Below, one piece after another: positions 1-64,000 of a DNA stretch of 64,000 nt. The stretch comes from Terrimicrobiaceae bacterium (lineage in GTDB: Bacteria > Verrucomicrobiota > Verrucomicrobiia > Chthoniobacterales > Terrimicrobiaceae): assembly GCA_018402345.1 (NCBI GenBank), contig JAGYIV010000007.1, positions 62,001 through 126,000 of the forward strand. The letters run 5' to 3'. Below the pieces are notes generated by a model, which saw nothing but the letters and a program-made list of their open reading frames with translations, ran no database searches and had not been told where the DNA came from. The translations under genes were made by a program, and so were the position numbers. Position 1 is the stretch's first letter; each line of letters starts with the position of its first letter.

Positions 1-2
1 TC

Positions 3-2252
3 ATGGCGCGGATGGCGGCGCTTAATGGCGATCTTGAGACGGCGGGGGATTTCGGGGCGGTGGCTTGCGAGCTGGAGCCGGAGAATGCGGGGTTCGTTCG
101 GTTTTTGGCGGAAGTGTTTTTGCGACGGAAGGAACTCGAGCAGGCGGAGCAGTTGGCTCGCCGGGCGATGGAGTTGGAGCCGGAGTCTTCGGAGAGCTTG
201 GTCATGCTGGGGCGCGTGCTCGCGGAGAAGGGGGAGCAGGGGAATGCGCTGGGGGCGTTTGAAAAGGCCCTTCGGATCAAGAAAGACGATGCGGAGGCGA
301 TTTCGCATTATGCCATGGCCTTACAGAAATTCGACCGGGGGAAGGATGCGATTTCGCAGATTCGCAAGGCGTGCACGCTGGAGCCGGATTCCGTGGAGCA
401 TCAGACGAACTTTGCGACCTTGCTGGAGCAAAACAAACGCTACGTCGATGCGCTGGCAGCCTATGGCAAAGCGGCGCGGATGAATCCCGATGTGGGCTAT
501 ATTTGGTTCCGGCAGGGCAAGCTGTTGAACGGGCTGAAGCGCTACGCGGAGGCGATTCCGGTGCTGGAAAAGGCGGTGGCGTTGCCCGGTCAACTCGGGG
601 AGTTTTACTACGAGTTGGGGCTGGCTCTGCACATGTCGAAGCATTTTCCCGAGGCGCTGGCTCAGTATGAGAAGGCGCTGGAGCACGGGTTCGACTCCGC
701 GGCGTTGCAGTGCAATCGTGGCGTGATTTTCAAGGAACTGAGGCGGGGAGGGGACTCGATCATGGCGTTCCACACGGCGGTGAAGATGGACCCTTCGAAT
801 GTGTCGTATTTGAACAATCTCGGTGCGGCGGCGCTCGAGATCGGCTTGAACACGGAGGCGCTGGGGTGCTTCGAGGAGGCGGCGCGGCAGAATCCGAAGC
901 TCCCGACCGCGCAGAATAATATCGGCAACCTGCTCAAGGACCGCGCGCGGGGCATGGATGCGCTGCCGCACTATCGCAAGGCGATGGAACTGGATCCGGA
1001 GAACCACGACACGCAGAGCAACTATCTCCTCTGCCACATGTATCTCGCGGAGATGAATCCGCAGGCTGTCTTCGAGGAGCACCGGAAATGGGGGCTCACC
1101 AAGGCGAAAAAAACGCCGACGGCATTCAAGTTCAAGCCGCGTGCGCCGGGAGCCAAGCTCCGCGTGGGGTTTCTCTCGGCCGACCTGTGCCACCATCCGG
1201 TCGCGCATTTCATCGAGCCGCTCTTCCGCGAATACGACAAGGAGCGCTTCGAATTCATCGCGTATGGCGACCAACGGAAGTCCGACGATTTCTCGGCGCG
1301 TTTTGCAACGCAGGTCGATTTGTGGCGCGAGACATGCAGTCTGACCGACCAGGCGCTGGCCAAGAAAATCCATGAGGACAGGGTGGACATCCTGTTCGAA
1401 CTGTCGGGCCACACCGCCTACAACCGCCTCGGCGCGCTGGCGCTGAAGCCCGCGCCGCTCCAGGCGAGCTATCTCGGGTATCCCGGCACGACGGGTCTGC
1501 CGGCGATTGATTTCCGCATGACCGACACGCTGGTGGATCCGGCGGGCATGACGGAAAAATACCACACCGAGCGCCTGATCCGCCTGCCCCGTTGCGCGTG
1601 GTGCTACGAGCCCGATGCTGTGGCGCCGCCTGTCGGGCCGCTGCCGGCGCTGAGGAATGGCTACATCACATTCGGCTGCTTCAACAACATGGCGAAACTG
1701 AATCCCGCGCTGTTCGAGATGTGGGCGGAAATTTTGCTCCAGGTTCCAGGGTCGCACTTGCGGCTCAAGGCGCGCACGCTCACCGACGAGGGTGTAAGAA
1801 ACGAGTTGAAGGACTATTTCACCGCAAAGGGCATCGCTGCCGAGCGGCTCGATTTCTTCGGCCACACCCGGAAAATCCATGAGCATCTCGACCACTACCA
1901 CCAGGTCGATATCGCGCTCGACAGCTACCCCTACCACGGCACCACGACGACCTGTGAGGCCCTCTGGATGGGGTGCCCGGTGGTCACCCGCGCCGGTGCG
2001 GCCCATGTGTCGAGGGTCGGAGTCAGCCTGTTGACAGCCGTGGGGTTGGAGGAGTTCATCGGCGAAACCGGGGACGCCTATATCGCCAAGGCAGTGGCGC
2101 TGGCGGGCGACACTGGTCGCTTGGAAGGCCTGAGGAGCGGCATGCGCGAGAGGCTTCAAGCGTCCCCGCTGATGGATCAAAAAAGCTTCGCGCGCGAGTT
2201 CGAGGCCGCCTTGCTGGAGATGGCGCGATTGGGCGGCTTGGCGGCGAAGTGA
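3..2252 (+). CDS. TPR-repeat O-GlcNAc transferase-like (GT41/SPINDLY family) protein, possibly 5'-partial
   Basis: A protein of at least 749 residues. About the first 340 residues are tandem tetratricopeptide repeats with the usual pattern of conserved A, G, Y and P positions (for example repeated 'ALEPEN/ELDPEN'-like endings). From about residue 380 it matches the GT41 catalytic region: 'RVGFLSADLCHHPVAHF', then 'ELSGHTAYNRLG', 'QASYLGYPGTTG', 'FGCFNNMAKLNP' and 'GTTTTCEALWMGCPV', the UDP-sugar-binding end. Proteins of this family move GlcNAc or a related sugar from a nucleotide sugar to Ser/Thr of cytosolic proteins. The first ATG lies 3 bases into the window, so the true start may be upstream and more repeats may be missing. 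It stands alone here; the next gene is a transposase remnant on the other strand. The bacterial substrate is unknown; some bacterial relatives glycosylate flagellin, and this window does carry a flagellin gene about 51 kb away, but that link is speculative. Confidence 0.88.
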   Translation: MARMAALNGDLETAGDFGAVACELEPENAGFVRFLAEVFLRRKELEQAEQLARRAMELEPESSESLVMLGRVLAEKGEQGNALGAFEKALRIKKDDAEAISHYAMALQKFDRGKDAISQIRKACTLEPDSVEHQTNFATLLEQNKRYVDALAAYGKAARMNPDVGYIWFRQGKLLNGLKRYAEAIPVLEKAVALPGQLGEFYYELGLALHMSKHFPEALAQYEKALEHGFDSAALQCNRGVIFKELRRGGDSIMAFHTAVKMDPSNVSYLNNLGAAALEIGLNTEALGCFEEAARQNPKLPTAQNNIGNLLKDRARGMDALPHYRKAMELDPENHDTQSNYLLCHMYLAEMNPQAVFEEHRKWGLTKAKKTPTAFKFKPRAPGAKLRVGFLSADLCHHPVAHFIEPLFREYDKERFEFIAYGDQRKSDDFSARFATQVDLWRETCSLTDQALAKKIHEDRVDILFELSGHTAYNRLGALALKPAPLQASYLGYPGTTGLPAIDFRMTDTLVDPAGMTEKYHTERLIRLPRCAWCYEPDAVAPPVGPLPALRNGYITFGCFNNMAKLNPALFEMWAEILLQVPGSHLRLKARTLTDEGVRNELKDYFTAKGIAAERLDFFGHTRKIHEHLDHYHQVDIALDSYPYHGTTTTCEALWMGCPVVTRAGAAHVSRVGVSLLTAVGLEEFIGETGDAYIAKAVALAGDTGRLEGLRSGMRERLQASPLMDQKSFAREFEAALLEMARLGGLAAK

Positions 2253-2288
2253 ATGCGCGTCGCTCTGTGGATTTGTTCGGAAGTGGGT

Positions 2289-3005
2289 TTAGGCGTGAAG
2301 CTCCTGTTGCAGGAAGTGCATCGCTGTTTCTAATGTGCAGACGGGGGTGGTTTGGGCGATGTAGGTGTCTTCTGCGATGGGGGGGAGGTTGCGCAACATG
2401 CCGAGTTGATGCTTGAGCAGGAGTCCGGCGGGTGCGGGAAGATCCAGCTTGTCGAGAAAGCCCAGACCACGCTTGCCGAAGAGGTCTCTGCATTGAGGGA
2501 GGTGCAGGTTGTGCTGGGCGCCGAGAAGGCGATGGATGCGGTTGCGCACTCTGGTGCGTTGCCGAACGCAGAAGGAGCGCTGGTGGAGAACCTCCTTGCG
2601 CTGCCAAGCGGGCTTGGAAGGAATGTAAACTTCGCAGATCATTTCAGCACGCAGGAGCCTAGCGAGGATATGGGCATCGACCTTATCGTTTTTGACTTGG
2701 GATTCGGCGATGATGCGGGTCTTGAAGGCATCGGCGAGAATGATGTCTTTTTGTGCAAGATGGGGCTCGAGGAGTTCGTAGAGCCACGCCCAGTTCATGG
2801 TGGTCTCGAACACCACACGACAGCGGGGATGTCGCTGGATCAGGTGAATGAAGAGCTCCGGTGTGCTGTGATCGATGCGCCCCTTATCAAGGACGCGGTC
2901 TGCGGAATCGATCGCGCAAAAAACACTGTATCGCTTATGGAAGTCGATTCCGATAAAGGTTGTGTTGTTGTGGGATGTGGTTGGTTTGGTCATAAGACCG
3001 CCCAT
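2289..3005 (-). pseudogene. IS110-family transposase, C-terminally truncated
   Basis: 238 residues; the start may be the second Met at 2993. The N-terminal half is the DEDD RuvC-like catalytic domain of IS110 transposases: 'IGIDFHKRYSVFCAID' with the first Asp, 'VVFETTMNWAWLYELL' with the Glu, and 'AFKTRIIAESQVKNDKVDA' with the closing Asp pair, followed by the basic linker. Family members are normally about 300-400 residues and end in a Transposase_20 domain with a helix-hairpin-helix and a catalytic Ser. Here the protein stops soon after the linker, so that second domain is absent and the element should be immobile. No element ends were identified. Confidence 0.75.
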
Positions 3006-3083
3006 CCTACAACATCCATTTTATCAACTTCCAGAGCCCGATCCGCCCGCCGAGCCAGACAGGATCAAGCTTTCATGTCGGCT

Positions 3084-3098
3084 GACCCCTCTTGCGGG
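3084..3098. repeat. 15-bp direct repeat flanking vapBC, copy 1
   Basis: The string gacccctcttgcggg occurs here and again at 3864-3878, with similar surrounding bases (an upstream 'catgtc' and downstream 'cct.cc'). The pair brackets the vapBC module and lies next to the IS110 remnant. It could be the scar of an insertion or a chance short repeat. Confidence 0.4.
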
Positions 3099-3156
3099 CC
3101 CTTCCACCAAGGCTTGTCTCCCGCCCGTCAAGCTTGCGCCAGATTTCCGCCGTTCA

Positions 3157-3540
3157 CTATCTTACCAAATCCCGGTATTCCTCCAGAGTTTCAAAGTGCT
3201 TGTCTTTCGCCAATGTTTTCACTCCATGGCTAAATGCACACGCGGCAATCATTAAGTCACTTGAGGGAACCGGAGTTCCCTTGGCCCGACAGATGCGGGC
3301 AAGGCGAAATGAACGCTCCCAAACTTCTTCAGACATCGGCAAGCACCGCAAAACCGCGCTCAAATCCGTCAAGTCGTCTCGATCCTTTTTCGAGCCAGCT
3401 CCCATCCACAACTCCGCGATAACCACAGGACATAGAACCGCCGCCCCATCCAAAAGCAAACTACGGACTTTTTCCTTCATTTCTGCTTCCCCATCACGGC
3501 GGAGGTATTGAATCCAACTCGATGAATCGACCAGCGTCAT
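3157..3540 (-). CDS. vapC: VapC-type PIN-domain ribonuclease toxin
   Basis: 127 residues, the usual length for a PIN toxin. It starts 'MTLVDSSSWIQYLR', with the first metal-binding Asp, carries 'VIAELWMGA' with the conserved Glu about residue 43, and has 'PSSDLMIAACA' with the third acidic residue near position 94, then 'LAKDKHFETL'. PIN toxins cut RNA, often tRNA or rRNA, in a Mg-dependent way and are held inactive by the paired antitoxin. Its ATG overlaps the stop of the upstream antitoxin gene by 4 bp (3537-3540), so the two are translationally coupled. The function comes from family motifs and the operon arrangement. Confidence 0.88.
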   Translation of the reverse strand: MTLVDSSSWIQYLRRDGEAEMKEKVRSLLLDGAAVLCPVVIAELWMGAGSKKDRDDLTDLSAVLRCLPMSEEVWERSFRLARICRAKGTPVPSSDLMIAACAFSHGVKTLAKDKHFETLEEYRDLVR

Positions 3541-3749
3541 TCCGGTTTCTCCTGAAGGCGCAGGGTTTCTAAATCCACAGCTGTCATGAATGTTTCAGAA
3601 TTTCCCAATCTCATGGCTATCTCGCGCATTCGGCCACGCCTCGAGAAATCATCCAAGGCAGCCAGCACCGCAGCGCGTTTCGTCTTCACTCCAGCCAATC
3701 TCATTGCCTCACTCAGCAAACCGCTTGGAATATCCAAAGTCGTTTTCAT
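3537..3749 (-). CDS. vapB: VapB-type antitoxin
   Basis: 70 residues when started at the ATG at 3749 ('MKTTLDIPSGLLSEAMRL'), which fits the short antitoxin family better than the in-frame Met 10 codons upstream (3779). The 'TTLDIP..L..EA' opening and 'KTKRAAVLAALDDF' helix are typical of ribbon-helix-helix VapB proteins that bind their own promoter as a complex with the toxin. The C-terminal tail would wrap the PIN toxin. It is the first gene of the vapBC operon, and autoregulation is expected from the family. The sequence just upstream (3750-3790) is AT-rich and probably holds the promoter. Confidence 0.82.
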   Translation of the reverse strand: MKTTLDIPSGLLSEAMRLAGVKTKRAAVLAALDDFSRRGRMREIAMRLGNSETFMTAVDLETLRLQEKPE

Positions 3750-3863
3750 ATGGAAATAATCATACGATTTTAAATACAAATCAACCTAATCTTGACTTAC
3801 TCGCGCCTCGCTAAAGCTGGATGCGCCTGACCTCAAATTCCATGCATGTCAAAAATTAAATCC

Positions 3864-3878
3864 GACCCCTCTTGCGGG
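3864..3878. repeat. 15-bp direct repeat flanking vapBC, copy 2
   Basis: Identical to 3084-3098. It lies in the 500-bp gap between vapB and the MFS gene. Apart from this repeat and the palindromic element at 4254-4282, I see no supportable gene in 3790-4288; the short frames there have no recognisable motifs. Confidence 0.4.
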
Positions 3879-4253
3879 TCCTGCCGTGTGTTTGCGGGGA
3901 TAACAATGCGTGGGCTGGGTTGCGCCGTATAGGAACGCCGAGGTCCGCCTCGGCCCGAACGGAAATCCGATTGCGGCAGACTTTGCAGGCTTTGGTTTCC
4001 AGGGGGGGAGTTTCGAGCGAAGAGCCGGATTTCGGCTGCAGTCCATCGCATTGAAGTTTGTCTTCGAAAAAAACGACAATACACGGTCCCGTGGCGCGAC
4101 GCAGCCGATGGGATGGGGCGCGGAGGAATTGAATGACGGATCGCCGGACAGCTGCGGAATGAGAAGCAGTGAGAAGGAGTAGTTTTTCTGATTTTAAGCC
4201 ATAGAAATCATTGGATTGCATTTTTTATGCCGACCGGGTAGGGGGAAACCGTA

Positions 4254-4282
4254 AACTTTTTGGCCGATCGGCCAAAAAAGTT
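4254..4282. repeat. Dispersed palindromic element, copy 1
   Basis: The core tggccgatcggcca (4261-4274) is a perfect 14-bp palindrome flanked by T and A runs, then aagtttac/gttgcgg-type arms. The right half is identical over about 24 bp to the copy at 41301-41340. It begins a few bases beyond the stop of the MFS gene. Other copies are near 34571 and 54360. Confidence 0.75.
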
Positions 4283-4288
4283 GCGGGA

Positions 4289-5724
4289 TTATTTTTTTTG
4301 GCGGGGCTTGTTTCGGAAGGGGGTGAGGTTGGCGAAGAGTTCGAGGCCTTGGAGGAGCATGGCTTGGCGGACGGAGCGGAAGGCGCCGGGGAGGGTTTGG
4401 CGGGTGGTGCGGCCGGGTTCGGGGATGGCGAGGAGGATGAGGAGTCCGGCGAGGAAGCCAATCGATTTGATGGCGAAGCCGAGGTGGTAGATGCCGATGC
4501 CGCCGCCTTGCCGGGTGACGAATGTTTCCAGGAGGAAGCCGGAGAGGATGGGGGCGACCGCCATGGCGGCGGAGGTGACGGCGAGTTGGAGGCCCACGGC
4601 GGCAGCGCCGCTTTTGAGGGCACGAGGTTGAGCAGGAGGTTGAAGCTGCCCATGAAGAAGGAGACGGCAAAAAAGCCTCCCCACAAAAACATGGGGTAGA
4701 GGAGCCAGGAATTTCCGGGAACGAGAACAGCCCACAGGATGTTTGAGATTTCCCACAAGGCACTGCCGATGGCGATGACGGGGATCGCGCCGGCGAGGTC
4801 GGTCACGCGCCCCCAATAGGTCCAGCCCAACACGCCGCTCACGGTGCCGATGGCTGTGAGAAAGGCAAAGGCGCCGGGATCGAGATGGAGTTCCTCGAAG
4901 GCGAACACGGCGGTGAATGGTCCGGTGAAGGCCATCCAGAAATTCATCCAGGCGGAGAAGAGGATGAATGGCACGAGTCCCGGAGTGGCGCGGCATTCGG
5001 CGAGCGAGTGGTGGAGCGGCGGGGCGGCGAGCGGCGAGTTGTCATGCCGGGTGCGGATGCCGTGCTGCCAGAGCAGGCTGAATGCGCGGCATGCCACCAT
5101 GACGGCGAGGATACCGAGATACGGGACCAGCGAGCTTTTTTGAGCCTCGAGCCAGGCCACGGATAACAAAAGAAAGCCGAGGGTCGCGGCGCTGATGAGC
5201 GAGTTGCGCTTGCCGAGGTAGGCACCGCGCAGCCTGCGGGGAACCCACTCGCGAATCCAGACGGTCCAGCCCACGGTATGGAATGCCCCGCTGGCGCTGG
5301 CGAGGGCGAAAAACACGCCGAAGAACATGGCGGTGGCGGCGGGATCGTTCTTCGGCAGGAACGGGAGCGAGGCGACGAGCATGGCCCAGAGCCCGACATT
5401 CAGCCATCCCATGCCGAGCGCGAGATCTTTCGATGTGACAAGCCGCGCCAAGGCGGGGAGGGCGAGCACCTGCAGGGCGTTCGCCCAAGAGGGAAGTGAA
5501 ACGATCCAGCCGAAGGCGGATTTGTCGATGCCGAACCACTGCGTGAGAAGGGCTGCGAGGAGGAATCCCCCGGGAATCGACACCACGGTGAAGGGGGTTG
5601 AAAACAGTCCCTCAATCAGGCCCGTGCGGAGGTTGCTGCGGGAGTTGGTGGCGGGGGCGATTGCGGGATAGTTTGTATTTGGCCGGTGATGCATGGGCTG
5701 TGCCTCGCGTGATTTCATTTTCAC
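4289..5724 (-). CDS. MFS transporter, interrupted by one frameshift
   Basis: A major-facilitator membrane protein of about 478 residues once one frameshift is allowed. The first frame, from 5724, gives a run of hydrophobic segments including 'GLIEGLFSTPFTVVSIPGG', 'GAFHTVGWTVWIREWVP' and 'RGAYLGKRNSLISAATLGF'. At the TTTT run at 4612-4615 it shifts into nonsense rich in Ser and Pro. The adjacent frame continues the protein sensibly ('SGAAAVGLQLAVTSAAMAVA', 'GFAIKSIGFLAGLLILLAIP') to a stop at 4289. One extra A in the coding-strand A run restores a single protein. It probably imports sugars or glycan breakdown products, as judged from the neighbouring GH38 and LacI genes, but the substrate is unknown. 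It is divergent from the mannosidase gene. Confidence 0.75.
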
Positions 5725-5799
5725 AAGGTATTTCCAAGGAAAAATGCTGGTCAGCCCATCAAACAGACTCTTGACGAGAGCCTCCGTGTTGAATTATAA

Positions 5800-5817
5800 A
5801 TACAAAGCATTGCACAT
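5800..5817. promoter_or_regulatory. Putative LacI-family operator upstream of the GH38 gene
   Basis: The sequence atacaaagcattgcacat, 43 bp before the GH38 start, closely matches atacaaagctttgcattt at 10795-10812, just after the lacI-type gene and before the symporter. Both are near-palindromes around a GC centre, the form LacI proteins favour. It also lies in the divergent MFS/GH38 promoter region. The regulator assignment is inference. Confidence 0.5.
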
Positions 5818-5860
5818 TTTCTGCCCAGTCAAGTTTCGTCCCCCCACTTTTTGAATTTCT

Positions 5861-8728
5861 ATGAGTGATACCAACTACAACATGCACCTGATCCTGAACA
5901 CGCACTGGGATCGGGAATACCGGTGGAGTTTCCGCGAGACGCAGGCGAGGCTTCTTGAGGCGGGGGATATTCTTCTGGATGCGATGGAGAAGGACCCGCG
6001 GTTCGCCTATTTCCATCCCGACGCCCAGTCGTCGTTTTTGGAGGACTACTTGGAGTTCCGCCCCGAGCGGCGGGCGCTGGTCGAGAAGTTGGTAAAGGAA
6101 AAACGTCTGCACGCCGGGCCGTGGTATACGCTGCCGGCGGAGTTTTTGGTGAGCGGCGAGGCGCTTGTGCGGAACCTCCTTCTCGGGCACCGCATCGCGG
6201 AGTCGCTGGGGGGGGTGATGAAGTGCGCCTACAATATTTTCAGCTGGGGGCAGGTGTCGCAGTTGCCTCAGATTTACCGTCAGTTCGGCATGGACACGAT
6301 TTTGTTCTACCGCGGGATCGACCAGTCGAACATCGACAAGCTCGAGTTCTGGTGGGACGCGCCGGACGGGTTCGCGCGCGATGGGGTTCACCTTCGGATC
6401 CTTCCACCGCCTGAATTTCTGGATCTATGTTTACAACCCCTACATCCGCGCCACGGGCGGCGCGAGCAGCCTGCCGACAGGTGACTACGATCTGGAATCG
6501 ATCCAGCAGAACGGGGGTGTGATCGCCCGACTTGCCGACACCTACAGCACCGACGACATGAATTACCATGTCCTGCGGCAGCCGATCATGAAGAGCATGG
6601 AGTCGGCATTGAAGGGCATGGAAACCCTGCGCGACACGGTGAAGGACAAGTGCTCCACCAAACATTTGCTATTCTATCAGGGCTTCGACCAGGAGAACCC
6701 CGACCCGCACATTCCTGATCTCGTCGAAGAGATCAACAAGCGCATCGACTATGGCAAGATCACCATCAGCAGCCTGCCGGAGGTGGTGCAAACGATCCGC
6801 AAGGAAATGGAGGAGTCTGGAGCCGACAAAAACCTGCTTCGTTTCGAGGGCGAGATGTTGAGTGTCGAGACGAAGGCCGACGCGTTCGCGCCGCTCTATA
6901 TCGGCGTCTTCTCGGCTCGTATGCCGCTCAAGTTGCAGAATGCCGATTGTCAGCACCGGCTGGAAAAATGGGCCGAGCCGACCTCCGCCTGGCAGCTCCT
7001 GCAAGGCAAGTCCTATCCCGAGACGCTGCTTCGCTCGGCATGGAAGGAGATTTTGCAGAACCAACAGCACGACGGCATCGGCGGATGCCATATCGACCGG
7101 GTGCAACTGGCCATGGAGGAGCGCTACCGCAGCGCCAACGACATCAGCGAATGCGTGACCCGCGACAATCTGAAGGACCTCGTGACGCGCATCGATTACT
7201 CCGCTGTGGGCAGTCATGAATTGGGAGTGACGGTGTTCAACAGCACCTCCGCGCCTCGCAGCGAAGTGGTCGAGGTGGCGGTGGATATCCCGATCGCATG
7301 GGGATTGCGGAATTACGGCCCTTACAAAAAGCCGCTCATGGTCGAAGTGTTCGACGCCGCTGGCAACTCAGTCCGCTCTCAGGTGCTGGGAACAGAGGAC
7401 GACACGTTCTACGCGTATCTAAAATACGGCAACGCCATCAATGTCGAGGCCACGCGGCTTCGTGTTGCCATCCCAGTGGAGGTCCCTGCATTTGGCTACA
7501 GCACTTATCGCGTGGTGCCGAAGCAGGCGGCGTCGCGCCGGTGGACAACATCAGCCCCTCCGTGAACGTGCTCGAAAATGAATTCCTGCGCGCCGAGGTG
7601 CTGGCGGACGGCACGGTGACGCTCACCGACAAATCGACCGGACAGGTTTACAAGGGACTCAATGCCTTCGAGGACGAGGGCGAATGCGGCGGGCCGCTGG
7701 TGCACTACCGCACGAATGCCGATGCCTGCTACACCACCTTCGGCCAACCGGCGGCAGTCGCTCTTGTGTCCAACGGGCCGATGACCGCCACCTACAGGGT
7801 CGAGCGGGACTGGGAGTTGCCGGAGGGGCTCGAGCAGGAACTCAAAATCCATGTGCCGCACGGCTCCGAGTGGATCGACAACGGCGCGATGCGCCGCTCC
7901 ACGCGCAAGTCGGTGGTGCGGCTTGTCACGGAAATCACCCTCCGGCAGGGAAGCCGCCGATTGGATTTTGTCACGACTGTGGACAACCGCTGCCAGGATC
8001 ACCGTCTGCGCGTGCTTTTCCCGACGGGTCTGGAAAAGGCCACGCATTGCCATGTGGACAGCGCGTTCGATGTGGTGAAACGCCCGATCTCGATTCCGGA
8101 TTCCACCGGTTGGTATGAAGAGGCGGCGCGCACGTTGCCGACGCTTTCCTTTGTCGATGTGGCCGACGGCAAAAATGGTCTCGCTGTGCTGCACTATGGC
8201 TTCTCGGAATACGAGGTGCAGGACAATGCTGACCGTTCCATCGCACTCACCATGCTGCGTTGCTTCGGCACGGCGGGAAACCCGACCGAGACGCATGTCT
8301 TCCAAGCGCTGGCCCAGTGCCAAGGAAAGCATGTCTTCCGCTATGCGGTGATGCCGCATGCAGGGGATTGGCAAAGTGGCGGGGTTCCGCAGGCGGCGGG
8401 CGCCTACACCAGCCCGCTCCGCGCGATCGTGGCCACCATGCACGACGGGGAACTGCCGCCGGTGAGCAGTTTTATTTCCTTCGACAATCCCGGATTCATC
8501 GTCACTGCCTTGAAGAAGGCGGAGCATGAAAACGCCGTTGTTGTGCGAGGCTACAATCCCGCGCCGGAGGGCATCGAAGTGGGCATGACCGTGCCCGGCA
8601 ACACCGCATCGGTCACGCGCATCACTCTTGAGGAAAAACCGCTCGGCGATCTGACGCTGGCAAAGAACAAAGCAGCATTCACCGTCGGCAAGGGTGAGAT
8701 CGTGTCGCTGTTGATCAAGACCAAGTGA
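5861..8728 (+). CDS. GH38 alpha-mannosidase-like protein with two frameshifts
   Basis: About 955 residues across three frames: 5861 to about 6371, 6372 to about 7533, then on to 8728. Removing one base at 6371-6372 and adding one near 7533 gives a continuous protein. The N-terminus has the GH38 zinc motif 'LNTHWDREYRW' (His15, Asp17). The middle has 'NQQHDGIGGCHID', the usual second zinc-His region. The C-terminal half is the GH38 beta-sandwich ('LENEFLRAEVLADGTVTL'). No signal peptide is present, so it would act in the cytoplasm on imported oligosaccharides. One oddity: the motif normally written D-x-F-G-x-x-x-Q-L-P-Q, whose Asp is the catalytic nucleophile and a zinc ligand, reads 'FSWGQVSQLPQ', with Phe at residue 127. 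With the frameshifts this suggests decay or a changed activity. The HAD gene follows with a GTGA overlap. Confidence 0.82.
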
Positions 8729-9708
8729 GCGATCTTTTTCCAAACCTTGGCGCGGACGCGCAGGAGCTTGGTCTCATGCGGATCGAGCGGACATCCGACG
8801 ACCGCTTTGTGGCTGGCGCGGGCGGGGTAAATGCCATCGCGCGCACCAGCGACGGAGTGGTCGAGTTTGTCGGGTTCGACAGTCATACGCTGGCGCATGT
8901 GCGCTCCAGCATGGGCTACCCAGCTTATTATCCTGTGCCGTCAATCCACCATGACAAGCCGCTGCAAGCTGTGCTTATGGACCTCGACGGCACCACGGTG
9001 CATAGCGAGGAGTTTTGGATTTGGATCATCCAGCAAAGCACCGCCAGCCTGCTCGGGAATCCCAAGTTCGAACTCGAGGAAGCCGACCTGCCGCATGTGT
9101 CCGGCCACAGTGTGTCCGAGCACTTGCACTATTGCCTTTCGAAATACTGTCCCGACAAGACGGTCGAGGAGGCGAGGGGATACTATTTCGAGCACACGCA
9201 CCGCGAACTCGCGGCGATCATGGCTGGGGGAGGGCGTCCCGGCGCATTCACGCCCGCGCCGGGGTTGAAAGACTTTCTCCTCGAGCTCAAGGCGAGGGGG
9301 CTTCGCATCGGCCTTGTCACGAGCGGCCTTTATGAGAAGGCGTATCCAGAGATTCTCTCGGCTTTCCGGGATCTTGACATGGGGGATCCGGCGGAATTTT
9401 ACGATGCGATCATCACGGCCGGATTTCCGATGCGGGGCGGGCAGGCCGGCACGCTGGGCGAGTTGTCTCCGAAGCCCCATCCCTGGCTCTACGCCGAGGC
9501 CGCCCGCGTGGGGCTTGGAATCCCTTTCGGAGACCGCGCCGGGGTGGCGGGGATCGAGGACAGCGCGGCCGGGGTGTGTTCGATCCGGTTGGCCGGATTC
9601 ACCCCCATCGGGTTGCAAGGGGGAAACATCGTCTCCGGGGGTGCCGCCGGTCTGTGCCATTCCCTCTATGCCGATCTCCAAAGCGTGCGGGACGCATTGT
9701 TCGCTTAA
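8725..9708 (+). CDS. HAD-superfamily phosphatase/phosphoglucomutase-like hydrolase
   Basis: 327 residues if started at the GTG that overlaps the GH38 stop (GTGA). From about residue 82 it is a HAD fold: 'LMDLDGTTVHSEEF' (motif I nucleophile Asp), 'IGLVTSGLY' (motif II), 'SPKPHPWLY' with the motif III Lys, and 'AGIEDSAAGV' (motif IV). That set resembles beta-phosphoglucomutase-like sugar-phosphate enzymes with a helical cap between motifs I and II. The first 80 or so residues are extra and not recognised. Position directly after the mannosidase suggests a role in handling the released sugar phosphate. The exact substrate is unknown. Confidence 0.78.
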   Translation: MSDLFPNLGADAQELGLMRIERTSDDRFVAGAGGVNAIARTSDGVVEFVGFDSHTLAHVRSSMGYPAYYPVPSIHHDKPLQAVLMDLDGTTVHSEEFWIWIIQQSTASLLGNPKFELEEADLPHVSGHSVSEHLHYCLSKYCPDKTVEEARGYYFEHTHRELAAIMAGGGRPGAFTPAPGLKDFLLELKARGLRIGLVTSGLYEKAYPEILSAFRDLDMGDPAEFYDAIITAGFPMRGGQAGTLGELSPKPHPWLYAEAARVGLGIPFGDRAGVAGIEDSAAGVCSIRLAGFTPIGLQGGNIVSGGAAGLCHSLYADLQSVRDALFA

Positions 9709-9807
9709 AAGCGCAAAGGATGCGAAAAATCCCTCTCCAGGTGCCAAATCGGAAGCCTTTGAAATTTCTATTGCTTTGGCTCCTCGTTTATTGAAATCCT
9801 CACTTAA

Positions 9808-10779
9808 GTGGGAAAATTCTCTTCGCCAACATTGATCGACATTGCACGCGTGTGCGATGTGAACATTTCCACCGTCTCGCGTGCGCTCAGCGACGACAGC
9901 CGTGTTCATCCGGAAACCAAAAAACGGATTTCCCAAACCGCCAAGCGGCTGGGTTACCGCCCGAATCTCGCCGCCCGGATGCTTCGGGCAAAAAAATCCC
10001 AGTTCTTTTGGTTCATCGCCCCGGATCTCGGCAACCCTGTCGACAGCGATTTGGTCGAGGAAGCGGCCCTCGCCGCGGCGGACAAGGACTACGACCTGCT
10101 TATCTCGCTCCACCTCGGCAAACAAAAAATCTTCGACCGCATTATCACCGCGATGCACTCCGCGCTCGCCAGCGGCGTGATTGTCAATCGTCGCGACATT
10201 GAGGACCTTTCCGCATTGCACGGCCTTGTGCACCAAGATTTTCCCGTCGTGCTCGTCGATGTGCCCATCGATTCCATGAACCTGCCTACGGTCACCACGG
10301 ACCATGCCAAGGCCGCGGACGCGCTGGTTCAAGCCTGCATCGACGCCGGTGCGAAATCCTTTCTGGTGCTCTTCAATCCCTCGCTCAACTTGGTCGACAA
10401 GCGCCGCCACGACGCCACACTCGTCGCGCTCAACGCCAGAGGCATTCCCTTCTCGACCGGGGCAAGGTTTTCATCCGGCGCCCCCTTGGCCGATCTGCCT
10501 TCCCCGCTGTGTCTCATTGAGTCGCATCAGACTTCGATCCAAGATTTTCTTTGGAACAATCCCGCCGTGGCCGAAGGCCGCGACATTCTCATCGGGTGCT
10601 TCGACCAGTGGATCGGATCGCCCGCACCGGCCCAGCGCGTGCTGGTCGCCGAGCAGGATTGCCAGGGAATCGCCCGGCGCACGGTCGACAAACTGGTCTC
10701 CCTCATCGAGACGGGCGTCTCCGTGAACGGGGCCAGCGAGATCGACCTTCCCCTGCTTCGCATCACCTCGAAAATTTAA
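9808..10779 (+). CDS. LacI-family transcriptional regulator
   Basis: 323 residues from a GTG start. An N-terminal helix-turn-helix, residues about 8-35 ('TLIDIARVCDVNISTVSRAL'), is followed by the hinge 'KRLGYRPNLAARML' and a periplasmic-binding-protein-like sugar-sensing domain. LacI proteins normally repress a local sugar operon until a ligand releases them. It lies between the GH38-HAD genes and the symporter-led operon. Similar near-palindromes at 5800-5817 and 10795-10812 are candidate operators, which would let it control both units. The ligand is unknown. Confidence 0.9.
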   Translation: MGKFSSPTLIDIARVCDVNISTVSRALSDDSRVHPETKKRISQTAKRLGYRPNLAARMLRAKKSQFFWFIAPDLGNPVDSDLVEEAALAAADKDYDLLISLHLGKQKIFDRIITAMHSALASGVIVNRRDIEDLSALHGLVHQDFPVVLVDVPIDSMNLPTVTTDHAKAADALVQACIDAGAKSFLVLFNPSLNLVDKRRHDATLVALNARGIPFSTGARFSSGAPLADLPSPLCLIESHQTSIQDFLWNNPAVAEGRDILIGCFDQWIGSPAPAQRVLVAEQDCQGIARRTVDKLVSLIETGVSVNGASEIDLPLLRITSKI

Positions 10780-10794
10780 ATTTTTTACCGGCCC

Positions 10795-10812
10795 ATACAA
10801 AGCTTTGCATTT
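10795..10812. promoter_or_regulatory. Putative LacI-family operator upstream of the symporter operon
   Basis: The sequence atacaaagctttgcattt contains the palindrome tgcaaagctttgta-type core and sits between the lacI-type gene and the long operon that starts at 10928. It is 15 of 18 identical to the site at 5800-5817. Confidence 0.5.
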
Positions 10813-10927
10813 AGGGTTGACGCACCGTGGCAGCTATGGGAGTGTTGTTATTCCCGCTCCCGATGAAGCCCCTTGAATCCCCGAACCCCGCTTTGCATGC
10901 AGAAGTCCACCCGGAGGACCGTCGGCG

Positions 10928-12901
10928 ATGAGTCTGTGGGACTGGGTGATCGTGGCGGTGTTGTTCGGCGGGATGTTCCTTCTCACGAACGCCACGCGGA
11001 AGTATCTGCGCGGAGTGAGCGATTTCCTGGCGGCGAACCGGCTGGCCGGGCGCTACATGTTGACGATCGGGGCGCAGGTCGGCGGCACCGGGGTGATCGC
11101 GGTGGTGGGAATGTTCGAGGCCTTTTACATCGCGGGCTTCTCCGCGACATGGTGGGGATTGATGGGCTTGCCGGTGGGGGTGATCATCGCGCTCACGGGA
11201 TTTGTTTATTACCGCTATCGTGAGACGCGCGCCTTGACGCTGGCGCAGTTTTTCGAGACGCGGTATTCGACGGACTTCCGCAAATTCGCGGGAGTGGTCT
11301 GCTTCATCACCGGAGTGATCAACTTCGGGGTGTTCCCGGCGGTCTCCGCGCGGTTCTACATTTATTTTTTGGGATTGCCCGCGAGTTTCGCCGTGCCGGG
11401 GCTGCCTTTCGAGCTATCCACCTTCGCCACGCTCATGGCGCTGGATTTGGGAGTCTCGGTGGCCATGGTGTTGTTTGGCGGCCAGATCAGCGTGATGCTC
11501 TCGGATTGCTACCAAGGCATCGTGAGCCTCGTGTGTTTCGTCCTTCTGGCGGCGTTCTGCCTGTGGCTGGTGGGATGGGCGAATGTGGTCGAGGCCACGC
11601 GGCTGGCTCCCGAGGACGCCTCGATGACGCACCCGTTGATGGGCGGCGGCATCAAGGATTTCAATGTCTGGTTTTATCTGATCGGAGTTTTGAGCGGCAT
11701 CTACACGCGGGCCGCGTGGCAGGGGTCGCAGGCCTACAATGCCTGTGCGCGGAGCCCCCACGAGCAGAAGATGGGGCAGATCATCGGCGGCTGGCGCTGG
11801 GATGTGCAGATGTGGATGGGGGTGGTGGTGGCTGTGTGCGTCTTCGCGATCCTCGGCCTGCCCGAGTTCTCGGGAACGGCGAAGGCCGTCGAGGCGCGCC
11901 TCTCGACGATCGACAGCGAAACGATCCAAGGCCAGATGCGCGTGTCGGTGACCCTTTCAGAAATCCTGCCCGTGGGCCTCAAGGGGCTGTTCCTTGCGGT
12001 GATGATCTTCCTCTCGATCAGCACCCACAACACCTACATGCACTCATGGGGCAGCATCTTCATCCAGGATGTGTGGATTCCCTTCCGCAAAAAAATCTAC
12101 TCGCCCGAGGAGCACATCCGCTTGCTGCGGCTCGCCGTGGCCGGCGTGGCGGTGTATGCGTTTTGCTTTGGCATGTTCCACTCGCCCAGCGTGCCGATCT
12201 TCATGTTCTGGGCGATCACGGGAACGATCTGGCTGCCGGGCGCGGGTGCCGCGGTGATCGGGGGCCTCTATTGGAAAAAGGGAACCTCGCAGGCCTGCTA
12301 TCCCGCGATTCTCTTCGGAGCGTTGGTGGGTTTCTTCGGGCTCATCTATCCCCCGATCCACAAGAGTTCGTTCGGCGAGGACTTTCCCATCAACAACCAA
12401 TACCTCTTCTTCATCGCCCTGGTCGGCTCGGGACTCCTCTACATCGTGGTCTCGCTGTTCACGCACAAGGGGCGGTCGTTCAACCTCGAAAAAATGCTCC
12501 ACCGCGGCCAGTGGGCGGTCGCCGAGGACCACGGCCAAAAGCCGCACGCGGTTTCGGTGTGGCAAAGGTTCATCGGAATCAACAAGGATTTCGACACCTT
12601 CGACCGGATTCTCGCCGTGTCCCTCGTGGTGTGGAACCTCTTCTGGATCGTTTGGTTTTTGAGCGTGACCCTGCTGAACCTGGTCCAACCCTTCGAGAGC
12701 GGCTGGTGGGAGCGATACTGGAAAATCCATATCTTTTTCTACCTTGGCTTCAACACCGTCGTGGCGATCTGGTTCACCATCGGGGGAACGATCGACATCC
12801 GGCGGCTCTTCCGCTCGCTCCGCACGGTCGAGCGGCGTGAAGAGGACGATGGACGCGCCGAGGTCGTGGGGGAAAAATCCAAGACGGAGGAGACACGATG
12901 A
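10928..12901 (+). CDS. Sodium:solute symporter (SSS family)
   Basis: 657 residues with about 13-14 hydrophobic segments, beginning 'MSLWDWVIVAVLFGGMFLL', then 'YLRGVSDFLAANRLAGRYML', the 'A..E' loop motif region 'SATWWGLMGLPVGVII' and 'RALTLAQFFETRYS'. These are hallmarks of SSS transporters, which couple Na+ influx to uptake of sugars, sialic acid, amino acids or similar solutes across the inner membrane. Its C-terminus is hydrophilic and highly charged. It is the first gene of the 20-kb glycan operon and its stop overlaps the start of the P1 gene (ATGA at 12898-12901). The likely cargo is a sugar released by the downstream enzymes, an inference from context. Confidence 0.88.
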   Translation: MSLWDWVIVAVLFGGMFLLTNATRKYLRGVSDFLAANRLAGRYMLTIGAQVGGTGVIAVVGMFEAFYIAGFSATWWGLMGLPVGVIIALTGFVYYRYRETRALTLAQFFETRYSTDFRKFAGVVCFITGVINFGVFPAVSARFYIYFLGLPASFAVPGLPFELSTFATLMALDLGVSVAMVLFGGQISVMLSDCYQGIVSLVCFVLLAAFCLWLVGWANVVEATRLAPEDASMTHPLMGGGIKDFNVWFYLIGVLSGIYTRAAWQGSQAYNACARSPHEQKMGQIIGGWRWDVQMWMGVVVAVCVFAILGLPEFSGTAKAVEARLSTIDSETIQGQMRVSVTLSEILPVGLKGLFLAVMIFLSISTHNTYMHSWGSIFIQDVWIPFRKKIYSPEEHIRLLRLAVAGVAVYAFCFGMFHSPSVPIFMFWAITGTIWLPGAGAAVIGGLYWKKGTSQACYPAILFGALVGFFGLIYPPIHKSSFGEDFPINNQYLFFIALVGSGLLYIVVSLFTHKGRSFNLEKMLHRGQWAVAEDHGQKPHAVSVWQRFIGINKDFDTFDRILAVSLVVWNLFWIVWFLSVTLLNLVQPFESGWWERYWKIHIFFYLGFNTVVAIWFTIGGTIDIRRLFRSLRTVERREEDDGRAEVVGEKSKTEETR

Positions 12902-15900
12902 GGGGGATGGTGGCGGTGCTGATTTCCCTCTCGCTCTCGTCCGCCGCATCCACGCTGGTCGATGTGGGTAGTGGGGTCGCGAACAAAAGCCCCGAGGTGG
13001 TGCACGAGATGCTGCGCACCGAGATGGGATCGTTTCGCGATGCGTTTGAGGTTTGCACGATCCCGGCCAAGGGTGCCACGGCCTCGTTTCAAGTCCCGTT
13101 CGCCCCGGAAACCTCTTCGCTGGTTCTCGAGGTTCAGGAAATCCACGACCGCCGACCGGATGCGTTTGGCTACATGGTTCTGGTCAACGGCACCGAAGTG
13201 TATTTCCGCACTTACCAGGAGCTCGGGGCAGGGCCGAACCACTATTTCATCGAAGTCCCCGCGGATCTTTTGAAGTCCGGGTCGCCCCTCGAGGTCACGC
13301 TGCGCCACGAGGGCGGGGGACCGTTCAGCATTGGCAAGGTGTGGGCGCACGGGGATTTTTTCGCGAAGGCGGATTCCTCCGGAAAAGTCGCCCGGCCGAT
13401 GGCGATTCTGTTTCCGACGAGTTCGATCCGCCTCGAGGGGGAAACCGAGGAGACCCTTCGCAAGGATCCCGGGGCGGAACTCGAGCGCTTCCGGAAAATG
13501 AAGGAACTCTACTCGGGATTCGAGGACTACAGTCCCGTGGGGGTTCTGGCGTTCGCTGGCGGCTACGGCCATGTCGATCCCGCCGAGGGCCGGAAATCCC
13601 TCTTTGAAAAAGTCGATCTTTCTTCCGAGGCCGGCATGCCGGGCCTCTGGCTCATCAATGGCACGGGGTGGGGCGGCAAGCCGATCGGCCCCGATGGATT
13701 GGGCGGCTGGTTCAGCGATATCCAATACACCTACACCACCTACGAACCCGCTCCCGGCGTGTGGCGGGCGTCGTGGCCGAACATGTGGGCGAACACGCCC
13801 GGCGCGGCGTTGCGGGATCCCGTGATGAACCGCTTTCTGGGAATCCGCTTCGGCCAAATGGTCGATGGGCTCCAAAACGAACTCGCCCTTCGCCGGTTGG
13901 CCGGAAAGCCATCCGAAACGATGATCATCCGGGAGTTCGCGCCCGCCAGCGGCGAGATTTCGCAGGCGGTGATCGAATCCGCCGCGAGGGACGGCGTGAC
14001 CCTCGATCCCGTCGACGGCCTCGATGCCGCCGAGCGTTTGTGGCTTCACCGGGATGCGGTGAACACCTGGCAGGAACTGGCGGATGGCACGGTCGGCGCG
14101 CTGGGCCGCGACATCGTGGTGGTGGACCGGGGCGACATCCGCCTGCCCCGCGAGCAGCTTTTCGACAATCTCTATGCGCATCCGGATTTTCTCACCGACC
14201 GTCCGATGAACGATCCCCGCTGGGGCGGCGGCCAGCACGGCATGGTCGATGGGCTCTGGAGCAGCGGCGAGATGGGGGAGGGGAAAAACTTCCGCGACAT
14301 CGCCTCGTATGACTACCTGCGTGCTCGCGGGAAGCTCTCCATGATCAACATGGAGCGCACGATCCTCAAAGAGGACTTCAGCGTGATGAAGCGCCACTAC
14401 GAGCGGGGATTCCAGTTCCTTTGCTTTTTCAACGCCGACCCCGGGGACGAGAAGTTGGTGAAGGCCGTGGACGGAATTTCGGGCGAGCCCGCCGATCCGC
14501 CGGTCCATCGCCAGCCCGTGCTGTTGGATATCGTGGCGCAGCGCCCGGGCGTCTTCGACGAAAAGCTCGTCTCGAGTGAAAACATGAAGGTCCACAGCGG
14601 TCTGCGGCTGGCCGTGGAGACTGTCGCGCAGCCCGGCGAGGTCGTGTATCGCATCACCAATTCCGGAGACCCGTTTCCGTCCGGATTCGCCTTGGAGCTG
14701 GACGGCCGGATTTCTCCCGGCGAGGGGAATCGCATCGAGGTGTTTCTTGGGGCCACTCCGCAAGGGATGGAAAAAATCGCCACGCTCACGGAAGCCGATC
14801 TGCCCGACCCGACACATTGGACGCCCTACATGACCACGCGCACGGAGATTCCGCTCGGCGAGTCGATGGTCGGCAGGACCGAGGCGTTTCTGAAACTTGT
14901 CTTCCATGCCCGCCACGCGCCCGATGCGGCCTTTCTTCTGGGATTCGGCGTGCAAAGCCAGTGGCCCCTGGCCAGCGGCCACCGCCGCCCCGCGACGCTT
15001 ACAAAAGGCCAACTCCGGGCCCTGCAATTGATGGTGCAGGACCGGGCCATCGCGCAACGCTTGCTCGAAAAATACCGTGCCGCCGGCGGGGACGGGGATG
15101 AAATCTCGCGCGAGGCCGCGAAATGGATCGCCGAGGGGCGCTCCCGCGACGCGGCCCACCTTCTTTCGGGATCCATCTCCGAACTCCCGCCCGCCACCTA
15201 TCTGGTTCGCGGCCACGGGCGCCTCGGACGCCATCCCCTCGAAGTGCGTTTTCAGAATCCCGAGGCTGCCGCTTTCCTTACATTGGAAAAGGCGGATTCG
15301 CACGAATGGGTTGTCTCGCTCGAGCCGGTCGGCGATCCGGTGGATTGCGAGTTGGTCCTTCTCGACACGCTGGCCAAGTGGACGGCGGAGCCCCTCGGCG
15401 AAAATCGCTGGAAACTGCTCGCCGCCTCGTCCGGCGGATCGGACCGTTTCACTCTGCAAGCTGCAGCCAAGTCGTCCCCCGCACCCGTTTACCCCTCGCA
15501 ACTCACGGGCCGTTGCCTGCTGGCGAAGGCCGATTCGATTCAGGTGGAGATCCAGGATTTGGAGCTGATGAACCATGCCTCGAGCCTCACCCTTCCCGTC
15601 GCCAAGGATGCCACGATCGTTCGGCGTCCGGCGCTCGAGACCGATCCCGAGGAGGAGGCAAAAGGAAATTCCCCGCAGCCATTCGATCGGGTCGAGTTGC
15701 AGTTGGACGCCGAAGGCCGCGTTACCCGCATCGAGGCGCTTTATGGATTCGTCCGGGGCACGATCAAGGCCTTCCATCCCGCCGCCGTGGTCGGCCGGCC
15801 ATCGAATGGCGCGATCGAACTCGAGGACGGCACGCGCTACGGATTGATCTTCGATCGCAAAGCCACTCACTTCGACACCGTGGCCATGCAGGGGCAGATT

Positions 15901-16515
15901 CTCGCCTATGAACTCCGGCATTTGCCATTGGCGATCCAAACCGGGCACCGTGTCGATCTGCGCTTCACCCCTGCTCTGGAGGACGGGGGCCTTCCCCGGC
16001 TTGTCTCCGTGAAACAGCCCCGGCGCATTCTTCTCGATGTCGATTACACGGCCGATGTCGATGGGGCTTGGAAAAAAGCCGCGCACTCCGTGGAAGGCGC
16101 CGATGTGCTTCCTCACAAGCCGGAGCCGAACTATCTCTACCGCGTCGTCATGCCCCTGCTGCGTCCCACGGAAGCCTTCCTTCCCGGATCCGTGACCTAT
16201 CATGTCGAATCGGCTCACCCTCTCGGCACCACGGTGGCCGAGATCGCCGCCCGGGCCTTCGACGACTCGAGCCGGGTGACCGTGTATGCCAGCGCGGACG
16301 GCCGTGAGTGGACGAAGTGCGGGCAGTTCGACAACACCTGGCAAAACAACATTTCGCAGACGCTGGACACCATTCCCTACCAATTCCTCGACCTCACGCC
16401 CGCCGTGCGGGGGCTGCGATCCTTTTACCTCAAACTCGAACTCGCGGCGAATTCCGCGGACCACCGGTTCTGCGTGGCCAAGCTGCGCGTTGCAACAGAA
16501 GACATCCAGCCATGA
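12898..16515 (+). CDS. Large secreted protein P1, unassigned (putative carbohydrate-active enzyme)
   Basis: 1,205 residues; the ATG overlaps the symporter stop. A signal peptide ('MRGMVAVLISLSLSSAAS') is followed by a beta-sandwich-like region, residues about 45-160 ('VLEVQEIHDRRPDAFGYMVL', 'EVYFRTYQELGAGPNHYF'), similar to carbohydrate-binding jelly rolls. Residues about 220-540 look like an enzyme core with 'IIREFAPASGEIS' (Glu346) and 'GLWSSGEMG' (Glu458), both kept in three paralogs in this window with almost the same spacing. The rest is several beta-rich domains, ending in a sandwich with 'VTVYASADGREWTKCGQF'. I do not recognise a named family. Co-transcription with sulfatases and glycosidases suggests a glycan-cutting or glycan-binding role outside the cytoplasm. 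A long open frame on the opposite strand here is a composition artefact. Confidence 0.85.
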   Translation: MRGMVAVLISLSLSSAASTLVDVGSGVANKSPEVVHEMLRTEMGSFRDAFEVCTIPAKGATASFQVPFAPETSSLVLEVQEIHDRRPDAFGYMVLVNGTEVYFRTYQELGAGPNHYFIEVPADLLKSGSPLEVTLRHEGGGPFSIGKVWAHGDFFAKADSSGKVARPMAILFPTSSIRLEGETEETLRKDPGAELERFRKMKELYSGFEDYSPVGVLAFAGGYGHVDPAEGRKSLFEKVDLSSEAGMPGLWLINGTGWGGKPIGPDGLGGWFSDIQYTYTTYEPAPGVWRASWPNMWANTPGAALRDPVMNRFLGIRFGQMVDGLQNELALRRLAGKPSETMIIREFAPASGEISQAVIESAARDGVTLDPVDGLDAAERLWLHRDAVNTWQELADGTVGALGRDIVVVDRGDIRLPREQLFDNLYAHPDFLTDRPMNDPRWGGGQHGMVDGLWSSGEMGEGKNFRDIASYDYLRARGKLSMINMERTILKEDFSVMKRHYERGFQFLCFFNADPGDEKLVKAVDGISGEPADPPVHRQPVLLDIVAQRPGVFDEKLVSSENMKVHSGLRLAVETVAQPGEVVYRITNSGDPFPSGFALELDGRISPGEGNRIEVFLGATPQGMEKIATLTEADLPDPTHWTPYMTTRTEIPLGESMVGRTEAFLKLVFHARHAPDAAFLLGFGVQSQWPLASGHRRPATLTKGQLRALQLMVQDRAIAQRLLEKYRAAGGDGDEISREAAKWIAEGRSRDAAHLLSGSISELPPATYLVRGHGRLGRHPLEVRFQNPEAAAFLTLEKADSHEWVVSLEPVGDPVDCELVLLDTLAKWTAEPLGENRWKLLAASSGGSDRFTLQAAAKSSPAPVYPSQLTGRCLLAKADSIQVEIQDLELMNHASSLTLPVAKDATIVRRPALETDPEEEAKGNSPQPFDRVELQLDAEGRVTRIEALYGFVRGTIKAFHPAAVVGRPSNGAIELEDGTRYGLIFDRKATHFDTVAMQGQILAYELRHLPLAIQTGHRVDLRFTPALEDGGLPRLVSVKQPRRILLDVDYTADVDGAWKKAAHSVEGADVLPHKPEPNYLYRVVMPLLRPTEAFLPGSVTYHVESAHPLGTTVAEIAARAFDDSSRVTVYASADGREWTKCGQFDNTWQNNISQTLDTIPYQFLDLTPAVRGLRSFYLKLELAANSADHRFCVAKLRVATEDIQP

Positions 16516-18137
16516 AAAAACTCCTCGCCACCGCCCTAGCCCCGCTGATCCTGGCCCTACCCACCGCCATGGCCGCCGACAAGCGGCCGAACATCATTCT
16601 ATTCCTTGCCGACGACATGGGCATTGGCGATGTGGGGGCCTACGGAAGCACCGATGTCTCCACTCCGAATATCGACCAACTCGCCGCGGAGGGGCTCAAA
16701 TTCACCGATGCCCACTCGCCGGCCGCCGTGTGCCAACCCACGCGCTATGCGATTCTCTCGGGCCGGTATTACAGCCGATCCGGCTACGGACGCATCCAGT
16801 CGGGGATTTATTTCCGCAAGGACGAGATTCTCTTTCCCAAACTTCTTCAGCAAGCGGGCTACAACACGGCCGCGTTTGGCAAGTGGCATCTGGGCTTTGG
16901 ACTTACCAATCGCGACGAGCCGACCGATTGGAATGGCGAGCTGAAGCCGGGGCCGAACGAATGCGGGTTCGACTGGTTTTTCGGCATGCCGCAAAGCCAC
17001 GCGCAGCCGCCCTATGTGTTTGTCGAGAACAGCCGCGTTTACAAAGGCGATCCGAACGATCCGATCGAGATGATCAGTTCGGCGGATGCCAAGGCGCGCG
17101 GGATCAAGCCCCCGGCGAACGCGCCTGCGGGCTGGGGGATGAGCATCGGAGGGAAGGCCGCGCACGAAGCCTGCGACATGTATCGGTTGGACCTCATCAT
17201 GGCGGACAAGGCCTGCGAATTCATCGGCCGTCAGTCTGCGGAGAAGCCGTTTTTCATTTACCTGCCATGGTTCGCTCCGCATGTGCCGTTGGCGGTCGCC
17301 GAGGAGTTCCGGGGGAAAAGCCCTTTGGGCAAGCGCCTCAAGAAACACAACAACAACGCGGTCCGGAATGCCGAATACTGCAACCAGTTGGATTTCGCGG
17401 TTGGCAAGGTGATGGCGAGCCTGCGGGAACGGGGGCTTGCGGACAACACGCTTGTCATTTTCACCAGCGACAATGGCGGGGCGATTTTTGCTGATAGTGC
17501 CTCGGTGGGTTACAAGACAAACGGCGAGTTTCTGGGAACCAAGACCGACACCTGGGAAGGCGGTCACCGCGTTCCCACGATCGCCTGGTGGCCTGGCAAA
17601 ATCGCCCCCGGCAAGACGACCAACAAACTGTTTTCGCTGACCGATCTCTACGACACCTTTCTGGCGGCGGCGGATGTGCCTGTGCCGCCCGGCGCAGCGG
17701 TGGACAGCGTGAACATGCTTCCGCTCCTGCTGGATCCCGTCAACGCGCCCGGCCTCGATGGCATGCTCTACAAGGGCAAGGCCTCGGCGTTGCGTGTCGG
17801 CGATTGGTCCTACCATCCACAGCAGGGACCGGGCGGACTTTTCGGGAAAGGTCCCATCGTGAAGTTGGGGCAGCGGCATTCGGACTATGACGAAAATGGA
17901 GAACTCCTTCCCGATGCCGCCGAGGAGCAGCTCTACAATCTCCGACTCGATCCCCACCAGACACGCAACCTTCTGCGGGAGGAGACCGAGGTGGCCCAGG
18001 CGATGCGCGACATCCTGAAAAATTTCAATCAGGCCAACCACAAAACGGAAGTGCCGCTGCAGGCCATCCTCGCCGACTTGCCCCCGGAGATGCTCTCCAA
18101 ACTCAACACCAACCCACTGCCTGCCAAAACCCGATGA
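16512..18137 (+). CDS. Secreted sulfatase (formylglycine-dependent, family S1)
   Basis: 541 residues starting at the ATG that overlaps the P1 stop. Signal peptide 'MKKLLATALAPLILALPTAM'. The alkaline-phosphatase-fold start 'PNIILFLADDMGIGD' carries the metal-binding Asp pair, and 'AAVCQPTRYAILSGR' holds Cys74 in the C-x-P-x-R motif that the maturation enzyme converts to formylglycine. Later motifs are 'AAFGKWHLGF', 'FFIYLPWFAPHVPL' and 'IFTSDNGG'. Such enzymes remove sulfate esters from polysaccharides. No maturase gene is in the window, so it must be supplied elsewhere. The six-hairpin gene follows with an ATGA overlap. Confidence 0.93.
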   Translation: MKKLLATALAPLILALPTAMAADKRPNIILFLADDMGIGDVGAYGSTDVSTPNIDQLAAEGLKFTDAHSPAAVCQPTRYAILSGRYYSRSGYGRIQSGIYFRKDEILFPKLLQQAGYNTAAFGKWHLGFGLTNRDEPTDWNGELKPGPNECGFDWFFGMPQSHAQPPYVFVENSRVYKGDPNDPIEMISSADAKARGIKPPANAPAGWGMSIGGKAAHEACDMYRLDLIMADKACEFIGRQSAEKPFFIYLPWFAPHVPLAVAEEFRGKSPLGKRLKKHNNNAVRNAEYCNQLDFAVGKVMASLRERGLADNTLVIFTSDNGGAIFADSASVGYKTNGEFLGTKTDTWEGGHRVPTIAWWPGKIAPGKTTNKLFSLTDLYDTFLAAADVPVPPGAAVDSVNMLPLLLDPVNAPGLDGMLYKGKASALRVGDWSYHPQQGPGGLFGKGPIVKLGQRHSDYDENGELLPDAAEEQLYNLRLDPHQTRNLLREETEVAQAMRDILKNFNQANHKTEVPLQAILADLPPEMLSKLNTNPLPAKTR

Positions 18138-20254
18138 ATCTTGTAGCCGACGCCATCAGTGTCCTTGGTTCCCGCCATGGAATCCTTCTCGATCCCGTGG
18201 CAGGAAACGCCCGGATCATTCGATTCGACATGTTTCACGAGGCGGCGGCCTTTGAAATCCGTGCGGGCTTGCGCATCGGCGACCAGGAGATCGTGTTTCC
18301 GCTCAGCCGCGACGGGGAGCGCTTCAACTTTCTCGATCAAAGACTCTCCCCGTGCACCAGTCGCTTCATCGGCATCCATGCCGACTCGGGGATCAAGGCC
18401 GTGCTTGAGTTTGCGACGCCCTTCCGCCCGAAGGATGCCGCGTTTTCCACGATACCCGTTGTGGCCGCGCGCCTCTCTGTATCGAAAATCTCGGGCAATT
18501 TCCGCTGGAGCCCGGTGAAGCTCGATCCGGAATTGGTGGAATTGTTTTTCGAGGTTTCCAGCCAAAAGATGAGGATCGAGCCTTCGGCTGCGGACGCACT
18601 TGATGTCTCGTTCAGCAGTCTCCCGCTCCGCAGTTCGCATGAGAATGCCTCGGACCCCGCCAGCTGCCTGCCCCAGCTGGACCGCATCGTCTCGCCGGGT
18701 GCCGCGTTGCACGGGAACCGCTTTTCGATCGAGGTGCCCGTGCGCGAGTTCGGGTCGCGCACGCTGGATGTTTTCTGGTGCGCCCACAGCGGGCCGGTGC
18801 TCGAGGTTTTGGGAACGAAACATCCGTTCCTGTATGCGAATCGATTCACTTCGCTCGAGGCCGTCTCCGATTGGGCGCGCTCGAATGGAACGGAGATTTT
18901 TACGAATGCCGAAACAGTCGATGCCGTCGTGGGAGCCAACACCCTCGGCCCCTCGATCAACAACCTCTTGGCGCAGACGCTTCATTCCTGGCTCATGAAC
19001 ACCTGGTGGGTGGACCGCGATGGAAGGGACTGGTTCAGCGTCTGGGAAGGCAGTTGTGGTTTCCACTCCACGGTGGATGTCGAGTTCACCCAATCGCCAT
19101 TTTACCTGGCCGTCTGGCCCGAGCTTTTGGGGATCGAGTTGGATTACTGGCCCGAGTTTTCCAAGCCCGGCACGCGAACCTTGGGTGAGCGCGGGGAGGG
19201 GACGGAATTTCTCTCCCACGACTGCGGCGCCATGGCCCAGGCTAACGGTCAAGACTACCCGCACGAGATGGAGGTCGAGGAGACGACCAACTACCTCATC
19301 ATGCTCTATGCGCACTGGAGGAGAACCGGCGACTTCTCGATCGCCCGCAAGTGGGCGCAGACGGTGGGGAACTATTTGCGCTTTCTTGAGCAGTGCGACA
19401 CCAAGGGCAAAGGCGTGCCCGATGTCGGCGTGGCGAATACCATCGATGACGGCGCTCCGGCCCTTCAATACGGACGCGAGCAGGTTTATCTCGCCGTGAA
19501 GACGCTGGCTGCCTTCCAGTGCGGTGCCGCGATCCTCGAGGAGCTTGGCGATGCCGCCACAGCGAGCCATTTCCGTAAAAAAGCCGAATTCATCCGTGGG
19601 CGCGTGGAATCCGAGGGCTGGAAGGACGACCACTACATTTGTCTGCTCAACACCGACGGCAGAGGGCTCAAAAACCCCTGGACCGGCAAGGATCTCGGCA
19701 TGGACATCGTTCCCGGCTGGGATGGGTCGCACATCTATACGGCAAACGGCCTCGCGCCGCTCGACATGGTGGGCTTTTCCACCGGCCTCGACGAGTCTCG
19801 GATCGCCATGGATCTGGCGAGTGCCGCGGAGGCATGCTTGTGTGAATATGGGTGCTCACACAGCGATTACGAGGCTTCCGAATACGCGCTCGGCGGCCTG
19901 CAGGACGGCTTGGCAGGCGTTTCTGCGAAGCCGGGCTGGATTTCCATGAATATGCTTCGCGACATCGCCGCCTTCTATCGGGGCCTTGATTTCCGACATC
20001 TCTCCGAACGCTACTGGAACTGGCAACTGACCACCAACGCGCAGGCGCCGGCCCTGTTTTTCGAAACTTTCGGCGGCAACAACCTCCACTTCTACCCACG
20101 CGGTGTGGCCGTGTGGGGATTCTTCGACGCAGTCGCCGGCCGCGTCATCGACCGCGTCGCCGGTGTGGACGTATCCTCACCGAAAATTCCCGGCATCAAA
20201 GCACCCTGCCTCATTGATGCGGACTGGATTTCCAATCAACCAACGACCCTATGA
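18134..20254 (+). CDS. Six-hairpin (alpha/alpha)6 glycosidase-like protein
   Basis: 706 residues with no signal peptide, so probably cytoplasmic. An N-terminal beta-sandwich (about residues 1-260) precedes an (alpha/alpha)6 barrel-like part with 'VWEGSCGFHSTVDVEFT', 'LDYWPEFSKPGTR', 'LSHDCGAMAQANGQ' (His362, Asp363), 'HEMEVEETTNYLIMLYAHW' and 'GVPDVGVANTIDDG'. This pattern is shared by six-hairpin glycosidases and the glutaminase-A/DUF4965 group; I cannot decide which subfamily or the bond it cuts. Acidic candidates are the Asp in the 'HDCG' motif and the Glu residues in 'EMEVEE'. It overlaps both neighbours by 4 bp. A cytoplasmic enzyme here would finish oligomers brought in by the symporter. 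Confidence 0.68.
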   Translation: MNLVADAISVLGSRHGILLDPVAGNARIIRFDMFHEAAAFEIRAGLRIGDQEIVFPLSRDGERFNFLDQRLSPCTSRFIGIHADSGIKAVLEFATPFRPKDAAFSTIPVVAARLSVSKISGNFRWSPVKLDPELVELFFEVSSQKMRIEPSAADALDVSFSSLPLRSSHENASDPASCLPQLDRIVSPGAALHGNRFSIEVPVREFGSRTLDVFWCAHSGPVLEVLGTKHPFLYANRFTSLEAVSDWARSNGTEIFTNAETVDAVVGANTLGPSINNLLAQTLHSWLMNTWWVDRDGRDWFSVWEGSCGFHSTVDVEFTQSPFYLAVWPELLGIELDYWPEFSKPGTRTLGERGEGTEFLSHDCGAMAQANGQDYPHEMEVEETTNYLIMLYAHWRRTGDFSIARKWAQTVGNYLRFLEQCDTKGKGVPDVGVANTIDDGAPALQYGREQVYLAVKTLAAFQCGAAILEELGDAATASHFRKKAEFIRGRVESEGWKDDHYICLLNTDGRGLKNPWTGKDLGMDIVPGWDGSHIYTANGLAPLDMVGFSTGLDESRIAMDLASAAEACLCEYGCSHSDYEASEYALGGLQDGLAGVSAKPGWISMNMLRDIAAFYRGLDFRHLSERYWNWQLTTNAQAPALFFETFGGNNLHFYPRGVAVWGFFDAVAGRVIDRVAGVDVSSPKIPGIKAPCLIDADWISNQPTTL

Positions 20255-23200
20255 AACCACGCACCCGCCTCGGGCTTTTTCTCGCCCTGATATTGCCAAC
20301 GATTGTTTATGCCGATCGCAGCCCGTCGGGGGTATCCGATCAGTTGGTTTTTGGAAACCCTGCCAGCGAGAGCGCGCATGGATTGAAGGTCGCATCCGGC
20401 GATTCTCAAGTCGTGCAGATCGATTCGAAGCTGGGCGTCCTCGAGCGCCGCTACACCGCCCGCGAACTCAAAGGGCGTGATGCCGCCCTCGAGTTCGACT
20501 TGAAGATTCCGCCCGCTGAGTTGCGCGCATCGAAGGCGCCATTGACCTTGGAATTTCGTGAAGTCCACAACCGTCAAACGGGCGTGTTCGGCTACCGAAT
20601 CCTTGTTTCGGGCAAGGAGGTCTATTTCCGCAACTACGAGGAGGCCGGCTCCGGGCCGAATCATTTTTTTGTCGAGGTGGATCGTGCGCTGGTTCCGGCG
20701 GATGGAACGATGCGCGTCCGCATCCAGAGCGAATCGAGCGTTCCGTTTTGCCTCGCGGAGGTGTGGGCCTATTCGGACTTCAAGGCGCTGGCGGCTTCGC
20801 AAGACATCGAACCGGGTAAAATGGGATTCATCCTCGGCCTTTCCGCGGAACTCGCCGGTGTGCCGGTCGATCTCAAGAAGAACCCCGACCAGAAAATGAA
20901 GGTCGTCGAGGCGCTCGAGCAAAAATACGGGGATTGCAATCCTACGAGTTGGGTTTGATGGGCAGCGTCGCCTACACCCTGCGTCCCCGCCCCGAGGGTC
21001 AAAAGTCGATCGACGACACGCTGGAAATCTCTGCGGCGACGGGGTTGCCTCTATCATTTGATGTTCAGCTCCTGGTGGGGTGGCGCGGCCACGGGCATGG
21101 ATGGACGCGGCGGGTATTTTTCCGATCTCGAATACGAAGGCATCAGCTACAACGCCGAAACCAAGACCTACAATCCCTCCTTCCCGAACCAATGGGGAAG
21201 CTCGCTCTGGCCGACACGAAACGACCCACATCTCAATAAAATCAACAACCTCCGCATCGAGCGTCTCACCCGCTATCTGGTGGACCGCCGCGCCACAGTC
21301 GAACTCGGCGGGGCGAAGCTGCCCACCGGCGTGATCTATGCCGAGATGGGCCCGGGCTATGGGCTCGAGGCCAACCAACAAACTCGCGATCTCGCCAAGA
21401 GGGATGGCGTCACACTTGATCCCGAGGATGGCATTTCGCGCGAAGAGGCCGAGTGGGCTTTGAAAAACTACGGCGCGTATTTTGCCCAGCAGGTGCCGGC
21501 TTACCGCGCCGGTCTCGGCCGCGGCACGATCAAGATCGACAACGGCAAGGTCGAATTTCCATCAGATCCTGTGTTCGACAACATCTACACCCACGGATTC
21601 TGGGGAATCGGCGGACCGCTCAACGATCCCAAATTCGCCTTCTGGCAGGCGAATCTCAACGAGGGCATGTGGAACAGCGGGGAACTCACCGAGGCCTATC
21701 CACAGGCTTGGTATGACTATGTCGTGGCCAACGGACGCATCGCGTGCGTGAACATCGAGCGGGTGATGATTCAGGATCTCCGCTACATGCCATTCGCCTA
21801 TGGCAACGGACTTCAATTCGTCTGCCTCTTCAACGCGAAGCCCGGCGATGAGGAGTTGCTCAAAAAAGACGATGGCATCGCCGACAAGCCGAACCCACCC
21901 ATTGACTATCCCCGCCGCGTGCTCGATGTGAATTTCGCACGCGACAAATCCCCATCGAAGTCTCCCGGCGTGATCAAGGCCCATGGCCTGTCGGATGCGA
22001 TCAAAGGGGGAAACATCCACGCGATCAAAAGCAATGAAGAGGGGGAAATCGTGTGTGAAATCAGTGATCCAGAAACGGCGTTTGAAAATGGCTTGGAGTT
22101 GAAAGTCTCCGGCGTGACCAGTCGTGTGCCACGCAAGGGGTCTTATATCAAGGTGCTGGCTGGTGAATCGCCGGATAAACTTGCGGAAGTAAAAAGCCTC
22201 CTCGGAACGGACTTTGTTGCCGGTGGCGGTTGGGGGAGCAAAAGCTTCGCCACAGTCGATCTTTCCAGCATCGCCAAAGGAAACAAGTCGGTGTTCGTGG
22301 CCGTCAAAATCGCCTCGGAAGGAATGCCCGCCGAGGTGACGGTCAGCCAGATTTCGGCCTACATCCCGTGGAACATCAAAGCGGGCCAAACGGACAACTG
22401 GGTTCCCACCCTCGGCGACAGCCGCCGTCGGAGCCTGTGGGTGCAGCAGCGCGCGCGTTTGGATCGCTTGATGCAGATGTTCGAGCAAGCCGGTGGTTCA
22501 GGGGAGGTCCTCGCCAAAGCCTCCGAGATGAAGACCTCGGGATTCTACACCCAGGCGCTGGAGTTTTTATTCCGCGAATACGCCCAGGTTTTTCCAGCAC
22601 GCTTTGCGGTAAAAGGCACCGGCAAGCTCTCCAACCAACCGGTTGAGGTTTCCGTGAAGACTCCCGAGTCAGTGGTGGTTGTGGATCTTTTGAAAGTCTC
22701 TCCCGAGGGGATCGATCTCGAACTCCGTGCCGAGACCGACACTCCTTGCTCAGTGGCTTTCAGCGGGCTTCCCGAGAATTCCACTTGGAAGCTTTCCCGC
22801 GTCTCCGGAGCGTTGTTCCATCTGCGTCCCGCCACCAAGGACGATCCCGAGGCCGTAGTCGCCACCGCTGACCGAGCGTCCTTCGATCTCACCATCGGCC
22901 AACCGCTGCTCCCTCCATTGCCAAAAACTCTGATCGCCCAGAGTAGCGGTGGTGGGTTTGCGATTCAGGATGTCGAACTCACCGACGGGGAAATGATCCG
23001 CCGCGTTCCATCAGTCAAAGACGCGCTTGTCACACGCAGAATGGTCGGGGAACCTCTCACCGACAACCGCTTCCGCGGCGGGTATGATGGCGATCGCCTC
23101 ACTGTCACGCTCAACGACGCCGGTGAGGTCGAGCGGATCGATGCCGAGCGCGGCAAGGACTCCGGCATGATCAAATCCTTCACGCCGCCATCGGCCTACC

Positions 23201-23892
23201 CCGAGCCATGCAACGGCATTATCGAATTGGAAAACGGCAACCGCTACGAACTCGGCTACAATCGTGGCATGACCGAGACCGATGTCGTCGGCCTCTCGGC
23301 GCTCAAATCGAGCAGCCTCGAAACAATCAAGCAGGCGTTCGCTCCCGGCCAGTGGGTTGAGATTTCCTACGCGCCCTACACCAGCCACAACCGTCCGCCG
23401 CGTGTTCTCAAAATCAGCCAACCCGTCGAGACGATTTTCAAGGAAGACTTCACCAAAGCCGACGACTCGTGGACCGAGCGAACGCTTGAAGTAGAAAACA
23501 TCCATGTCAAGGACCTGCGCGGTCTCAAGCTCTGGCCGCAAAAAGCCTGGACGCCAGGACATGTCGTTTACCGCATCGATTCTCCGCGCACCCTTGGCCA
23601 GACCTCGGTCGGCTTCACCGGGCGACTGATCCTCAATCCCGAAAACCGCATCACGCTCTTCGTGCGCACGGACGGCGGGGAGTGGAAAAAATGCGGCGAA
23701 TTCGTCACGGCGTCTTCGGGCTCGAACAATTTCGGCGCGCTCAAAATGGTCGATGTCACCCCTTGGGTGCGCGGGAAAAAGTCCTTCGACCTCAAAGTCG
23801 AAATGCTCACCACCAACAGCACCTGGTGCTCGATCGGTTCACTCGAAGTCCGGACCGAGGGAAATCAATCCTCAACAACCAACCAACAATGA
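20251..23892 (+). CDS. Large secreted protein P2, paralog of P1, with two frameshifts
   Basis: About 1,213 residues in three frames: 20251 to about 20930, about 20930 to 21049, then to 23892. Each shift is repaired by one added base. Signal peptide 'MKPRTRLGLFLALILPTIVY' is followed by the same jelly-roll motif as P1 ('REVHNRQTGVFGYRIL', 'EVYFRNYEEAGSGPNHFF'). The core has 'VIYAEMGPGYG' (Glu codon at 21343) and 'WNSGELTE' (Glu codon at 21682), 113 residues apart, matching the P1 pair. It is the most diverged paralog: the conserved 'REFAP' is 'AEMGP' here. The end has 'ITLFVRTDGGEWKKCGEF' like the P1 C-terminal sandwich. Function is unassigned. Confidence 0.78.
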
Positions 23893-25523
23893 AAAAAACG
23901 CTGCTCCTCGCATTCGCAACCACACTGGCCGTCCTACCGCTCCGTGCGGTCGAGATGTGCTGGGTTTTCGGAAACAACATGATCCTCCAAGCCGATCGCC
24001 CGGTTCCCATTTGGGGGCAAGGCAAGCCCGGCGAGGAAGTGGTTGTGGAATTTGCCGGCCAACAGAAGAAAACCAAGGTCGGCGAGGATGGCGAGTGGAA
24101 GGTGACGCTTGATCCCATGCCGATGAACGCCACCGGTCAACCGTTCACGGTTACCGCGGCCTCGGGCAACAAATCCTTCACCGATGTGCTCCTCGGCGAT
24201 GTGTGGTTGGCTTCTGGTCAGTCGAACATGGCGCAGCCCGGAGCGGAAAAATCCGAGGGCGGCGACGCATTGGCCTCCCAACCTCCCAACCCGCTCTTCC
24301 GCGTCTATCCAATCGCCTACAACGAGTGGGCGCCGGAGCCGAATACCAAGCAGTTTGCTTGGGATAAGAAGGTCTCCAACTGGTTCGAGTGGATTCCCGC
24401 GAGGCCCGGCACTTCCGGTGTGCCGTATTGGTTCGGCTCGATGCTCCAAAAAGAAACCGGCCGCCCGATCGGCGTGATCCTTTCCCCCGTGGGAGCCTCG
24501 AATGCCGAATGCTGGATTTCCATGAAAGATCTCGAGGCGGATGCCTACTTCAAGGATGTGGTGGAGAACTCGAAAAATCGTATCGCAAATGCTCCGGCCG
24601 AGCAGGAAAAATTCCAAGCGGAGGTCGATGCCTGGAAGAAACGCAAGGCGGATGCGGCAGCAGAAGGGAAACCTTTCACCGAACGCCAACCCCACAATTT
24701 GCGTGACGAGTTGGCTGTGCGTTGGTGGGTCGGTGCTCTCTACAATGCCCGCATCGCCCCGCTGCGCGATCTCGCGATCAAGGGTGTGATCTGGTATCAA
24801 GGCGAAAACAACGCCGGCAAGCGTGGCGTCAATGCCTACACCACCGAGTCCTACGATAGGCTCATGAAAAACATCATCGCCTCATGGCGGAAACAGTTCG
24901 AGCAACCCGACCTGCCGTTTCACACCGTTCAGTTGTCGATGTTCAGTTGGAACGATGGCAATGGACGCACACCACGCGATCCAAACAAGCCTGGTGGCTG
25001 GACGATTATTCGTGAAGCCCAGGAGAAAACGGCCAATGAAACTCCAAACTCCGAGATGGTTGTCTCGTGGGACATTGGTGAAAAGGCTGACATCCATCCA
25101 AAAAACAAACGCCCCGTCGGGGAGCGTCTGGCGAAGGTCGCCCTGCGCGACACCTACGGCAAAAAGGATGTGATCGCCGACAGCCCGTCCTACGCCTCGC
25201 ACAAGGTCGAGGGAGAAAAAATCCGCGTGTCATTCAAGAACACCCATGGCGGCTTGAAAACCAAGGGTGACAAAGTGCTGGGGTTTGCCATCGCCGGCGC
25301 TGACGACAAATTCGTATGGGCCGAGGCCGCAATCGACGGCAAGGACGAGGTGCTGGTCTGGAGCCCACAGGTCTCACAGCCGACAAATGTGCGTTTTGGC
25401 TACATCCAGTTCCAAGACTCCGACCTCTACAACTCCGCCGACTTCCCGCTCGTTCCTTTCCGCACCGACTCGTTGTCCATCGCGGACAAGAAAGGTGCCG
25501 AGCCAGCCAATCCCGAATCCTGA
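23889..25523 (+). CDS. Sialate O-acetylesterase-like SGNH esterase, secreted
   Basis: 544 residues from the ATG that overlaps the P2 stop. Signal peptide 'MKKTLLLAFATTLAVLPLRA'. 'WVFGNNMILQADRPVPIWG' opens the family's N-terminal sandwich. The SGNH-like catalytic region has 'DVWLASGQSNMAQPG' (Ser112 in GQSN), 'GVIWYQGENNAGKRG' and a closing Asp-His pair in 'KADIHPKNKRPVGERLA'. Members remove acetyl groups from sialic acid or other glycans. With sulfatases on either side it likely deacetylates the same polysaccharide. The usual motif order and length fit the family. Confidence 0.88.
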   Translation: MKKTLLLAFATTLAVLPLRAVEMCWVFGNNMILQADRPVPIWGQGKPGEEVVVEFAGQQKKTKVGEDGEWKVTLDPMPMNATGQPFTVTAASGNKSFTDVLLGDVWLASGQSNMAQPGAEKSEGGDALASQPPNPLFRVYPIAYNEWAPEPNTKQFAWDKKVSNWFEWIPARPGTSGVPYWFGSMLQKETGRPIGVILSPVGASNAECWISMKDLEADAYFKDVVENSKNRIANAPAEQEKFQAEVDAWKKRKADAAAEGKPFTERQPHNLRDELAVRWWVGALYNARIAPLRDLAIKGVIWYQGENNAGKRGVNAYTTESYDRLMKNIIASWRKQFEQPDLPFHTVQLSMFSWNDGNGRTPRDPNKPGGWTIIREAQEKTANETPNSEMVVSWDIGEKADIHPKNKRPVGERLAKVALRDTYGKKDVIADSPSYASHKVEGEKIRVSFKNTHGGLKTKGDKVLGFAIAGADDKFVWAEAAIDGKDEVLVWSPQVSQPTNVRFGYIQFQDSDLYNSADFPLVPFRTDSLSIADKKGAEPANPES

Positions 25524-25532
25524 ACCCGACTT

Positions 25533-27036
25533 ATGATTAAAAAGACCCACCTCCTTCTCGCCGCAGCCATCGCGCTGCCCCTTGCCACTCAAGCAGCCCC
25601 TGCCAAGGGCAAGCAGCCTGTCAAAAAACCCAACCTCGTCCTCATGCTCGCAGACGACCTCGGCTACGGGGATGTCGGCTGCTACGGAGCGACGCTGCTC
25701 AAGACGCCGAACATCGACAAACTCGCCACCGAGGGAGTGAAGTTCACCGACGCCCATTCGCCGGCCGCCGTCTGCCAACCCACGCGCTATGGCATTCTTG
25801 CCGGGCGCTACCACTGGCGTGCCAAGCGCACCGAGCCAGCCTTGTATTTCGCCGAGAACGAAATCCTCCTCCCGCAGGTCCTCAAGGACAACGGCTACAA
25901 CACCGCCGCGTTTGGAAAATGGCACCTCGGCTGGGGATCTGGTCAACCGAATGACGACGCGTTCTGGAACGGCGAAATCACTCCCGGCCCGCTGAACACC
26001 GGGTTCGACTACTACTTCGGCCTGCCCCACTCCCACTCGCAGCCGCCGTTCGTCTTCATCGAAAATACCCGCATCTACAAAGGCGATCCGGCCGACCCGC
26101 TGCGTCTCACGAAAGAGCAGCCCGCCCATTGGAAACACACCATGAACTCCGGCGGCAGCGCCGGGGCCAAGGCGGCCCACGAGGCCTGCGACATGGACCG
26201 GCCTCGATCTCATCCTCGCCGAGCGCGCGTCGGACTTCATCGCCAAGCAAACAGCGGAAAAGCCGTTCTTCATCTACCTGCCGTTCTACGCGCCGCATGT
26301 GCCGATCCTTCCCGCGAAGGAATTCCAAGGCAGCAGCGAGGCCGAAGCCCTCGGCGACTATGTCCAGCAACTCGACCACGCCGTCGGCATGGTCATGGAG
26401 GCCCTGAAAAAACACGGCTTCGATGAAAACACACTCGTCATCTTCACCAGCGACAATGGTGGCTGCCACATTGTCGAAACCATGGCGCTCGGACACAACA
26501 GCAGCGGCGAGTGGCTCGGCCTGAAAACTGACACTTGGGAAGGCGGACACAGAGTTCCCTTCATCGCCCGCTGGCCTGGAAAAATCCCCACCGACACCAC
26601 CTGTGACAAGCTGCTCTCGTTGACGGATCTCTTCCCGACTTTCGCTGCCGCCTCGGGCATCCTTCTGCCGAAAAACGCCGCGCCGGATGGATTGAACATG
26701 CTGCCCTTGCTCGAGCATCCGGTGGACACCCCTTCGATCCGCTCCGAGATGGTTTACTCTGGTCGCGGCCGCGCGCTGCGGAGCGGAGATTGGGTTTACA
26801 TGCCCTACAACGGCTCCGGCGGCTTGTTCGGCACCTTCTATTTCGAGAAATTCGGCTACTCGAACTCCGATCACGATGCCCAAGGCAAGTTGCTCGAGGC
26901 AGCTCAATCCGAACAGCTCTACAACCTGAAGGACGACCCTCGGCAATCCACCAATGTCGCGTCCAAGTATCCCGAGGTCACCCGCCAGATGGCTTCACGC
27001 CTTGCGGAAATCTCCCGCCAAAACAAATCCCGCTGA
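25533..27036 (+). CDS. Secreted sulfatase with one frameshift
   Basis: About 500 residues with one extra base near 26198-26204. Before it the frame gives a signal peptide ('MIKKTHLLLAAAIALPLATQ'), 'NLVLMLADDLGYGDVGCYG' and Cys81 in 'AVCQPTRYGILAGRY'. After 'EACDMDR' it runs into nonsense, while the next frame resumes with 'LDLILAERASDFIAKQ', 'FFIYLPFYAPHVPILP' and 'IFTSDNGGCHI' and ends 'EISRQNKSR'. It is closer to the sulfatase at 35087-36574 than to the one at 16512 (shared 'RYHWRAKRT' and 'QNNEILLP/ENEILLPQ' stretches). The gap to the P3 gene is 7 bp. Confidence 0.86.
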
Positions 27037-27043
27037 TCTTTCG

Positions 27044-30000
27044 ATGAACCCACTCCGCCTTCTTGCGGCGCTTGCTTGCGCCCTCATGCCCTCAACCCTT
27101 GCCGCTGTGCAAGTCGTCCCGATCGGCGATCCATCACTGCCGGTTCAAGCTAAAGGAGCGATTGCTCTCGAACGACTCGACACCGAAATGGGAACACTCA
27201 AAGGCTCCCACTCGGTGCGCACCGTTCCGCACAAGGGGGGTGAACTCACGTTCGAGGTTCCGTTCGATGCCGGAGCAAAGTCATTGATCCTCGAGATTCA
27301 GGAAATCCACAACCGCCGAGCGGCGGCCTATGGATACTCCGTGTTGATCAATGGCCGTGAGGTCTACTTCCGCACCTACCAGGAACTCGGCGCAGGTCCG
27401 AACCACTTCTTCGTCGAGGTGCCCGCAGACCTGCTCAAAAGCGGGTCGCCACTTCAGGTCACGCTACGACATGAGGGTGGGGGAGCCTTCAGCGTCGCCA
27501 AGCTCTGGGTGTGGGAGGACTTTTTCGAAACCACGGCAAAAGCCGAGCAGGTCTTCAAGCCCATGGGCCTCCTGCTTCCACCGAACGCCATCAAGATCGA
27601 TGGCAAACCGGCAAAACCGAAAACCGATGAGGAGTGGGCGGCATTGTTCGAGGAGCAAAAAAAACGCTTCTCGGGCCTGAAGGATTACTCGCCCGTCGGC
27701 ACGCTGGCCTTCGGCGGATCCTACGGCGGACGCGATCCGAAGGAGGGCAATAAATCGCTTCTCCAAGGCTTCCGTCTTTCGGCTCTCACTGGCATGCCGG
27801 GGGAGATGATGCTTAACGGCCTCGGCTGGTTCTCCGGCCCCACCGGCCCGGACGGCCTCGGCGGCTACTTCAGTGACATCCGCTATCAAAAAACCCAGTT
27901 CAACCGTGAAAAAGGAGCGTGGCAGGCCTCGTTCCCGAACATTTGGGGGAACACCCCCGCCTACACCCTGCGCGATCCGAACATGAATGCGTTTCTTGAA
28001 AAACGCTTCCAGCAAATGATGGCCGGCGCTCCGGAGGAACTGGCGCGGCTTCGTCTGGCGGGAACTCCGTCCCAACCGATCCTCATCCGAGAATTCGCTC
28101 CTGCCAGCGGCGAGATCACCGACGAGATCGTCAAAGCCGCTGCGAAGGACGGCGTGACACTCGACCCCACCGACGGCATGAGCCTCGAGGAGCGCATGTG
28201 GATGCATGTCGACACGCTTCGCACCTGGCAGGAATACGCAGACAGCCTCCGCAAAGCCATGGGACGCGACATCGCCGTGGTCGATCGCGGCAAGCTGGTG
28301 CTTCCCGACGAACAGAGCGTCGACAATTTTTACGCCCACCCGAATTTCATGACCGACGATCCCGCTGGCGACGAACGCTACGGCGGCGGCCAGCACGGCA
28401 TGGTGGATGGGCTTTGGAGCAGTGGCGAGATCGGTGCCACGAGTGGACACCAGGACATCGGAGCCAACACCAAGTTTCGCGATGTCGCGATGTATGACTA
28501 CCTCCCTGCCAATGGCAAATTCGCCGCCATCAATCTCGAGCGCACCATGCTCAAGGAGAACTTCGAGGTGCTCCGCCTCTACTACGAGCGCGGGTCGCAA
28601 TTCCTCTGCCTCTTCAATGCCGATGACGGTGACGAGACCTTCGTGCGGAGCGTGGATGGCATCGAGAACGATCCCGCATCGCCTCCGTCCCACGCCCAGC
28701 CGGTGGTAACGATGGAGAAAATCGATACGCCGAAATCCCAAGGGAAAACTCCCTTCCACCGCGAAGCCCTCTACCGCCTCACCAGCGCGGGGGATCCTTT
28801 CCCAAGCGGCCTCACGCTCGATCTCGACGGCCGCATCTCGCCAGGTGACGCCAATAAAATCGAGGTCTTCCTCGGTGATTCGCCGAAAAACATGAAGTTG
28901 GTCGCCACGCTGACCGATAAGGAACTCCCCGATCCCGACCACTGGACTCCACAAATGACCAGCCAGTTTTCCATGGAACTCGGCGACAGCATGGTCGGAA
29001 AAAGCGAGGCCTACCTGAAATTCGTGCTCCATGCCGAAGGAGCGGAGGACGCTGCGTTCCTCATTTCCCAAAATGTGAAAACCCGCTGGCCAAAGCAGAG
29101 CGGCTATCTTGGCAAAACCAACCTCACCCGCAAAGACACCCGCACCCTCCAGCTTTGGCTGCAGGAACGCAGTGTCTGCGAGCGACTCCTCCGCTACTAC
29201 CGCGAAGCCGGTGGCGAGGATGCGGCTTGGAAAGAAGCGAAGGCGCTTTACGACGAAGGCCGCTACGCCAGCGCACGCCGACTTCTCGGGCCGGCGATGT
29301 CGGAGATTCTTCCCGCCCGCTACTTGGTTCGAGGACATGGAAAACTCGGCAGGTATCCTGTCGAGGTGCTTCTCCCCAGCGAGGACGAATCTGTTTTTGT
29401 GACTCTGGAGAAAATCGCTCCCGACGGCGCGGCGTTCTCTCTCCGCTCCGACAGCGATTCCGCCAAGGTTGATCTCGTCTTTGACACCCTCGACTCGAAA
29501 AAATCCTGGCGACTCGAGTCTGGAACGCCCGGAGCATACCGTTTGGTGGAGGGTCAGGATGCCGACAACCGCGTGGCCGTGAAGGACGGCAAGGTGAGCG
29601 TCACACTCGACCACATCAACCCGCTTCCCGCGAAACCCAAGTTGCCATCCAAGCTGGTGGCCCGTTTCCTGTCGCAGCGGGGCGATAAAATCACGGTCGA
29701 TCTCCAAGACCTCGAACTCATGGATTACGGCAGCAACATGACCCTGCCTGTTGTGAAGGGGGCTCCCCACACTCGCGAAGCCGATGGCATGGAAAATACC
29801 GAGCTTGCTGCGGCGAAATCCCCGAAGCCGCACGATGAAGTCACGCTCGATATCAACGACCAGGGAGAAGTCACCGCGATTCATTCCCGCTACGGCTACG
29901 ACAAGGGACGGCTCAAAATGTTCCATCCACCTGTCGTGATCGGCGGGGCCTCGAATGGCGCGATCGAGTTGGAGAGCGGCAAGAAATACGAACTCGTCTT

Positions 30001-30664
30001 TGAGAAAGGCAGCGCTGCTGGAAACTTCGAAACCGTAGCCCTGCAGGGCGGTATCATTTCCAACGAACTCCAAAGCCTCGCCAGTGCCTTCAAGCCCGGC
30101 GACGAATTCGAAATCTTCTACTCGCCCTACGCCGAGAAAAAGGGCCTGCCACGCATCATCACTGTGAAGCAACCCCGCAAGATGCTTCTCGATGTCGATT
30201 ACACCAAGGACACCGAGTGGAAGAACGCCACGCACAGCGTGACTGGCGTCGATGTGAAGCCCCACCGCCCGGAGCCGAACTACCTCTACAAAATCGAAAT
30301 CCCAATGATGCGCCCGGTAAAGGCATTCGAGCCGGGGAGCGTGGTCTATCACATTACCAACGACAAACCGCTCGGCACAACGGCGGTGGAATTCGCAGCG
30401 CGCGCCTTCGACGCCTCGAGTCGGGTGACCTTCTCCACGAGCCCGGATGGCAAGAAATGGACGCGTGTCGGCCAGTTCGACAAGACCTGGCAGAACAGCA
30501 TTCCGCAAAATCTGAACGCGCTGCCCTACCAGTTCCTCGACCTCACGCCGCAGGTGCAAGGCTTGAAATCCTTCTACCTGAAAGCCGAGTTGGCGATGAA
30601 CAGCGCGGATCACCGCTACTGCCTCGCCAAACTGCGCGTGGCCACGGAGGACAGCGGGGAGTAG
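27044..30664 (+). CDS. Large secreted protein P3, paralog of P1
   Basis: 1,206 residues from the ATG at 27044, which gives a clean signal peptide ('MNPLRLLAALACALMPSTLA'); an in-frame ATG 90 bp upstream would overlap the sulfatase and lack one. Domain order is as in P1: jelly roll ('LEIQEIHNRRAAAYGYSVL', 'EVYFRTYQELGAGPNHFF'), core with 'LIREFAPASGEIT' (Glu350) and 'GLWSSGEIG' (Glu462), a beta-rich middle, and the C-terminal sandwich 'VTFSTSPDGKKWTRVGQF'. It is very similar to P1 throughout, so a local duplication is likely. The role is unassigned but presumed glycan-directed. Confidence 0.85.
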   Translation: MNPLRLLAALACALMPSTLAAVQVVPIGDPSLPVQAKGAIALERLDTEMGTLKGSHSVRTVPHKGGELTFEVPFDAGAKSLILEIQEIHNRRAAAYGYSVLINGREVYFRTYQELGAGPNHFFVEVPADLLKSGSPLQVTLRHEGGGAFSVAKLWVWEDFFETTAKAEQVFKPMGLLLPPNAIKIDGKPAKPKTDEEWAALFEEQKKRFSGLKDYSPVGTLAFGGSYGGRDPKEGNKSLLQGFRLSALTGMPGEMMLNGLGWFSGPTGPDGLGGYFSDIRYQKTQFNREKGAWQASFPNIWGNTPAYTLRDPNMNAFLEKRFQQMMAGAPEELARLRLAGTPSQPILIREFAPASGEITDEIVKAAAKDGVTLDPTDGMSLEERMWMHVDTLRTWQEYADSLRKAMGRDIAVVDRGKLVLPDEQSVDNFYAHPNFMTDDPAGDERYGGGQHGMVDGLWSSGEIGATSGHQDIGANTKFRDVAMYDYLPANGKFAAINLERTMLKENFEVLRLYYERGSQFLCLFNADDGDETFVRSVDGIENDPASPPSHAQPVVTMEKIDTPKSQGKTPFHREALYRLTSAGDPFPSGLTLDLDGRISPGDANKIEVFLGDSPKNMKLVATLTDKELPDPDHWTPQMTSQFSMELGDSMVGKSEAYLKFVLHAEGAEDAAFLISQNVKTRWPKQSGYLGKTNLTRKDTRTLQLWLQERSVCERLLRYYREAGGEDAAWKEAKALYDEGRYASARRLLGPAMSEILPARYLVRGHGKLGRYPVEVLLPSEDESVFVTLEKIAPDGAAFSLRSDSDSAKVDLVFDTLDSKKSWRLESGTPGAYRLVEGQDADNRVAVKDGKVSVTLDHINPLPAKPKLPSKLVARFLSQRGDKITVDLQDLELMDYGSNMTLPVVKGAPHTREADGMENTELAAAKSPKPHDEVTLDINDQGEVTAIHSRYGYDKGRLKMFHPPVVIGGASNGAIELESGKKYELVFEKGSAAGNFETVALQGGIISNELQSLASAFKPGDEFEIFYSPYAEKKGLPRIITVKQPRKMLLDVDYTKDTEWKNATHSVTGVDVKPHRPEPNYLYKIEIPMMRPVKAFEPGSVVYHITNDKPLGTTAVEFAARAFDASSRVTFSTSPDGKKWTRVGQFDKTWQNSIPQNLNALPYQFLDLTPQVQGLKSFYLKAELAMNSADHRYCLAKLRVATEDSGE

Positions 30665-30670
30665 CCGATC

Positions 30671-30931
30671 ATGGTTCGACCAGGCCGACCGTTTCTCGAT
30701 CTGGATCGCAATCCCATTCAGGCCCATGCCGCCTCCATCCTGCGGCATGGCGACCACTGGTATTGGTATGGGCAGGACATGGGCGGCCGCCACACGCCGG
30801 TGGATCCCGCGTTCACCGGCATCTCCGTGTATCGCTCCAACAATCTGGTATCGTGGAAATGCCCGTCTCCTTGTTTGACCTCAAGACAGAGAGCACCGAG
30901 AGAAGTCGATCTGGGCTGCTCCAAGCACTAA
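30671..30931 (+). pseudogene. GH43-like glycosidase, N-terminal fragment
   Basis: 86 residues. The first 62 ('LDRNPIQAHAASILRHGDHW', 'WYWYGQDMGG', 'GISVYRSNNLVSWK') match the first blade of GH43-type five-bladed propellers, where 'D..G..IQAHGG.I....YYWYG' and 'SSKDLVNW' are typical. After 'VSWKC' the sequence has no match and stops within 25 residues. The rest of the propeller, with two of the three catalytic acids, is missing. It is the last frame of the long operon, 6 bp after P3, so the operon seems to have been cut here. Confidence 0.55.
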
Positions 30932-30949
30932 AAGGGGCAGCCCTTTAGT
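30927..30949. terminator. Hairpin between convergent genes
   Basis: The sequence around 'actaaaaggggcag' and 'ccctttagt' forms a nine-pair stem with one bulge and a short loop, right where the plus-strand operon and the minus-strand AraC gene end head to head. It could stop transcription from both sides, though the T tracts are short. Confidence 0.4.
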
Positions 30950-31796
30950 CCGCCAATCCCCGGCGGACACGATGTTCCTTGCGGTAATTGCGTGGCTGAA
31001 CGCCAAATTGCCTGCGGAAGCAGCGTGAAAAATAAAATGCGTCCTCGAACCCGCAGGCATTGGCGATTTCCGAGACTGAGTTGCTTGTTTCAATCAAAAG
31101 CCGGCACGCTTCTTGGAGACGCAGGCCCAGCGTGTATCGGGCTGGAGTTGTTCCCATGGATTCATTCCAGCGGCGCTGAAAAGTGGAAACCGACAAGTTG
31201 CAGGCGCGGGCTAGCGACTCAAGCGGCGGGGGCGATTGCCAGTTCGCTTCGATGGCCGCCAAGGCCTTGGAAATAACAGAGGGGGAAACCTGCGGGGGAG
31301 CGAGAGTCTCCAAGATCAACTGCTCGGCGATGCGGTCGATACGCGACGATCTCTCATGGACCGCAAGGCACTTTCCCATTTTCTCAAGAAGAGGCTTGAT
31401 GGTCGTGGGGTTTGAAATGGGCCAAGCCGGCCGGTCCTTATCAACGAACCCGCATTTTTCAAGGGTTGTCATCAGCCCGCTGGAATACACGAGGTAAAAT
31501 TCAGTCCAATATGCATGCGGCTCGGTTGGCCCGTATTCCAGATACTCACCGGGCCACTGCGTGATCACAAATGGTGCCTCGACCTTCCAAGTCCTTCCTT
31601 TTCGATGGAACACGCCGCCGCCATTTAGGATCAGGGAGAAATTCACCGTGTCAAAACTGGTGCGCACCCACCCTGTCTTGCGAGGCATAAATCCGAGTGC
31701 ACTCAGCGGGAGCAACGACCTGTAAACCCAATCATCCTCATGCCAGTGGCTGACCGGAAAAGACATGTTTTTGAAGGTAATATCCATGGAAATCAC
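30945..31796 (-). CDS. AraC-family transcriptional regulator (first)
   Basis: 283 residues. The N-terminal half looks like a cupin sensor ('VNFSLILNGGGVFHRKGRTW', 'VITQWPGEYLEYGP'); the C-terminal 100 residues are the paired helix-turn-helix ('LESLARACNLSVSTFQRRWN', 'SVSEIANACGFEDAFYFSRC', 'RQFGVQPRNYRKE'). It is divergent from the ThuA-dehydrogenase-isomerase operon with 33 bp between starts, so it probably controls that operon. An effector cannot be read from the sequence. Confidence 0.9.
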   Translation of the reverse strand: MISMDITFKNMSFPVSHWHEDDWVYRSLLPLSALGFMPRKTGWVRTSFDTVNFSLILNGGGVFHRKGRTWKVEAPFVITQWPGEYLEYGPTEPHAYWTEFYLVYSSGLMTTLEKCGFVDKDRPAWPISNPTTIKPLLEKMGKCLAVHERSSRIDRIAEQLILETLAPPQVSPSVISKALAAIEANWQSPPPLESLARACNLSVSTFQRRWNESMGTTPARYTLGLRLQEACRLLIETSNSVSEIANACGFEDAFYFSRCFRRQFGVQPRNYRKEHRVRRGLAD

Positions 31797-31829
31797 AACT
31801 CAACCGCTTATTAATATCGGCTCTGGCTG

Positions 31830-32477
31830 ATGAAATCTGTAAAAATTTTATTCCTCCAAGGCGGATGGGATGGGCACAAGCCTGAACAAATCGTCCAGAA
31901 GTTTCGCAACGCCTTCCATGAACTTGGATGCCATACCGAAGCGATTAGCAGCCTCGAACGCCTCGCCGACACGGACTGGCTAAAGTCTTTCGATGTCATT
32001 TCGCCCTGCTGGACCTGCGGCAAGCTTTCCACAGAGGAAAGCTCCGGTCTGCGAAACGCCGTGCGGGCCGGTGTGGGCCTTGGCGGGATTCATGGAGGTA
32101 TGGGGGATGCCTTCCGTGGCGACATTGACTACGAGTGGATGGTTGGCGGGCATTTTGTAGGCCATCCCCATGTGGGCGATTACTCTGTTCGGGTCACTCA
32201 ACCCGGCGATACGATCGTGCAAGGACTGCCGCCGGAATTTCCATACAACTCCGAGCAATACTACATGCTCATGGATCCAGGTGTTCGCGTGCTTGCCGAG
32301 ACGGATTACACCTTCGAGGAGAGGACCTGCAGCATGCCGGTGGTATGGACAAAACACTGGGGCAAAGGTCGCGTTTTTTACTCGGCACTCGGACACGATC
32401 CCGCCGAGTTCGATAGCTATCCGCAGGTCTTCCAAGTGTCCCTCAAAGGAATCCTATGGGCAGGAAACGCCTTTTGA
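31830..32477 (+). CDS. ThuA-domain protein
   Basis: 215 residues with the ThuA glutamine-amidotransferase-like fold: 'VKILFLQGGWDGHKPEQ', 'SPCWTCGKLSTEESSGL', 'GLGGIHGGMGDAF', 'EWMVGGHFVGHPH' and 'GRVFYSALGHDPAEF'. ThuA-like proteins occur in sugar catabolism operons (trehalose and others) next to dehydrogenases; their reaction is poorly known. It starts the three-gene operon, 19 bp before the Gfo/Idh/MocA gene. Role in sugar breakdown is by association. Confidence 0.85.
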   Translation: MKSVKILFLQGGWDGHKPEQIVQKFRNAFHELGCHTEAISSLERLADTDWLKSFDVISPCWTCGKLSTEESSGLRNAVRAGVGLGGIHGGMGDAFRGDIDYEWMVGGHFVGHPHVGDYSVRVTQPGDTIVQGLPPEFPYNSEQYYMLMDPGVRVLAETDYTFEERTCSMPVVWTKHWGKGRVFYSALGHDPAEFDSYPQVFQVSLKGILWAGNAF

Positions 32478-32496
32478 TTTTTCCCAACACAACACC

Positions 32497-33531
32497 ATGA
32501 AAAAATACAAAAACGCATCAGACATCCGTGTCGGAGTCATCGGCTACGGCGGCGCCTACAACATGGGGCGAGGTCATCTCAAGGAAATGGAACAGGCCGG
32601 CATGACACCGGTTGCCGTTTGCGAGGTCGATCCCGAGCGCTTGAAAGTCGCCGAGACCGATTTTCCCGGCATTCAGACCTACTCGACAGTCGCCGAAATG
32701 CTCCGCAAGTCGGATGTCAACCTGGTGACGATCATCACGCCACACAACACGCACGCGAAGCTCGCGCTGCAATGTCTCAAGGCTGGTCGCCATGTGGTCT
32801 GCGAGAAGCCGCTGGCCATCACCACCGCCGAGTGCGACGCCATGATCGCCGCCGCTAAGAAATCTGGCGTTGTTCTATCAACCTACCACAACCGGCACTG
32901 GGATGGATGGATCCTGCGCGCTGTGGAGCAGATCAAGGAAAAGAAGGTCATCGGGGATGTTTACCGAGTGGACACCCGCATGGGGGCCCGCGCCCTGCCT
33001 GGTGACTGGTGGCGCACCAGTCGGACTATCTCGGGCGGCATCCTTTATGATTGGGGCGTTCATCTTCTGGAATACGGCCTCCAATTAATCGACTCCGAGA
33101 TCACGGAAGTCTCTGGTTTTTCCAAAACCGGCTATTGGGCTCCAAAGACCAAATGGAAGAAAGACACCAATGAGGATGAAGCCGAAGCGGTCGTGCGGTT
33201 CCGCAATGGATCGTGGTTGACGCTCAATATCACCTCGCTCGACTCGAACGCCAAACCCGGCTTTCTTGAAATCACAGGCACGGAGGGAAGTTATGTCATC
33301 GAATGGAGCGGCTACACGATCCACAAGCGTGATGGCCAGAATTATTCCATGGAGCAAGGCGCTCATTATCCAAACGCCTGGGAGAAGTTTTATGGCAACA
33401 TCGCCGACCACCTCACCAAGGGTGCGAAGCTTGTCATCACTCCCGAGTGGTCACGCCGCCCCATCCACATCCTCGACCTCGCGGCGGAGAGCGCCAAAAA
33501 AGGACGCACACTTGCTGCCAAATACCGCTGA
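32497..33531 (+). CDS. Gfo/Idh/MocA-family NAD(P)-dependent oxidoreductase
   Basis: 344 residues from the ATG at 32497; an upstream in-frame start at 32170 would run through the ThuA gene. The Rossmann fold opens 'DIRVGVIGYGGAYNMGRGH', followed by 'TIITPHNTHAKLALQCLKAG' and the signature 'HVVCEKPLAITTAECD' with the conserved Lys. The C-terminal alpha/beta domain has 'SGGILYDWGVHLLEYGLQLI', the usual substrate-site Asp and His region. These enzymes oxidise or epimerise sugars and inositols. It lies between ThuA and a sugar isomerase-like gene, a common trio. Confidence 0.92.
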   Translation: MKKYKNASDIRVGVIGYGGAYNMGRGHLKEMEQAGMTPVAVCEVDPERLKVAETDFPGIQTYSTVAEMLRKSDVNLVTIITPHNTHAKLALQCLKAGRHVVCEKPLAITTAECDAMIAAAKKSGVVLSTYHNRHWDGWILRAVEQIKEKKVIGDVYRVDTRMGARALPGDWWRTSRTISGGILYDWGVHLLEYGLQLIDSEITEVSGFSKTGYWAPKTKWKKDTNEDEAEAVVRFRNGSWLTLNITSLDSNAKPGFLEITGTEGSYVIEWSGYTIHKRDGQNYSMEQGAHYPNAWEKFYGNIADHLTKGAKLVITPEWSRRPIHILDLAAESAKKGRTLAAKYR

Positions 33532-33542
33532 TCGAACCCAAC

Positions 33543-34316
33543 ATGAAAACCGAACAAATCGCCGTTCAGCTCTACACGCTGAGAGACTTCACACAAACGC
33601 CTGCCGATTTTGCTGCGACGATGAGCCGCATCCGCGAGATCGGCTTCCATGCCGTCGAGCTTGCTGGAACCGCAGGCCTGACTCCGACCGAAGCCGCGAA
33701 AATCGTGCGTGATACCGGCTTGCAGATTTGCTCAAGCCACGAGTCGCCTGGAATGATTCTGGAGAGTCCGCAGGAGGTGGTTCATCGTTTAGGGGAATTT
33801 GGAATCACCCACGCCGTCTATCCCTGGCCTGCGGACATTGATTTTTCGAACACCAAGCAGGTGGATGATCTGATTGCCGGACTGAATTCCTCTGGTGCCG
33901 TGTTGCGCCGTGCCGGCATGACGCTGTGTTACCACAACCACGCCCTCGAGTATTTTCAACGCGATGGCCGCACGGTGCTGGATGACATTTTCGCCCGCAC
34001 CTCCCCGGAGCATCTCCAAGCCGAACTCGACATCCATTGGGTCCAAGCCGGCGGGGGCAATCCTGCCGAAGCATGCCGCCGCCTCGCCGGACGCCTGCCA
34101 TTGCTGCATGTGAAAGATTACACGGTTACGGCCCAAGGTGAGCGCCAGTTTGCCGAGGTCGGTTCTGGCAACTTGAACATCCCGGAAATCCTCGCCTCCG
34201 CCGAGGCTGCCGGATGCCAGTGGTTCATCGTCGAGCAGGACACTTGCCCCAGCGATCCCTTCGAATGCATCGCGCACAGCCTCGATTATCTCAAAACACT
34301 CTGCGCAACCAGTTGA
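33543..34316 (+). CDS. Sugar phosphate isomerase/epimerase-like TIM-barrel protein
   Basis: 257 residues from the ATG at 33543. The pattern 'IAVQLYTLRDFTQTPADF', 'IREIGFHAVELAG', 'TLCYHNHALEYF', 'AELDIHWVQAGG' and 'LLHVKDYTV' is that of the xylose-isomerase-like TIM barrels (AP_endonuc_2), with Glu, His and Asp metal ligands on strand ends. Relatives include hydroxypyruvate isomerase and inosose dehydratase, and many act after Gfo/Idh/MocA oxidoreductases. It ends the operon, 11 bp after the dehydrogenase. The substrate is unknown. Confidence 0.87.
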   Translation: MKTEQIAVQLYTLRDFTQTPADFAATMSRIREIGFHAVELAGTAGLTPTEAAKIVRDTGLQICSSHESPGMILESPQEVVHRLGEFGITHAVYPWPADIDFSNTKQVDDLIAGLNSSGAVLRRAGMTLCYHNHALEYFQRDGRTVLDDIFARTSPEHLQAELDIHWVQAGGGNPAEACRRLAGRLPLLHVKDYTVTAQGERQFAEVGSGNLNIPEILASAEAAGCQWFIVEQDTCPSDPFECIAHSLDYLKTLCATS

Positions 34317-34740
34317 GGCTTTGGTTCCGGGCAAATAATCCATCCTGCTGGGGCCTCGCTTTTTTTGGCAGGGGATATCCTGAACCTCATCTAAAATTGC
34401 GGGATCGACCCTGCGGGCGAAGTGTTCACAGCGGTCCTGATCCGCTACGCCAATGATGAACCCCAACGATCACCCCCCGCTCCAGCCCGAGCGGTTTGTT
34501 ATGTAAGTCTGATTGCCGTGTCCCCGCCGCATCTGCGCGCCGAACTCGTTTCAAGCGACCGGCAAAAAAATGGCCGATCGGCCAAAAAAATGGCGGATTC
34601 AGAGGGGGGTTGCTTTGGTTGGTTCCAGGTTCGAGTGGAGACGTTCAGATGCCGCAGGAAGAGACGTTAACCCGCAACGTATTTTTCCAACCAACCACGC
34701 TGGATCATCTCTTGGGCCAATTGAAAGAATGAGCAATTTC
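34317..34740. other. Intergenic stretch with one palindromic element
   Basis: 424 bp between convergent genes. It holds palindromic element copy 2 and several short frames without recognisable motifs. I see no other gene. Confidence 0.6.
34556..34600. repeat. Dispersed palindromic element, copy 2
   Basis: Core tggccgatcggcca at 34571-34584, bracketed by seven-A runs on each side (aaaaaaatgg... and aaaaaaatggcgga). Its left arm matches the left arm of copy 3. Confidence 0.7.
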
Positions 34741-35076
34741 TTACGCCGGAGAGGTCTGATCCAAACAGGGGGCTAATTGCCGGCGCTCGCCAGTGAGAAG
34801 ATTATCGGCGCGGCAGCCCACTGCGGCGGCTTGGACGGGTGAGCGCCAAAACCATCGGCCTGCAAGAATCGCGTAGCGCGAAGGTTGGCACACGGCGGTG
34901 GGAGAGTGCGCATCGATATTCGGCGTGGAAAAATCCGGCTGGTCGTAGCAACTGAGGTTGGCGTAGCCCAGGTCGTCGGCGAGGAACAAAATAATGTTCG
35001 GGCGTTTCGACTCCGCCTGGACGAGGGGGCTGAGGGCTGCGAGAAGGGCGAGGGAGGTGACGAATAGCGGTTTTAT
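34741..35076 (-). pseudogene. Degenerate sulfatase remnant
   Basis: Reading back from 35076, an ATA codon stands where a start ATG is expected, followed by a plausible signal peptide ('KPLFVTSLALLAALSPLVQA') and 'RPNIILFLADDLGYANLSCY'. The sequence then jumps from 'STPNID' straight to 'AHSPTAVCQPSRYAILAGR', an in-frame loss of about 12 codons found in the intact paralogs. After 'FWRSP' similarity ends and a stop follows. The formylglycine motif CQPSR survives. It begins 10 bp beyond the stop of the intact sulfatase, so this was once the third gene of that operon. Confidence 0.72.
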
Positions 35077-35086
35077 GGCGTCGGGG

Positions 35087-36574
35087 TTATTTGGATTTGG
35101 ACTGGCGCTGGATTTCCTTCAGCCGGGCGGCCATTTGTTTGGCGATTTCAGGGTGCTTCGCTGCGAGGTTGGTTGTTTGTGAGGGATCCTCGCGGAGGTT
35201 GTAGAGCTGCTCGGGGAGTGCGTCGGGCAATAGCTTGCCATCGGCGTCGTGCTGGGAGTTTTTATAGCCGAATGGCTTGAAGTAGAAGGTGCCGAACGCG
35301 CCCATGTTGCCGGGCTTGGGGAGATAGACCCAATCGCCGCTGCGAAGGGAATTGCCATTGTAAATCATCTCGGAACGGATACCGGGCGTGCCCACTGGAT
35401 GCTCAAGCAGTGGCAGTTGGTTGACTCCATCTGGTGCCGCGTCGCGAGGCAGGACCGCTCCGGTGGTTGCGGCGATCGTGGGGAAGAGATCGGTGAGGGA
35501 GACCAATTTATCTGATTCGGAATTGGCGGGAATTTTTCCCGGCCAGCGGGCGATGAATGGCACGCGGTGGCCGCCTTCCCACGAATCGGTCTTCAAGCCG
35601 AGCAGATGGGCGTTGCTGCGATGGCCCGCGTCGATCGAGCATTGGACATGGCAGCCGCCATTGTCGCTGGTGAGGATAACGAGGGTGTTTTCAGCGAGGC
35701 CGTTTTTTTCGATAGAATCGAGCACGATGCCGACGGCATGGTCGAGTTGTTGGAGGAAGTCGCCGTAGATTCCCGCCTGGCTTGTGCCCTGAAATTCCTT
35801 CGAGGGCAGGATTGGCACATGGGGAGCGAAGAAAGGCAGGTAAACAAAGAACGGCTTCGTTTGTTCAGTGATCCAGCGGGAGGCGCGTTCGGCGATCTCG
35901 AGATCGAGGCGTTCCACATCGTAGGCTTCATGCGCGGCCTTCGCACCCTTGCTGGCGCCTTGGCCACCGGCGTAGGTGGCGATGAAGTGGGGTGGAGTTT
36001 CCTTGATGATCTCGAGTGGATCTTTCGGGTCGAGTTTGTAAACCGTATCGTTTTCGACAAAGACGAAGGGAGGCCACTCGTGGCCGCTGGGCTGCATGAA
36101 GGAGTAGTCGAAGCCGGCCTGGTTCGGCCCGTGGCTGATCGGTTTGTTCCACAGATCGGCAGGCCATTGCTCGTCGAGACCCCAGCCGAGATGCCATTTG
36201 CCGAAGGCCGCAGTGGCGTAGCCGGATTGGCGCAGAACCTCGGGCAGGAGGATTTCGTTGTTTTGAAAATAATATCCATTGCCTGTTCGCTTGGCGCGCC
36301 AGTGGTAGCGCCCGGCGAGAATGCCATAGCGGGTGGGTTGGCAGACGGCGGCCGGGGCGTGGGCGTCGGTGAGGCGGATGCCTTGCGAGGCGAGGCGGTC
36401 GATATTCGGGGTTTTGACTTTCTTGGCTCCGTAGCAGCCGAGATCACCGAACCCCAAGTCGTCGGCCACTATGAGGATGACATTGGGCTTCGGAGGTGGA
36501 GATTTTTTGTCGGGAGCGGCGGAGAGGTTGGTGGTGGCTGCGGCGGCCAGCAGGATGGAGAGGGTTTTTTTCAT
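35087..36574 (-). CDS. Secreted sulfatase (formylglycine-dependent)
   Basis: 495 residues from the ATG at 36574, one base after the P4 stop. Signal peptide 'MKKTLSILLAAAATTNLSA'; 'NVILIVADDLGFGDLGCYG' has the metal Asp pair; Cys78 lies in 'AVCQPTRYGILAGRY'. Later motifs are 'AAFGKWHLGW', 'FFVYLPFFAPHVPILP' and 'ILTSDNGGCHV', and the C-terminus is the small four-stranded subdomain ending 'RQSKSK'. It is a close relative of the frameshifted sulfatase at 25533. It is probably periplasmic or exported and matured by an unlinked enzyme. Its neighbours P4 and the sulfatase remnant form one minus-strand operon. Confidence 0.93.
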   Translation of the reverse strand: MKKTLSILLAAAATTNLSAAPDKKSPPPKPNVILIVADDLGFGDLGCYGAKKVKTPNIDRLASQGIRLTDAHAPAAVCQPTRYGILAGRYHWRAKRTGNGYYFQNNEILLPEVLRQSGYATAAFGKWHLGWGLDEQWPADLWNKPISHGPNQAGFDYSFMQPSGHEWPPFVFVENDTVYKLDPKDPLEIIKETPPHFIATYAGGQGASKGAKAAHEAYDVERLDLEIAERASRWITEQTKPFFVYLPFFAPHVPILPSKEFQGTSQAGIYGDFLQQLDHAVGIVLDSIEKNGLAENTLVILTSDNGGCHVQCSIDAGHRSNAHLLGLKTDSWEGGHRVPFIARWPGKIPANSESDKLVSLTDLFPTIAATTGAVLPRDAAPDGVNQLPLLEHPVGTPGIRSEMIYNGNSLRSGDWVYLPKPGNMGAFGTFYFKPFGYKNSQHDADGKLLPDALPEQLYNLREDPSQTTNLAAKHPEIAKQMAARLKEIQRQSKSK

Positions 36575-36575
36575 G

Positions 36576-39500
36576 TCAGTTGTTGGCGGGATGGGTGTGG
36601 GCGGTGAGGACGCGGAAGCCGCCGAAGCAAAAGCGATCGTCGGCATCTCCGGTGGTGAGGGAGATTTTCAGGTAGAAATCCTTCAAGCCTTTGACGCTGG
36701 ATGTCAGATCCACGCTCTGCGGCGGGAATTTCCAGGTCTTGCTGTTCGGGCTTTGCGGGATGTTGTTTTGCCAGGTGTTGTCGAACCGGCCGACCCTCGT
36801 CCAATTGGTGCCATCCGGACTGGTGAAGAATTCCACGCTGCTGGAATCCTCAAAGGCGCGTGCATAAAACTCCAGCGAAGTGTCGCCAAGTGGTGTGTCG
36901 CTTTTCACCTGATAGACCACGCTGCCGGGTGTGAACCATTTGGTCGGACGCAGCAGGCGGATGAATACATTATGCAGATAATTCGGCTCAGGTCGGTGGT
37001 CGATGACATCGACGCCATCGATCGAGACGGTCTTTTTCCTCCAAGAGTCATCGGCGGCTTCGGTGTAGTCCTCTTCCAAAAGCACACGAGTAGGCTGGGT
37101 GACGAGGAAGAGACGCGGTGGCCGCCCGTCCTGCAGTGATGGCGTGTAGGAGAGTTCGACCTCGGTGCCGGGTTTGAGCGCCTCGGCGAGGTGGGAGAGT
37201 TCGTAGTTCAGAATGAGGTTATTCAGCGCCACAGTGGAAAAGCGGGTGCCGTGGGACTTGTCGTAGTTGAATTCGTAGCGGTGGCCGTTTTCCAAGGTGA
37301 TGCCGCCGACGGCGAGGTCGCCGATCAACACCGGCGCGTGGAATTCCTTGATGCGCCCTCGATCGCGCCCGTAGACAGATTCGACCTTCACGACCTCGCC
37401 CTTGTCGTTCAATTCGAGCTTCACAACGTCGAGTTTGTCCGGAGTCGCTTCGGCGTTTGGATCGGGGAGTTGATCTGCTTTGCGTGACACCTCGACGGAT
37501 TTGGAAACGGGGATCGCCATCGAGTCGTTGTGATCCATGAGTTCGAGGTCCTGTGTGTCGATCGTGATGCGGGCTTTGTTCCAGCCGAGCACACGGCCGA
37601 CGATGTGGCGGGGGAGGGGGGGCGTCGGGACTGGTGGAACAGCTTCGAGGCTGATGTTGGCTGCCACCTTGCCGTTTTCCAGGGCGAGTGGTGCATCGGA
37701 GGATTCGGCGGGCAGGATTTCAAAACTGTTAACGCCGGTTTTTTGGAGGGTCCATTTTTTGGTGGGATCGAGGGCGGGAAAAGCAATCGTGACTTGTTGA
37801 TCCGTTTGATCGCCTTTCAAGGAGAAGGCCGCCTTGTCGGGGGAGGCTGCGAGCAAGCGGACCATCACGCTGTCGTCCTCGGAGGGCAACGATACCTCCA
37901 CCGGCCAGCAACCCAGCGGGCCACCACCTCGAACCACATAGCGTGCCGGAAGAATCTGCGACATTTCCCCTGCGAGCAGGCCGTAGGCAGTGCGATACCA
38001 TCCTCGCTGGATCAGGTCGCTGGCGCGTTGGTGGATTTCCGCATCGCGCGAGAGGGGATTTGCGCCAATGCCTGCGGCTTTCGCGTAAACCTCCAGCAAG
38101 TTCGCGGCCATGGCCCGGTCCTGCACCCAGAGGTTGAGAACCCGTTCGTTTCCTCGATTCAGCGGGTTGCCGGAGACATAGCCGCTTTTGCGAGGCCACT
38201 GCGTGCCAACGGCGATTTTGAGCAGGAATGCGGCGTCGCTCGAACTTGGCGAGTTCAACACGAATCGGAGATAGAATTTCTTTTTGCCGAGCATGGCATC
38301 GCCGAGATCGACGGTGGCCGCTGAGGTCACATGGGGCGTCCAGCGTTTCGGGGTGGGCAGATCCTTCGAAGTGAGCGCCTTGATTTTTTCAAGGGAGTTC
38401 GGCGAGTCACCGCCGAGGATTTCGATGCTGTTTCCCGCGACACTGGTGATGCGGCCTTCCAAGTGAAGATTCAGTGGAGCCGTGAAGGTGTCGGGATTTT
38501 CGATGCGGTAGGTGATTTCACCGGGCTTCGAGGAATCGACCACTGCCAGTCGCGGGGCGCCGTGTTCGCCAACGCGGAAGATCTTGGCATGCTCGATCGT
38601 GACGTTGTTTTTGGAAACGATTGCCTCTTCCGGGCCGAGTTGCCTCTGGCGTGGAAAGTCTAGCGCGAGAAGCGAAGGCTCGCGGTGGACGGCAGGCAGT
38701 GCGGGTTCATTGTCGCAGCGGTCCGCCGCTTGAACCAGAGCTTCGTCGCCATCGTAGGTGTTGAAGAGGGTCATGAATTGGAATCCGCGTGCGTAGTGGT
38801 CTTTTAAAACCGAGAAATCGTCCTTCAGGATCGTGCGTTCCATGTTGACCATTGCGAGACGGCCGCGGGCGCGGAGGTAGTCATACATGGCGAGTTCGCG
38901 GTATTCGGTGCCTTTGCCCATCTCGCCGCTGCTCCAGAGTCCTGGCACCATGCCGGGTTGGCCGGCGTTCCAGCGGAGGTCCTCCATCGGCCAATCCGAG
39001 AGGAAATCGGGCTGCGAGTAGAGATTGTCGAGCAATTGGGTCCCGGGCAGAACCACATTTCCATTGTTCACGATCACGCTGTCGCGTTCCACAGTTCGGC
39101 GCGTGCTGGCTGCAAAATCCTTCCAGAGCCGCACGCCGTCGCGATGCATCCAGAGACGGGCTTGCGCTTCGAGGCCTGCCGAGGGATCAAGATTGATTCC
39201 GTCGCGGCGCGCATCCTCGATGGCGGTATTGCTGATTTCCCCGATGGCAGGGCCCCATTCGCGCACGATCACGAGGTTCGGATCGAGTCCTTGAGCCTTG
39301 AGCCGATCGATGGCTTCGGTGTGACCGTCCATGATCCGTTGAAATCGTTTTTCAAGAAACGCGTTCATGGTTGCATCCCTTAATGTCGGCCATGCGGTGT
39401 TCGACCACATGCCGGGCCAAGAAGGAAGAAAACGCCCCCGCTTTGCGTCGTAGCCGAGCAGGCTGTATATGGGATCGCTGAAGTAGCCCCCGAGGCCATC

Positions 39501-40292
39501 CGGACCGTTCGGTTTTCCACCCCACGCCAGGCCGCTGACGAGCCAGACGCTCATCTCGCCTTCGGCCGCGTCGGCGTTCAGGCTTTTGATCAAACTGTCG
39601 CGGCCGGATTCGGGGTGGCGTGACCCGTAGGAGGCGATCGAGAGGGTGCCGAGCGGGTAGAAGGATTGGAATTTCGGCTTCTTGGCGTCTTTTGGGGGTT
39701 TGAGGCCGTGCAATGCCATCGGACGATTGACCTCCTCGCGCTTGGCGACCTTGGCGGGAAAATCATGGTAGGCCCAGATGTCCGCGATGTTGAACGGAGC
39801 GGTTCCCTCGCTGCGCAATTCCACGCGCACCATGCCTGAACCGGTGAGTGAATCGCCTGGAATCTGAACGAAAAAATGGTTGGGGCCCGCGCCGTATTCC
39901 TCATAGGTGCGGAAATACACCTCCCGCCCATCGACCAATACGGTGTAGCCGAACACCCCAGGCCGCCGGTTGTGGATTTCACGAATTTCCAAAAGCAAAC
40001 CTTCTCCGGCTGCTGGCGCAGGCACCTCGACGCTCAGACTCGCTCCTTTTCCGGCAAGTGAGACGGTTTGAAAGCGGTCCAAATACCCGCCCATTTCCGT
40101 TTCCATGGGTTCCAATCGCACATCGCCCGATCGGTGTGTTGCGAGTCCAGTCGAAACATCGAAATGGGCAACGAAAGCGCTATCCGGGGACTGAGCATTG
40201 AGCGGGAGGATTGTCAGGAGCATGGCCATGGCAGCAACCGCACGGGAATGAAGTCCATAGGCGGAGATGGGTGGGTGCAGTGTCTTTTTCAT
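36576..40292 (-). CDS. Large secreted protein P4, paralog of P1
   Basis: 1,238 residues from the ATG at 40292, chosen because 'MKKTLHPP' begins a usable signal peptide ending 'LLTILPLNAQS'; Met codons at 40304, 40328 and 40331 are alternatives. It has the same plan as P1 and P3: jelly roll ('LEIREIHNRRPGVFGYTVL', 'EVYFRTYEEYGAGPNHFF'), core with 'IVREWGPAIGEIS' (Glu345) and 'GLWSSGEMG' (Glu457, 112 residues later), and C-terminal sandwich 'VEFFTSPDGTNWTRVGRF'. The sulfatase follows at once. The divergent AraC gene probably regulates it. Function is not recognised. Confidence 0.84.
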   Translation of the reverse strand: MKKTLHPPISAYGLHSRAVAAMAMLLTILPLNAQSPDSAFVAHFDVSTGLATHRSGDVRLEPMETEMGGYLDRFQTVSLAGKGASLSVEVPAPAAGEGLLLEIREIHNRRPGVFGYTVLVDGREVYFRTYEEYGAGPNHFFVQIPGDSLTGSGMVRVELRSEGTAPFNIADIWAYHDFPAKVAKREEVNRPMALHGLKPPKDAKKPKFQSFYPLGTLSIASYGSRHPESGRDSLIKSLNADAAEGEMSVWLVSGLAWGGKPNGPDGLGGYFSDPIYSLLGYDAKRGRFLPSWPGMWSNTAWPTLRDATMNAFLEKRFQRIMDGHTEAIDRLKAQGLDPNLVIVREWGPAIGEISNTAIEDARRDGINLDPSAGLEAQARLWMHRDGVRLWKDFAASTRRTVERDSVIVNNGNVVLPGTQLLDNLYSQPDFLSDWPMEDLRWNAGQPGMVPGLWSSGEMGKGTEYRELAMYDYLRARGRLAMVNMERTILKDDFSVLKDHYARGFQFMTLFNTYDGDEALVQAADRCDNEPALPAVHREPSLLALDFPRQRQLGPEEAIVSKNNVTIEHAKIFRVGEHGAPRLAVVDSSKPGEITYRIENPDTFTAPLNLHLEGRITSVAGNSIEILGGDSPNSLEKIKALTSKDLPTPKRWTPHVTSAATVDLGDAMLGKKKFYLRFVLNSPSSSDAAFLLKIAVGTQWPRKSGYVSGNPLNRGNERVLNLWVQDRAMAANLLEVYAKAAGIGANPLSRDAEIHQRASDLIQRGWYRTAYGLLAGEMSQILPARYVVRGGGPLGCWPVEVSLPSEDDSVMVRLLAASPDKAAFSLKGDQTDQQVTIAFPALDPTKKWTLQKTGVNSFEILPAESSDAPLALENGKVAANISLEAVPPVPTPPLPRHIVGRVLGWNKARITIDTQDLELMDHNDSMAIPVSKSVEVSRKADQLPDPNAEATPDKLDVVKLELNDKGEVVKVESVYGRDRGRIKEFHAPVLIGDLAVGGITLENGHRYEFNYDKSHGTRFSTVALNNLILNYELSHLAEALKPGTEVELSYTPSLQDGRPPRLFLVTQPTRVLLEEDYTEAADDSWRKKTVSIDGVDVIDHRPEPNYLHNVFIRLLRPTKWFTPGSVVYQVKSDTPLGDTSLEFYARAFEDSSSVEFFTSPDGTNWTRVGRFDNTWQNNIPQSPNSKTWKFPPQSVDLTSSVKGLKDFYLKISLTTGDADDRFCFGGFRVLTAHTHPANN

Positions 40293-40370
40293 CAATTGAG
40301 CCATCCAAGCAGAATGTGGTGTTTGCATCATCGAAAGGTTGATTTGAATAAAATCGGGGCAGAACTGAGG

Positions 40371-40390
40371 AATAAAACGTTTGCATTTTA
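40371..40390. promoter_or_regulatory. Operator-like near-palindrome between P4 and the second AraC gene
   Basis: 'aataaaacgtttgcatttta' contains the 8-bp palindrome aaacgttt and shares the tttgcattt half with the 10795-10812 site, differing in a CG instead of GC centre. It sits in the 190-bp divergent promoter region. It may bind the LacI-type protein of this window or a relative. Confidence 0.35.
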
Positions 40391-40482
40391 AATCACCGCG
40401 GCATTTGGTGCAATTGACGATCGTGCTTTTTTCTTGTTGTTTCGTGCTATCGAGGAGCGCTTCACAGTGCGAAGCCAACCCT

Positions 40483-41316
40483 ATGGAGAATCGATCGATT
40501 TATATTTCCAAGGATTCCACCACGGCGAGCAGTTCGCGGCGCCTTCGCTGGGACAAATCGCCGAATGGTTCCGGCGAGTGGAGTTTTGAATTCACGCTCT
40601 CCGGCAGCGAGCGGATCATTTCTCCCGAGGGAGTGGCAACAGAGATCGGCCAAGGAACGGCGGTGCTGATCAAGCCCGGCACCCCGAGGAATCTGGGCCA
40701 AGCCCCCGATTGCCATCACTGGACGCGATTTTATTGCATTTTTACACCTCCGACGGATTGGTTGAGGCTCCTGCTGTGGCCGGAAATCTACCCGGGGGCC
40801 ATGCGGCTCACGATCGAGCCTCCACTTCGGGACAAAATCGAAGCCGCGCTTGAGCAAGCGTTCGAGGTTCAGCGAAGCGCCTGGGACCTGCGTTCGGAGA
40901 TGATGCAAAACCTCATGGAGCAGGTCTTGCTGTGGTGCCACTCGGCGAATCCCGCCAGCCGCCATGCGGGCATGCACGAGGGCATCCTCAAAGCCATGCA
41001 CTTTGTCAGTCGTCGGTTTGCCGAACCCATCGGAATCGATGAGATGGCCCGTCACAGCGGGTTGTCCCGATCACATTTCATTCGGGTGTTCCATCAAGAG
41101 ACAGGCATCACGCCGCGCCGCTTCATCGAGGATTGCCGGATTGGCGAAGCCACCCACCTGTTGCGAACCCGGAATCTGTCCGCAGCCGAAATCGCCTTCG
41201 CGTGCGGATTCAGCGACCCGGCCCGATTCAGCCGGGTGTTCAAAATTCGAACAGGCCTGTCCCCATGCGATCTCCGTCGAAAAGAACGATCGGTGCCAAA
41301 ACCGTCAAAAAAATGA
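40483..41316 (+). CDS. AraC-family transcriptional regulator (second)
   Basis: 277 residues from the ATG at 40483; an in-frame ATG at 40381 would place part of the protein in the divergent promoter. The N-terminus has a cupin-like sensor ('EWSFEFTLSGSERIISPEG', 'GTAVLIKPGTPRNLG'). The C-terminal HTH_18 pair is 'IGIDEMARHSGLSRSHFIRV' and 'SAAEIAFACGFSDPARFSRV', ending in a basic tail. It is divergent from the P4-sulfatase operon and is the obvious local regulator. The last codons and stop lie inside palindromic element copy 3, so the element forms part of the coding end. Confidence 0.9.
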   Translation: MENRSIYISKDSTTASSSRRLRWDKSPNGSGEWSFEFTLSGSERIISPEGVATEIGQGTAVLIKPGTPRNLGQAPDCHHWTRFYCIFTPPTDWLRLLLWPEIYPGAMRLTIEPPLRDKIEAALEQAFEVQRSAWDLRSEMMQNLMEQVLLWCHSANPASRHAGMHEGILKAMHFVSRRFAEPIGIDEMARHSGLSRSHFIRVFHQETGITPRRFIEDCRIGEATHLLRTRNLSAAEIAFACGFSDPARFSRVFKIRTGLSPCDLRRKERSVPKPSKK

Positions 41317-41340
41317 CCGATCGGCCAAAAAAGTTGCGGA
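41301..41340. repeat. Dispersed palindromic element, copy 3
   Basis: Core tgaccgatcggcca at 41314-41327, one base off the perfect palindrome, with arms accgtcaaaaaaa and aaaagttgcgga. In reverse orientation it is nearly identical to copy 4 at 54352-54386. It contains the AraC stop codon. Confidence 0.75.
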
Positions 41341-41429
41341 TAGTTGCTTATCAATAGGATACGATTTTTTTTGCGGCACGTTCATGGAAGGGGCTGGAAA
41401 GTTCCTTTTGCTGGATAAAAAACCTTTGC

Positions 41430-41618
41430 ATGAGTTGTTCTGAGGCTGTGCCGGCTGTTCATGGTATTTCTCTTCCGATGGATCGCTGGGTTGAGATCGA
41501 TTTGTATTGGTTTGATCGGGAAAACATCGCGGCTGGCTGGTGGATTTTGAGACCGAGTGGAATTGGCGATCCGCATTCGCGCATTTTGTTCCCACTGAAA
41601 ATGAGCATCCAGATTTAG
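41430..41618 (+). pseudogene. Short orphan frame, possible truncated accessory gene
   Basis: 62 residues, or 46 from the second Met at 41478. The stretch 'DRWVEIDLYWFDRENI' looks like real protein rather than random translation, but it ends soon after. An aacctttgcat motif resembling half of the operator-like sites lies just upstream (41421-41431). No family was identified. The remaining sequence from 41619 to 41872 shows nothing supportable. Confidence 0.3.
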
Positions 41619-41872
41619 GGATCGATCCAGAAAAGCGTGGAGTCAGGATTTTGGAACACAGGGAGCGGCTGGAAGGATCAAAGGGAGAACCTCAGGCGCG
41701 AAGACCTTCACACGTCGTTGCACTGAAAAAAAGGAGTGCGAATCCTGCTGCCATTTTGCTGCCAATAAAACATGAAGATTGATTTTTTGGGGTAGAGAAA
41801 GGGCGACTTATCATCGTGGCCGATTCAAATGGCAGATCTTGTATTTAAGCCTATCAGCAAGAGCTGAAGGGG

Positions 41873-42009
41873 TGGCGACCCTAACGGGATTGATGTCGGC
41901 GTTCCGCCGCCACCCTTCGGGCTGCTCCTGCGTCGCAGTCTGTCTCGCTTCGCTCGGCTCGAACGGTGTTCGAATTTTTTTGCTGTGCAAAAAATCGCCA
42001 AAATGAATT
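41873..42009 (-). repeat. 137-bp tandem repeat downstream of tRNA-Glu, distal copy
   Basis: Identical to 42010-42146 except at two positions. Read on the plus strand it starts with tggcgaccctaacgggatt, the exact 19-nt complement of the last 19 nt (with CCA) of the tRNA-Glu at 42147-42221, then diverges. It includes the hairpin ttttttgc-aca-gcaaaaaa. The period is exactly 137 bp from repeat to repeat to tRNA. Confidence 0.9.
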
Positions 42010-42146
42010 TGGCGACCCTAACGGGATTGATGTTGGCGTTCCGCCGCCACCCTTCGGGCTGCTCCTGCGTCGCAGTCTGTCTCGCTTCGCTCGGCTCGAA
42101 CTGTGTTCGAATTTTTTTGCTGTGCAAAAAATCGCCAAAATGAATT
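42010..42146 (-). repeat. 137-bp tandem repeat downstream of tRNA-Glu, proximal copy
   Basis: This copy directly abuts the tRNA-Glu 3' end and differs from the distal one by c/t and g/t at two sites. On the transcribed strand each unit would run from spacer into a copied tRNA 3' end, like the repeats behind E. coli tyrT. Confidence 0.9.
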
Positions 42147-42221
42147 TGGCGACCCTAACGGGATTCGAACCCGTGTTACCGCCGTGAAAGGGCGGTGTCC
42201 TAACCGCTGGACGATAGGGTC
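42147..42221 (-). tRNA. tRNA-Glu (anticodon TTC)
   Basis: 75 nt including an encoded CCA. The 7-bp acceptor stem is GACCCTA/TAGGGTC; the D arm is GTCC...GGAC; the anticodon stem CCGCC/GGCGG encloses the loop CTTTCAC; the T arm is CGGGTTCGAATCCCG. It is followed by the 137-bp repeats that copy its 3' end. Confidence 0.97.
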
Positions 42222-42276
42222 AGTGGAAAGAGGCGAGGAATCTGGTGTGGGGCGGGGGATTTGGCAAGCATAAATG

Positions 42277-42663
42277 TCAGCCCAATCCTCGTTCGTTGAT
42301 TTGGGACTCGTCGAGTTCGAGGAAGTGGCCGAGTTCGTGGAGGAGTGTGGTGCGGATTTCGTTGCGGTAGTCGGTCTCGATTCCCTCGCACATGTCCCAG
42401 TGGTTGCCGAGCCAAAGGGTGATGCGCGGGGGGTGGGGGGAATTGGTGTCACTACTGGAGGCGCCTTCGAAGAGACCGAGTTGGGTGTCTTCGATGCCGT
42501 CGGCGAGTTGATCGGGGCCGGGGAGGTCTTCGAAAAGAATGGCAATCGTGTCGAGGCTGAGGCGCAGGGGGTGGGGGAGGCTTGTCCTGAGGGACTGGAA
42601 TTCCTCTTCGGCGAGGCGAAGGAGGTGCGCAAATGGGGCGTCAGGATTCCCCTGGTGGCTCAT
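42277..42663 (-). CDS. Zincin-like metallopeptidase family protein
   Basis: 128 residues from the ATG at 42663. The end carries the zinc motif in 'LLHELGHFLELDESQINERG', the HExxH with a later acidic residue seen in the metallopeptidase family PF06262. These short proteins have no assigned cellular target. The start overlaps the end of the yebC gene by 23 bp, so the two are co-transcribed. An N-terminal Leu-rich helix ('FAHLLRLAEEEFQSL') is typical of the family. Confidence 0.8.
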   Translation of the reverse strand: MSHQGNPDAPFAHLLRLAEEEFQSLRTSLPHPLRLSLDTIAILFEDLPGPDQLADGIEDTQLGLFEGASSSDTNSPHPPRITLWLGNHWDMCEGIETDYRNEIRTTLLHELGHFLELDESQINERGLG

Positions 42664-43375
42664 GGTTGCTGTGCACTTGGAGGATGTCGTCGAGTTCCTC
42701 GAGCGCGTCGCAGAGTTCCTCGACTTGCGCGGCGGTGGGGGCATCGACGGCGATCGTGGTTGCCGGTTCGTAGGTGAGTTTGCCGGCGGGGGCGACGAAG
42801 CCTGCGTTGCGGAGTGCGTCGAGAACGATGAAAAGTTTTTCGGGCGGGGTGGTGATGTAAAATGTGCCGTCTTGGTGGCTGCAATCTCCGGCCTCGGCTT
42901 CGAGGAGGACTTCGAGCAGACGGTCTTCCTCGCTCTCGGGGGCTTGAAGCTCGATATGGCCGAGGCGCTGGAAAAGGTAGGACGTGCTGCCGGAGGAGGC
43001 GAGGTTGCCGCCGTGGTCTCCGAGGACGAGGCGCAGGTCGGGGGCTGTGCGGTTTTTATTGTCTGTGGCGGCTTCGATGAGGAGAGCGACTCCTCCTGGG
43101 GCGTAGCCTTCGTAGACGAGTTCCTCGACGGCATTGCCAGAGCCGCTTTCGCCGGTGCCTTTGCGGATGGCGCGGTCGATATTGTCGTTCGGCATATTGG
43201 CGGCGCGGGCCGATTGGATGGCGCTGCGGAGGCGGGGGTTCATGGCGGCGTCACCACCGCCGAGTCGCGTGGCGACGGCGATCTCCTTGGCGTAGCGGGA
43301 AAAAATCTTGCCCCGCTTGGAATCGAGCACCGCTTTCAGGCGCTTGATCTTCGACCATTTGTTGTGACCTGCCAT
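42641..43375 (-). CDS. yebC: YebC/PmpR-family protein (TACO1 homolog)
   Basis: 244 residues from the ATG at 43375, which gives the classic opening 'MAGHNKWSKIKRLKAVLDSK'; a longer in-frame start runs back into the tRNA-Ala gene. Further signatures are 'NMPNDNIDRAIRKGTG' and 'ELVYEGYAPGGVALLIEA'. YebC-type proteins act as transcription regulators or help ribosomes through proline-rich stretches. It lies 11 bp from the tRNA-Ala gene on the same strand, followed by the metallopeptidase gene. Confidence 0.95.
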   Translation of the reverse strand: MAGHNKWSKIKRLKAVLDSKRGKIFSRYAKEIAVATRLGGGDAAMNPRLRSAIQSARAANMPNDNIDRAIRKGTGESGSGNAVEELVYEGYAPGGVALLIEAATDNKNRTAPDLRLVLGDHGGNLASSGSTSYLFQRLGHIELQAPESEEDRLLEVLLEAEAGDCSHQDGTFYITTPPEKLFIVLDALRNAGFVAPAGKLTYEPATTIAVDAPTAAQVEELCDALEELDDILQVHSNHEPPGES

Positions 43376-43386
43376 GGATGAACGGG

Positions 43387-43462
43387 TGGTGGAGCCTAGG
43401 GGATTCGAACCCCTGACCTCCTCAATGCCATTGAGGCGCTCTACCAACTGAGCTAAGACCCC
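43387..43462 (-). tRNA. tRNA-Ala (anticodon GGC)
   Basis: 76 nt with encoded CCA. It starts GGGGTCTTAGCTCAGTTGG, the anticodon stem CCTCA/TGAGG encloses ATGGCAT, and the T arm is AGGGGTTCGAATCCCCT. The acceptor stem has two G-T pairs. Confidence 0.96.
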
Positions 43463-43502
43463 GTTTGAAGGACGCGCAAGGTGAACGAATGCTCGGCGAA
43501 GA

Positions 43503-44291
43503 TCAAGCGCGAATCTTCGCGAAACATGCCGCGCCGATGATGCCGGCGTCGTTCCTCATTTTTGCGGGTTCGATATGGACCTCGGTTTTGGTGGTGAGGT
43601 AGGGGAGGAACTTGTCGGCTTTCTTGCTGATGCCGCCGCCGATGATGAAGAGTTCGGGGGAGAAGAGTTTTTCGAGGGAGGCGAGATACTCGGAGACGAT
43701 GCGTGCCCATTTTTTGAGGGACATGTCTTTTTCCTCGCGGACGCGCTCCGAGGCGCGGAGTTCGGCGTCCTTGCCTCGGAGTTGGAGGTGGCCGAATTCG
43801 GTGTTCGGCAGAAGAACTCCGTCACAGAAGATGGCGGATCCAATACCGGTGCCGAAGGTGAGCATGACGACTACGCCGGAGCGCTCGCGGCCTGCTCCAA
43901 AGCGCATCTCAGCATAGCCGGCGGCGTCGGCGTCGTTCACCACGGTGGCGGGGCCGCCGACGTGGCTCTTGAAGAGTTTCGAGGCGTCGGTGTGGAGCCA
44001 TGCGGGATCGACGTTGGTCGCGGAAAAGATGACGCCTTTTTTCACGATGCCTGGAAACGTAATGCCGGCGGGGCCTTTGTAATCGAAGTGCGCGGCGATT
44101 TGGGCCACAGCATCGGCCACGACATTGGGCCGGGCGGGTTGGGGGGTGGGGAGCCGGAAGCGCTCGGCGGCAAGTTCGCCGGTGCGCGTGTCGACGGGGG
44201 CGCCTTTGATGCCGGTGCCGCCGATGTCGATGCCGAGGATAATGTCAGGAGGGGATTTGCGGGCGAGGGAGCGGGAGGGCTTGGCGGTCAT
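43503..44291 (-). CDS. ppgK: Polyphosphate glucokinase (ROK family)
   Basis: 262 residues. '[19 protein letters not shown]' is the phosphate-binding start typical of polyphosphate glucokinases. '[20 protein letters not shown]' supplies the catalytic Asp region, then '[13 protein letters not shown]' and '[19 protein letters not shown]'. It should phosphorylate glucose using polyphosphate and perhaps ATP. Length and motifs fit the family. It is upstream of the tRNA-Ala gene on the same strand and divergent from the DUF2062 gene. Confidence 0.9.
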
Positions 44292-44392
44292 GGCTGGAAG
44301 TAGAGGCGCGGGGCGGTGGCGGCGTCAAGATATAGAGGCGGAAAACGCTGCGGCCCGGGGTGTGGGAATTTGGGTTGGTTCAAGGAACGGGA

Positions 44393-44899
44393 ATGATATG
44401 CAGTGGAGGTGTGATACGGAAACTGGCGATGCATTTTCGCTCCCTCTTCGGGAAGCTCCTCGATCTTCACGATGCTCCCCACGCGCTGGCTGGCGGGGTG
44501 GCGATCGGCATGTTTGTGGGGTTCACGCCGTTGTTCGGACTGAAGACACTTCTTTGTCTCGGGCTGGCGTATCTGCTCCGGTGCAACCCCATCGCGGCGG
44601 TGATCGCGGTGTCGCTGCATGATGTGGTGACTCCGCTGTGGCCTGTGTTGCTGGAGATCGAATACACGATCGGACGCACGGTGATGGGGTTTTTCGGGGA
44701 CGAGCCGCCAAAGGCCGCGCACCTGCAGTTTCACATGCATGACCTCATGAAGTGGACGACGTTTTTCGGCTTGGGATTCCCGATGCTTGTGGGGTCGATG
44801 TTTTTGTCCACTCCGGCGGCTTTGGTGAGTTATTGGCTGACCTTGCCGGTTTTCCGTAAACGCATCGAAAAGCGCGCTCAAGGCGACGACGCACGATAG
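44393..44899 (+). CDS. DUF2062 membrane protein
   Basis: 168 residues from the ATG at 44393, which has the possible ribosome site aagga 7 bp before it; a GTG at 44360 would add 11 residues. It has '[20 protein letters not shown]' and '[20 protein letters not shown]', the family hallmarks, with about three membrane helices. The function of DUF2062 proteins is not established. It is followed 8 bp later by a small gene and then obg on the same strand. Confidence 0.85.
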
Positions 44900-44906
44900 G
44901 GCAACG

Positions 44907-45164
44907 GTGCGCCTCCCGTTTTTCAATCTATTTGGTGGTGACGATGATCGCCTGGCTCCGATGGAGAACAAGATGGCGAAGCGGTGGGTCAAGGAACGCT
45001 TGAAGCGGCTTTTTCCAGAGCTGCGGAACGACCCGGAGGTCTTGGATAGGGCTTATCGGCAGCTCGGCATCGAATCTCTTCCGGGTGCGGGCAAGGGCGG
45101 CACTGTTGTTTATGAGATCACGCTTCCCGAGCGGAAGATACCCGGCGGGGCTGGTGCCGACTGA
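44907..45164 (+). CDS. Small conserved-looking protein of unknown function
   Basis: 85 residues from a GTG. It has a charged helical middle ('NKMAKRWVKERLKRLFPELR') and a Gly-rich end, no signal peptide and no membrane segment. It lies between the DUF2062 gene and obg with small gaps, suggesting one transcript. No family recognised. Confidence 0.6.
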   Translation: MRLPFFNLFGGDDDRLAPMENKMAKRWVKERLKRLFPELRNDPEVLDRAYRQLGIESLPGAGKGGTVVYEITLPERKIPGGAGAD

Positions 45165-45223
45165 CGCCAGAGGGTAAAATCTGGGTCGACTTGCCGAGGG
45201 CGCTGGTGCACGTTGCGCGCCAC

Positions 45224-46243
45224 ATGAAATTTGTCGATGAGATCCGCGTCCATGCCAAGGCTGGTGACGGGGGCAATGGGTGCTGCAGCTTTCGCAGGGA
45301 AAAATACATTCCGCATGGTGGGCCGAATGGTGGTGATGGCGGCAAGGGCGGCGATATTGTTCTCGTTGCGGATCATGATGTGGCGAGCTTGGTGGCGCTT
45401 TTTTTTGAGCCGTTGATCCGCTCGAAGCGCGGGGCGCATGGTCAGGGAAAAGACAAGCATGGCCGCAGCTCGAAGGCGACTTATGTGCGTGTGCCAATCG
45501 GAACGGTCGTCTATCGCGCCGGTCAAGACCAGCGGGACGAGGTCGAGGAGGAACCGATTGCCGACCTCAGCGAGCCGGGCCAGGAATTTCTCCTGTGCAA
45601 AGGCGGCGACGGCGGAAAAGGAAATACCCACTTCAAATCCTCAACAAATCGCGTGCCTCGCCAGCACACCAAGGGGTATCCCGGCGAGGAGGGTTGGTTT
45701 GTTTTTGAACTCCGCACGATGGCGGATGTCGGGCTTGTGGGGTATCCAAATGCAGGAAAGTCCACACTCTTGCGCGAGGTGTCGGCGGCGAAACCCAAAG
45801 CGGCGGCTTATCCATTCACGACATTGCATCCGCTGGTGGGCGTGGTCGAATTACCCGACTACAAGCGTGCCACCATCGCCGATATTCCGGGTCTGATCGA
45901 GGGTGCCCATGAAAACCGCGGCCTTGGACATGAATTTCTCAGGCATATCGTTCGCTGCAAGACCTTGTTCTATGTCCTCGATATGGCGGGGAGCGAGGGG
46001 CGCGATCCAATCGACGACTATCAGCAGCTTCGCAAGGAGCTGAAACTTTATGATCCGACTCTGGCCAAGAAGCCGTCCTGCATCGTCGCCAACAAGATGG
46101 ATCTGGAGCAGTCAGCGGATTATTTGAAGGCGTTCAACCTCCGGTTTCCGAAACTCAAGGTCATCCCGATCAGCGCGGAGGGTCACGAGGGTCTCGAACC
46201 CTTGATTGATTATCTCCAGAAGAAGGTTCTCGGCCTTCTGTGA
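45224..46243 (+). CDS. obg: Obg-type GTPase (ribosome assembly)
   Basis: 339 residues from the ATG at 45224; the longer frame from 45191 lacks the family start 'MKFVDEIRVHAKAGDGGNGC'. The Gly-rich Obg fold (about residues 1-160: 'GGPNGGDGGKGGDIVLVAD') precedes a G domain with G1 'GYPNAGKS', switch region 'ATIADIPGLIEGAHENRGLG' and G4 'NKMD'. Obg binds the large ribosomal subunit and GTP/(p)ppGpp and is essential in most bacteria. The usual neighbours rplU and rpmA are absent; the two genes upstream are small membrane or unknown proteins. The C-terminal OCT domain is absent, which is common. Confidence 0.97.
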   Translation: MKFVDEIRVHAKAGDGGNGCCSFRREKYIPHGGPNGGDGGKGGDIVLVADHDVASLVALFFEPLIRSKRGAHGQGKDKHGRSSKATYVRVPIGTVVYRAGQDQRDEVEEEPIADLSEPGQEFLLCKGGDGGKGNTHFKSSTNRVPRQHTKGYPGEEGWFVFELRTMADVGLVGYPNAGKSTLLREVSAAKPKAAAYPFTTLHPLVGVVELPDYKRATIADIPGLIEGAHENRGLGHEFLRHIVRCKTLFYVLDMAGSEGRDPIDDYQQLRKELKLYDPTLAKKPSCIVANKMDLEQSADYLKAFNLRFPKLKVIPISAEGHEGLEPLIDYLQKKVLGLL

Positions 46244-46454
46244 ATATCTCCGTCAGGTTTCCCTTCGGCAGAGGCTGACGAGGGGCAGCCGCCGGGTTGT
46301 TCCATACTTATTCACAAGACCACATACAGGCATGATTAAACGGGATAAATATAACTTCGCATAATATATGTAACAGGTAATAAAGACGGGTGGATGCCAT
46401 TGCGGGTGAATTGATTCCTTGGAATCCCGAAAGCCCCTCCGGCTCCTGTCGTTG

Positions 46455-47015
46455 TTATGGATTGCCGGAGTCGAGAGATTCCATGATGCGAATCTCGATC
46501 TCGTAGAATGAAGACTCGATGCCTGATATCCCACCAGACACCGCAGATTGAAACCCAAGTGAATCCAAAGCCGAGTCGAACTCGCGTGACTTGGACGCTG
46601 GGATATTGACGATCCAGCGGGTGCCACCCGACTCGATGCGTTCGGGAGTGATCACAGTGCCCCCCAAATCGATCGCAACTGTTTTGACGCGCTCTCCGAG
46701 ATTTAGGCACTCGGTGCCAGTGCGGCATGTTTGCTCGAACCGAGTTGCCGTGGAACCCAATCCCGCTGGAGGCTTCCAAGAAGCATCCGCCGCATGTTCC
46801 AACACCTCACGCAGGCCCGGAGGTTCGGCGACCACCGTTTCCGTCGATTCCTGGCGCATGGCTTTCCTCATTTCAAGGAACCCCAGCACCGCCACAGCGA
46901 TCGGAAGCCCCATGGCAATGAGAATAATGATCAGAAACTGGGCAACCTTGGCATTAAAGCGAAACGGCGGTTGCTGCCCGTCGGGATGCGAAGAGTTGTT
47001 CGAATCTTTCTCCAT
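46455..47015 (-). CDS. Single-pass membrane protein of unknown function
   Basis: 186 residues. A cytoplasmic N-terminus is followed by one membrane helix (residues about 27-47, 'FLIIILIAMGLPIAVAVLGF') and a soluble region of about 140 residues with 'TVAIDLGGTVITPERIESGG'. No family recognised. It is divergent from lepA, with 99 bp between starts. The 210-bp gap to obg (46244-46454) contains a cgtcag/ctgacg inverted repeat near 46252-46282 and nothing else evident. Confidence 0.6.
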   Translation of the reverse strand: MEKDSNNSSHPDGQQPPFRFNAKVAQFLIIILIAMGLPIAVAVLGFLEMRKAMRQESTETVVAEPPGLREVLEHAADASWKPPAGLGSTATRFEQTCRTGTECLNLGERVKTVAIDLGGTVITPERIESGGTRWIVNIPASKSREFDSALDSLGFQSAVSGGISGIESSFYEIEIRIMESLDSGNP

Positions 47016-47114
47016 GGCGAAAAGCCCTAAGCACCAGAGGAGGATTTCGCCACATCAAAAAACGAACGGAGATTGACCGACACGGGACGCTGCCCGATAT
47101 TCCGCACCCTTTTC

Positions 47115-48920
47115 ATGGCCATAGAAAACACGCGCAACTTTTGCATTATCGCCCACATCGACCACGGAAAGACGACGCTTTCCGACCGGTTGCTTGAAGC
47201 GACCGGGACCATCCAGAAACGCGAATCCCAAGAGCAGTTGCTCGACGCCATGGATCTGGAGCGCGAGCGCGGCATCACGATCAAGGCCCACCCGATCGCC
47301 ATGGATTACACGGCGAAAAACGGCCGTCGCTACAAATTGAACCTCTCCGACACCCCTGGGCATGTCGATTTCTCCTACGAGGTGTCGCGATCGCTCGCCG
47401 CGTGCGAAGGCGCGCTGCTCATCATCGACGCCGCCCAAGGCGTGGAGGCGCAAACGGTGGCCAATGTCCACCTCGCCGAAAAACAAGGCCTCAAGCTCAT
47501 TCCGGTCATCAACAAAATCGACCTACCGAATGCCGACATCGACATGGCAAAGCAACAACTCGAGGACATCCTGACCATTCCCGCTGAGGAGGCGATCCTC
47601 GCCAGCGCCAAGGCGGGGATCGGCATCGAGGAGATTCTCGAGGCCATCGTCGAGCGCATCCCTCATCCCACAGGCAAGCCCGAGGCTCGTCTCCGCGCAC
47701 TCACGTTCGACTCGTATTTCGACACCTACCGCGGCGTCGTCATTTACACCCGCGTCATGGAAGGCACCGTGAAGGCCGGCGATCCGGTCAAACTGATGGC
47801 CACGAACTCGAACTACGAGGTCAAGGAGGTCGGCGTCTTCAAGCCCCAGCAGCCGAAATTTTTTGCCAGGGAACAACTCATCGCCGGCGACATCGGCTAT
47901 GTCATTGCCAACATCAAGACCTCCACCGAGGTGAAGGTCGGCGACACCCTCACAAGTGCCCGCCAGCCCGCAGACCAGCCCCTGCCGGGCTTCCAGGTTG
48001 TCCAACCCATGGTCTTCAGCGGCATTTATCCCATCAATACTGCCGACTTCGAGCGCCTCAAGGCCGCTATGGCGAAACTCCAACTCAACGATGCAGCCTT
48101 CCAATACATGGCCGAATCCAGCATCGCTCTCGGGTTCGGCTTCCGGTGCGGGTTTCTCGGCCTCCTCCACATGGAGATCATCCTTGAGCGCCTGCGCCGA
48201 GAGTTCGACATGGACATCATCGCCACCTACCCCTCGGTCATCTATGAGGTTCTGCGCACGAACGGCGAGGTCCTCCGCATCGACAATCCCGACCAACTTC
48301 CCGACCCGAGTGTCATCGAGGAAATCCGAGAGCCTATGGTGCGGTGCTTCGTGATGGTTCCCAACGAATACATCTCGCCCATCCTCCAGCTCGTTATGGA
48401 AAAGCGAGGCGAAGTCAGCAACACCGAGTCCATCGACACCAAGCGCGTCATGCTCACCACGGAATTGCCGCTCAATGAAATCCTCGTCGATTTCGTGGAC
48501 AAAATGAAATCCATCACCCGCGGTTACGGTTCCATGAACTACGAGCAGGCCGGTTACAAACCCGCGAAGCTCGTGAAACTCGAAATGCTCGTCAATAACG
48601 AGCCGGTGGATGCCTTTTCCTCGATCGTGCACCGCGAGAAGGCCGAGTCCCGCGGCCGCGCCCTCGCAGCGAAACTCAAGGAAGTGATCCCGCAGCAACT
48701 CTACCAAGTGGCCATCCAAGCCGCCATCGGCGGAAAAATCATCGCGCGCGAAAGCGTCAGCGCCATGCGCAAAAACGTGACCGCGAAATGCTACGGTGGC
48801 GACATCACCCGCAAACGCAAACTCCTCGAGAAGCAAAAGGAAGGCAAAAAACGCATGAAAGCCGTCGGCACGGTGAATATCCCCCAAGAGGCGTTCGTGC
48901 AGGTTCTGCGGACCAGTTGA
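47115..48920 (+). CDS. lepA: Translation elongation factor 4 (LepA)
   Basis: 601 residues from the ATG at 47115 ('MAIENTRNFCIIAHIDHGKT'); an upstream in-frame ATG at 47073 adds residues not seen in the family. G1 'AHIDHGKT', G2 'RGITIKA', G3 'DTPGH' and G4 'NKID' are intact, and the C-terminal LepA domain has 'YGGDITRKRKLLEKQKEGKK' and 'QEAFVQVLR'. The GTPase acts on stalled or assembling ribosomes. The signal peptidase gene follows 26 bp later, the same pairing as lepA-lepB in many bacteria. Confidence 0.98.
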   Translation: MAIENTRNFCIIAHIDHGKTTLSDRLLEATGTIQKRESQEQLLDAMDLERERGITIKAHPIAMDYTAKNGRRYKLNLSDTPGHVDFSYEVSRSLAACEGALLIIDAAQGVEAQTVANVHLAEKQGLKLIPVINKIDLPNADIDMAKQQLEDILTIPAEEAILASAKAGIGIEEILEAIVERIPHPTGKPEARLRALTFDSYFDTYRGVVIYTRVMEGTVKAGDPVKLMATNSNYEVKEVGVFKPQQPKFFAREQLIAGDIGYVIANIKTSTEVKVGDTLTSARQPADQPLPGFQVVQPMVFSGIYPINTADFERLKAAMAKLQLNDAAFQYMAESSIALGFGFRCGFLGLLHMEIILERLRREFDMDIIATYPSVIYEVLRTNGEVLRIDNPDQLPDPSVIEEIREPMVRCFVMVPNEYISPILQLVMEKRGEVSNTESIDTKRVMLTTELPLNEILVDFVDKMKSITRGYGSMNYEQAGYKPAKLVKLEMLVNNEPVDAFSSIVHREKAESRGRALAAKLKEVIPQQLYQVAIQAAIGGKIIARESVSAMRKNVTAKCYGGDITRKRKLLEKQKEGKKRMKAVGTVNIPQEAFVQVLRTS

Positions 48921-48946
48921 CCCGACTCCCCCACCCTTTTCACGGC

Positions 48947-50068
48947 ATGTTCTTTTTCACTCCGAGATACATCAAAGAGGCCAAGCACTTCCTGCATGGA
49001 GCGCGCAAATTTCTCGCCTACAAGAAAGACATCCTCACCGACGCCCACCGCCGCGATCTCGAGGGTCTCATCGACGCTCTGAAATCAGCCATCCGCTCCC
49101 GCGACCAGAAAGCGATCGACCGAGTCATCCACTCTATCAACACCCTCGTCGACCGCGCCATCCCACCCGCCAAGCACGCATGGATTCGTGAAAACGTGGA
49201 AGTCATCCTTGTGGCGATCGTGATTGCCGCCGGCGTGAAAGCCTACCTGCTGCAACCCTTCCGCATCCCCACCGGTTCGATGCAGCCCACGCTCTACGGT
49301 ATCGTGGGAGTGCCCACCGACACGCCTCCGCCGAACATCCTCGTCCGAGCCTTCGATCTTGTTGTCCGCGGACGCCACCACTTCGACCTGCGCGCGTCGG
49401 CGACCGATGTCGTGACCTCGCTTCAGGAGAAGACGTATCTGAACTTTTTCACCTTCACCACGATCCGATTCCGCAATTCCTCCCATACACTTTTTGTCCC
49501 GCGCGATCCGCTCATGCGCTATTTCCATGTCGTGCCAGGTCGCGAATACAGCGCCGGCGAAGTCATCGCCCGAGGCCACATGGACACCGGCGACCAGATC
49601 TTCGTCGACAAACTCAGCTATAACTTCGTCAAACCTGACTTGGGGGATGTCTTCGTGTTCAAGACCACCGGCATCCGCGAAATCGAAGACGGCCTTGATC
49701 CCGCCATGGGCTCCCAGCATTACATCAAACGCCTCTGCGGCCTCCCCGGGCAGACCTTGCGCATCGCCCCGCCGAAGCTGTTCATCGACGGCAAAACCCC
49801 AGGCCTGTTCGTGCTTCAGCGCATCATGAGCTTGAAGGACGGCTACCAAGGCTTCTCGAACAACGGCCGCAACGGCCCGCCCTTCCGCTTTCTTGGCTCT
49901 CCCCAAGCCACCTTCACCGTGCCTGTATCCACATACTTCGCCCTCGGAGACAACAGCTACCACTCGCGCGACAGTCGCGATTGGGGCGGCGTGCCAGAGC
50001 GCAACGTCGCCGGACGCGGACTTCTCGTCTACTGGCCGTTCAGCGAACGCTGGGGCTTGATTCGCTAA
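48947..50068 (+). CDS. lepB: Signal peptidase I
   Basis: 373 residues from the ATG at 48947. One membrane helix (about residues 84-102) is followed by the catalytic segment 'FRIPTGSMQPTL' with Ser111 and 'SQHYIKRLCGLPG' with Lys261, the Ser/Lys pair of type I signal peptidases, and the late motif 'FALGDNSYHSRDSRDWG'. A large insert lies between the Ser and Lys boxes, and the 80-residue N-terminal helical extension is longer than in E. coli. It cleaves signal peptides of exported proteins such as the sulfatases here. Likely co-transcribed with lepA. Confidence 0.95.
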   Translation: MFFFTPRYIKEAKHFLHGARKFLAYKKDILTDAHRRDLEGLIDALKSAIRSRDQKAIDRVIHSINTLVDRAIPPAKHAWIRENVEVILVAIVIAAGVKAYLLQPFRIPTGSMQPTLYGIVGVPTDTPPPNILVRAFDLVVRGRHHFDLRASATDVVTSLQEKTYLNFFTFTTIRFRNSSHTLFVPRDPLMRYFHVVPGREYSAGEVIARGHMDTGDQIFVDKLSYNFVKPDLGDVFVFKTTGIREIEDGLDPAMGSQHYIKRLCGLPGQTLRIAPPKLFIDGKTPGLFVLQRIMSLKDGYQGFSNNGRNGPPFRFLGSPQATFTVPVSTYFALGDNSYHSRDSRDWGGVPERNVAGRGLLVYWPFSERWGLIR

Positions 50069-50119
50069 AATCCGTCACCAACCACGGCACGGTAATGGTT
50101 CAGAAAAACCGTTGCCTTT

Positions 50120-50422
50120 TCAGTAACGCAGGTCGGATTTGCGCACAAAGCCGACCCGCCCGTTTTCAGTCCGCACCTTTACCCAGTCCCCCTCCTCATC
50201 GAGCACTTGGAGACGAACATCGTTCAGGATTTGCATCATCAAAAGCGAACTGGGCTTCGGCAGGCCGCGCAACTCGGTGTATCCCGAGAGGCTCATGACC
50301 GTGCCTTGGCGCACCACCGCTGGGGGCTTTGCGCTCTCTTCCCGCGCCAAGTTGATGACATACAGGCCGAGAAAAACACTCCCGGCCGCGAGGAGAACCA
50401 AGATGAGTTGTTTGATGTTCAT
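50120..50422 (-). CDS. Membrane-anchored SH3-like domain protein
   Basis: 100 residues from the ATG at 50422, where a single N-terminal helix ('QLILVLLAAGSVFLGLYVI') begins; the longer frame to 50503 adds a hydrophilic leader that looks untranslated. The C-terminus has 'VRLQVLDEEGDWVKVRTENG' and 'GFVRKSDLRY', typical of bacterial SH3 repeats that often bind cell wall. Function unknown. The gene lies between lepB and tRNA-Val. Confidence 0.7.
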   Translation of the reverse strand: MNIKQLILVLLAAGSVFLGLYVINLAREESAKPPAVVRQGTVMSLSGYTELRGLPKPSSLLMMQILNDVRLQVLDEEGDWVKVRTENGRVGFVRKSDLRY

Positions 50423-50538
50423 GGGGTGGAACCTTTCAAAATATAGACGCCTGACTTCATTCCGAACAGCTCTTAACGTTTTGCCACAGCCGCCAAAACG
50501 CAACTCAATTTTTCAGCCTCAGACGGGAAGGGAAAAAG

Positions 50539-50613
50539 TGGTGCGCGATGCAGGGTTCGAACCTGCGACTTCTTGCGTGTGAAGCAAGCGCTCTACCACT
50601 GAGCTAATCGCGC
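50539..50613 (-). tRNA. tRNA-Val (anticodon CAC)
   Basis: 75 nt with encoded CCA. The acceptor stem GCGCGAT/ATCGCGC, the D arm 'TTAGCTCAGTGGTAGAGC', the anticodon stem CTTGC/GCAAG around TTCACAC and the T arm GCAGGTTCGAACCCTGC are all intact. Confidence 0.96.
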
Positions 50614-50700
50614 AAATCAACGGGTTGCCACGCATGGGCAGCGCCATCGAATGCTGTTTTGTAACCCCGCCCCCGCTTGAAGACAAGCCGCGAATCGGCG

Positions 50701-51858
50701 TCAGTTGACTTTTCGGCGCAACACGCCAGCCACGCGGGCCATCTCCTCCTCCGTGTTGTAGAAGTGCGGACTGAAGCGCAACCACTGCTCACCGGCGCGC
50801 GTTGTTCTGAGCGAGGCGGTGATCCCCTCCCCTTCCAGAGCCGCAAAAAATTCGGCTGACGGCGTTGATGGATGCCTCGCCGTGAGGATTCCCGAGCGCA
50901 TCGGATCTTCGGCGCCAGGCGAGAGAAATTCGAACCCCGCTTCGCGAAGTTGCGATTCCAAAAAATCCCGCGCCCGCAGGATGGCTGACTGGACGTTTTC
51001 CAACCCGCATTCCTCGAGCATTCCGAGACTCGCCTTCATGCCATACATGCCGATGATGTTCAGCACACCGGGTTCGTAGCGCCTCGCCGTCGGCTCGAAC
51101 ACAATCTCCCGCTGGGCGATAAAATCCGGCGACTTCACATTCCAAGCCCCAAGCAACGTCGGGCGGCATGTCTCGAAGTGACGCCGCGCCACATACACAA
51201 TGCCAATCGCCAGCGGGCCAAGCATCCACTTGTGGGCATCGGCGCTCAGGAAATCCACGTGCCTTACACTCAGCGGCGCCGCACCCACCGTCTGGATCGC
51301 ATCAAGAGAAAACAACACCCCCCGCTCATGCAGCAGGCTTCCGATCGCATCGACATCGATCCGGCGTCCGCTCAGAAAATGGCAGGACGCCAAGGCAACA
51401 AGGCGCGTGCGCGGCGACAACGATGCCGCCACCAGTTCGGGCGTGATCGCTCCCGTGATTTTCGGTTCGAGATATTTCACCACCACCCCGCGGGAAGCCA
51501 GTGCCGCCCATGGATACACATTCGACGGGTAATCATCCCCGTAACAAACCACCTCGTCACCCGGTTCCCACTCGATGCCGTTTGCAAATAGGCTTAAGCC
51601 GAGGGATGTCGGCCCGAGCAATGCGATCTCGTCAGCCTCCGCGCCGATCACCCTCGCGCAAAGCGCACGGGTATTCGTCACATCACGCAGCACATCGCCG
51701 AACTCCTGGTGCCGCACACAACTTGCCTCGGCGTGCGCCTGCATCGCATCCGCCGCGCAGCGCGGCAGCACCGTCACTCCTGCATGCGCCAGGAAGATAC
51801 CCTGCTCCACCACCGGAAACGCCGCGCACCGCGCCGCCTCGTCGCGAAAAATGCTCAC
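50701..51858 (-). CDS. Class V aminotransferase / cysteine desulfurase-like PLP enzyme
   Basis: 385 residues. The fold-type-I motifs are 'FLAHAGVTVLPRCAADAMQ', 'GDEVVCYGDDYPSNVYPW', 'LFSLDAIQTVGA' and the PLP-Lys in 'FLSADAHKWMLGP' (Lys210). The middle has 'ALASCHFLSGRRIDVDAIG', usual for the group. A Cys loop like that of group II SufS is not evident, so a desulfurase role for the suf operon is uncertain. It is coupled by a 4-bp overlap to the RelE-like gene upstream. Confidence 0.83.
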   Translation of the reverse strand: MSIFRDEAARCAAFPVVEQGIFLAHAGVTVLPRCAADAMQAHAEASCVRHQEFGDVLRDVTNTRALCARVIGAEADEIALLGPTSLGLSLFANGIEWEPGDEVVCYGDDYPSNVYPWAALASRGVVVKYLEPKITGAITPELVAASLSPRTRLVALASCHFLSGRRIDVDAIGSLLHERGVLFSLDAIQTVGAAPLSVRHVDFLSADAHKWMLGPLAIGIVYVARRHFETCRPTLLGAWNVKSPDFIAQREIVFEPTARRYEPGVLNIIGMYGMKASLGMLEECGLENVQSAILRARDFLESQLREAGFEFLSPGAEDPMRSGILTARHPSTPSAEFFAALEGEGITASLRTTRAGEQWLRFSPHFYNTEEEMARVAGVLRRKVN

Positions 51859-52217
51859 TTCCGTGCCTCCTCGGCCTCATGGATCAATTTCCAGAAATCA
51901 TTCGTCTTCGCCAACCCGCCATCCTCCTCATCAAGCGGCAAGTTCGATCGAAAAAGAAAATCCCGGATCGTGTTTTTGTGGAGCACTCGGTGGATCAACA
52001 AACCCTCGGCGTGATTCTCGAAATAGATGCGATAGTCCTTCGCGCGGTAGCGGTGAAGCGTGCGTCCGTCGCGCGAGACCTTGCCGAAATGCTCGCCGTC
52101 CAGCGACTCGAGGTCCCCGGGCAGAAATTGAAACTCGGCGAGCAACTCCAGTTGCAGCGTCTTCGGAAGCGCCGCCATTTCCGCAGCACTCAGTTCGTTG
52201 AAGATGACTTGAAACAC
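51855..52217 (-). CDS. RelE-like protein without an adjacent antitoxin
   Basis: 120 residues. The stretch 'LHRYRAKDYRIYFENH' and 'LLIHRVLHKNTIRDFLFR' resembles RelE/ParE toxins, where 'R..DYRI.Y' and 'HR....Y' mark the fold. No antitoxin gene is next to it; instead it is coupled (ATGA) to the PLP enzyme. It could be an orphan toxin or a domesticated protein. Confidence in the fold is moderate. Confidence 0.55.
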   Translation of the reverse strand: MFQVIFNELSAAEMAALPKTLQLELLAEFQFLPGDLESLDGEHFGKVSRDGRTLHRYRAKDYRIYFENHAEGLLIHRVLHKNTIRDFLFRSNLPLDEEDGGLAKTNDFWKLIHEAEEARK

Positions 52218-52320
52218 GCCACGAAGATACGCGCCCTGGACTCACGATTGGCAAGACGCGAATTCAAGCAAGCCACGGCGGTTGACCATGCCGCTGGTGC
52301 CCCCTATTTAAAAATCACCC

Positions 52321-52956
52321 ATGACCTTCGACCTCTCCACCCGCCGCCTCTATGGCATTCTCGACCTCGGATACGTGACACCCGAAAATGCCGCACCCAC
52401 CGCGTTGGCCATGCTCGAAGGCGGTGTTCAGTTCCTCCAACTCCGCGCCAAAAACACCGCCAAATCCGACATCCCGGCCATCGCCCGCCCATTGGCTGCT
52501 CTCTGCCGCGACCACGCCGTGCCGTTTATCTTGAACGACCACCCCGACCTCGTTTCGCAAGTCGGGGCGGATGGAGCCCATGTCGGCCAAGACGACATGA
52601 GTGTGGCCGAAGCCCGCGCCCTCGCTGGCCCAGGCAAAATCATCGGCCTCTCGACCCACAGCCTCGCCCAAGCTCGCGCCGCTGTTCCTCAGTCCCCTGA
52701 CTACATCGGCTTCGGTCCACTCTTCGCCACCCCCACAAAACCAGACTACACACCCATCGGCACCTCAGACATCCAAGCCGTTCACGAAAGCATCCCGCTC
52801 CCCATCTTCTGCATCGGCGGCATCAAAAGCGAAAACCTCCCCTCCGTTTTAAATCAAGGCGCCCGCCGAGTCGTCATCGTCTCCGGCATCCTCCAAGCCC
52901 CCGACATCCGCTCCTACTGCCGCGAGTGTCTTGAGCTGATCGAGCAAGCCAACTGA
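52321..52956 (+). CDS. thiE: Thiamine-phosphate synthase
   Basis: 211 residues. All ThiE landmarks are visible: 'GGVQFLQLRAKN', 'LNDHPDLVSQVGADGAHVGQ' (start of the phosphate-binding region), 'GLSTHSLAQ', 'YIGFGPLFATPTKPDY' and 'CIGGI'. It joins the pyrimidine and thiazole parts of thiamine. The gene stands alone between the RelE-like gene and the flagellin on the opposite strands. I saw no TPP riboswitch in the 100 bp upstream. Confidence 0.93.
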   Translation: MTFDLSTRRLYGILDLGYVTPENAAPTALAMLEGGVQFLQLRAKNTAKSDIPAIARPLAALCRDHAVPFILNDHPDLVSQVGADGAHVGQDDMSVAEARALAGPGKIIGLSTHSLAQARAAVPQSPDYIGFGPLFATPTKPDYTPIGTSDIQAVHESIPLPIFCIGGIKSENLPSVLNQGARRVVIVSGILQAPDIRSYCRECLELIEQAN

Positions 52957-52992
52957 GCAGCGGCCGCAAATCTCCTCGCGACACGTCTGCTC

Positions 52993-54169
52993 TCACTCAA
53001 GCAACCGGAGCACACTTCGCGAGTCGACACGCTGCATCGCAAGCAACGCCGACCCCGCCTCAATGAAAACTTTCGTCTTGGCCAAATCAGCACTCGCCCG
53101 CGCAATATCCGTGTCCTGAATCACGCTCAACGCAGCCTCCCGATTTTGCTTGTTCGTGGAGTTCATCGCCGAAGCGATCTGGAGTTGGTTTTTCTCGGCA
53201 CCGTTGATGGCGCGAGCTTGGGCGATGTTTTGGAGGGATACGAGAAGATCAGAATGTTCGACATCCTTTATACTGATCGGGGACCTCTCAAAAATGTAGC
53301 CGTAAGCCAAACCACTTGAGTTATGAGTATCAAGCCAGGATGCCAAACCAGGCGGAGCATAAACATAATCAGTAAACCAACTTAGGTTGTCATCGTTGAA
53401 TGGATTCCAAAACTCAAAATCCCACGGCGTTCCATCAACCCATTCGAATGTCCCTTCGACTCTTTCATCAGTTCCCCCAAGCCAGGTCCAACCCTTTGTT
53501 GCACCAGCAACCAAAGGCTTGATTAAATCCCACTCCTCTTGGGATCCTACTGTTGCCAAGTGCCCTCCTCTGGACTCGGCATCAGATTTGGCTTGTTGCC
53601 AAGTGTATTTTCTATCGTCAATCAATTCATATTCCGATTCACCCGCGACATTTAACACATCACCCACAAAAAGATTTTCAGATATAGGCCTGTTGATTTG
53701 TAAATCGGAACCTGTCTCTCCCATAGCAATTGATAGTGGTTCCTCACCAGACGATGGACTGAATAGGACGGTGCCATTGAACGATTCAGCCTTGAGCACC
53801 TCCAAATGCTCCTGCAACGCCACATATTCTGTCTGATAAAGCGCGACATCGTCGCTCGACTTCGTGACATCATCCGAGAGTGTCTTGAGTTCGGCCATCA
53901 CGCTCCAACGCCTGCCCCATTTTTGCAAGCACCCCATCCTGCACCTGCAAAAAGGAGATCGCGTTTTGAATGTTTTTTTCAAACGCCTCCGCAGAGCGGA
54001 TCGAGACGGACATTTTCGTTGCCATCGATAAGCCCGACGGATCGTCCTTTGCAGAATTGATGCGTTTCCCAGAGGAAATCCTCTCCAGCGTCTGGGCGTG
54101 GCGATTCAGGGACAACCTCAAGTTGTCCGCAACCACACTTGCCGCGACCATGCTGCTTCCAACAATCAT
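52993..54169 (-). CDS. Flagellin with an inserted C-type-lectin-like domain (one frameshift)
   Basis: 391 residues after removing one base at about 53899-53902; before it the frame from 54169 ends falsely after 'MGQALERDGRTQ', and the adjacent frame continues 'MAELKTLSDDVTKSS'. Residues 1-130 are flagellin D0/D1 ('LERISSGKRINSAKDDPSG') and residues about 300-391 are the C-terminal D1/D0 ('DTDIARASADLAKTKVF', 'AGSALLAMQ'). Between them, at about residues 178-295, is a C-type-lectin-like domain: 'YTWQQAKSDAESRGGHLATV', 'TWLGGTDERVEGTFEWVDG', 'FWNPFNDDNLSWF' and 'GYIFE'. It has no cysteines, as in many bacterial lectin folds. Exposed on the filament, the domain could bind sugars. No other flagellar gene is in the window. 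Confidence 0.85.
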
Positions 54170-54351
54170 CCGTGATTGAGTTTGTTAAGGATTTGCATCA
54201 CCTCACACACGGGTCAACATAATTATCCACCCTTGATCAGCAAAAACATCGGTGAAGCAATTTGCCCAATGATTTTTCCCACACCCTCCATGAGCAGCAT
54301 CCACAAGACCCTCCAAGCGCCATCGCAACATTCTTTCCTACAATCTACCGC

Positions 54352-54386
54352 AAACTTTTTGGCCGATCGGCCATTTTTTTGACGGT
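54352..54386. repeat. Dispersed palindromic element, copy 4
   Basis: Core tggccgatcggcca at 54360-54373. In reverse it matches copy 3 closely (arms gttgcgg-type and tttttttgacggt). It lies in the 370-bp gap between the divergent flagellin and fur-type genes. A short frame across it (54262-54492) encodes a hydrophobic stretch but I cannot support a gene there. Confidence 0.75.
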
Positions 54387-54540
54387 CTTTGCGCCGACTA
54401 TTCTGTCGGCCCAAACACAATCTCCCCCACCCGCAAAACTCTTCCAATCCTACCGAATTCCGCGACGTGACCATCGCTCAGCGAATCCTTAATTAGAATT
54501 GTTCTTGATCAAGAAAGTCGGGCGGCTACATTGCCTCGCC

Positions 54541-54990
54541 ATGCCAAAGCGTTCGTCAACGCCCCTCGGCTACGAGGAAACAATCAGCCACAGCGGACAC
54601 CGCCTTACTCCGCAGCGCCGCGAGGTCTACAATGTCCTCCTCTCCGAACGTGACCACCCCACCGCCTCGGAGGTGTTCATCCGCGCGAAGAGACACATGC
54701 CAAGCATCTCCCTCGCCACCGTCTACAACTGCCTCGAGACGCTTGTCGCCTGCGGCCTCGCCAAGCAGGTCAACGTCGAGCGCGAGGCCACACGCTATTG
54801 CCCGAATCTCGAGGAGCACGGCCACTTCATTTGCGACTCCTGCGGCACCGTCTCCGATGTCCCATTGGCCAGGCAGGGATCGCTTGCCAGCGTTTTCAAA
54901 GTTCCACCCAAGTTCACCGTCACCCATTCCGAAATCACGCTCCGCGGCACCTGCCCGGCATGCAAATCCAACCACGTCCAAATCCAATGA
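54541..54990 (+). CDS. Fur-family metal-responsive regulator
   Basis: 149 residues from the ATG at 54541. The winged helix has '[18 protein letters not shown]' and '[19 protein letters not shown]'; the metal or sensor region has '[20 protein letters not shown]' and the second Cys pair in '[10 protein letters not shown]', which bind structural zinc. It could be Fur, PerR or a related sensor. It starts the suf operon (ATGA overlap with sufC), so control of Fe-S cluster assembly in response to iron or peroxide is likely. An AT-rich region with aattagaattgttctt lies just upstream (54491-54506). Confidence 0.88.
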
Positions 54991-55745
54991 GCCTAAAAAT
55001 CGAAAACCTCCATGCCAATATCGGCGTCCGTGAAATCCTCAAGGGCCTCAACCTTGAAATCCCCAAGGGCCAAGTCCACGCCATCATGGGAAAAAACGGC
55101 TCCGGCAAATCCACCCTCGCCAAAGTCATGGCGGGCCATCCCGACTACGAGGTCACCGGCGGATCGGTCTCGCTGGACGGCTTGAACCTTTTCGACATGG
55201 AAGAACCCGACCAGCGTTCCCGCGCCGGTCTCTTCGTCGCCTTCCAATACCCGATGGAAATTCCCGGCGTGACGATCGCGAACTTCATTCGCGCCGCGCT
55301 CCAAGCCCGCCTTCCCGAAGGCGAGGAACTCGACGCTGTCGAATACTACGGGGAACTCTACAAAAAGATGGACGCGCTGAAGATCGACCGCTCGTTCACT
55401 TCCCGCGCTGTCAACGAAGGCTTCTCCGGCGGTGAAAAGAAACGCTGCGAGGTGCTTCAGATGGCGATGCTGAACCCCGTCTACGCCGTGCTCGACGAAA
55501 CCGATTCGGGCCTCGACATCGACGCGTTGCGCATCGTCTCCGAGGGCGTCAATGCCATGCGCAGCCCGGAGCGCGGCTTCCTGGTCATCACCCACTATCA
55601 GCGCCTCCTCGAATACATCGTGCCCGATGTCGTTCATGTCATGGTCGACGGCCGCATCGTCATGAGCGGCGACAAGACCCTCGCCCACAAGCTCGAGGCC
55701 GAGGGCTACGACTGGGTCGAAAAAGAAACCCTCACGAACGCCTGA
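54987..55745 (+). CDS. sufC: Fe-S cluster assembly ATPase SufC
   Basis: 252 residues, ABC ATPase with Walker A '[10 protein letters not shown]', Q-loop '[14 protein letters not shown]', signature '[16 protein letters not shown]' and Walker B '[15 protein letters not shown]'. SufC forms a complex with SufB and SufD in the cytosol and drives cluster building. It overlaps the Fur-family gene by 4 bp, and sufB follows after 22 bp. Confidence 0.97.
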
Positions 55746-55767
55746 TCCACCAACCCGGAGGAAACAC

Positions 55768-57174
55768 ATGGAAACAAAACCCGACATCAATATCGACCGC
55801 TCGATCGGAGACTTTCACTACGACGTCGATTACGAATTCGACGCCGGCACGGGCCTCACGGAAAAGACGATTGACTACATCTGCGACGTCAAAAAAGACC
55901 CCGAGTGGATCCGCGAGTTCCGCAAAGAGGCCCTGCGAAAATTCAACTCCATGCCCATGCCCACCCACTGGGCAAGCCACGACCTGGAGAACATCGTTTT
56001 CGACAACATCCGCTACTACCTCTCGCAAGGCACCCAACCGAAGCGTTCCTGGGACGATGTGCCCGAGGATGTGAAGCGCACCTTCGAGCGACTCGGCATC
56101 CCCGAGCAGGAGCGCAAATTCCTCGCCGGCGTCGAAGCCCAGTTCGACAGCGAGGCCGCCTATTCAAACATCAAGGCCGCCGTCGGCGAGCAGGGCGTCA
56201 TTTTTGTCGGCTCCACCGAGGGCCTGCAAAAACACCCTGAGATTTTCAAAAAGTGGTTCGGAAAAGTCATCCCCACCGGTGACAACAAATTCTCCGCGCT
56301 CAACAGCGCCGTCTTCTCCGGCGGTTCGTTCATTTACATCCCGCCGGGCGTGAAAGTGAAGCACCCGCTCCAAGCCTACTTCCGCATCAATGCGGAAAAC
56401 TTCGGCCAGTTCGAGCGCACGCTCATCATCGCCGACGAAGGCAGCGAGGTGATGTATATGGAAGGCTGCACCGCGCCGAAATTCGAGACCTCCACACTCC
56501 ACAGCGCCGTCGTGGAACTCGTCGCCCTCAAAGGCGCGAAAATCCAATACATCACCGTCCAAAACTGGTCGGCAAACGTCTTCAACCTCGTCACCAAGCG
56601 AGGCCTCGCCCACGAAGAGGCCGAGATCAAATGGATCGATTGCAATATCGGCTCCCGCCTCACCATGAAATACCCCGGCGTGATCATGAAAGGCCGCAAG
56701 GCCCGCGGCGAGGTCATCTCGATCGCTCTCGCCGGCGACGGACAACACCAGGACACCGGCGCGAAGATGATCCATGCTGCCGACGAGACCACGAGCAACA
56801 TCGTTTCAAAAAGCATCAGCCTCGGTTCGGGCCGCTCGACCTATCGCGGGCTCGTCCAAGTCGGTCGACACCTCAAAGGCTGCAAAAACAACACCGAGTG
56901 CGACGCCCTGCTCATCAACACCGACAGCCGCACCGACACCTACCCTGCCATCACCGTTCGCGGAAAGGAGAACGCCTGCCAGCACGAAGCCTCGGTCAGC
57001 AAAATCAGCGCCGAGCAAATCTTCTACATGCAGCAGCGCGGCATCACGGAGGCCGCGGCGGTGAGCCTTGCTGTGAACGGATTCGTAAACGACCTCGTGC
57101 AGCAATTCCCCATGGAATACTCGGTCGAGTTGAAGCGCCTCATCGACCTTGAAATGGAAGGATCGGTCGGTTGA
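55768..57174 (+). CDS. sufB: Fe-S cluster scaffold SufB
   Basis: 468 residues. A strong ribosome site (ggaggaaa) lies 6-13 bp before the ATG. Typical stretches are '[20 protein letters not shown]', '[20 protein letters not shown]', '[20 protein letters not shown]' and the C-terminal '[20 protein letters not shown]'. It is the scaffold on which the cluster is built, with SufC and SufD. Length fits the family. Confidence 0.97.
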
Positions 57175-57190
57175 CCCTAGAGACAAGACA

Positions 57191-58465
57191 ATGAGCACAA
57201 CACTTATGGATACAACCGCCCCGGCCACCACTTGGCCCGACTGGTTCGCCGCCCAGCAGCAAGCAGCCCTTGCCGAATACGAAAACTCCCCCGACCCGAC
57301 CCGCAAGGACGAGGCTTGGCGCTTCGCAAATCTCAAGGCGCTCGACCTCTCGGCATTCGTTCCCGCCGAACCCGTCGCCAGCGAGGGCCGCCTCATCAAT
57401 GCCTCGACCGGACTTGGCGACACCTCCGCCAAGCTCATCCTCGGCAACAACACCCTCCTCCACCGCGAGGCCAGCGCGCTTCCCGCAGGCGTTATTTTTG
57501 AGCCCCTAGAGACCGCCGCCGCGACCCACGCCGATCTGTTCAAGAAATACTTCATGGCCCAGCCAGTGGAACTCGGCTCCCGCAAATTCGCCGCCCTGCA
57601 CAAGGCCCGCGTCGCCGGAGGCGCATTTCTCTACGTGCCGGCAAACACCTCGGTCAGTCTGCCCGTTGAGATTTTCCAGTGGGTCGAAGGGGCCAACGCC
57701 TCGGTCTTCCCCCACACCCTCATCGTGTGCGGCGAGAACAGCAGCGTCACGGTCGTCGATTATTTCAAATCCGCCGACAAGCTCCCCGCCTTTGCTTGTG
57801 GTGTGAACGACCTCCACCTCGATCGCGGCGCCAAGCTCACCTACATCGCCGTGCAGGACTGGTCACGCGAGACAACAGCCTTCCACATCAACTCGACCGT
57901 GGTTGACCGCGACGCCACCTGCACCGCCCTCATCGCAAATTTCGGAGGCGCCTACATCCGCGGAGAAAGCCTCAGCCGCCTCGTCGGCGAAGGCTCCCGC
58001 AGCGAGATGTTTTCCATCAATCCCGTCGAAGGCACCCGCGAGATCGACCAACGCACCCTGCAGGACCATGTCGCCCCACGCGCCACCAGCGACCTCCTCT
58101 ACCTCAACGCGCTGGACGACAAATCCCGCACCATCTTCGCCGGCCTAATCAAAGTCGAACCCGGCGCCGCAGGCACCGATGCCTACCAAAAGGTCAAAAA
58201 CCTCATCCTCAGCGACGATGCCGATCCAAACTCCATGCCGGGTCTCGAAATCCTCAACGACGAGGTCCGCTGCAGCCACGGCGCCACCAATGGTCCCGTG
58301 AGCGCCGACGAACTCTTCTACATGGAAGCGCGCGGCATCGCGAAAGACCAAGCCCGCCGCCTCATCGTGAACGGCTTCTTCAACAACCTCCTCGAGCGCC
58401 TGGAAAATGAAACCCTCCGCGCGCACTTGGAAACCCTCGTCGCCGCCCGCCTTGCGGTTGCGTGA
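57191..58465 (+). CDS. sufD: Fe-S cluster assembly protein SufD
   Basis: 424 residues from the ATG at 57191, 16 bp after sufB. 'RKDEAWRFANLKALDLSAF' is the usual SufD N-terminal motif; the core beta-helix has 'GGAFLYVPANTSVSLPVEIF', and the end has 'EVRCSHGATNGPVSADELFY'. It pairs with SufB and SufC. The aldo/keto reductase gene starts in the last codons (GTGA), so it is in the same transcript. Confidence 0.95.
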   Translation: MSTTLMDTTAPATTWPDWFAAQQQAALAEYENSPDPTRKDEAWRFANLKALDLSAFVPAEPVASEGRLINASTGLGDTSAKLILGNNTLLHREASALPAGVIFEPLETAAATHADLFKKYFMAQPVELGSRKFAALHKARVAGGAFLYVPANTSVSLPVEIFQWVEGANASVFPHTLIVCGENSSVTVVDYFKSADKLPAFACGVNDLHLDRGAKLTYIAVQDWSRETTAFHINSTVVDRDATCTALIANFGGAYIRGESLSRLVGEGSRSEMFSINPVEGTREIDQRTLQDHVAPRATSDLLYLNALDDKSRTIFAGLIKVEPGAAGTDAYQKVKNLILSDDADPNSMPGLEILNDEVRCSHGATNGPVSADELFYMEARGIAKDQARRLIVNGFFNNLLERLENETLRAHLETLVAARLAVA

Positions 58466-59463
58466 AGGTTTTCGCCGAGCAGAAGCCGACAGTCCCAAAG
58501 CTGATGATGGAATACCGACGCTGTGGTCGCAGCGGTCTCAAACTCCCGGCCCTTTCCTTGGGGCTGTGGCACAATTTCGGGGCGAACGACGACTTCGACA
58601 GCGCTCGCGAAATGATCGTGAAGTCCTTCCATGCCGGGATCACGCATTTTGATCTGGCGAACAACTACGGGCCGCCACCAGGCAGCGCGGAGGAAACTTT
58701 CGGTCGGATCCTGCGCGATGATCTCGCCTCGCATCGTGACGAACTGGTCATCTCGACCAAGGCGGGATACCACATGTGGCGCGGCCCTTACGGCGAATGG
58801 GGCTCGCGAAAACATCTGCTCTCCAGTCTCGATCAGAGTTTAAAGCGCACGGGTCTCGAGTATTTCGACATCTTCTACAGTCATCGTCCCGATCCGGAGA
58901 CGCCGCTGGAGGAAACGATGGGCGCGCTCGTGAGCGCGGTAAAATCGGGGAAGGCGCTCTATGTCGGCCTTTCCAACTACGATGCCGAAACAACCCGCCG
59001 CGCCGCCGGAATGCTCCGTGCCGAGGGCGTTCCGCTGCTCATTCATCAACCCGTTTACAATCTCTTCGTCCGCCAGGTGGAAGAGGGACTCGGTGAGGTT
59101 TTGGCCGAGGAAGGCAGCGGGTGCATCCCGTTCAGTCCGCTGGCTCAGGGCCTTCTGGCCGGACGCTACACCAACGGCATCGCCGACGACTCCCGCGCCG
59201 GCAAGCCCAACGGCTTTTTGCGTCCCGAGCACGTCACCGAAGAAAAAGTCCGCCGTGTCCGCGCCTTGGCCGAAATCGCCGCCGCTCGGGGCCAATCCCT
59301 GGCTCAAATGTCCATCATGTGGCTGCTTGCCAAGCCTTTTGTCACCAGCGTCCTCGTAGGTGCCAGTCGTTGGAGTCAAATCGAGGAAAATCTGGACGCC
59401 TTGCAAAAGAACTCGTTCTCCGCGGAAGAACTTTCCGCAATTGACCACGCCTGCCAGGTGTAG
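58462..59463 (+). CDS. Aldo/keto reductase, YghZ-like
   Basis: 333 residues from a GTG overlapping sufD; the ATG at 58507 ('MEYRRCGRSGLKLP' follows at once) is the more conventional start. The TIM-barrel catalytic set is present: 'HFDLANNYGPPPGSAE' (Asp, Tyr), 'VISTKAGYHMWRG' (Lys) and 'DIFYSHRPDPETPLEETMGA' (His). It resembles L-glyceraldehyde-3-phosphate reductases that detoxify aldehydes with NADPH. Transcription with suf would link it to oxidative stress. Confidence 0.9.
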   Translation: MKVFAEQKPTVPKLMMEYRRCGRSGLKLPALSLGLWHNFGANDDFDSAREMIVKSFHAGITHFDLANNYGPPPGSAEETFGRILRDDLASHRDELVISTKAGYHMWRGPYGEWGSRKHLLSSLDQSLKRTGLEYFDIFYSHRPDPETPLEETMGALVSAVKSGKALYVGLSNYDAETTRRAAGMLRAEGVPLLIHQPVYNLFVRQVEEGLGEVLAEEGSGCIPFSPLAQGLLAGRYTNGIADDSRAGKPNGFLRPEHVTEEKVRRVRALAEIAAARGQSLAQMSIMWLLAKPFVTSVLVGASRWSQIEENLDALQKNSFSAEELSAIDHACQV

Positions 59464-59589
59464 CCCTCATCACCCAAGCTTCTTGCGCTAACCCCCGCCG
59501 CAAAAAGGTTATGTCGGGATCCCAGAGGTCCTGCTTCGGCCCACGGGGTCAGCGATGCCAACGAGACCGTTGTCCCCCCAAGCGCAAGT

Positions 59590-60051
59590 TCACTCCAACG
59601 CACCGCCCCACAGTGCCGTGGAGGTGCCGAGGAGTTTGAGGGTTTCATGGTCGGGGTGGCCTTGATAAAGCCGCTGAAGCGCTTCGGTAAATGGATCTCG
59701 ACCTCCTGAGGCCACCGCAAAAATGGTCGTGCTCGAGCGGAATTTCAGATCGTCGGGATACGTAAAAATCGTCGAGATATTTTCACCAGAATCCAAAACG
59801 GCGCGGGTGCATTCGCAAAGGCGACCCCCCAGAACCGGATGCGCAAGATACGCCTTTGCCTCCTCCAAAGAGGATATGGCGTAGCGTCGCGACATCTCGC
59901 TTGTGCCGAGTCCGGCGAGTTGCGGAAAAACAAACCACATCCAATGACTTGATTTCCTGCCAGAGCGGAGTTCTTCCAAGGCGGTTTCGTAGACGCCGGA
60001 CTGGGCATCCAAAAAGCGGGAAAGCTCACACGATAGGGGTTCGATTTTCAT
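59590..60051 (-). CDS. DUF1810 family protein
   Basis: 153 residues with the family stretches 'SGVYETALEELRSGRKSSHW', 'WFVFPQLAGLG', 'YAISSLEEAKAYLAHP' and 'GRLCECTRAVL'. Members are small cytosolic proteins of unknown role. Convergent with the aldo/keto reductase gene. Confidence 0.88.
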   Translation of the reverse strand: MKIEPLSCELSRFLDAQSGVYETALEELRSGRKSSHWMWFVFPQLAGLGTSEMSRRYAISSLEEAKAYLAHPVLGGRLCECTRAVLDSGENISTIFTYPDDLKFRSSTTIFAVASGGRDPFTEALQRLYQGHPDHETLKLLGTSTALWGGALE

Positions 60052-60106
60052 TCATCTTGAAGGCTCGACAGTCCGATGAACGCTGCGAGAAGCATGGTTT
60101 TCACTT

Positions 60107-60736
60107 CTATTGGAGTTCGGCGCGAATTTCAGGAGCGGAAAGCAGTTCACTCAACACATCGCCTGTGGTCCGGAGCACCGATTTGCGGGCGTGGAGCGCC
60201 GGCAGGAAAAAGTTACCGCCCAGGTCTGCGATTTTTGTCCGACTGGCGGAGGCAAGCAGTCGGCCTTGGGTGTCGTAGACCTGCACCGTGATGGAGTAAT
60301 CCAACTCCGTTCTGATCAGCGTGTCGCTGTTGTAGCGGTCGATGAGGACGAGAATTTGCCGGTCAGTGCCGGTTCCACGAAGCGCGGCTTTCGCCGTGGT
60401 GGTGTCTGCATAGGACATCGGCGGAGCCAGTTTGCGGTTGGACCCAAACCCTCTGACGACAACCCCGGCGATTTCCTTCGCCACTGGGGACTTCGTGGCG
60501 GTTTTGACCCGGTAGGGAATGCCATATCCATCGCGTGTGACGCCGATCAACTCGGGGCCGATGTCGCCTTGGCGGAGTGTCTCGCGTTGATCGACGCATG
60601 CGACAGCCACTGAGGGCAATCCTGACGGTGCTGTGATAGTGACATTCCGGAGGTCGTATTTATTCCAAGCAGCGCAACCGGTGAGAGCGAGCGTGCCGAT
60701 GAGGATGATGGCGATGGGCGTTCGGTTTGACTTCAT
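60107..60736 (-). CDS. Predicted lipoprotein of unknown function
   Basis: 209 residues. A lipobox 'LALTGCAAW' ends a clear signal peptide (Cys21), so it is lipid-anchored. The soluble part has 'IAGVVVRGFGSNRKL' and 'YNSDTLIRTELDYSITVQVY', a pattern like the YajG group. It follows the vWA gene by 4 bp and is probably in the same operon. Confidence 0.7.
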   Translation of the reverse strand: MKSNRTPIAIILIGTLALTGCAAWNKYDLRNVTITAPSGLPSVAVACVDQRETLRQGDIGPELIGVTRDGYGIPYRVKTATKSPVAKEIAGVVVRGFGSNRKLAPPMSYADTTTAKAALRGTGTDRQILVLIDRYNSDTLIRTELDYSITVQVYDTQGRLLASASRTKIADLGGNFFLPALHARKSVLRTTGDVLSELLSAPEIRAELQ

Positions 60737-60740
60737 GCGA

Positions 60741-62099
60741 TCAGGATTTCGACGTGTCGTCGGGCTTTTGTGGAGGGGTGATTTTTTTCACGGAGTATGA
60801 GGGAGCCTGCTCGTCGAGTGTCCATGCAGCCATGCTTTTCATCTTGCGCATGTGGCTGGATCGGAATTTTGCCGATTTGCTCGCGCGGGCGTCGAGGGAT
60901 CCGTAGTCCTCGATGGTGGTAAGCAGCGAACGCAGCGCCTCGATGCCGTCGGCGGCCTTGACGGCATTGCCAAGCGCTTCGAGTTTCACAAGCGCCTCCC
61001 TCAGGATGCTCACGGCCTTTTGGGTTTCCTGCTTGTTGGCGGCATCGGTGGCTTTTTCGACGGCGAGGCCCGCGCATTGTGTCGCGACGGCGGGAATCAC
61101 ATCCTCGTCGATCCGAATGTCGGCTGGATCCTGAGTGGGCAGGATACGAACCGTTTGAGTGTGCGTGCGGGAGGCGAGATCCGATGCGGTGAGGTCGTCC
61201 CAGAGGATTTCCAACTCAACGAGGCGCTCGCCCTCGAGGGAGGCAGAGGGCTCTCCCCCGGGCAACAAAGGAAGCGGCAGCACATCGAGGTGGAAGACGA
61301 GTGTGGCTGACTCATCGCTTGTGAGATCGCCAAGGGAAATCTCGATCCGCCCGTCGGGAAGAACCACCGAGTGGTAGGAGGCGTAGAGAATCCAGTTCTC
61401 GCAGAAGTCGAGCTTGCGAACCCTCACGCGGACATTCTGGCAGGCGGTTCGTTGCAAGCCCTCCAACTCCGCCTCGAAAATGGCGGGAAGTTTTTCCGCC
61501 GAATTCGCGTCGTAGAAATTCCCTCCCGAGCAACTGGCAAGCCTCTCGAGGAGATTCTCGTCATAGCCGTCCCCGAATCCCAACGTGGCCGTGCGGATGC
61601 GTGAACGCTCAAGACCGTCGGAGACAACGCGGGCGACCTCTTCGGGAGCTGTGATTCCCACATTGAGATGTCCATCGCTCAACAGCAGGGTGCGGCGGGT
61701 GGTGGAATCGGGGGCTTTGCGCAGTTCGTCACGACCGAGCATCCAACCAGCAGTGAGATTCGTGCTGCCGCGGTCATGAATGCGGCGAATCGCTTGGATT
61801 GCGGCGCTCTTGCGGGTCACGGTTCCCATCGGCAGGATGACTTCGGCGTGGTCGTCGAACACAACGAGAGCGAATTGATCGTCGGCGCGGAGGTTGCGAA
61901 TGATCGATTCGCAGGCGGTCTTGGCTTTTGAAAGGGGCTCGCCTCCCATGGAGCCGCTGCGGTCGAGCACGGCGCAGAAGGCCATGGGTCGCCGCGAGGT
62001 GGCTTCGGCATGCGGGGCGATGAGATCGAGGGCGAGATGCACTGGGCGGCCTTGGTTGGCGAGGATGGTGGCGTGGTCGAGTCGGGCTTGGATGTTCAT
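60741..62099 (-). CDS. von Willebrand factor A domain protein
   Basis: 452 residues. A vWA fold occupies about residues 36-220 with an intact MIDAS motif in 'AVLDRSGSMGGEPLSKAK' (D-x-S-x-S), 'RGSTNLTAGWMLGRDEL' (Thr) and 'TLLLSDGHLNVG' (Asp). The rest is a beta region and a helical tail. No signal peptide or membrane helix is seen. Such proteins bind partners through a divalent metal. It lies between a 52-residue frame upstream and the lipoprotein gene. Confidence 0.87.
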   Translation of the reverse strand: MNIQARLDHATILANQGRPVHLALDLIAPHAEATSRRPMAFCAVLDRSGSMGGEPLSKAKTACESIIRNLRADDQFALVVFDDHAEVILPMGTVTRKSAAIQAIRRIHDRGSTNLTAGWMLGRDELRKAPDSTTRRTLLLSDGHLNVGITAPEEVARVVSDGLERSRIRTATLGFGDGYDENLLERLASCSGGNFYDANSAEKLPAIFEAELEGLQRTACQNVRVRVRKLDFCENWILYASYHSVVLPDGRIEISLGDLTSDESATLVFHLDVLPLPLLPGGEPSASLEGERLVELEILWDDLTASDLASRTHTQTVRILPTQDPADIRIDEDVIPAVATQCAGLAVEKATDAANKQETQKAVSILREALVKLEALGNAVKAADGIEALRSLLTTIEDYGSLDARASKSAKFRSSHMRKMKSMAAWTLDEQAPSYSVKKITPPQKPDDTSKS

Positions 62100-62147
62100 A
62101 TTGATCTTGGGTTGATGTTGAGGAGTCGAATACCGAGGCGTGGAAAT

Positions 62148-62306
62148 TCAGCGGATTTCGATGTGGATGTTTTCATCGAGTTCATTGAGGCGGTGCTGGA
62201 GGCAGGCAAGCGCGCACGTGTAGCGAATGAGTCGGGCAATGGGAGCCGGGATAATCACCGATCCGATCGCAAGGCCGCACTGGGTCAGAAAATCCCGTCG
62301 TTTCAT
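62148..62306 (-). CDS. Small protein with a Tat-signal-like start
   Basis: 52 residues, starting 'MKRRDFLTQCGLAIGSVIIP', a twin-arginine motif followed by a hydrophobic stretch. The rest, ending 'NELDENIHIEIR', is short. It lies 48 bp before the vWA gene on the same strand. It could be a short exported peptide or a fragment of a larger Tat protein. Confidence 0.5.
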   Translation of the reverse strand: MKRRDFLTQCGLAIGSVIIPAPIARLIRYTCALACLQHRLNELDENIHIEIR

Positions 62307-62683
62307 CGTGTGCGATGGTCGGACTTGCCCACACGTGAGGCAACGCCTCCTCGCGTCATAGGCGCGGCTGGCACGAAGGGGCGTTTTTCAGAATCAAACA
62401 AAAACTCGCTTTGCCATTCGTTGCTCTTCCGAGGGCGTGTGCCAGAGCCCGGATGGCGGACGATTGCCGATAGCAGGGAAAGAAGATGAGCGATCATTTC
62501 GCCCGTCACACTAAACGCACTGGTCGGACATCCGCAGGGGGACCAAAACCTTTCCTGAAAAAACTCACCGACAATTCCAGTCATGTGTCGCGAACATCAG
62601 AATGCGACACTCATCATTTCATTCAGACTTTCTCCGACTCCAAGAGCGGAACACGCAGAGAGAGCCTCATGAATAGTGGGGGG
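62307..62683. other. Intergenic stretch with no supportable gene
   Basis: 377 bp between the small Tat-like frame and tRNA-Gly. Frames here lack motifs and I see no clear regulatory structure. Confidence 0.5.
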
Positions 62684-62756
<73 letters not shown>

Positions 62757-62810
62757 GCGAGAGATTCCCTATGTATTCCAGACCTCTTGGAACGTCAATT
62801 CAAAGTTTCG

Positions 62811-62848
62811 AAAAAAAAGGGACGCCTGGAAACATGCCAGGCGCCCCT
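62811..62848 (-). terminator. Rho-independent terminator of the RRM gene
   Basis: On the minus strand a GC-rich stem (gggcgcctgg / ccaggcgtccc) with a short loop is followed by an eight-T run. It begins about 30 bp past the stop of the RRM gene. Confidence 0.88.
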
Positions 62849-62877
62849 TGGGATTGAATTAACTTTCGCAGCCGGAA

Positions 62878-63273
62878 TCAGCGGCGATCGTAATCGCGGC
62901 GTCCACCGCCGCCACCACCACCACCGAAACGACGCTCCTCGCGTCCGCCACCGCCTCCACCGCCGCGGAAGTCACGGCGAGGGCCGCCAAAACCACCACC
63001 ACCACCGCCTCCGGCGGGGCGATCCTCGCGGGGACGAGCCTCATTGACAGTGAGAGCGCGGCCGTCCAATTCGCGGCCGTGGCCTTGGTTGACGGCTGCT
63101 TGAGCTTCGGCGTCCGTGGCCATTGTCACGAAGGCGAAGCCGCGTGAGCGACCGGTGAACTTGTCTTGCATGAGCAGGACTTCGGAGACTGTGCCGAATT
63201 GTGAGAACAGGTCTTGGATGGCGATTTCGGTCGTGTTGAAGGACAGATTGCCGACATAGAGTTTGTTACCCAT
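62878..63273 (-). CDS. Glycine-rich RNA-binding protein (RRM)
   Basis: 131 residues from the ATG at 63273. One RRM: RNP2 'KLYVGNLS' at the start and RNP1 '[10 protein letters not shown]' near residue 50, then a Gly/Arg-rich tail with repeated GGGGG and RRD units. Bacterial proteins of this kind resemble cold-inducible RNA chaperones. A strong terminator follows, so it is probably a single-gene transcript. Confidence 0.93.
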
Positions 63274-63520
63274 ATTGATATTACTTTTTTCTTTTCGCAA
63301 ACGATCGAGGTCTGTTCCCGACTACCGGGTTTCAAACCGCCCGAAAGTGTCTTCCTGGGCTGTCCACCAATTCCTGATCAATTCTGCAGATTGGGTTATT
63401 CGCCCTTTTCCAGTCACTTGGCAATGAGTTTTTTCCCACATTTCCGCCGGGTGCATTTATCAAGACGGGAGATGAAGCATGCAGTTGACGCGCGGGTTGG
63501 TTCCAAGGAAATTGAACGCC

Positions 63521-64000
63521 ATGGGTGCGTTCAGGCTTTTTTTGTTGGGATACATGGTTGCGGCAATGGCTTCCTCGTTGAATGCCGCTTCTGAGATCCG
63601 TGTGCCGTTCAACTTCCAATGGGGCGACTCGATGACGCGTGTGGAGCAGAGCCTCTCGGGCACCAAGGCGAACATTGTCGAGCGCAAGAAGACTTCGAGC
63701 GGCGAGGTGCTCGTGGTGCAGGGGATTCCCCAACGCCACTTGGACCGCACTGTGTTTTATTTCAAGGACGGGGGTTTGTCGGAGGTGGAGCTTCAATATG
63801 GCAACAATTCCTGGGACACGTCCCAATACGAGCGCTTCTTCGACGAGGTGCGCCGGAATGTGGATAAAAAATACGGCCTGGGGCGACTGGTGGTGCGGGA
63901 TCGCAACCGCGAGCAGGATGTGCTCATGACTCTGGCAGGTTACCAGTGGGTCCAGGGCTTCATGTCGCTGCGATTGTTTTTTTACACGGCGGAAAAAAAC
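63521..64000 (+). CDS. Secreted protein of unknown function, 3'-partial
   Basis: At least 160 residues, running off the window. It starts at 63521 with a signal peptide ('MGAFRLFLLGYMVAAMASSL'). The mature part ('VPFNFQWGDSMTRVEQSLSG', 'RTVFYFKDGGLSEVELQYGN') looks like an extracytoplasmic protein; I recognise no family. The 247-bp gap before it is non-coding as far as I can see. Confidence 0.7.
   Translation, partial: MGAFRLFLLGYMVAAMASSLNAASEIRVPFNFQWGDSMTRVEQSLSGTKANIVERKKTSSGEVLVVQGIPQRHLDRTVFYFKDGGLSEVELQYGNNSWDTSQYERFFDEVRRNVDKKYGLGRLVVRDRNREQDVLMTLAGYQWVQGFMSLRLFFYTAEKN

Follow-up and report, generated by a model that had tools for sequence, protein, structure and literature searches.

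Tandem units behind a tRNA-Glu gene of a Terrimicrobiaceae bacterium as putative tRNA-linked repeats of the RtT type

The window studied here, the whole stretch of 64,000 nucleotides from a Terrimicrobiaceae bacterium (Verrucomicrobiota), carries behind its tRNA-Glu gene two tandem 137-bp units that, judged from their sequence, can be assigned to the tRNA-linked repeats (TLRs) of the RtT type. They would be new members, at the level of a phylum, of a class that is known and unexplained. This identity is supported by the order of the parts of the unit and by reciprocal model searches, in which the RtT model finds verrucomicrobial units and a model made from verrucomicrobial units finds those of E. 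coli. The preliminary description had proposed that the E. coli tyrT/rtT arrangement occurs here on another tRNA, and both lines of evidence bear this out.

The array downstream of tRNA-Glu

As shown in Table 1, the two units abut the tRNA gene on the minus strand, the first of them beginning at the base after the CCA end. The array (41873-42165) was detected by Tandem Repeats Finder with a period of 137, 2.1 copies, 98% matches, no indels and a score of 572. The units differ from each other at 2 of the 137 positions (98.54% identity), and the 3' end of the tRNA is identical to both tail copies over 19 of 19 positions. Such a paired exact recurrence of 19 nt within a tandem repeat of 98.5% identity cannot be chance. 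The repetition of the CCA-bearing 19-mer at 137 and 274 bp, the two differences between the units and a strong T/A hairpin in each of them had all been noted in the preliminary description, and they agree with what we found. Its layout, a tRNA-Glu followed by two 137-bp units, also stands, with the corrections that the array runs on the minus strand and that the copy proper is of 17 nt; the tail copy closes each unit. This copy proper, from T60 (the last base of the T-loop) to A76 with the CCA end, was defined in this way because a unit behind tRNA-His (L104) leaves out the two T-loop bases AG that precede T60; the exact 19 nt of the window include two A's that are common to the end of the body.

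Table 1. Features of the tRNA-Glu gene and of its tandem array, in window positions.
Feature	Position	Strand	Evidence or remarks
tRNA-Glu(TTC), intact, encoded CCA	42147..42221	minus	ARAGORN; Rfam tRNA 68.9 bits
Original tail, 19-nt tRNA 3' end AATCCCGTTAGGGTCGCCA	42147..42165	minus	sequence
TLR unit 1, 137 bp: leader hairpin, palindromic helix, hairpin-chain body, tail copy	42010..42146	minus	Tandem Repeats Finder; Rfam RtT 25.8 bits; in the training alignment of model R1
TLR unit 2, 137 bp, 2 differences from unit 1	41873..42009	minus	Tandem Repeats Finder; Rfam RtT 25.9 bits
Tail copy 1, exact	42010..42028	minus	sequence
Tail copy 2, exact	41873..41891	minus	sequence
Terminator-like hairpin from the tRNA's own 3' end, TCGCCAAATTCATTTTGGCGATTTTTT	42126..42152	minus	sequence; 10-nt complementarity TGGCGATTTT / AGGGTCGCCA with G-T pairs; uncalled by the simple terminator scan on this strand; recurs one unit on, at tail copy 1
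T/A hairpin TTTTTTGC-ACA-GCAAAAAAA	unit 1 42112..42131; unit 2 41975-41994	minus	sequence
Palindromic helix TTCGAAC-ACA-GTTCGA (inverted T-loop motif and GTTCGA)	unit 1 42096..42111; unit 2 41959-41974	minus	sequence
Hairpin-chain body GCCGAGCG...CAACATC, between GTTCGA and tail copy	unit 1 42029..42095; unit 2 41892-41958	minus	kin dispersed in the genome

In the genome that holds the window (G000, 3.14 Mb), all 45 tRNA 3' ends were compared with their surroundings. Downstream repetition of a tRNA's own 3' end is restricted to two of them, Glu(TTC), with offsets of +137/+274, and Ser(TGA), with offsets of +138/+276. The Ser(TGA) array (L094) lies outside the window, at about 120212-120512 of contig 8, and is formed by two 138-bp units, with one mismatch in the final tail copy. 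The sequence of its spacer is unlike that of the Glu spacer, but the order of parts is identical: a leader hairpin, a stretch complementary to the first bases of the tail, GAGAAC-NNN-GTTCGA, a hairpin chain with CCGAAGGG at the same position, (A)TCAA, and the tail copy.

A search for the 137-bp unit in its own and related genomes had been suggested in the preliminary description, and the complete unit occurred in G000 solely in the window array, with weaker kin of its middle part only, while Glu units were also found in two congeners, G006 and G010. Elsewhere in the window, a 20-bp tandem repeat of 2.2 copies is located at 34556-34598.

Identity with E. coli rtT and structure of the unit

The TLRs of E. 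coli, on which the literature goes back to Egan and Landy (1978) and Rudd (1999), as described in PMC8144298, comprise 22 copies at ten loci, with 18-19 bp at the 3' end being identical to the upstream tRNA or rRNA (PMC8144298). They are found in one to five copies, and transcription with the tRNA or rRNA followed by processing has been shown for RrA/B/F and RttR. A role in the stringent response or starvation once ascribed to rtT was withdrawn, as the phenotype was due to a nearby reading frame (PMC8144298), and dispersed attenuator-like elements of enterobacteria that resemble rtT have been reported as BIMEs (PMC2965389).

The window array presents the two features of TLRs that are readable at the sequence level, i.e., identity to the 3' end of the upstream tRNA and location directly downstream of it on the same strand, here in two units. 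In this it resembles the E. coli TLRs, which likewise follow their tRNA directly and on its strand, as a single copy or several in tandem, each ending in 18-19 bp of the tRNA 3' end; the difference is in the genes accompanied, which are those of Tyr, Lys, Arg and 5S rRNA in E. coli and those of Glu and Ser (also Thr, Ala, His, Asn and Pro) in Verrucomicrobiota. The unit is of 137 bp in the window, compared with a range of 98-178 bp among the E. coli copies that we measured. The repeats of E. coli tyrT/tyrV (NC_000913) are organized as GGGGAAGGA-TGAGAAGCTTCGACCAAGGTTCGA-hairpins-CCCGAAGGG-hairpin-GAGTAA-TCCTTCCCCCACCACCA, with the parts in the same order as in the verrucomicrobial units. Those at lysV/lysQ belong to the window's own sub-type (ATTCGAACCTGCAGCAGGTTTGAGTTGAGCGCAGCGA; TTCGAAC...GTTTGA type) and have the body motifs TTCGAAC..GTTYGA, GAGCGNAGCGA, CCCGAAGGG and GAGTCA in common with the window units, and an element dispersed in G000 agrees with the final 26 nt of the lysV body at 25 positions. 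The TLRs at lysT, lysW, lysY, lysZ and the arg genes are shorter relatives.

The Rfam RtT model (RF00391; E. coli rttR) was searched across the whole of G000, where it gave four matches at E<=0.05, corresponding to the two Ser units (37.9 and 37.7 bits, aligned over their full length) and the two window units (25.9 and 25.8 bits, under the gathering threshold of 45 bits). The same model, used on 14 control genomes, matched in E. coli only, and it reached 45.8 bits, above gathering, in a genome of the same order (G209). Most of the other RtT matches inspected sit behind a tRNA-Ser or tRNA-Glu gene with a copy of its tail. In the reciprocal search, model R1, built from 12 verrucomicrobial units only (window unit 1 included), found all four E. 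coli tyrT/tyrV rtT units with 26.1-30.6 bits and E values of 2.8e-5 to 2.9e-4 (98.6 kb searched), and two alphaproteobacterial units with 36.9 and 33.4 bits (E 1e-6 to 6e-6); its best place in the window outside the units scored 13.3 bits. The window units are like RtT in part order and in models that find each other's units, and unlike it in their scores below gathering and in the Glu type being devoid of the T-stem-side closing helix and of the tpr start codon. A role for a tpr-like peptide was set aside, as the Glu units have no ATG at the place where the E. coli tpr frame starts.

With regard to the fold, the units carry the reverse complement of the start of their own tail, with a mean length of 4.66 nt in 41 units versus 2.92 (sd 0.24) when the tails were swapped, a value reached in none of 2000 swaps. 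The RtT helix in which the stretch preceding GATGAGAA pairs with the beginning of the tail copy is present in most non-Glu units and absent in the window Glu units. The Glu type could form a 10-nt pairing with G-T pairs, TGGCGATTTT / AGGGTCGCCA, at the opposite end of the tail, which may replace the lost T-stem-side closing stem. The inner helix has a tandem-GA form in 21 of the 41 units and a Watson-Crick form (TTYGAA..GTTYGA) in 8. That of the window is the Watson-Crick version TTCGAAC/GTTCGA, in the position where units of tandem-GA type have GAGAAC-NNN-GTTCGA, and the resulting GA-GAAC/GTTC-GA helix of the latter fits the helix framing a tandem GA for which covariation support was published in RtT (PMC8250186).

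Covariation of the spacer, another of the analyses suggested beforehand, was detected in six Ser-type units, in which both sides are changed in 8 of 28 pairs, with 97.6% of the cells paired compared with 33-44% in slid controls. These counts come from the Ser-type units, since hairpins of different length misalign and the RNAalifold consensus of a mixed Glu, Ser and E. coli alignment was consequently poor. Perfect triloop hairpins (stem >=4) are abundant, with 122 in the 41 units and 18.7 (sd 4.5) in shuffled sequences. The loops are of GNA type in 63 cases and TNC in 5, showing that the folded strand is the tRNA strand, and four-base GNRA loops are not prominent. C(GNA)G triloops are unusually stable in DNA, so the triloop data are compatible with selection on RNA and with selection on single-stranded DNA. 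The sense strand of the window unit folds better than its shuffles do, with z values of -2.8 as RNA and -3.0 as DNA. A simple terminator scan called no intrinsic terminator on the tRNA strand.

Distribution of the units and mobility of the body

The spread of these repeats was surveyed through pattern and model searches. Among 16 congeners, Glu units are clearly present in three (G000, G006 and G010), and at least ten have a bare tRNA-Glu without tail copy; in G006 and G010 the contigs are interrupted within the Glu array or where it ends. Two Glu tails 108-138 bp apart were found in ten stretches of the GTDB species genomes, eight of these stretches being from assemblies of Verrucomicrobia type and two being labelled Proteobacteria. 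A tail-independent pattern hit 78 of the 384 genomes of the class (Verrucomicrobiota) versus one hit for the reversed control. Many of these class-wide hits were two consecutive tRNA genes and were removed, and of the 70 loci retrieved, 41 in about 31 of the 384 genomes were confirmed as own-tail loci, i.e., with a copy of the tail of their own tRNA with <=2 mismatches and not formed by two consecutive tRNA genes. The confirmed verrucomicrobial units accompany the tRNAs for Ser, Glu, Thr, Ala, His, Asn and Pro, and the tail copy is always that of the adjacent tRNA. Both the number of hairpins and the number of copies vary among units, and several arrays finish in a partial unit. In the alphaproteobacterial class around L077, own-tail units were detected in about five of 115 genomes, one of them (L233) with GGGATGAGAACGACGTTCGA. 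Three further loci of alphaproteobacterial genomes (L234, L235 and L239) have own-tail copies and spacers that are partly TLR-like, and possibly represent a further sub-type. In the congener G012, a tRNA-Glu tail copy next to a recombinase-like gene is followed by a diverged TLR unit (L102), with no intact tRNA on the surrounding 3.2 kb (L037, ARAGORN). Most units have their nearest neighbour behind a tRNA of the same type in a related species, suggesting that vertical inheritance also contributes to the distribution of TLRs.

The preliminary description had allowed that a unit appearing behind many unrelated genes would be a generic dispersed repeat. This holds for the core body, which is dispersed, whereas whole units with their tail lie in G000 only behind tRNA-Glu and tRNA-Ser. 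The body consensus (66 nt; AGAATCGGAGCGAAGCGGAGAAAGACTGCCGCAGGCAGCCCGAAGGGCGAGGCGAAGCCGAGTCAA) has 39 matches in this genome, many of them incomplete. One body copy, on contig 4, interrupts a transposase gene as a 61-nt insert with no long target duplication, and the empty site CGACTTCCAT/AAGCGATACAG is known from three uninterrupted copies of that gene in G000, one of them being the insertion-sequence transposase gene copy at about 2854-3016 of the window. In a second transposase gene, an insert of ~62 nt was found in G014, with the same place filled in G004 and empty in G012 and G010. The ends of the inserts agree with the body junctions of the TLR units, A/GCCGAGCG...GTC/AA. These clean filled and empty sites of ~61 bp in two transposase genes indicate that the core body is mobile. 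In genome G165, the Thr(CGT) and Thr(TGT) units are nearly identical in their bodies but differ in their leaders, and each ends in the tail of its own tRNA.

As the body resembles this dispersed, precisely inserting element of the same genome, the unit reads as a second copy of the T-loop and 3' end of the tRNA, with the body placed in T-loop position, and tandemly repeated. The dispersed insertions had no tail-like long target duplication that could account for the tail copy at a new tRNA. Dispersed elements of G000, such as L173, L174, L178, L187 and L202, often adjoin short repeats of ACAGGATTAACAG or TTAAAACTT. A phage source was also sought, and viral contigs gave no array with the Glu pattern or with the core motif GGATGAGAACNNNGTTCGA; seven matches of GGATGAGAACNNNGTTCGA found there appear to be chance or phage tRNA arms.

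Origin and meaning of the repeats

Taken as a whole, the array is probably best explained as TLRs behind tRNA-Glu with a mobile hairpin-chain body, subjected to read-through and processing, and with an RNA role that is secondary. In its favour are the own-tail copies, the reciprocal model matches, the match of the units to the tail of their own tRNA, the covarying pairs and strand-specific triloops, the filled and empty sites and the patchy occurrence among congeners; against it are the RtT scores of the window units below gathering, the lost closing stem of the Glu type, the dispersed insertions without a long target duplication and the share of vertical inheritance. Transcription of the array would proceed by read-through from the tRNA promoter, and processing at the tail copies could then free unit RNAs whose 3' end is tRNA-like, by analogy with E. 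coli RttR and RrB. The number of copies would shift by slippage or unequal exchange between units. The bodies would be mobile DNA, and would colonise tRNA 3' ends time after time because the tRNA stays intact when the insertion is next to a duplicated tail; any role of the RNA would be lineage-specific.

Other origins have to be weighed against this. The 19-bp copies could be att cores left by the insertion and deletion of larger integrase-type elements at tRNA 3' ends, since these ends are common attachment sites and tyrosine integrases duplicate the same block of the tRNA. Two loci point in this direction, one in the congener G012 (L102; G012:C4 2714-4084, minus strand), where the start of a tyrosine-recombinase-like ORF of 456 aa adjoins a tRNA-Glu tail copy, and another (L082) in which tRNA-Glu and the TLR unit are separated by about 4 kb of inserted DNA that contains an excisionase-like HTH ORF among other genes. 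However, the window has no coding element between the copies, its spacer of 118 bp being too short for an integrase gene and containing chance ORFs only. Moreover, spacers are noncoding, conserved and structured, keep one order of parts in three taxa and at least seven tRNA species and are recognised by an RNA family model, and bodies insert in transposase genes without any att core, all of which makes remnants of this kind a very unlikely source. A simple tandem duplication of the tRNA 3' end and its terminator, being neither an element nor a function, would agree with the Glu-type tail and the next hairpin resembling a terminator and being the repeated part, and with the arrays that end in a partial unit, but the presence of the same ordered parts and homologous bodies at many tRNAs in distant phyla renders it highly improbable, and the reciprocal model searches largely exclude it.

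The units could also be a conserved small RNA under selection, a regulator like RtT or RrB in which tail and hairpins are kept for their function and mobility is incidental. The compensatory changes, the strand-specific loops and the helix that matches the tail are in favour of it, as are the binding of the three rRNA-linked RNAs RrA/B/F to Hfq and CsrA (PMC8144298), the detection on Northern blots of Actinobacillus RtT-family RNAs near Asn and Lys tRNAs (PMC4986893) and the covariation of RtT (PMC8250186). Nevertheless, we consider it unlikely, given that the units are patchy within the genus, vary in hairpin and copy number and have no single conserved sequence, that the Glu type has no start codon of an E. 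coli tpr-like frame, and that the TLRs of tRNA operons are reported with no known function (PMC8144298).

Palindromic elements of REP/BIME type are likewise small, hairpin-forming, dispersed and noncoding; here there is a chain of C(GNA)G hairpins, and the units carry a copy of the tRNA tail. A wider proposal, which we put forward as a tentative one and with more doubt than confidence, is that TLRs form a single cross-phylum class of tiny mobile elements (about 60-140 bp), whose body would insert precisely, prefer the T-loop end of tRNAs and, wherever it lands, recreate on its far side the 3' end of the local tRNA, with no mechanism known for this renewal of the tail.

The TLRs of E. coli go back to 1978 in the literature and have no accepted origin or function, and the published statement on their conservation that we found covers the Enterobacteriales (PMC8144298). 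With putative members in Verrucomicrobiota and Alphaproteobacteria, what was an E. coli curiosity would become a widespread class, and units whose tail varies with the tRNA and whose body appears to be cleanly inserted would make the origin of TLRs testable through the comparison of filled and empty sites.

What the first reader, a model, noticed from the sequence alone, without database searches (positions are those of the whole stretch)
52993..54169. Flagellin carrying a C-type-lectin-like domain in its variable region
D0/D1 segments at both ends are those of an ordinary flagellin, but the surface-exposed middle holds a stretch with the core C-type-lectin motifs: W-x-x-A, GGHLATV, a WLGG-type strand, EWVDG and a closing GYIFE. 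A sugar-binding filament would suit a glycan-degrading bacterium, perhaps for adhesion to polysaccharide particles. Flagellin hypervariable-region insertions with other activities are known (for example metalloprotease flagellins); I do not know of a described lectin version. One frameshift near 53900 interrupts the gene.
Basis: partly seen in the sequence, partly recalled or inferred. Interest (0 to 1): 0.88.

Follow-up and report, generated by a model that had tools for sequence, protein, structure and literature searches.

The report
Flagellins carrying C-type lectin domains
A bacterium of the Verrucomicrobiota has a flagellin gene whose outward-facing part is a C-type lectin fold like that of animal mannose-binding proteins, and the same design recurs in seven related species, which hints at flagella that can grip sugars or other ligands, although no binding has been shown and this copy has lost most of the usual sugar-binding residues.

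Summary
The minus strand at 54169-52993 encodes a flagellin (Flagellin_N E 6e-16, Flagellin_C E 6e-7) with a C-type lectin domain (Lectin_C E 2e-9) in its variable region, broken by one frameshift near 53900. The model of the read-through protein (pLDDT 82.6) matches flagellar filaments and C-type lectins (Z 18.1 to CL-K1). The architecture recurs: ten further genes in seven other genomes of two orders, eight of them complete; four have two tandem lectin-type regions. Insertion points differ between the orders, so the fusion probably arose at least twice. Other genes of this assembly are frame-broken too, so an assembly error is likely. Sugar binding is only partly supported: Ca2+ site 2 is complete in two relatives (EPN/E/WND and QPD/E/WND), but both of those genes are incomplete in hand, and the site is degraded in the window protein (NDD/D/WLD). 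Most likely these are filament subunits that display a lectin-fold binder, with ligand and Ca2+ dependence varying. I found no description of lectin flagellins in the papers I could search. New variant of a known kind: flagellins with a functional domain in the variable region.

The parts
53900..54151 (-). Flagellin_N (D0/D1 N-terminal helices), first part; the ORF runs 54169-53870 with ATG at 54169
   Evidence: Pfam PF00669 E 6.2e-16; ORF list
53898..53906 (-). Frameshift: one surplus base near CGTGATG; the upstream frame ends at 53870, the downstream frame is open from 53904 to 52993
   Evidence: frame comparison; complete relatives have no such break
53659..53790 (-). End of N-terminal D1 (FNGTVLF) and the segment of about 40 residues that precedes the lectin domain
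   Evidence: alignment with relatives and plain flagellins; boundaries approximate
53272..53658 (-). C-type lectin domain (residues 171-299 of the read-through protein) in the surface-exposed variable region
   Evidence: PF00059 E 2.3e-9 at 53610-53392; model and fold comparison, Z 18.1, rmsd 2.0, 120 aligned
52999..53235 (-). Flagellin_C (D1/D0 C-terminal helices); stop codon at 52995-52993
   Evidence: PF00700 E 6.1e-7

Best explanation
The gene encodes a flagellin paralogue that is exported by the flagellar secretion system and built into the filament (or one of several filament types) through its D0/D1 helices, so that a C-type lectin fold is displayed in many copies on the filament surface. 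In the wider group the domain most likely binds glycans in some members (mannose/GlcNAc type with EPN, galactose/GalNAc type with QPD) and makes the flagellum adhesive for polysaccharides or other cells. In this copy the Ca2+ site is degraded, so it probably binds something without Ca2+ or is losing its ligand. Shown: architecture, fold, recurrence, motif status. Inferred: export, filament assembly, binding, adhesion. The frameshift is more likely an assembly error than true loss; this is not settled.
For: Flagellin_N and Flagellin_C flank Lectin_C in this gene. Model pLDDT 82.6; CTLD Z 18.1 to 4yli, flagellin Z 17.1 to 9n59 (rmsd 2.2, 182 aligned). Lectin flagellins: G015, G005 (C-terminal half at a contig end), G125 x2, G073 x3, G078 in the same order; G435, G848 in another order. 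G848 aligns to SP-D and MBP with GEPNDAGG and WND kept; G005 has QPDN, GED, WND. Against G005 the flagellin part keeps 70 of 93 residues with codon-position changes 17/11/43, a sign of purifying selection; the ligand-loop half of the CTLD keeps 19 of 56 with 31/28/36, so it diverges fast.
Against: Ca2+ site 2 is degraded in the window protein, G015, G125 x2 and G435, so sugar binding is not general. The two genes with a complete site are both incomplete in hand: G005 is cut by a contig end and G848 lacks about the first 18 residues of D0 in frame. No expression, export or binding data. The gene stands alone between thiE and a fur-like gene. The window copy is frameshifted. The architecture is patchy: 6 of 213 genomes in the order.
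Confidence: 0.55

Rival explanations
1. The CTLD is only a structural outer domain: a stable bulky fold in the D2/D3 place that tunes filament stiffness, surface charge or escape from phage and grazers, without specific ligand binding.
For: Ca2+-site residues are degraded in at least five of the proteins; flagellin variable regions differ hugely without known function (PMC7018530); fast change in the ligand-loop half.
Against: Complete EPN and QPD sites in G848 and G005; QPD or EPD, a following E or N and W-[AS]-D kept in the second lectin-type regions of the intact G073 and G078 proteins.
Confidence: 0.28
2. The window gene itself is a pseudogene: the frameshift is real and the locus is decaying.
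For: Frameshift near 53900; degraded Ca2+ site; six of eight flagellins in the C2 cluster are also frame-broken.
Against: Genes expected to be intact in the same assembly are broken too (a PBP1A-like gene in L010, a HldE-like gene in L014), which fits indel errors of the assembly; about 300 codons downstream stay open; third-position bias of changes in the flagellin part.
Confidence: 0.3
3. The protein is a cell-surface or secreted flagellin-like adhesin rather than a filament subunit, as proposed for the alginate-binding flagellin homologue P5 of Sphingomonas sp. A1.
For: P5 precedent (PMC8286568); the gene is remote from other flagellar genes.
Against: Full-length D0/D1 helices at both ends in the model; the G015 copy sits in a cluster with ordinary flagellins.
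Confidence: 0.12

Closest known systems
Flagellinolysin (proteolytic flagellin; Eckhard et al. 2017, PMC5595980)
   Same: A foreign functional domain inserted in the flagellin variable region, flanked by normal D0/D1; patchy distribution; domain displayed on the filament surface
   Different: A metallopeptidase shown to be active; here a non-enzymatic lectin fold, untested. That survey found 61 domain types; its main-text top ten do not include a C-type lectin, and its supplement could not be read here
Alginate-binding cell-surface flagellin P5 of Sphingomonas sp. A1 (reviewed in PMC8286568; 'bacterial cell-surface flagellin' structures 3k8v, 3k8w appear)
   Same: A flagellin homologue proposed to bind a polysaccharide
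   Different: No C-type lectin domain is reported there
C-type lectin domains of collectins (CL-K1, SP-D, MBP)
   Same: Fold (Z about 17-18); EPN/E/WND kept in the G848 relative
   Different: No cysteines for the usual disulfides; the window copy lacks the sugar/Ca2+ motifs; the scaffold is a flagellin instead of a collagen stalk
Secreted or giant Verrucomicrobiota proteins with CTLDs (e.g. G003, L098, L105)
   Same: Sequence-related domains and possible donors
   Different: Not flagellins

Membership tests
Bacterial flagellin | N-terminal D0/D1 helical region (PF00669) | tested here: met
   E 6.2e-16, residues 7-90
Bacterial flagellin | C-terminal D1/D0 helical region (PF00700) | tested here: met
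   E 6.1e-7
Bacterial flagellin | Export and assembly into filaments | not testable with these tools
   needs filament proteomics or imaging
C-type lectin-like domain (fold) | CTLD fold and Lectin_C profile match | tested here: met
   PF00059 E 2.3e-9; Z 18.1, rmsd 2.0 over 120 residues
Ca2+-dependent sugar-binding C-type lectin | EPN or QPD motif in the long loop | tested here: not met
   NDD in the window protein; EPN in G848, QPD in G005
Ca2+-dependent sugar-binding C-type lectin | WND motif | tested here: not met
   WLD in the window protein; WND in G848 and G005
Ca2+-dependent sugar-binding C-type lectin | Binding of a sugar | not testable with these tools
   needs a binding assay
Diversity-generating retroelement target with a CTLD | Reverse transcriptase and template repeat nearby | tested here: inconclusive
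   the one RVT_1 match of the genome is on contig C4, not on the window's contig; template repeats were not searched

The most novel reading that the evidence does not exclude
Several lineages of Verrucomicrobiota build lectin-decorated flagella: filaments with thousands of regularly spaced Ca2+-dependent sugar-binding domains, in EPN (mannose-type) and QPD (galactose-type) versions and with one or two lectin domains per subunit, evolved at least twice by inserting a CTLD at different points of the variable region, and used to catch polysaccharide particles or other cells.
Probability: 0.35. Interest if true: 0.8.

Novelty: new variant of a known kind. Interest (0 to 1): 0.6.

Why it matters
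A flagellum that is also a multivalent lectin would join motility and glycan adhesion in one organelle and give a natural scaffold for dense display of carbohydrate-binding domains. Relatives with complete EPN and QPD sites make the idea directly testable with recombinant domains of about 130 residues. It also widens the list of functional flagellins beyond proteases.

Tried and rejected
Close relatives of the whole C-terminal frame among GTDB r220 contigs: none. Diversity-generating retroelement: no reverse transcriptase on the window's contig; not pursued. Phase variation by slipped strand: the frameshift is not in a repeat or homopolymer run. Single origin of all lectin flagellins: the best trees scatter them among plain flagellins and free CTLDs, but the AU test does not reject one clade (p 0.14 for the flagellin core, 0.21 for the CTLD); the case for at least two insertions rests on the insertion points. 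Structure of a two-lectin protein: pLDDT 62, lectin regions mostly unresolved, inconclusive. Lectin flagellins in the phylum sample outside the class: none found, but only fetched loci were checked for flagellin flanks, so other insertion sites could be missed. PDB match for the C-terminal lectin half of G005: none at E 0.01, probably too short. Literature on lectin flagellins: none; the survey of flagellar outer domains (Fields et al. 2024) is not held.

Full report
What is there. The minus strand at 54169-52993 holds a flagellin gene in two frames. The first, 54169-53870, is Flagellin_N (E 6.2e-16); the second, open from 53904 to 52993, is Lectin_C (E 2.3e-9) and then Flagellin_C (E 6.1e-7). 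The frames meet at one surplus base near CGTGATG at about 53900. The read-through product is 391 residues. For alignment and folding one four-letter word was read as one residue, which alters two residues at the junction and nothing in the lectin domain.

Fold. AlphaFold2 with an 18-row alignment gave pLDDT 82.6 and pTM 0.67. Foldseek against the PDB returned flagellar filaments first, and C-type lectin domains (2ox9 TM 0.75 and 4gi0 TM 0.74 by target length). VIA-align gave Z 18.1 (rmsd 2.0, 120 aligned) to collectin CL-K1 (4yli), about 17 to MBP, SP-D, CD23 and mannose receptor, and Z 17.1 (rmsd 2.2, 182 aligned) to the Azotobacter flagellar filament (9n59). The lectin domain is residues 171-299, i.e. 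window 53658-53272.

The genome. The assembly has 3.14 Mb in 17 contigs. It holds 14 flagellins and a FlgL-like gene and only one Lectin_C match, this one. The gene lies between thiE and a fur-like gene, away from other flagellar genes.

Recurrence. Lectin_C and profile searches of the order found further lectin flagellins. Same genus: G015 (431 aa, complete, in a cluster with ordinary flagellins and next to a TPR glycosyltransferase-like gene) and G005 (C-terminal half, cut by a contig end). Another family: G125 (two genes), G073 (three genes), G078 (one gene). The G073 and G078 proteins hold two tandem lectin-type regions; Pfam reports at most the first, and none in G078, so the second regions rest on alignment. 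A second order of the class has G435 (384 aa, complete) and G848 (370 aa, lacking about the first 18 residues of D0 in frame). In all, ten further genes in seven other genomes, eight of them complete. Samples of 384 genomes of the class and 388 of the phylum gave no more among the loci examined.

Origin. Plain flagellins of the G435/G848 family read FNGVSLFGSTGLAITIDSDAATF; in G435 the lectin domain stands between FNGKQLF and the stretch LSLVVNGDGQ, whereas in the window protein the matching stretch (PLSIAMGETGSDLQI) comes before the lectin domain. The insertion points differ, which argues for at least two events. Trees point the same way but do not reject a single clade (AU p 0.14 and 0.21).

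Does it bind sugar? Ca2+ site 2 of C-type lectins needs EPN or QPD, a following acidic residue, and WND (established knowledge of the family). G848 has EPN, GED, WND and aligns with SP-D and MBP over them. G005, the closest homologue of the window protein, has QPD, GED, WND. The second regions of G073 and G078 keep QPD or EPD and W-[AS]-D. The window protein has NDD, D, WLD; G015, G125 and G435 are also degraded. So the group likely contains sugar-binding members, and this copy is likely not a Ca2+-dependent sugar binder. A caveat: the two genes with complete sites are both incomplete in hand. Against G005 the flagellin part is conserved (70 of 93 residues; codon-position changes 17/11/43), whereas the ligand-loop half of the lectin domain is not (19 of 56; 31/28/36). 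That is change of ligand or loss of constraint; these data do not separate the two.

The frameshift. Six of the eight flagellins of the C2 cluster are frame-broken too, and so are genes expected to be intact: a penicillin-binding protein (L010) and a HldE-like gene (L014). With a long open frame downstream and third-position bias of changes in the flagellin part, an assembly error is the likelier cause. Reads would settle it.

Literature. Flagellins with inserted functional domains are known (flagellinolysins, PMC5595980), and the variable region is known to be extremely diverse (PMC7018530). A flagellin homologue is reported as an alginate binder (PMC8286568). Searches for lectin-bearing flagellins found none. 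The supplement of PMC5595980, which lists 61 domains, and the 2024 outer-domain survey could not be read, so novelty is provisional.

Verdict. Real and recurrent architecture; new variant of a known kind; sugar binding plausible for part of the group, unproven, and doubtful for this copy.

Noticed in passing
L203:445-2028 (G878:C27) and L195:2-964 (G848:C426): Flagellins with an inserted metalloprotease-like domain bearing HELGHVLGIGTLW / HEIGHVLGIGSLW, apparently a metzincin-like type rather than the gluzincin flagellinolysin type.
   Followed up: partly
L010 (G000:C2:155000-174500): Cluster of eight flagellins, six with frameshifts, and a transposase-like gene (IS630-like by eye) at L010:6931-8127 inside the cluster.
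   Followed up: partly
L012:3947-5398 and L013:5174-6970 (own genome): Long flagellins (484 and about 600 aa) whose variable regions match no Pfam domain.
   Followed up: partly
L082:2559-3851 (G015): The lectin flagellin of G015 has a tail of about 40 residues beyond the usual flagellin C-terminus (MLRLLY).
   Followed up: no
L113 and L120: In two related genomes a gene with a C-type lectin domain lies within about 4 kb of an unusual flagellin gene (MNSVLSYTSSVVRN... / MNSVVSYINSSVRN...).
   Followed up: no
L010:1-420 and L014:1700-2600: PBP1A-like and HldE-like genes are broken by frameshifts, pointing to indel errors in this assembly.
   Followed up: partly
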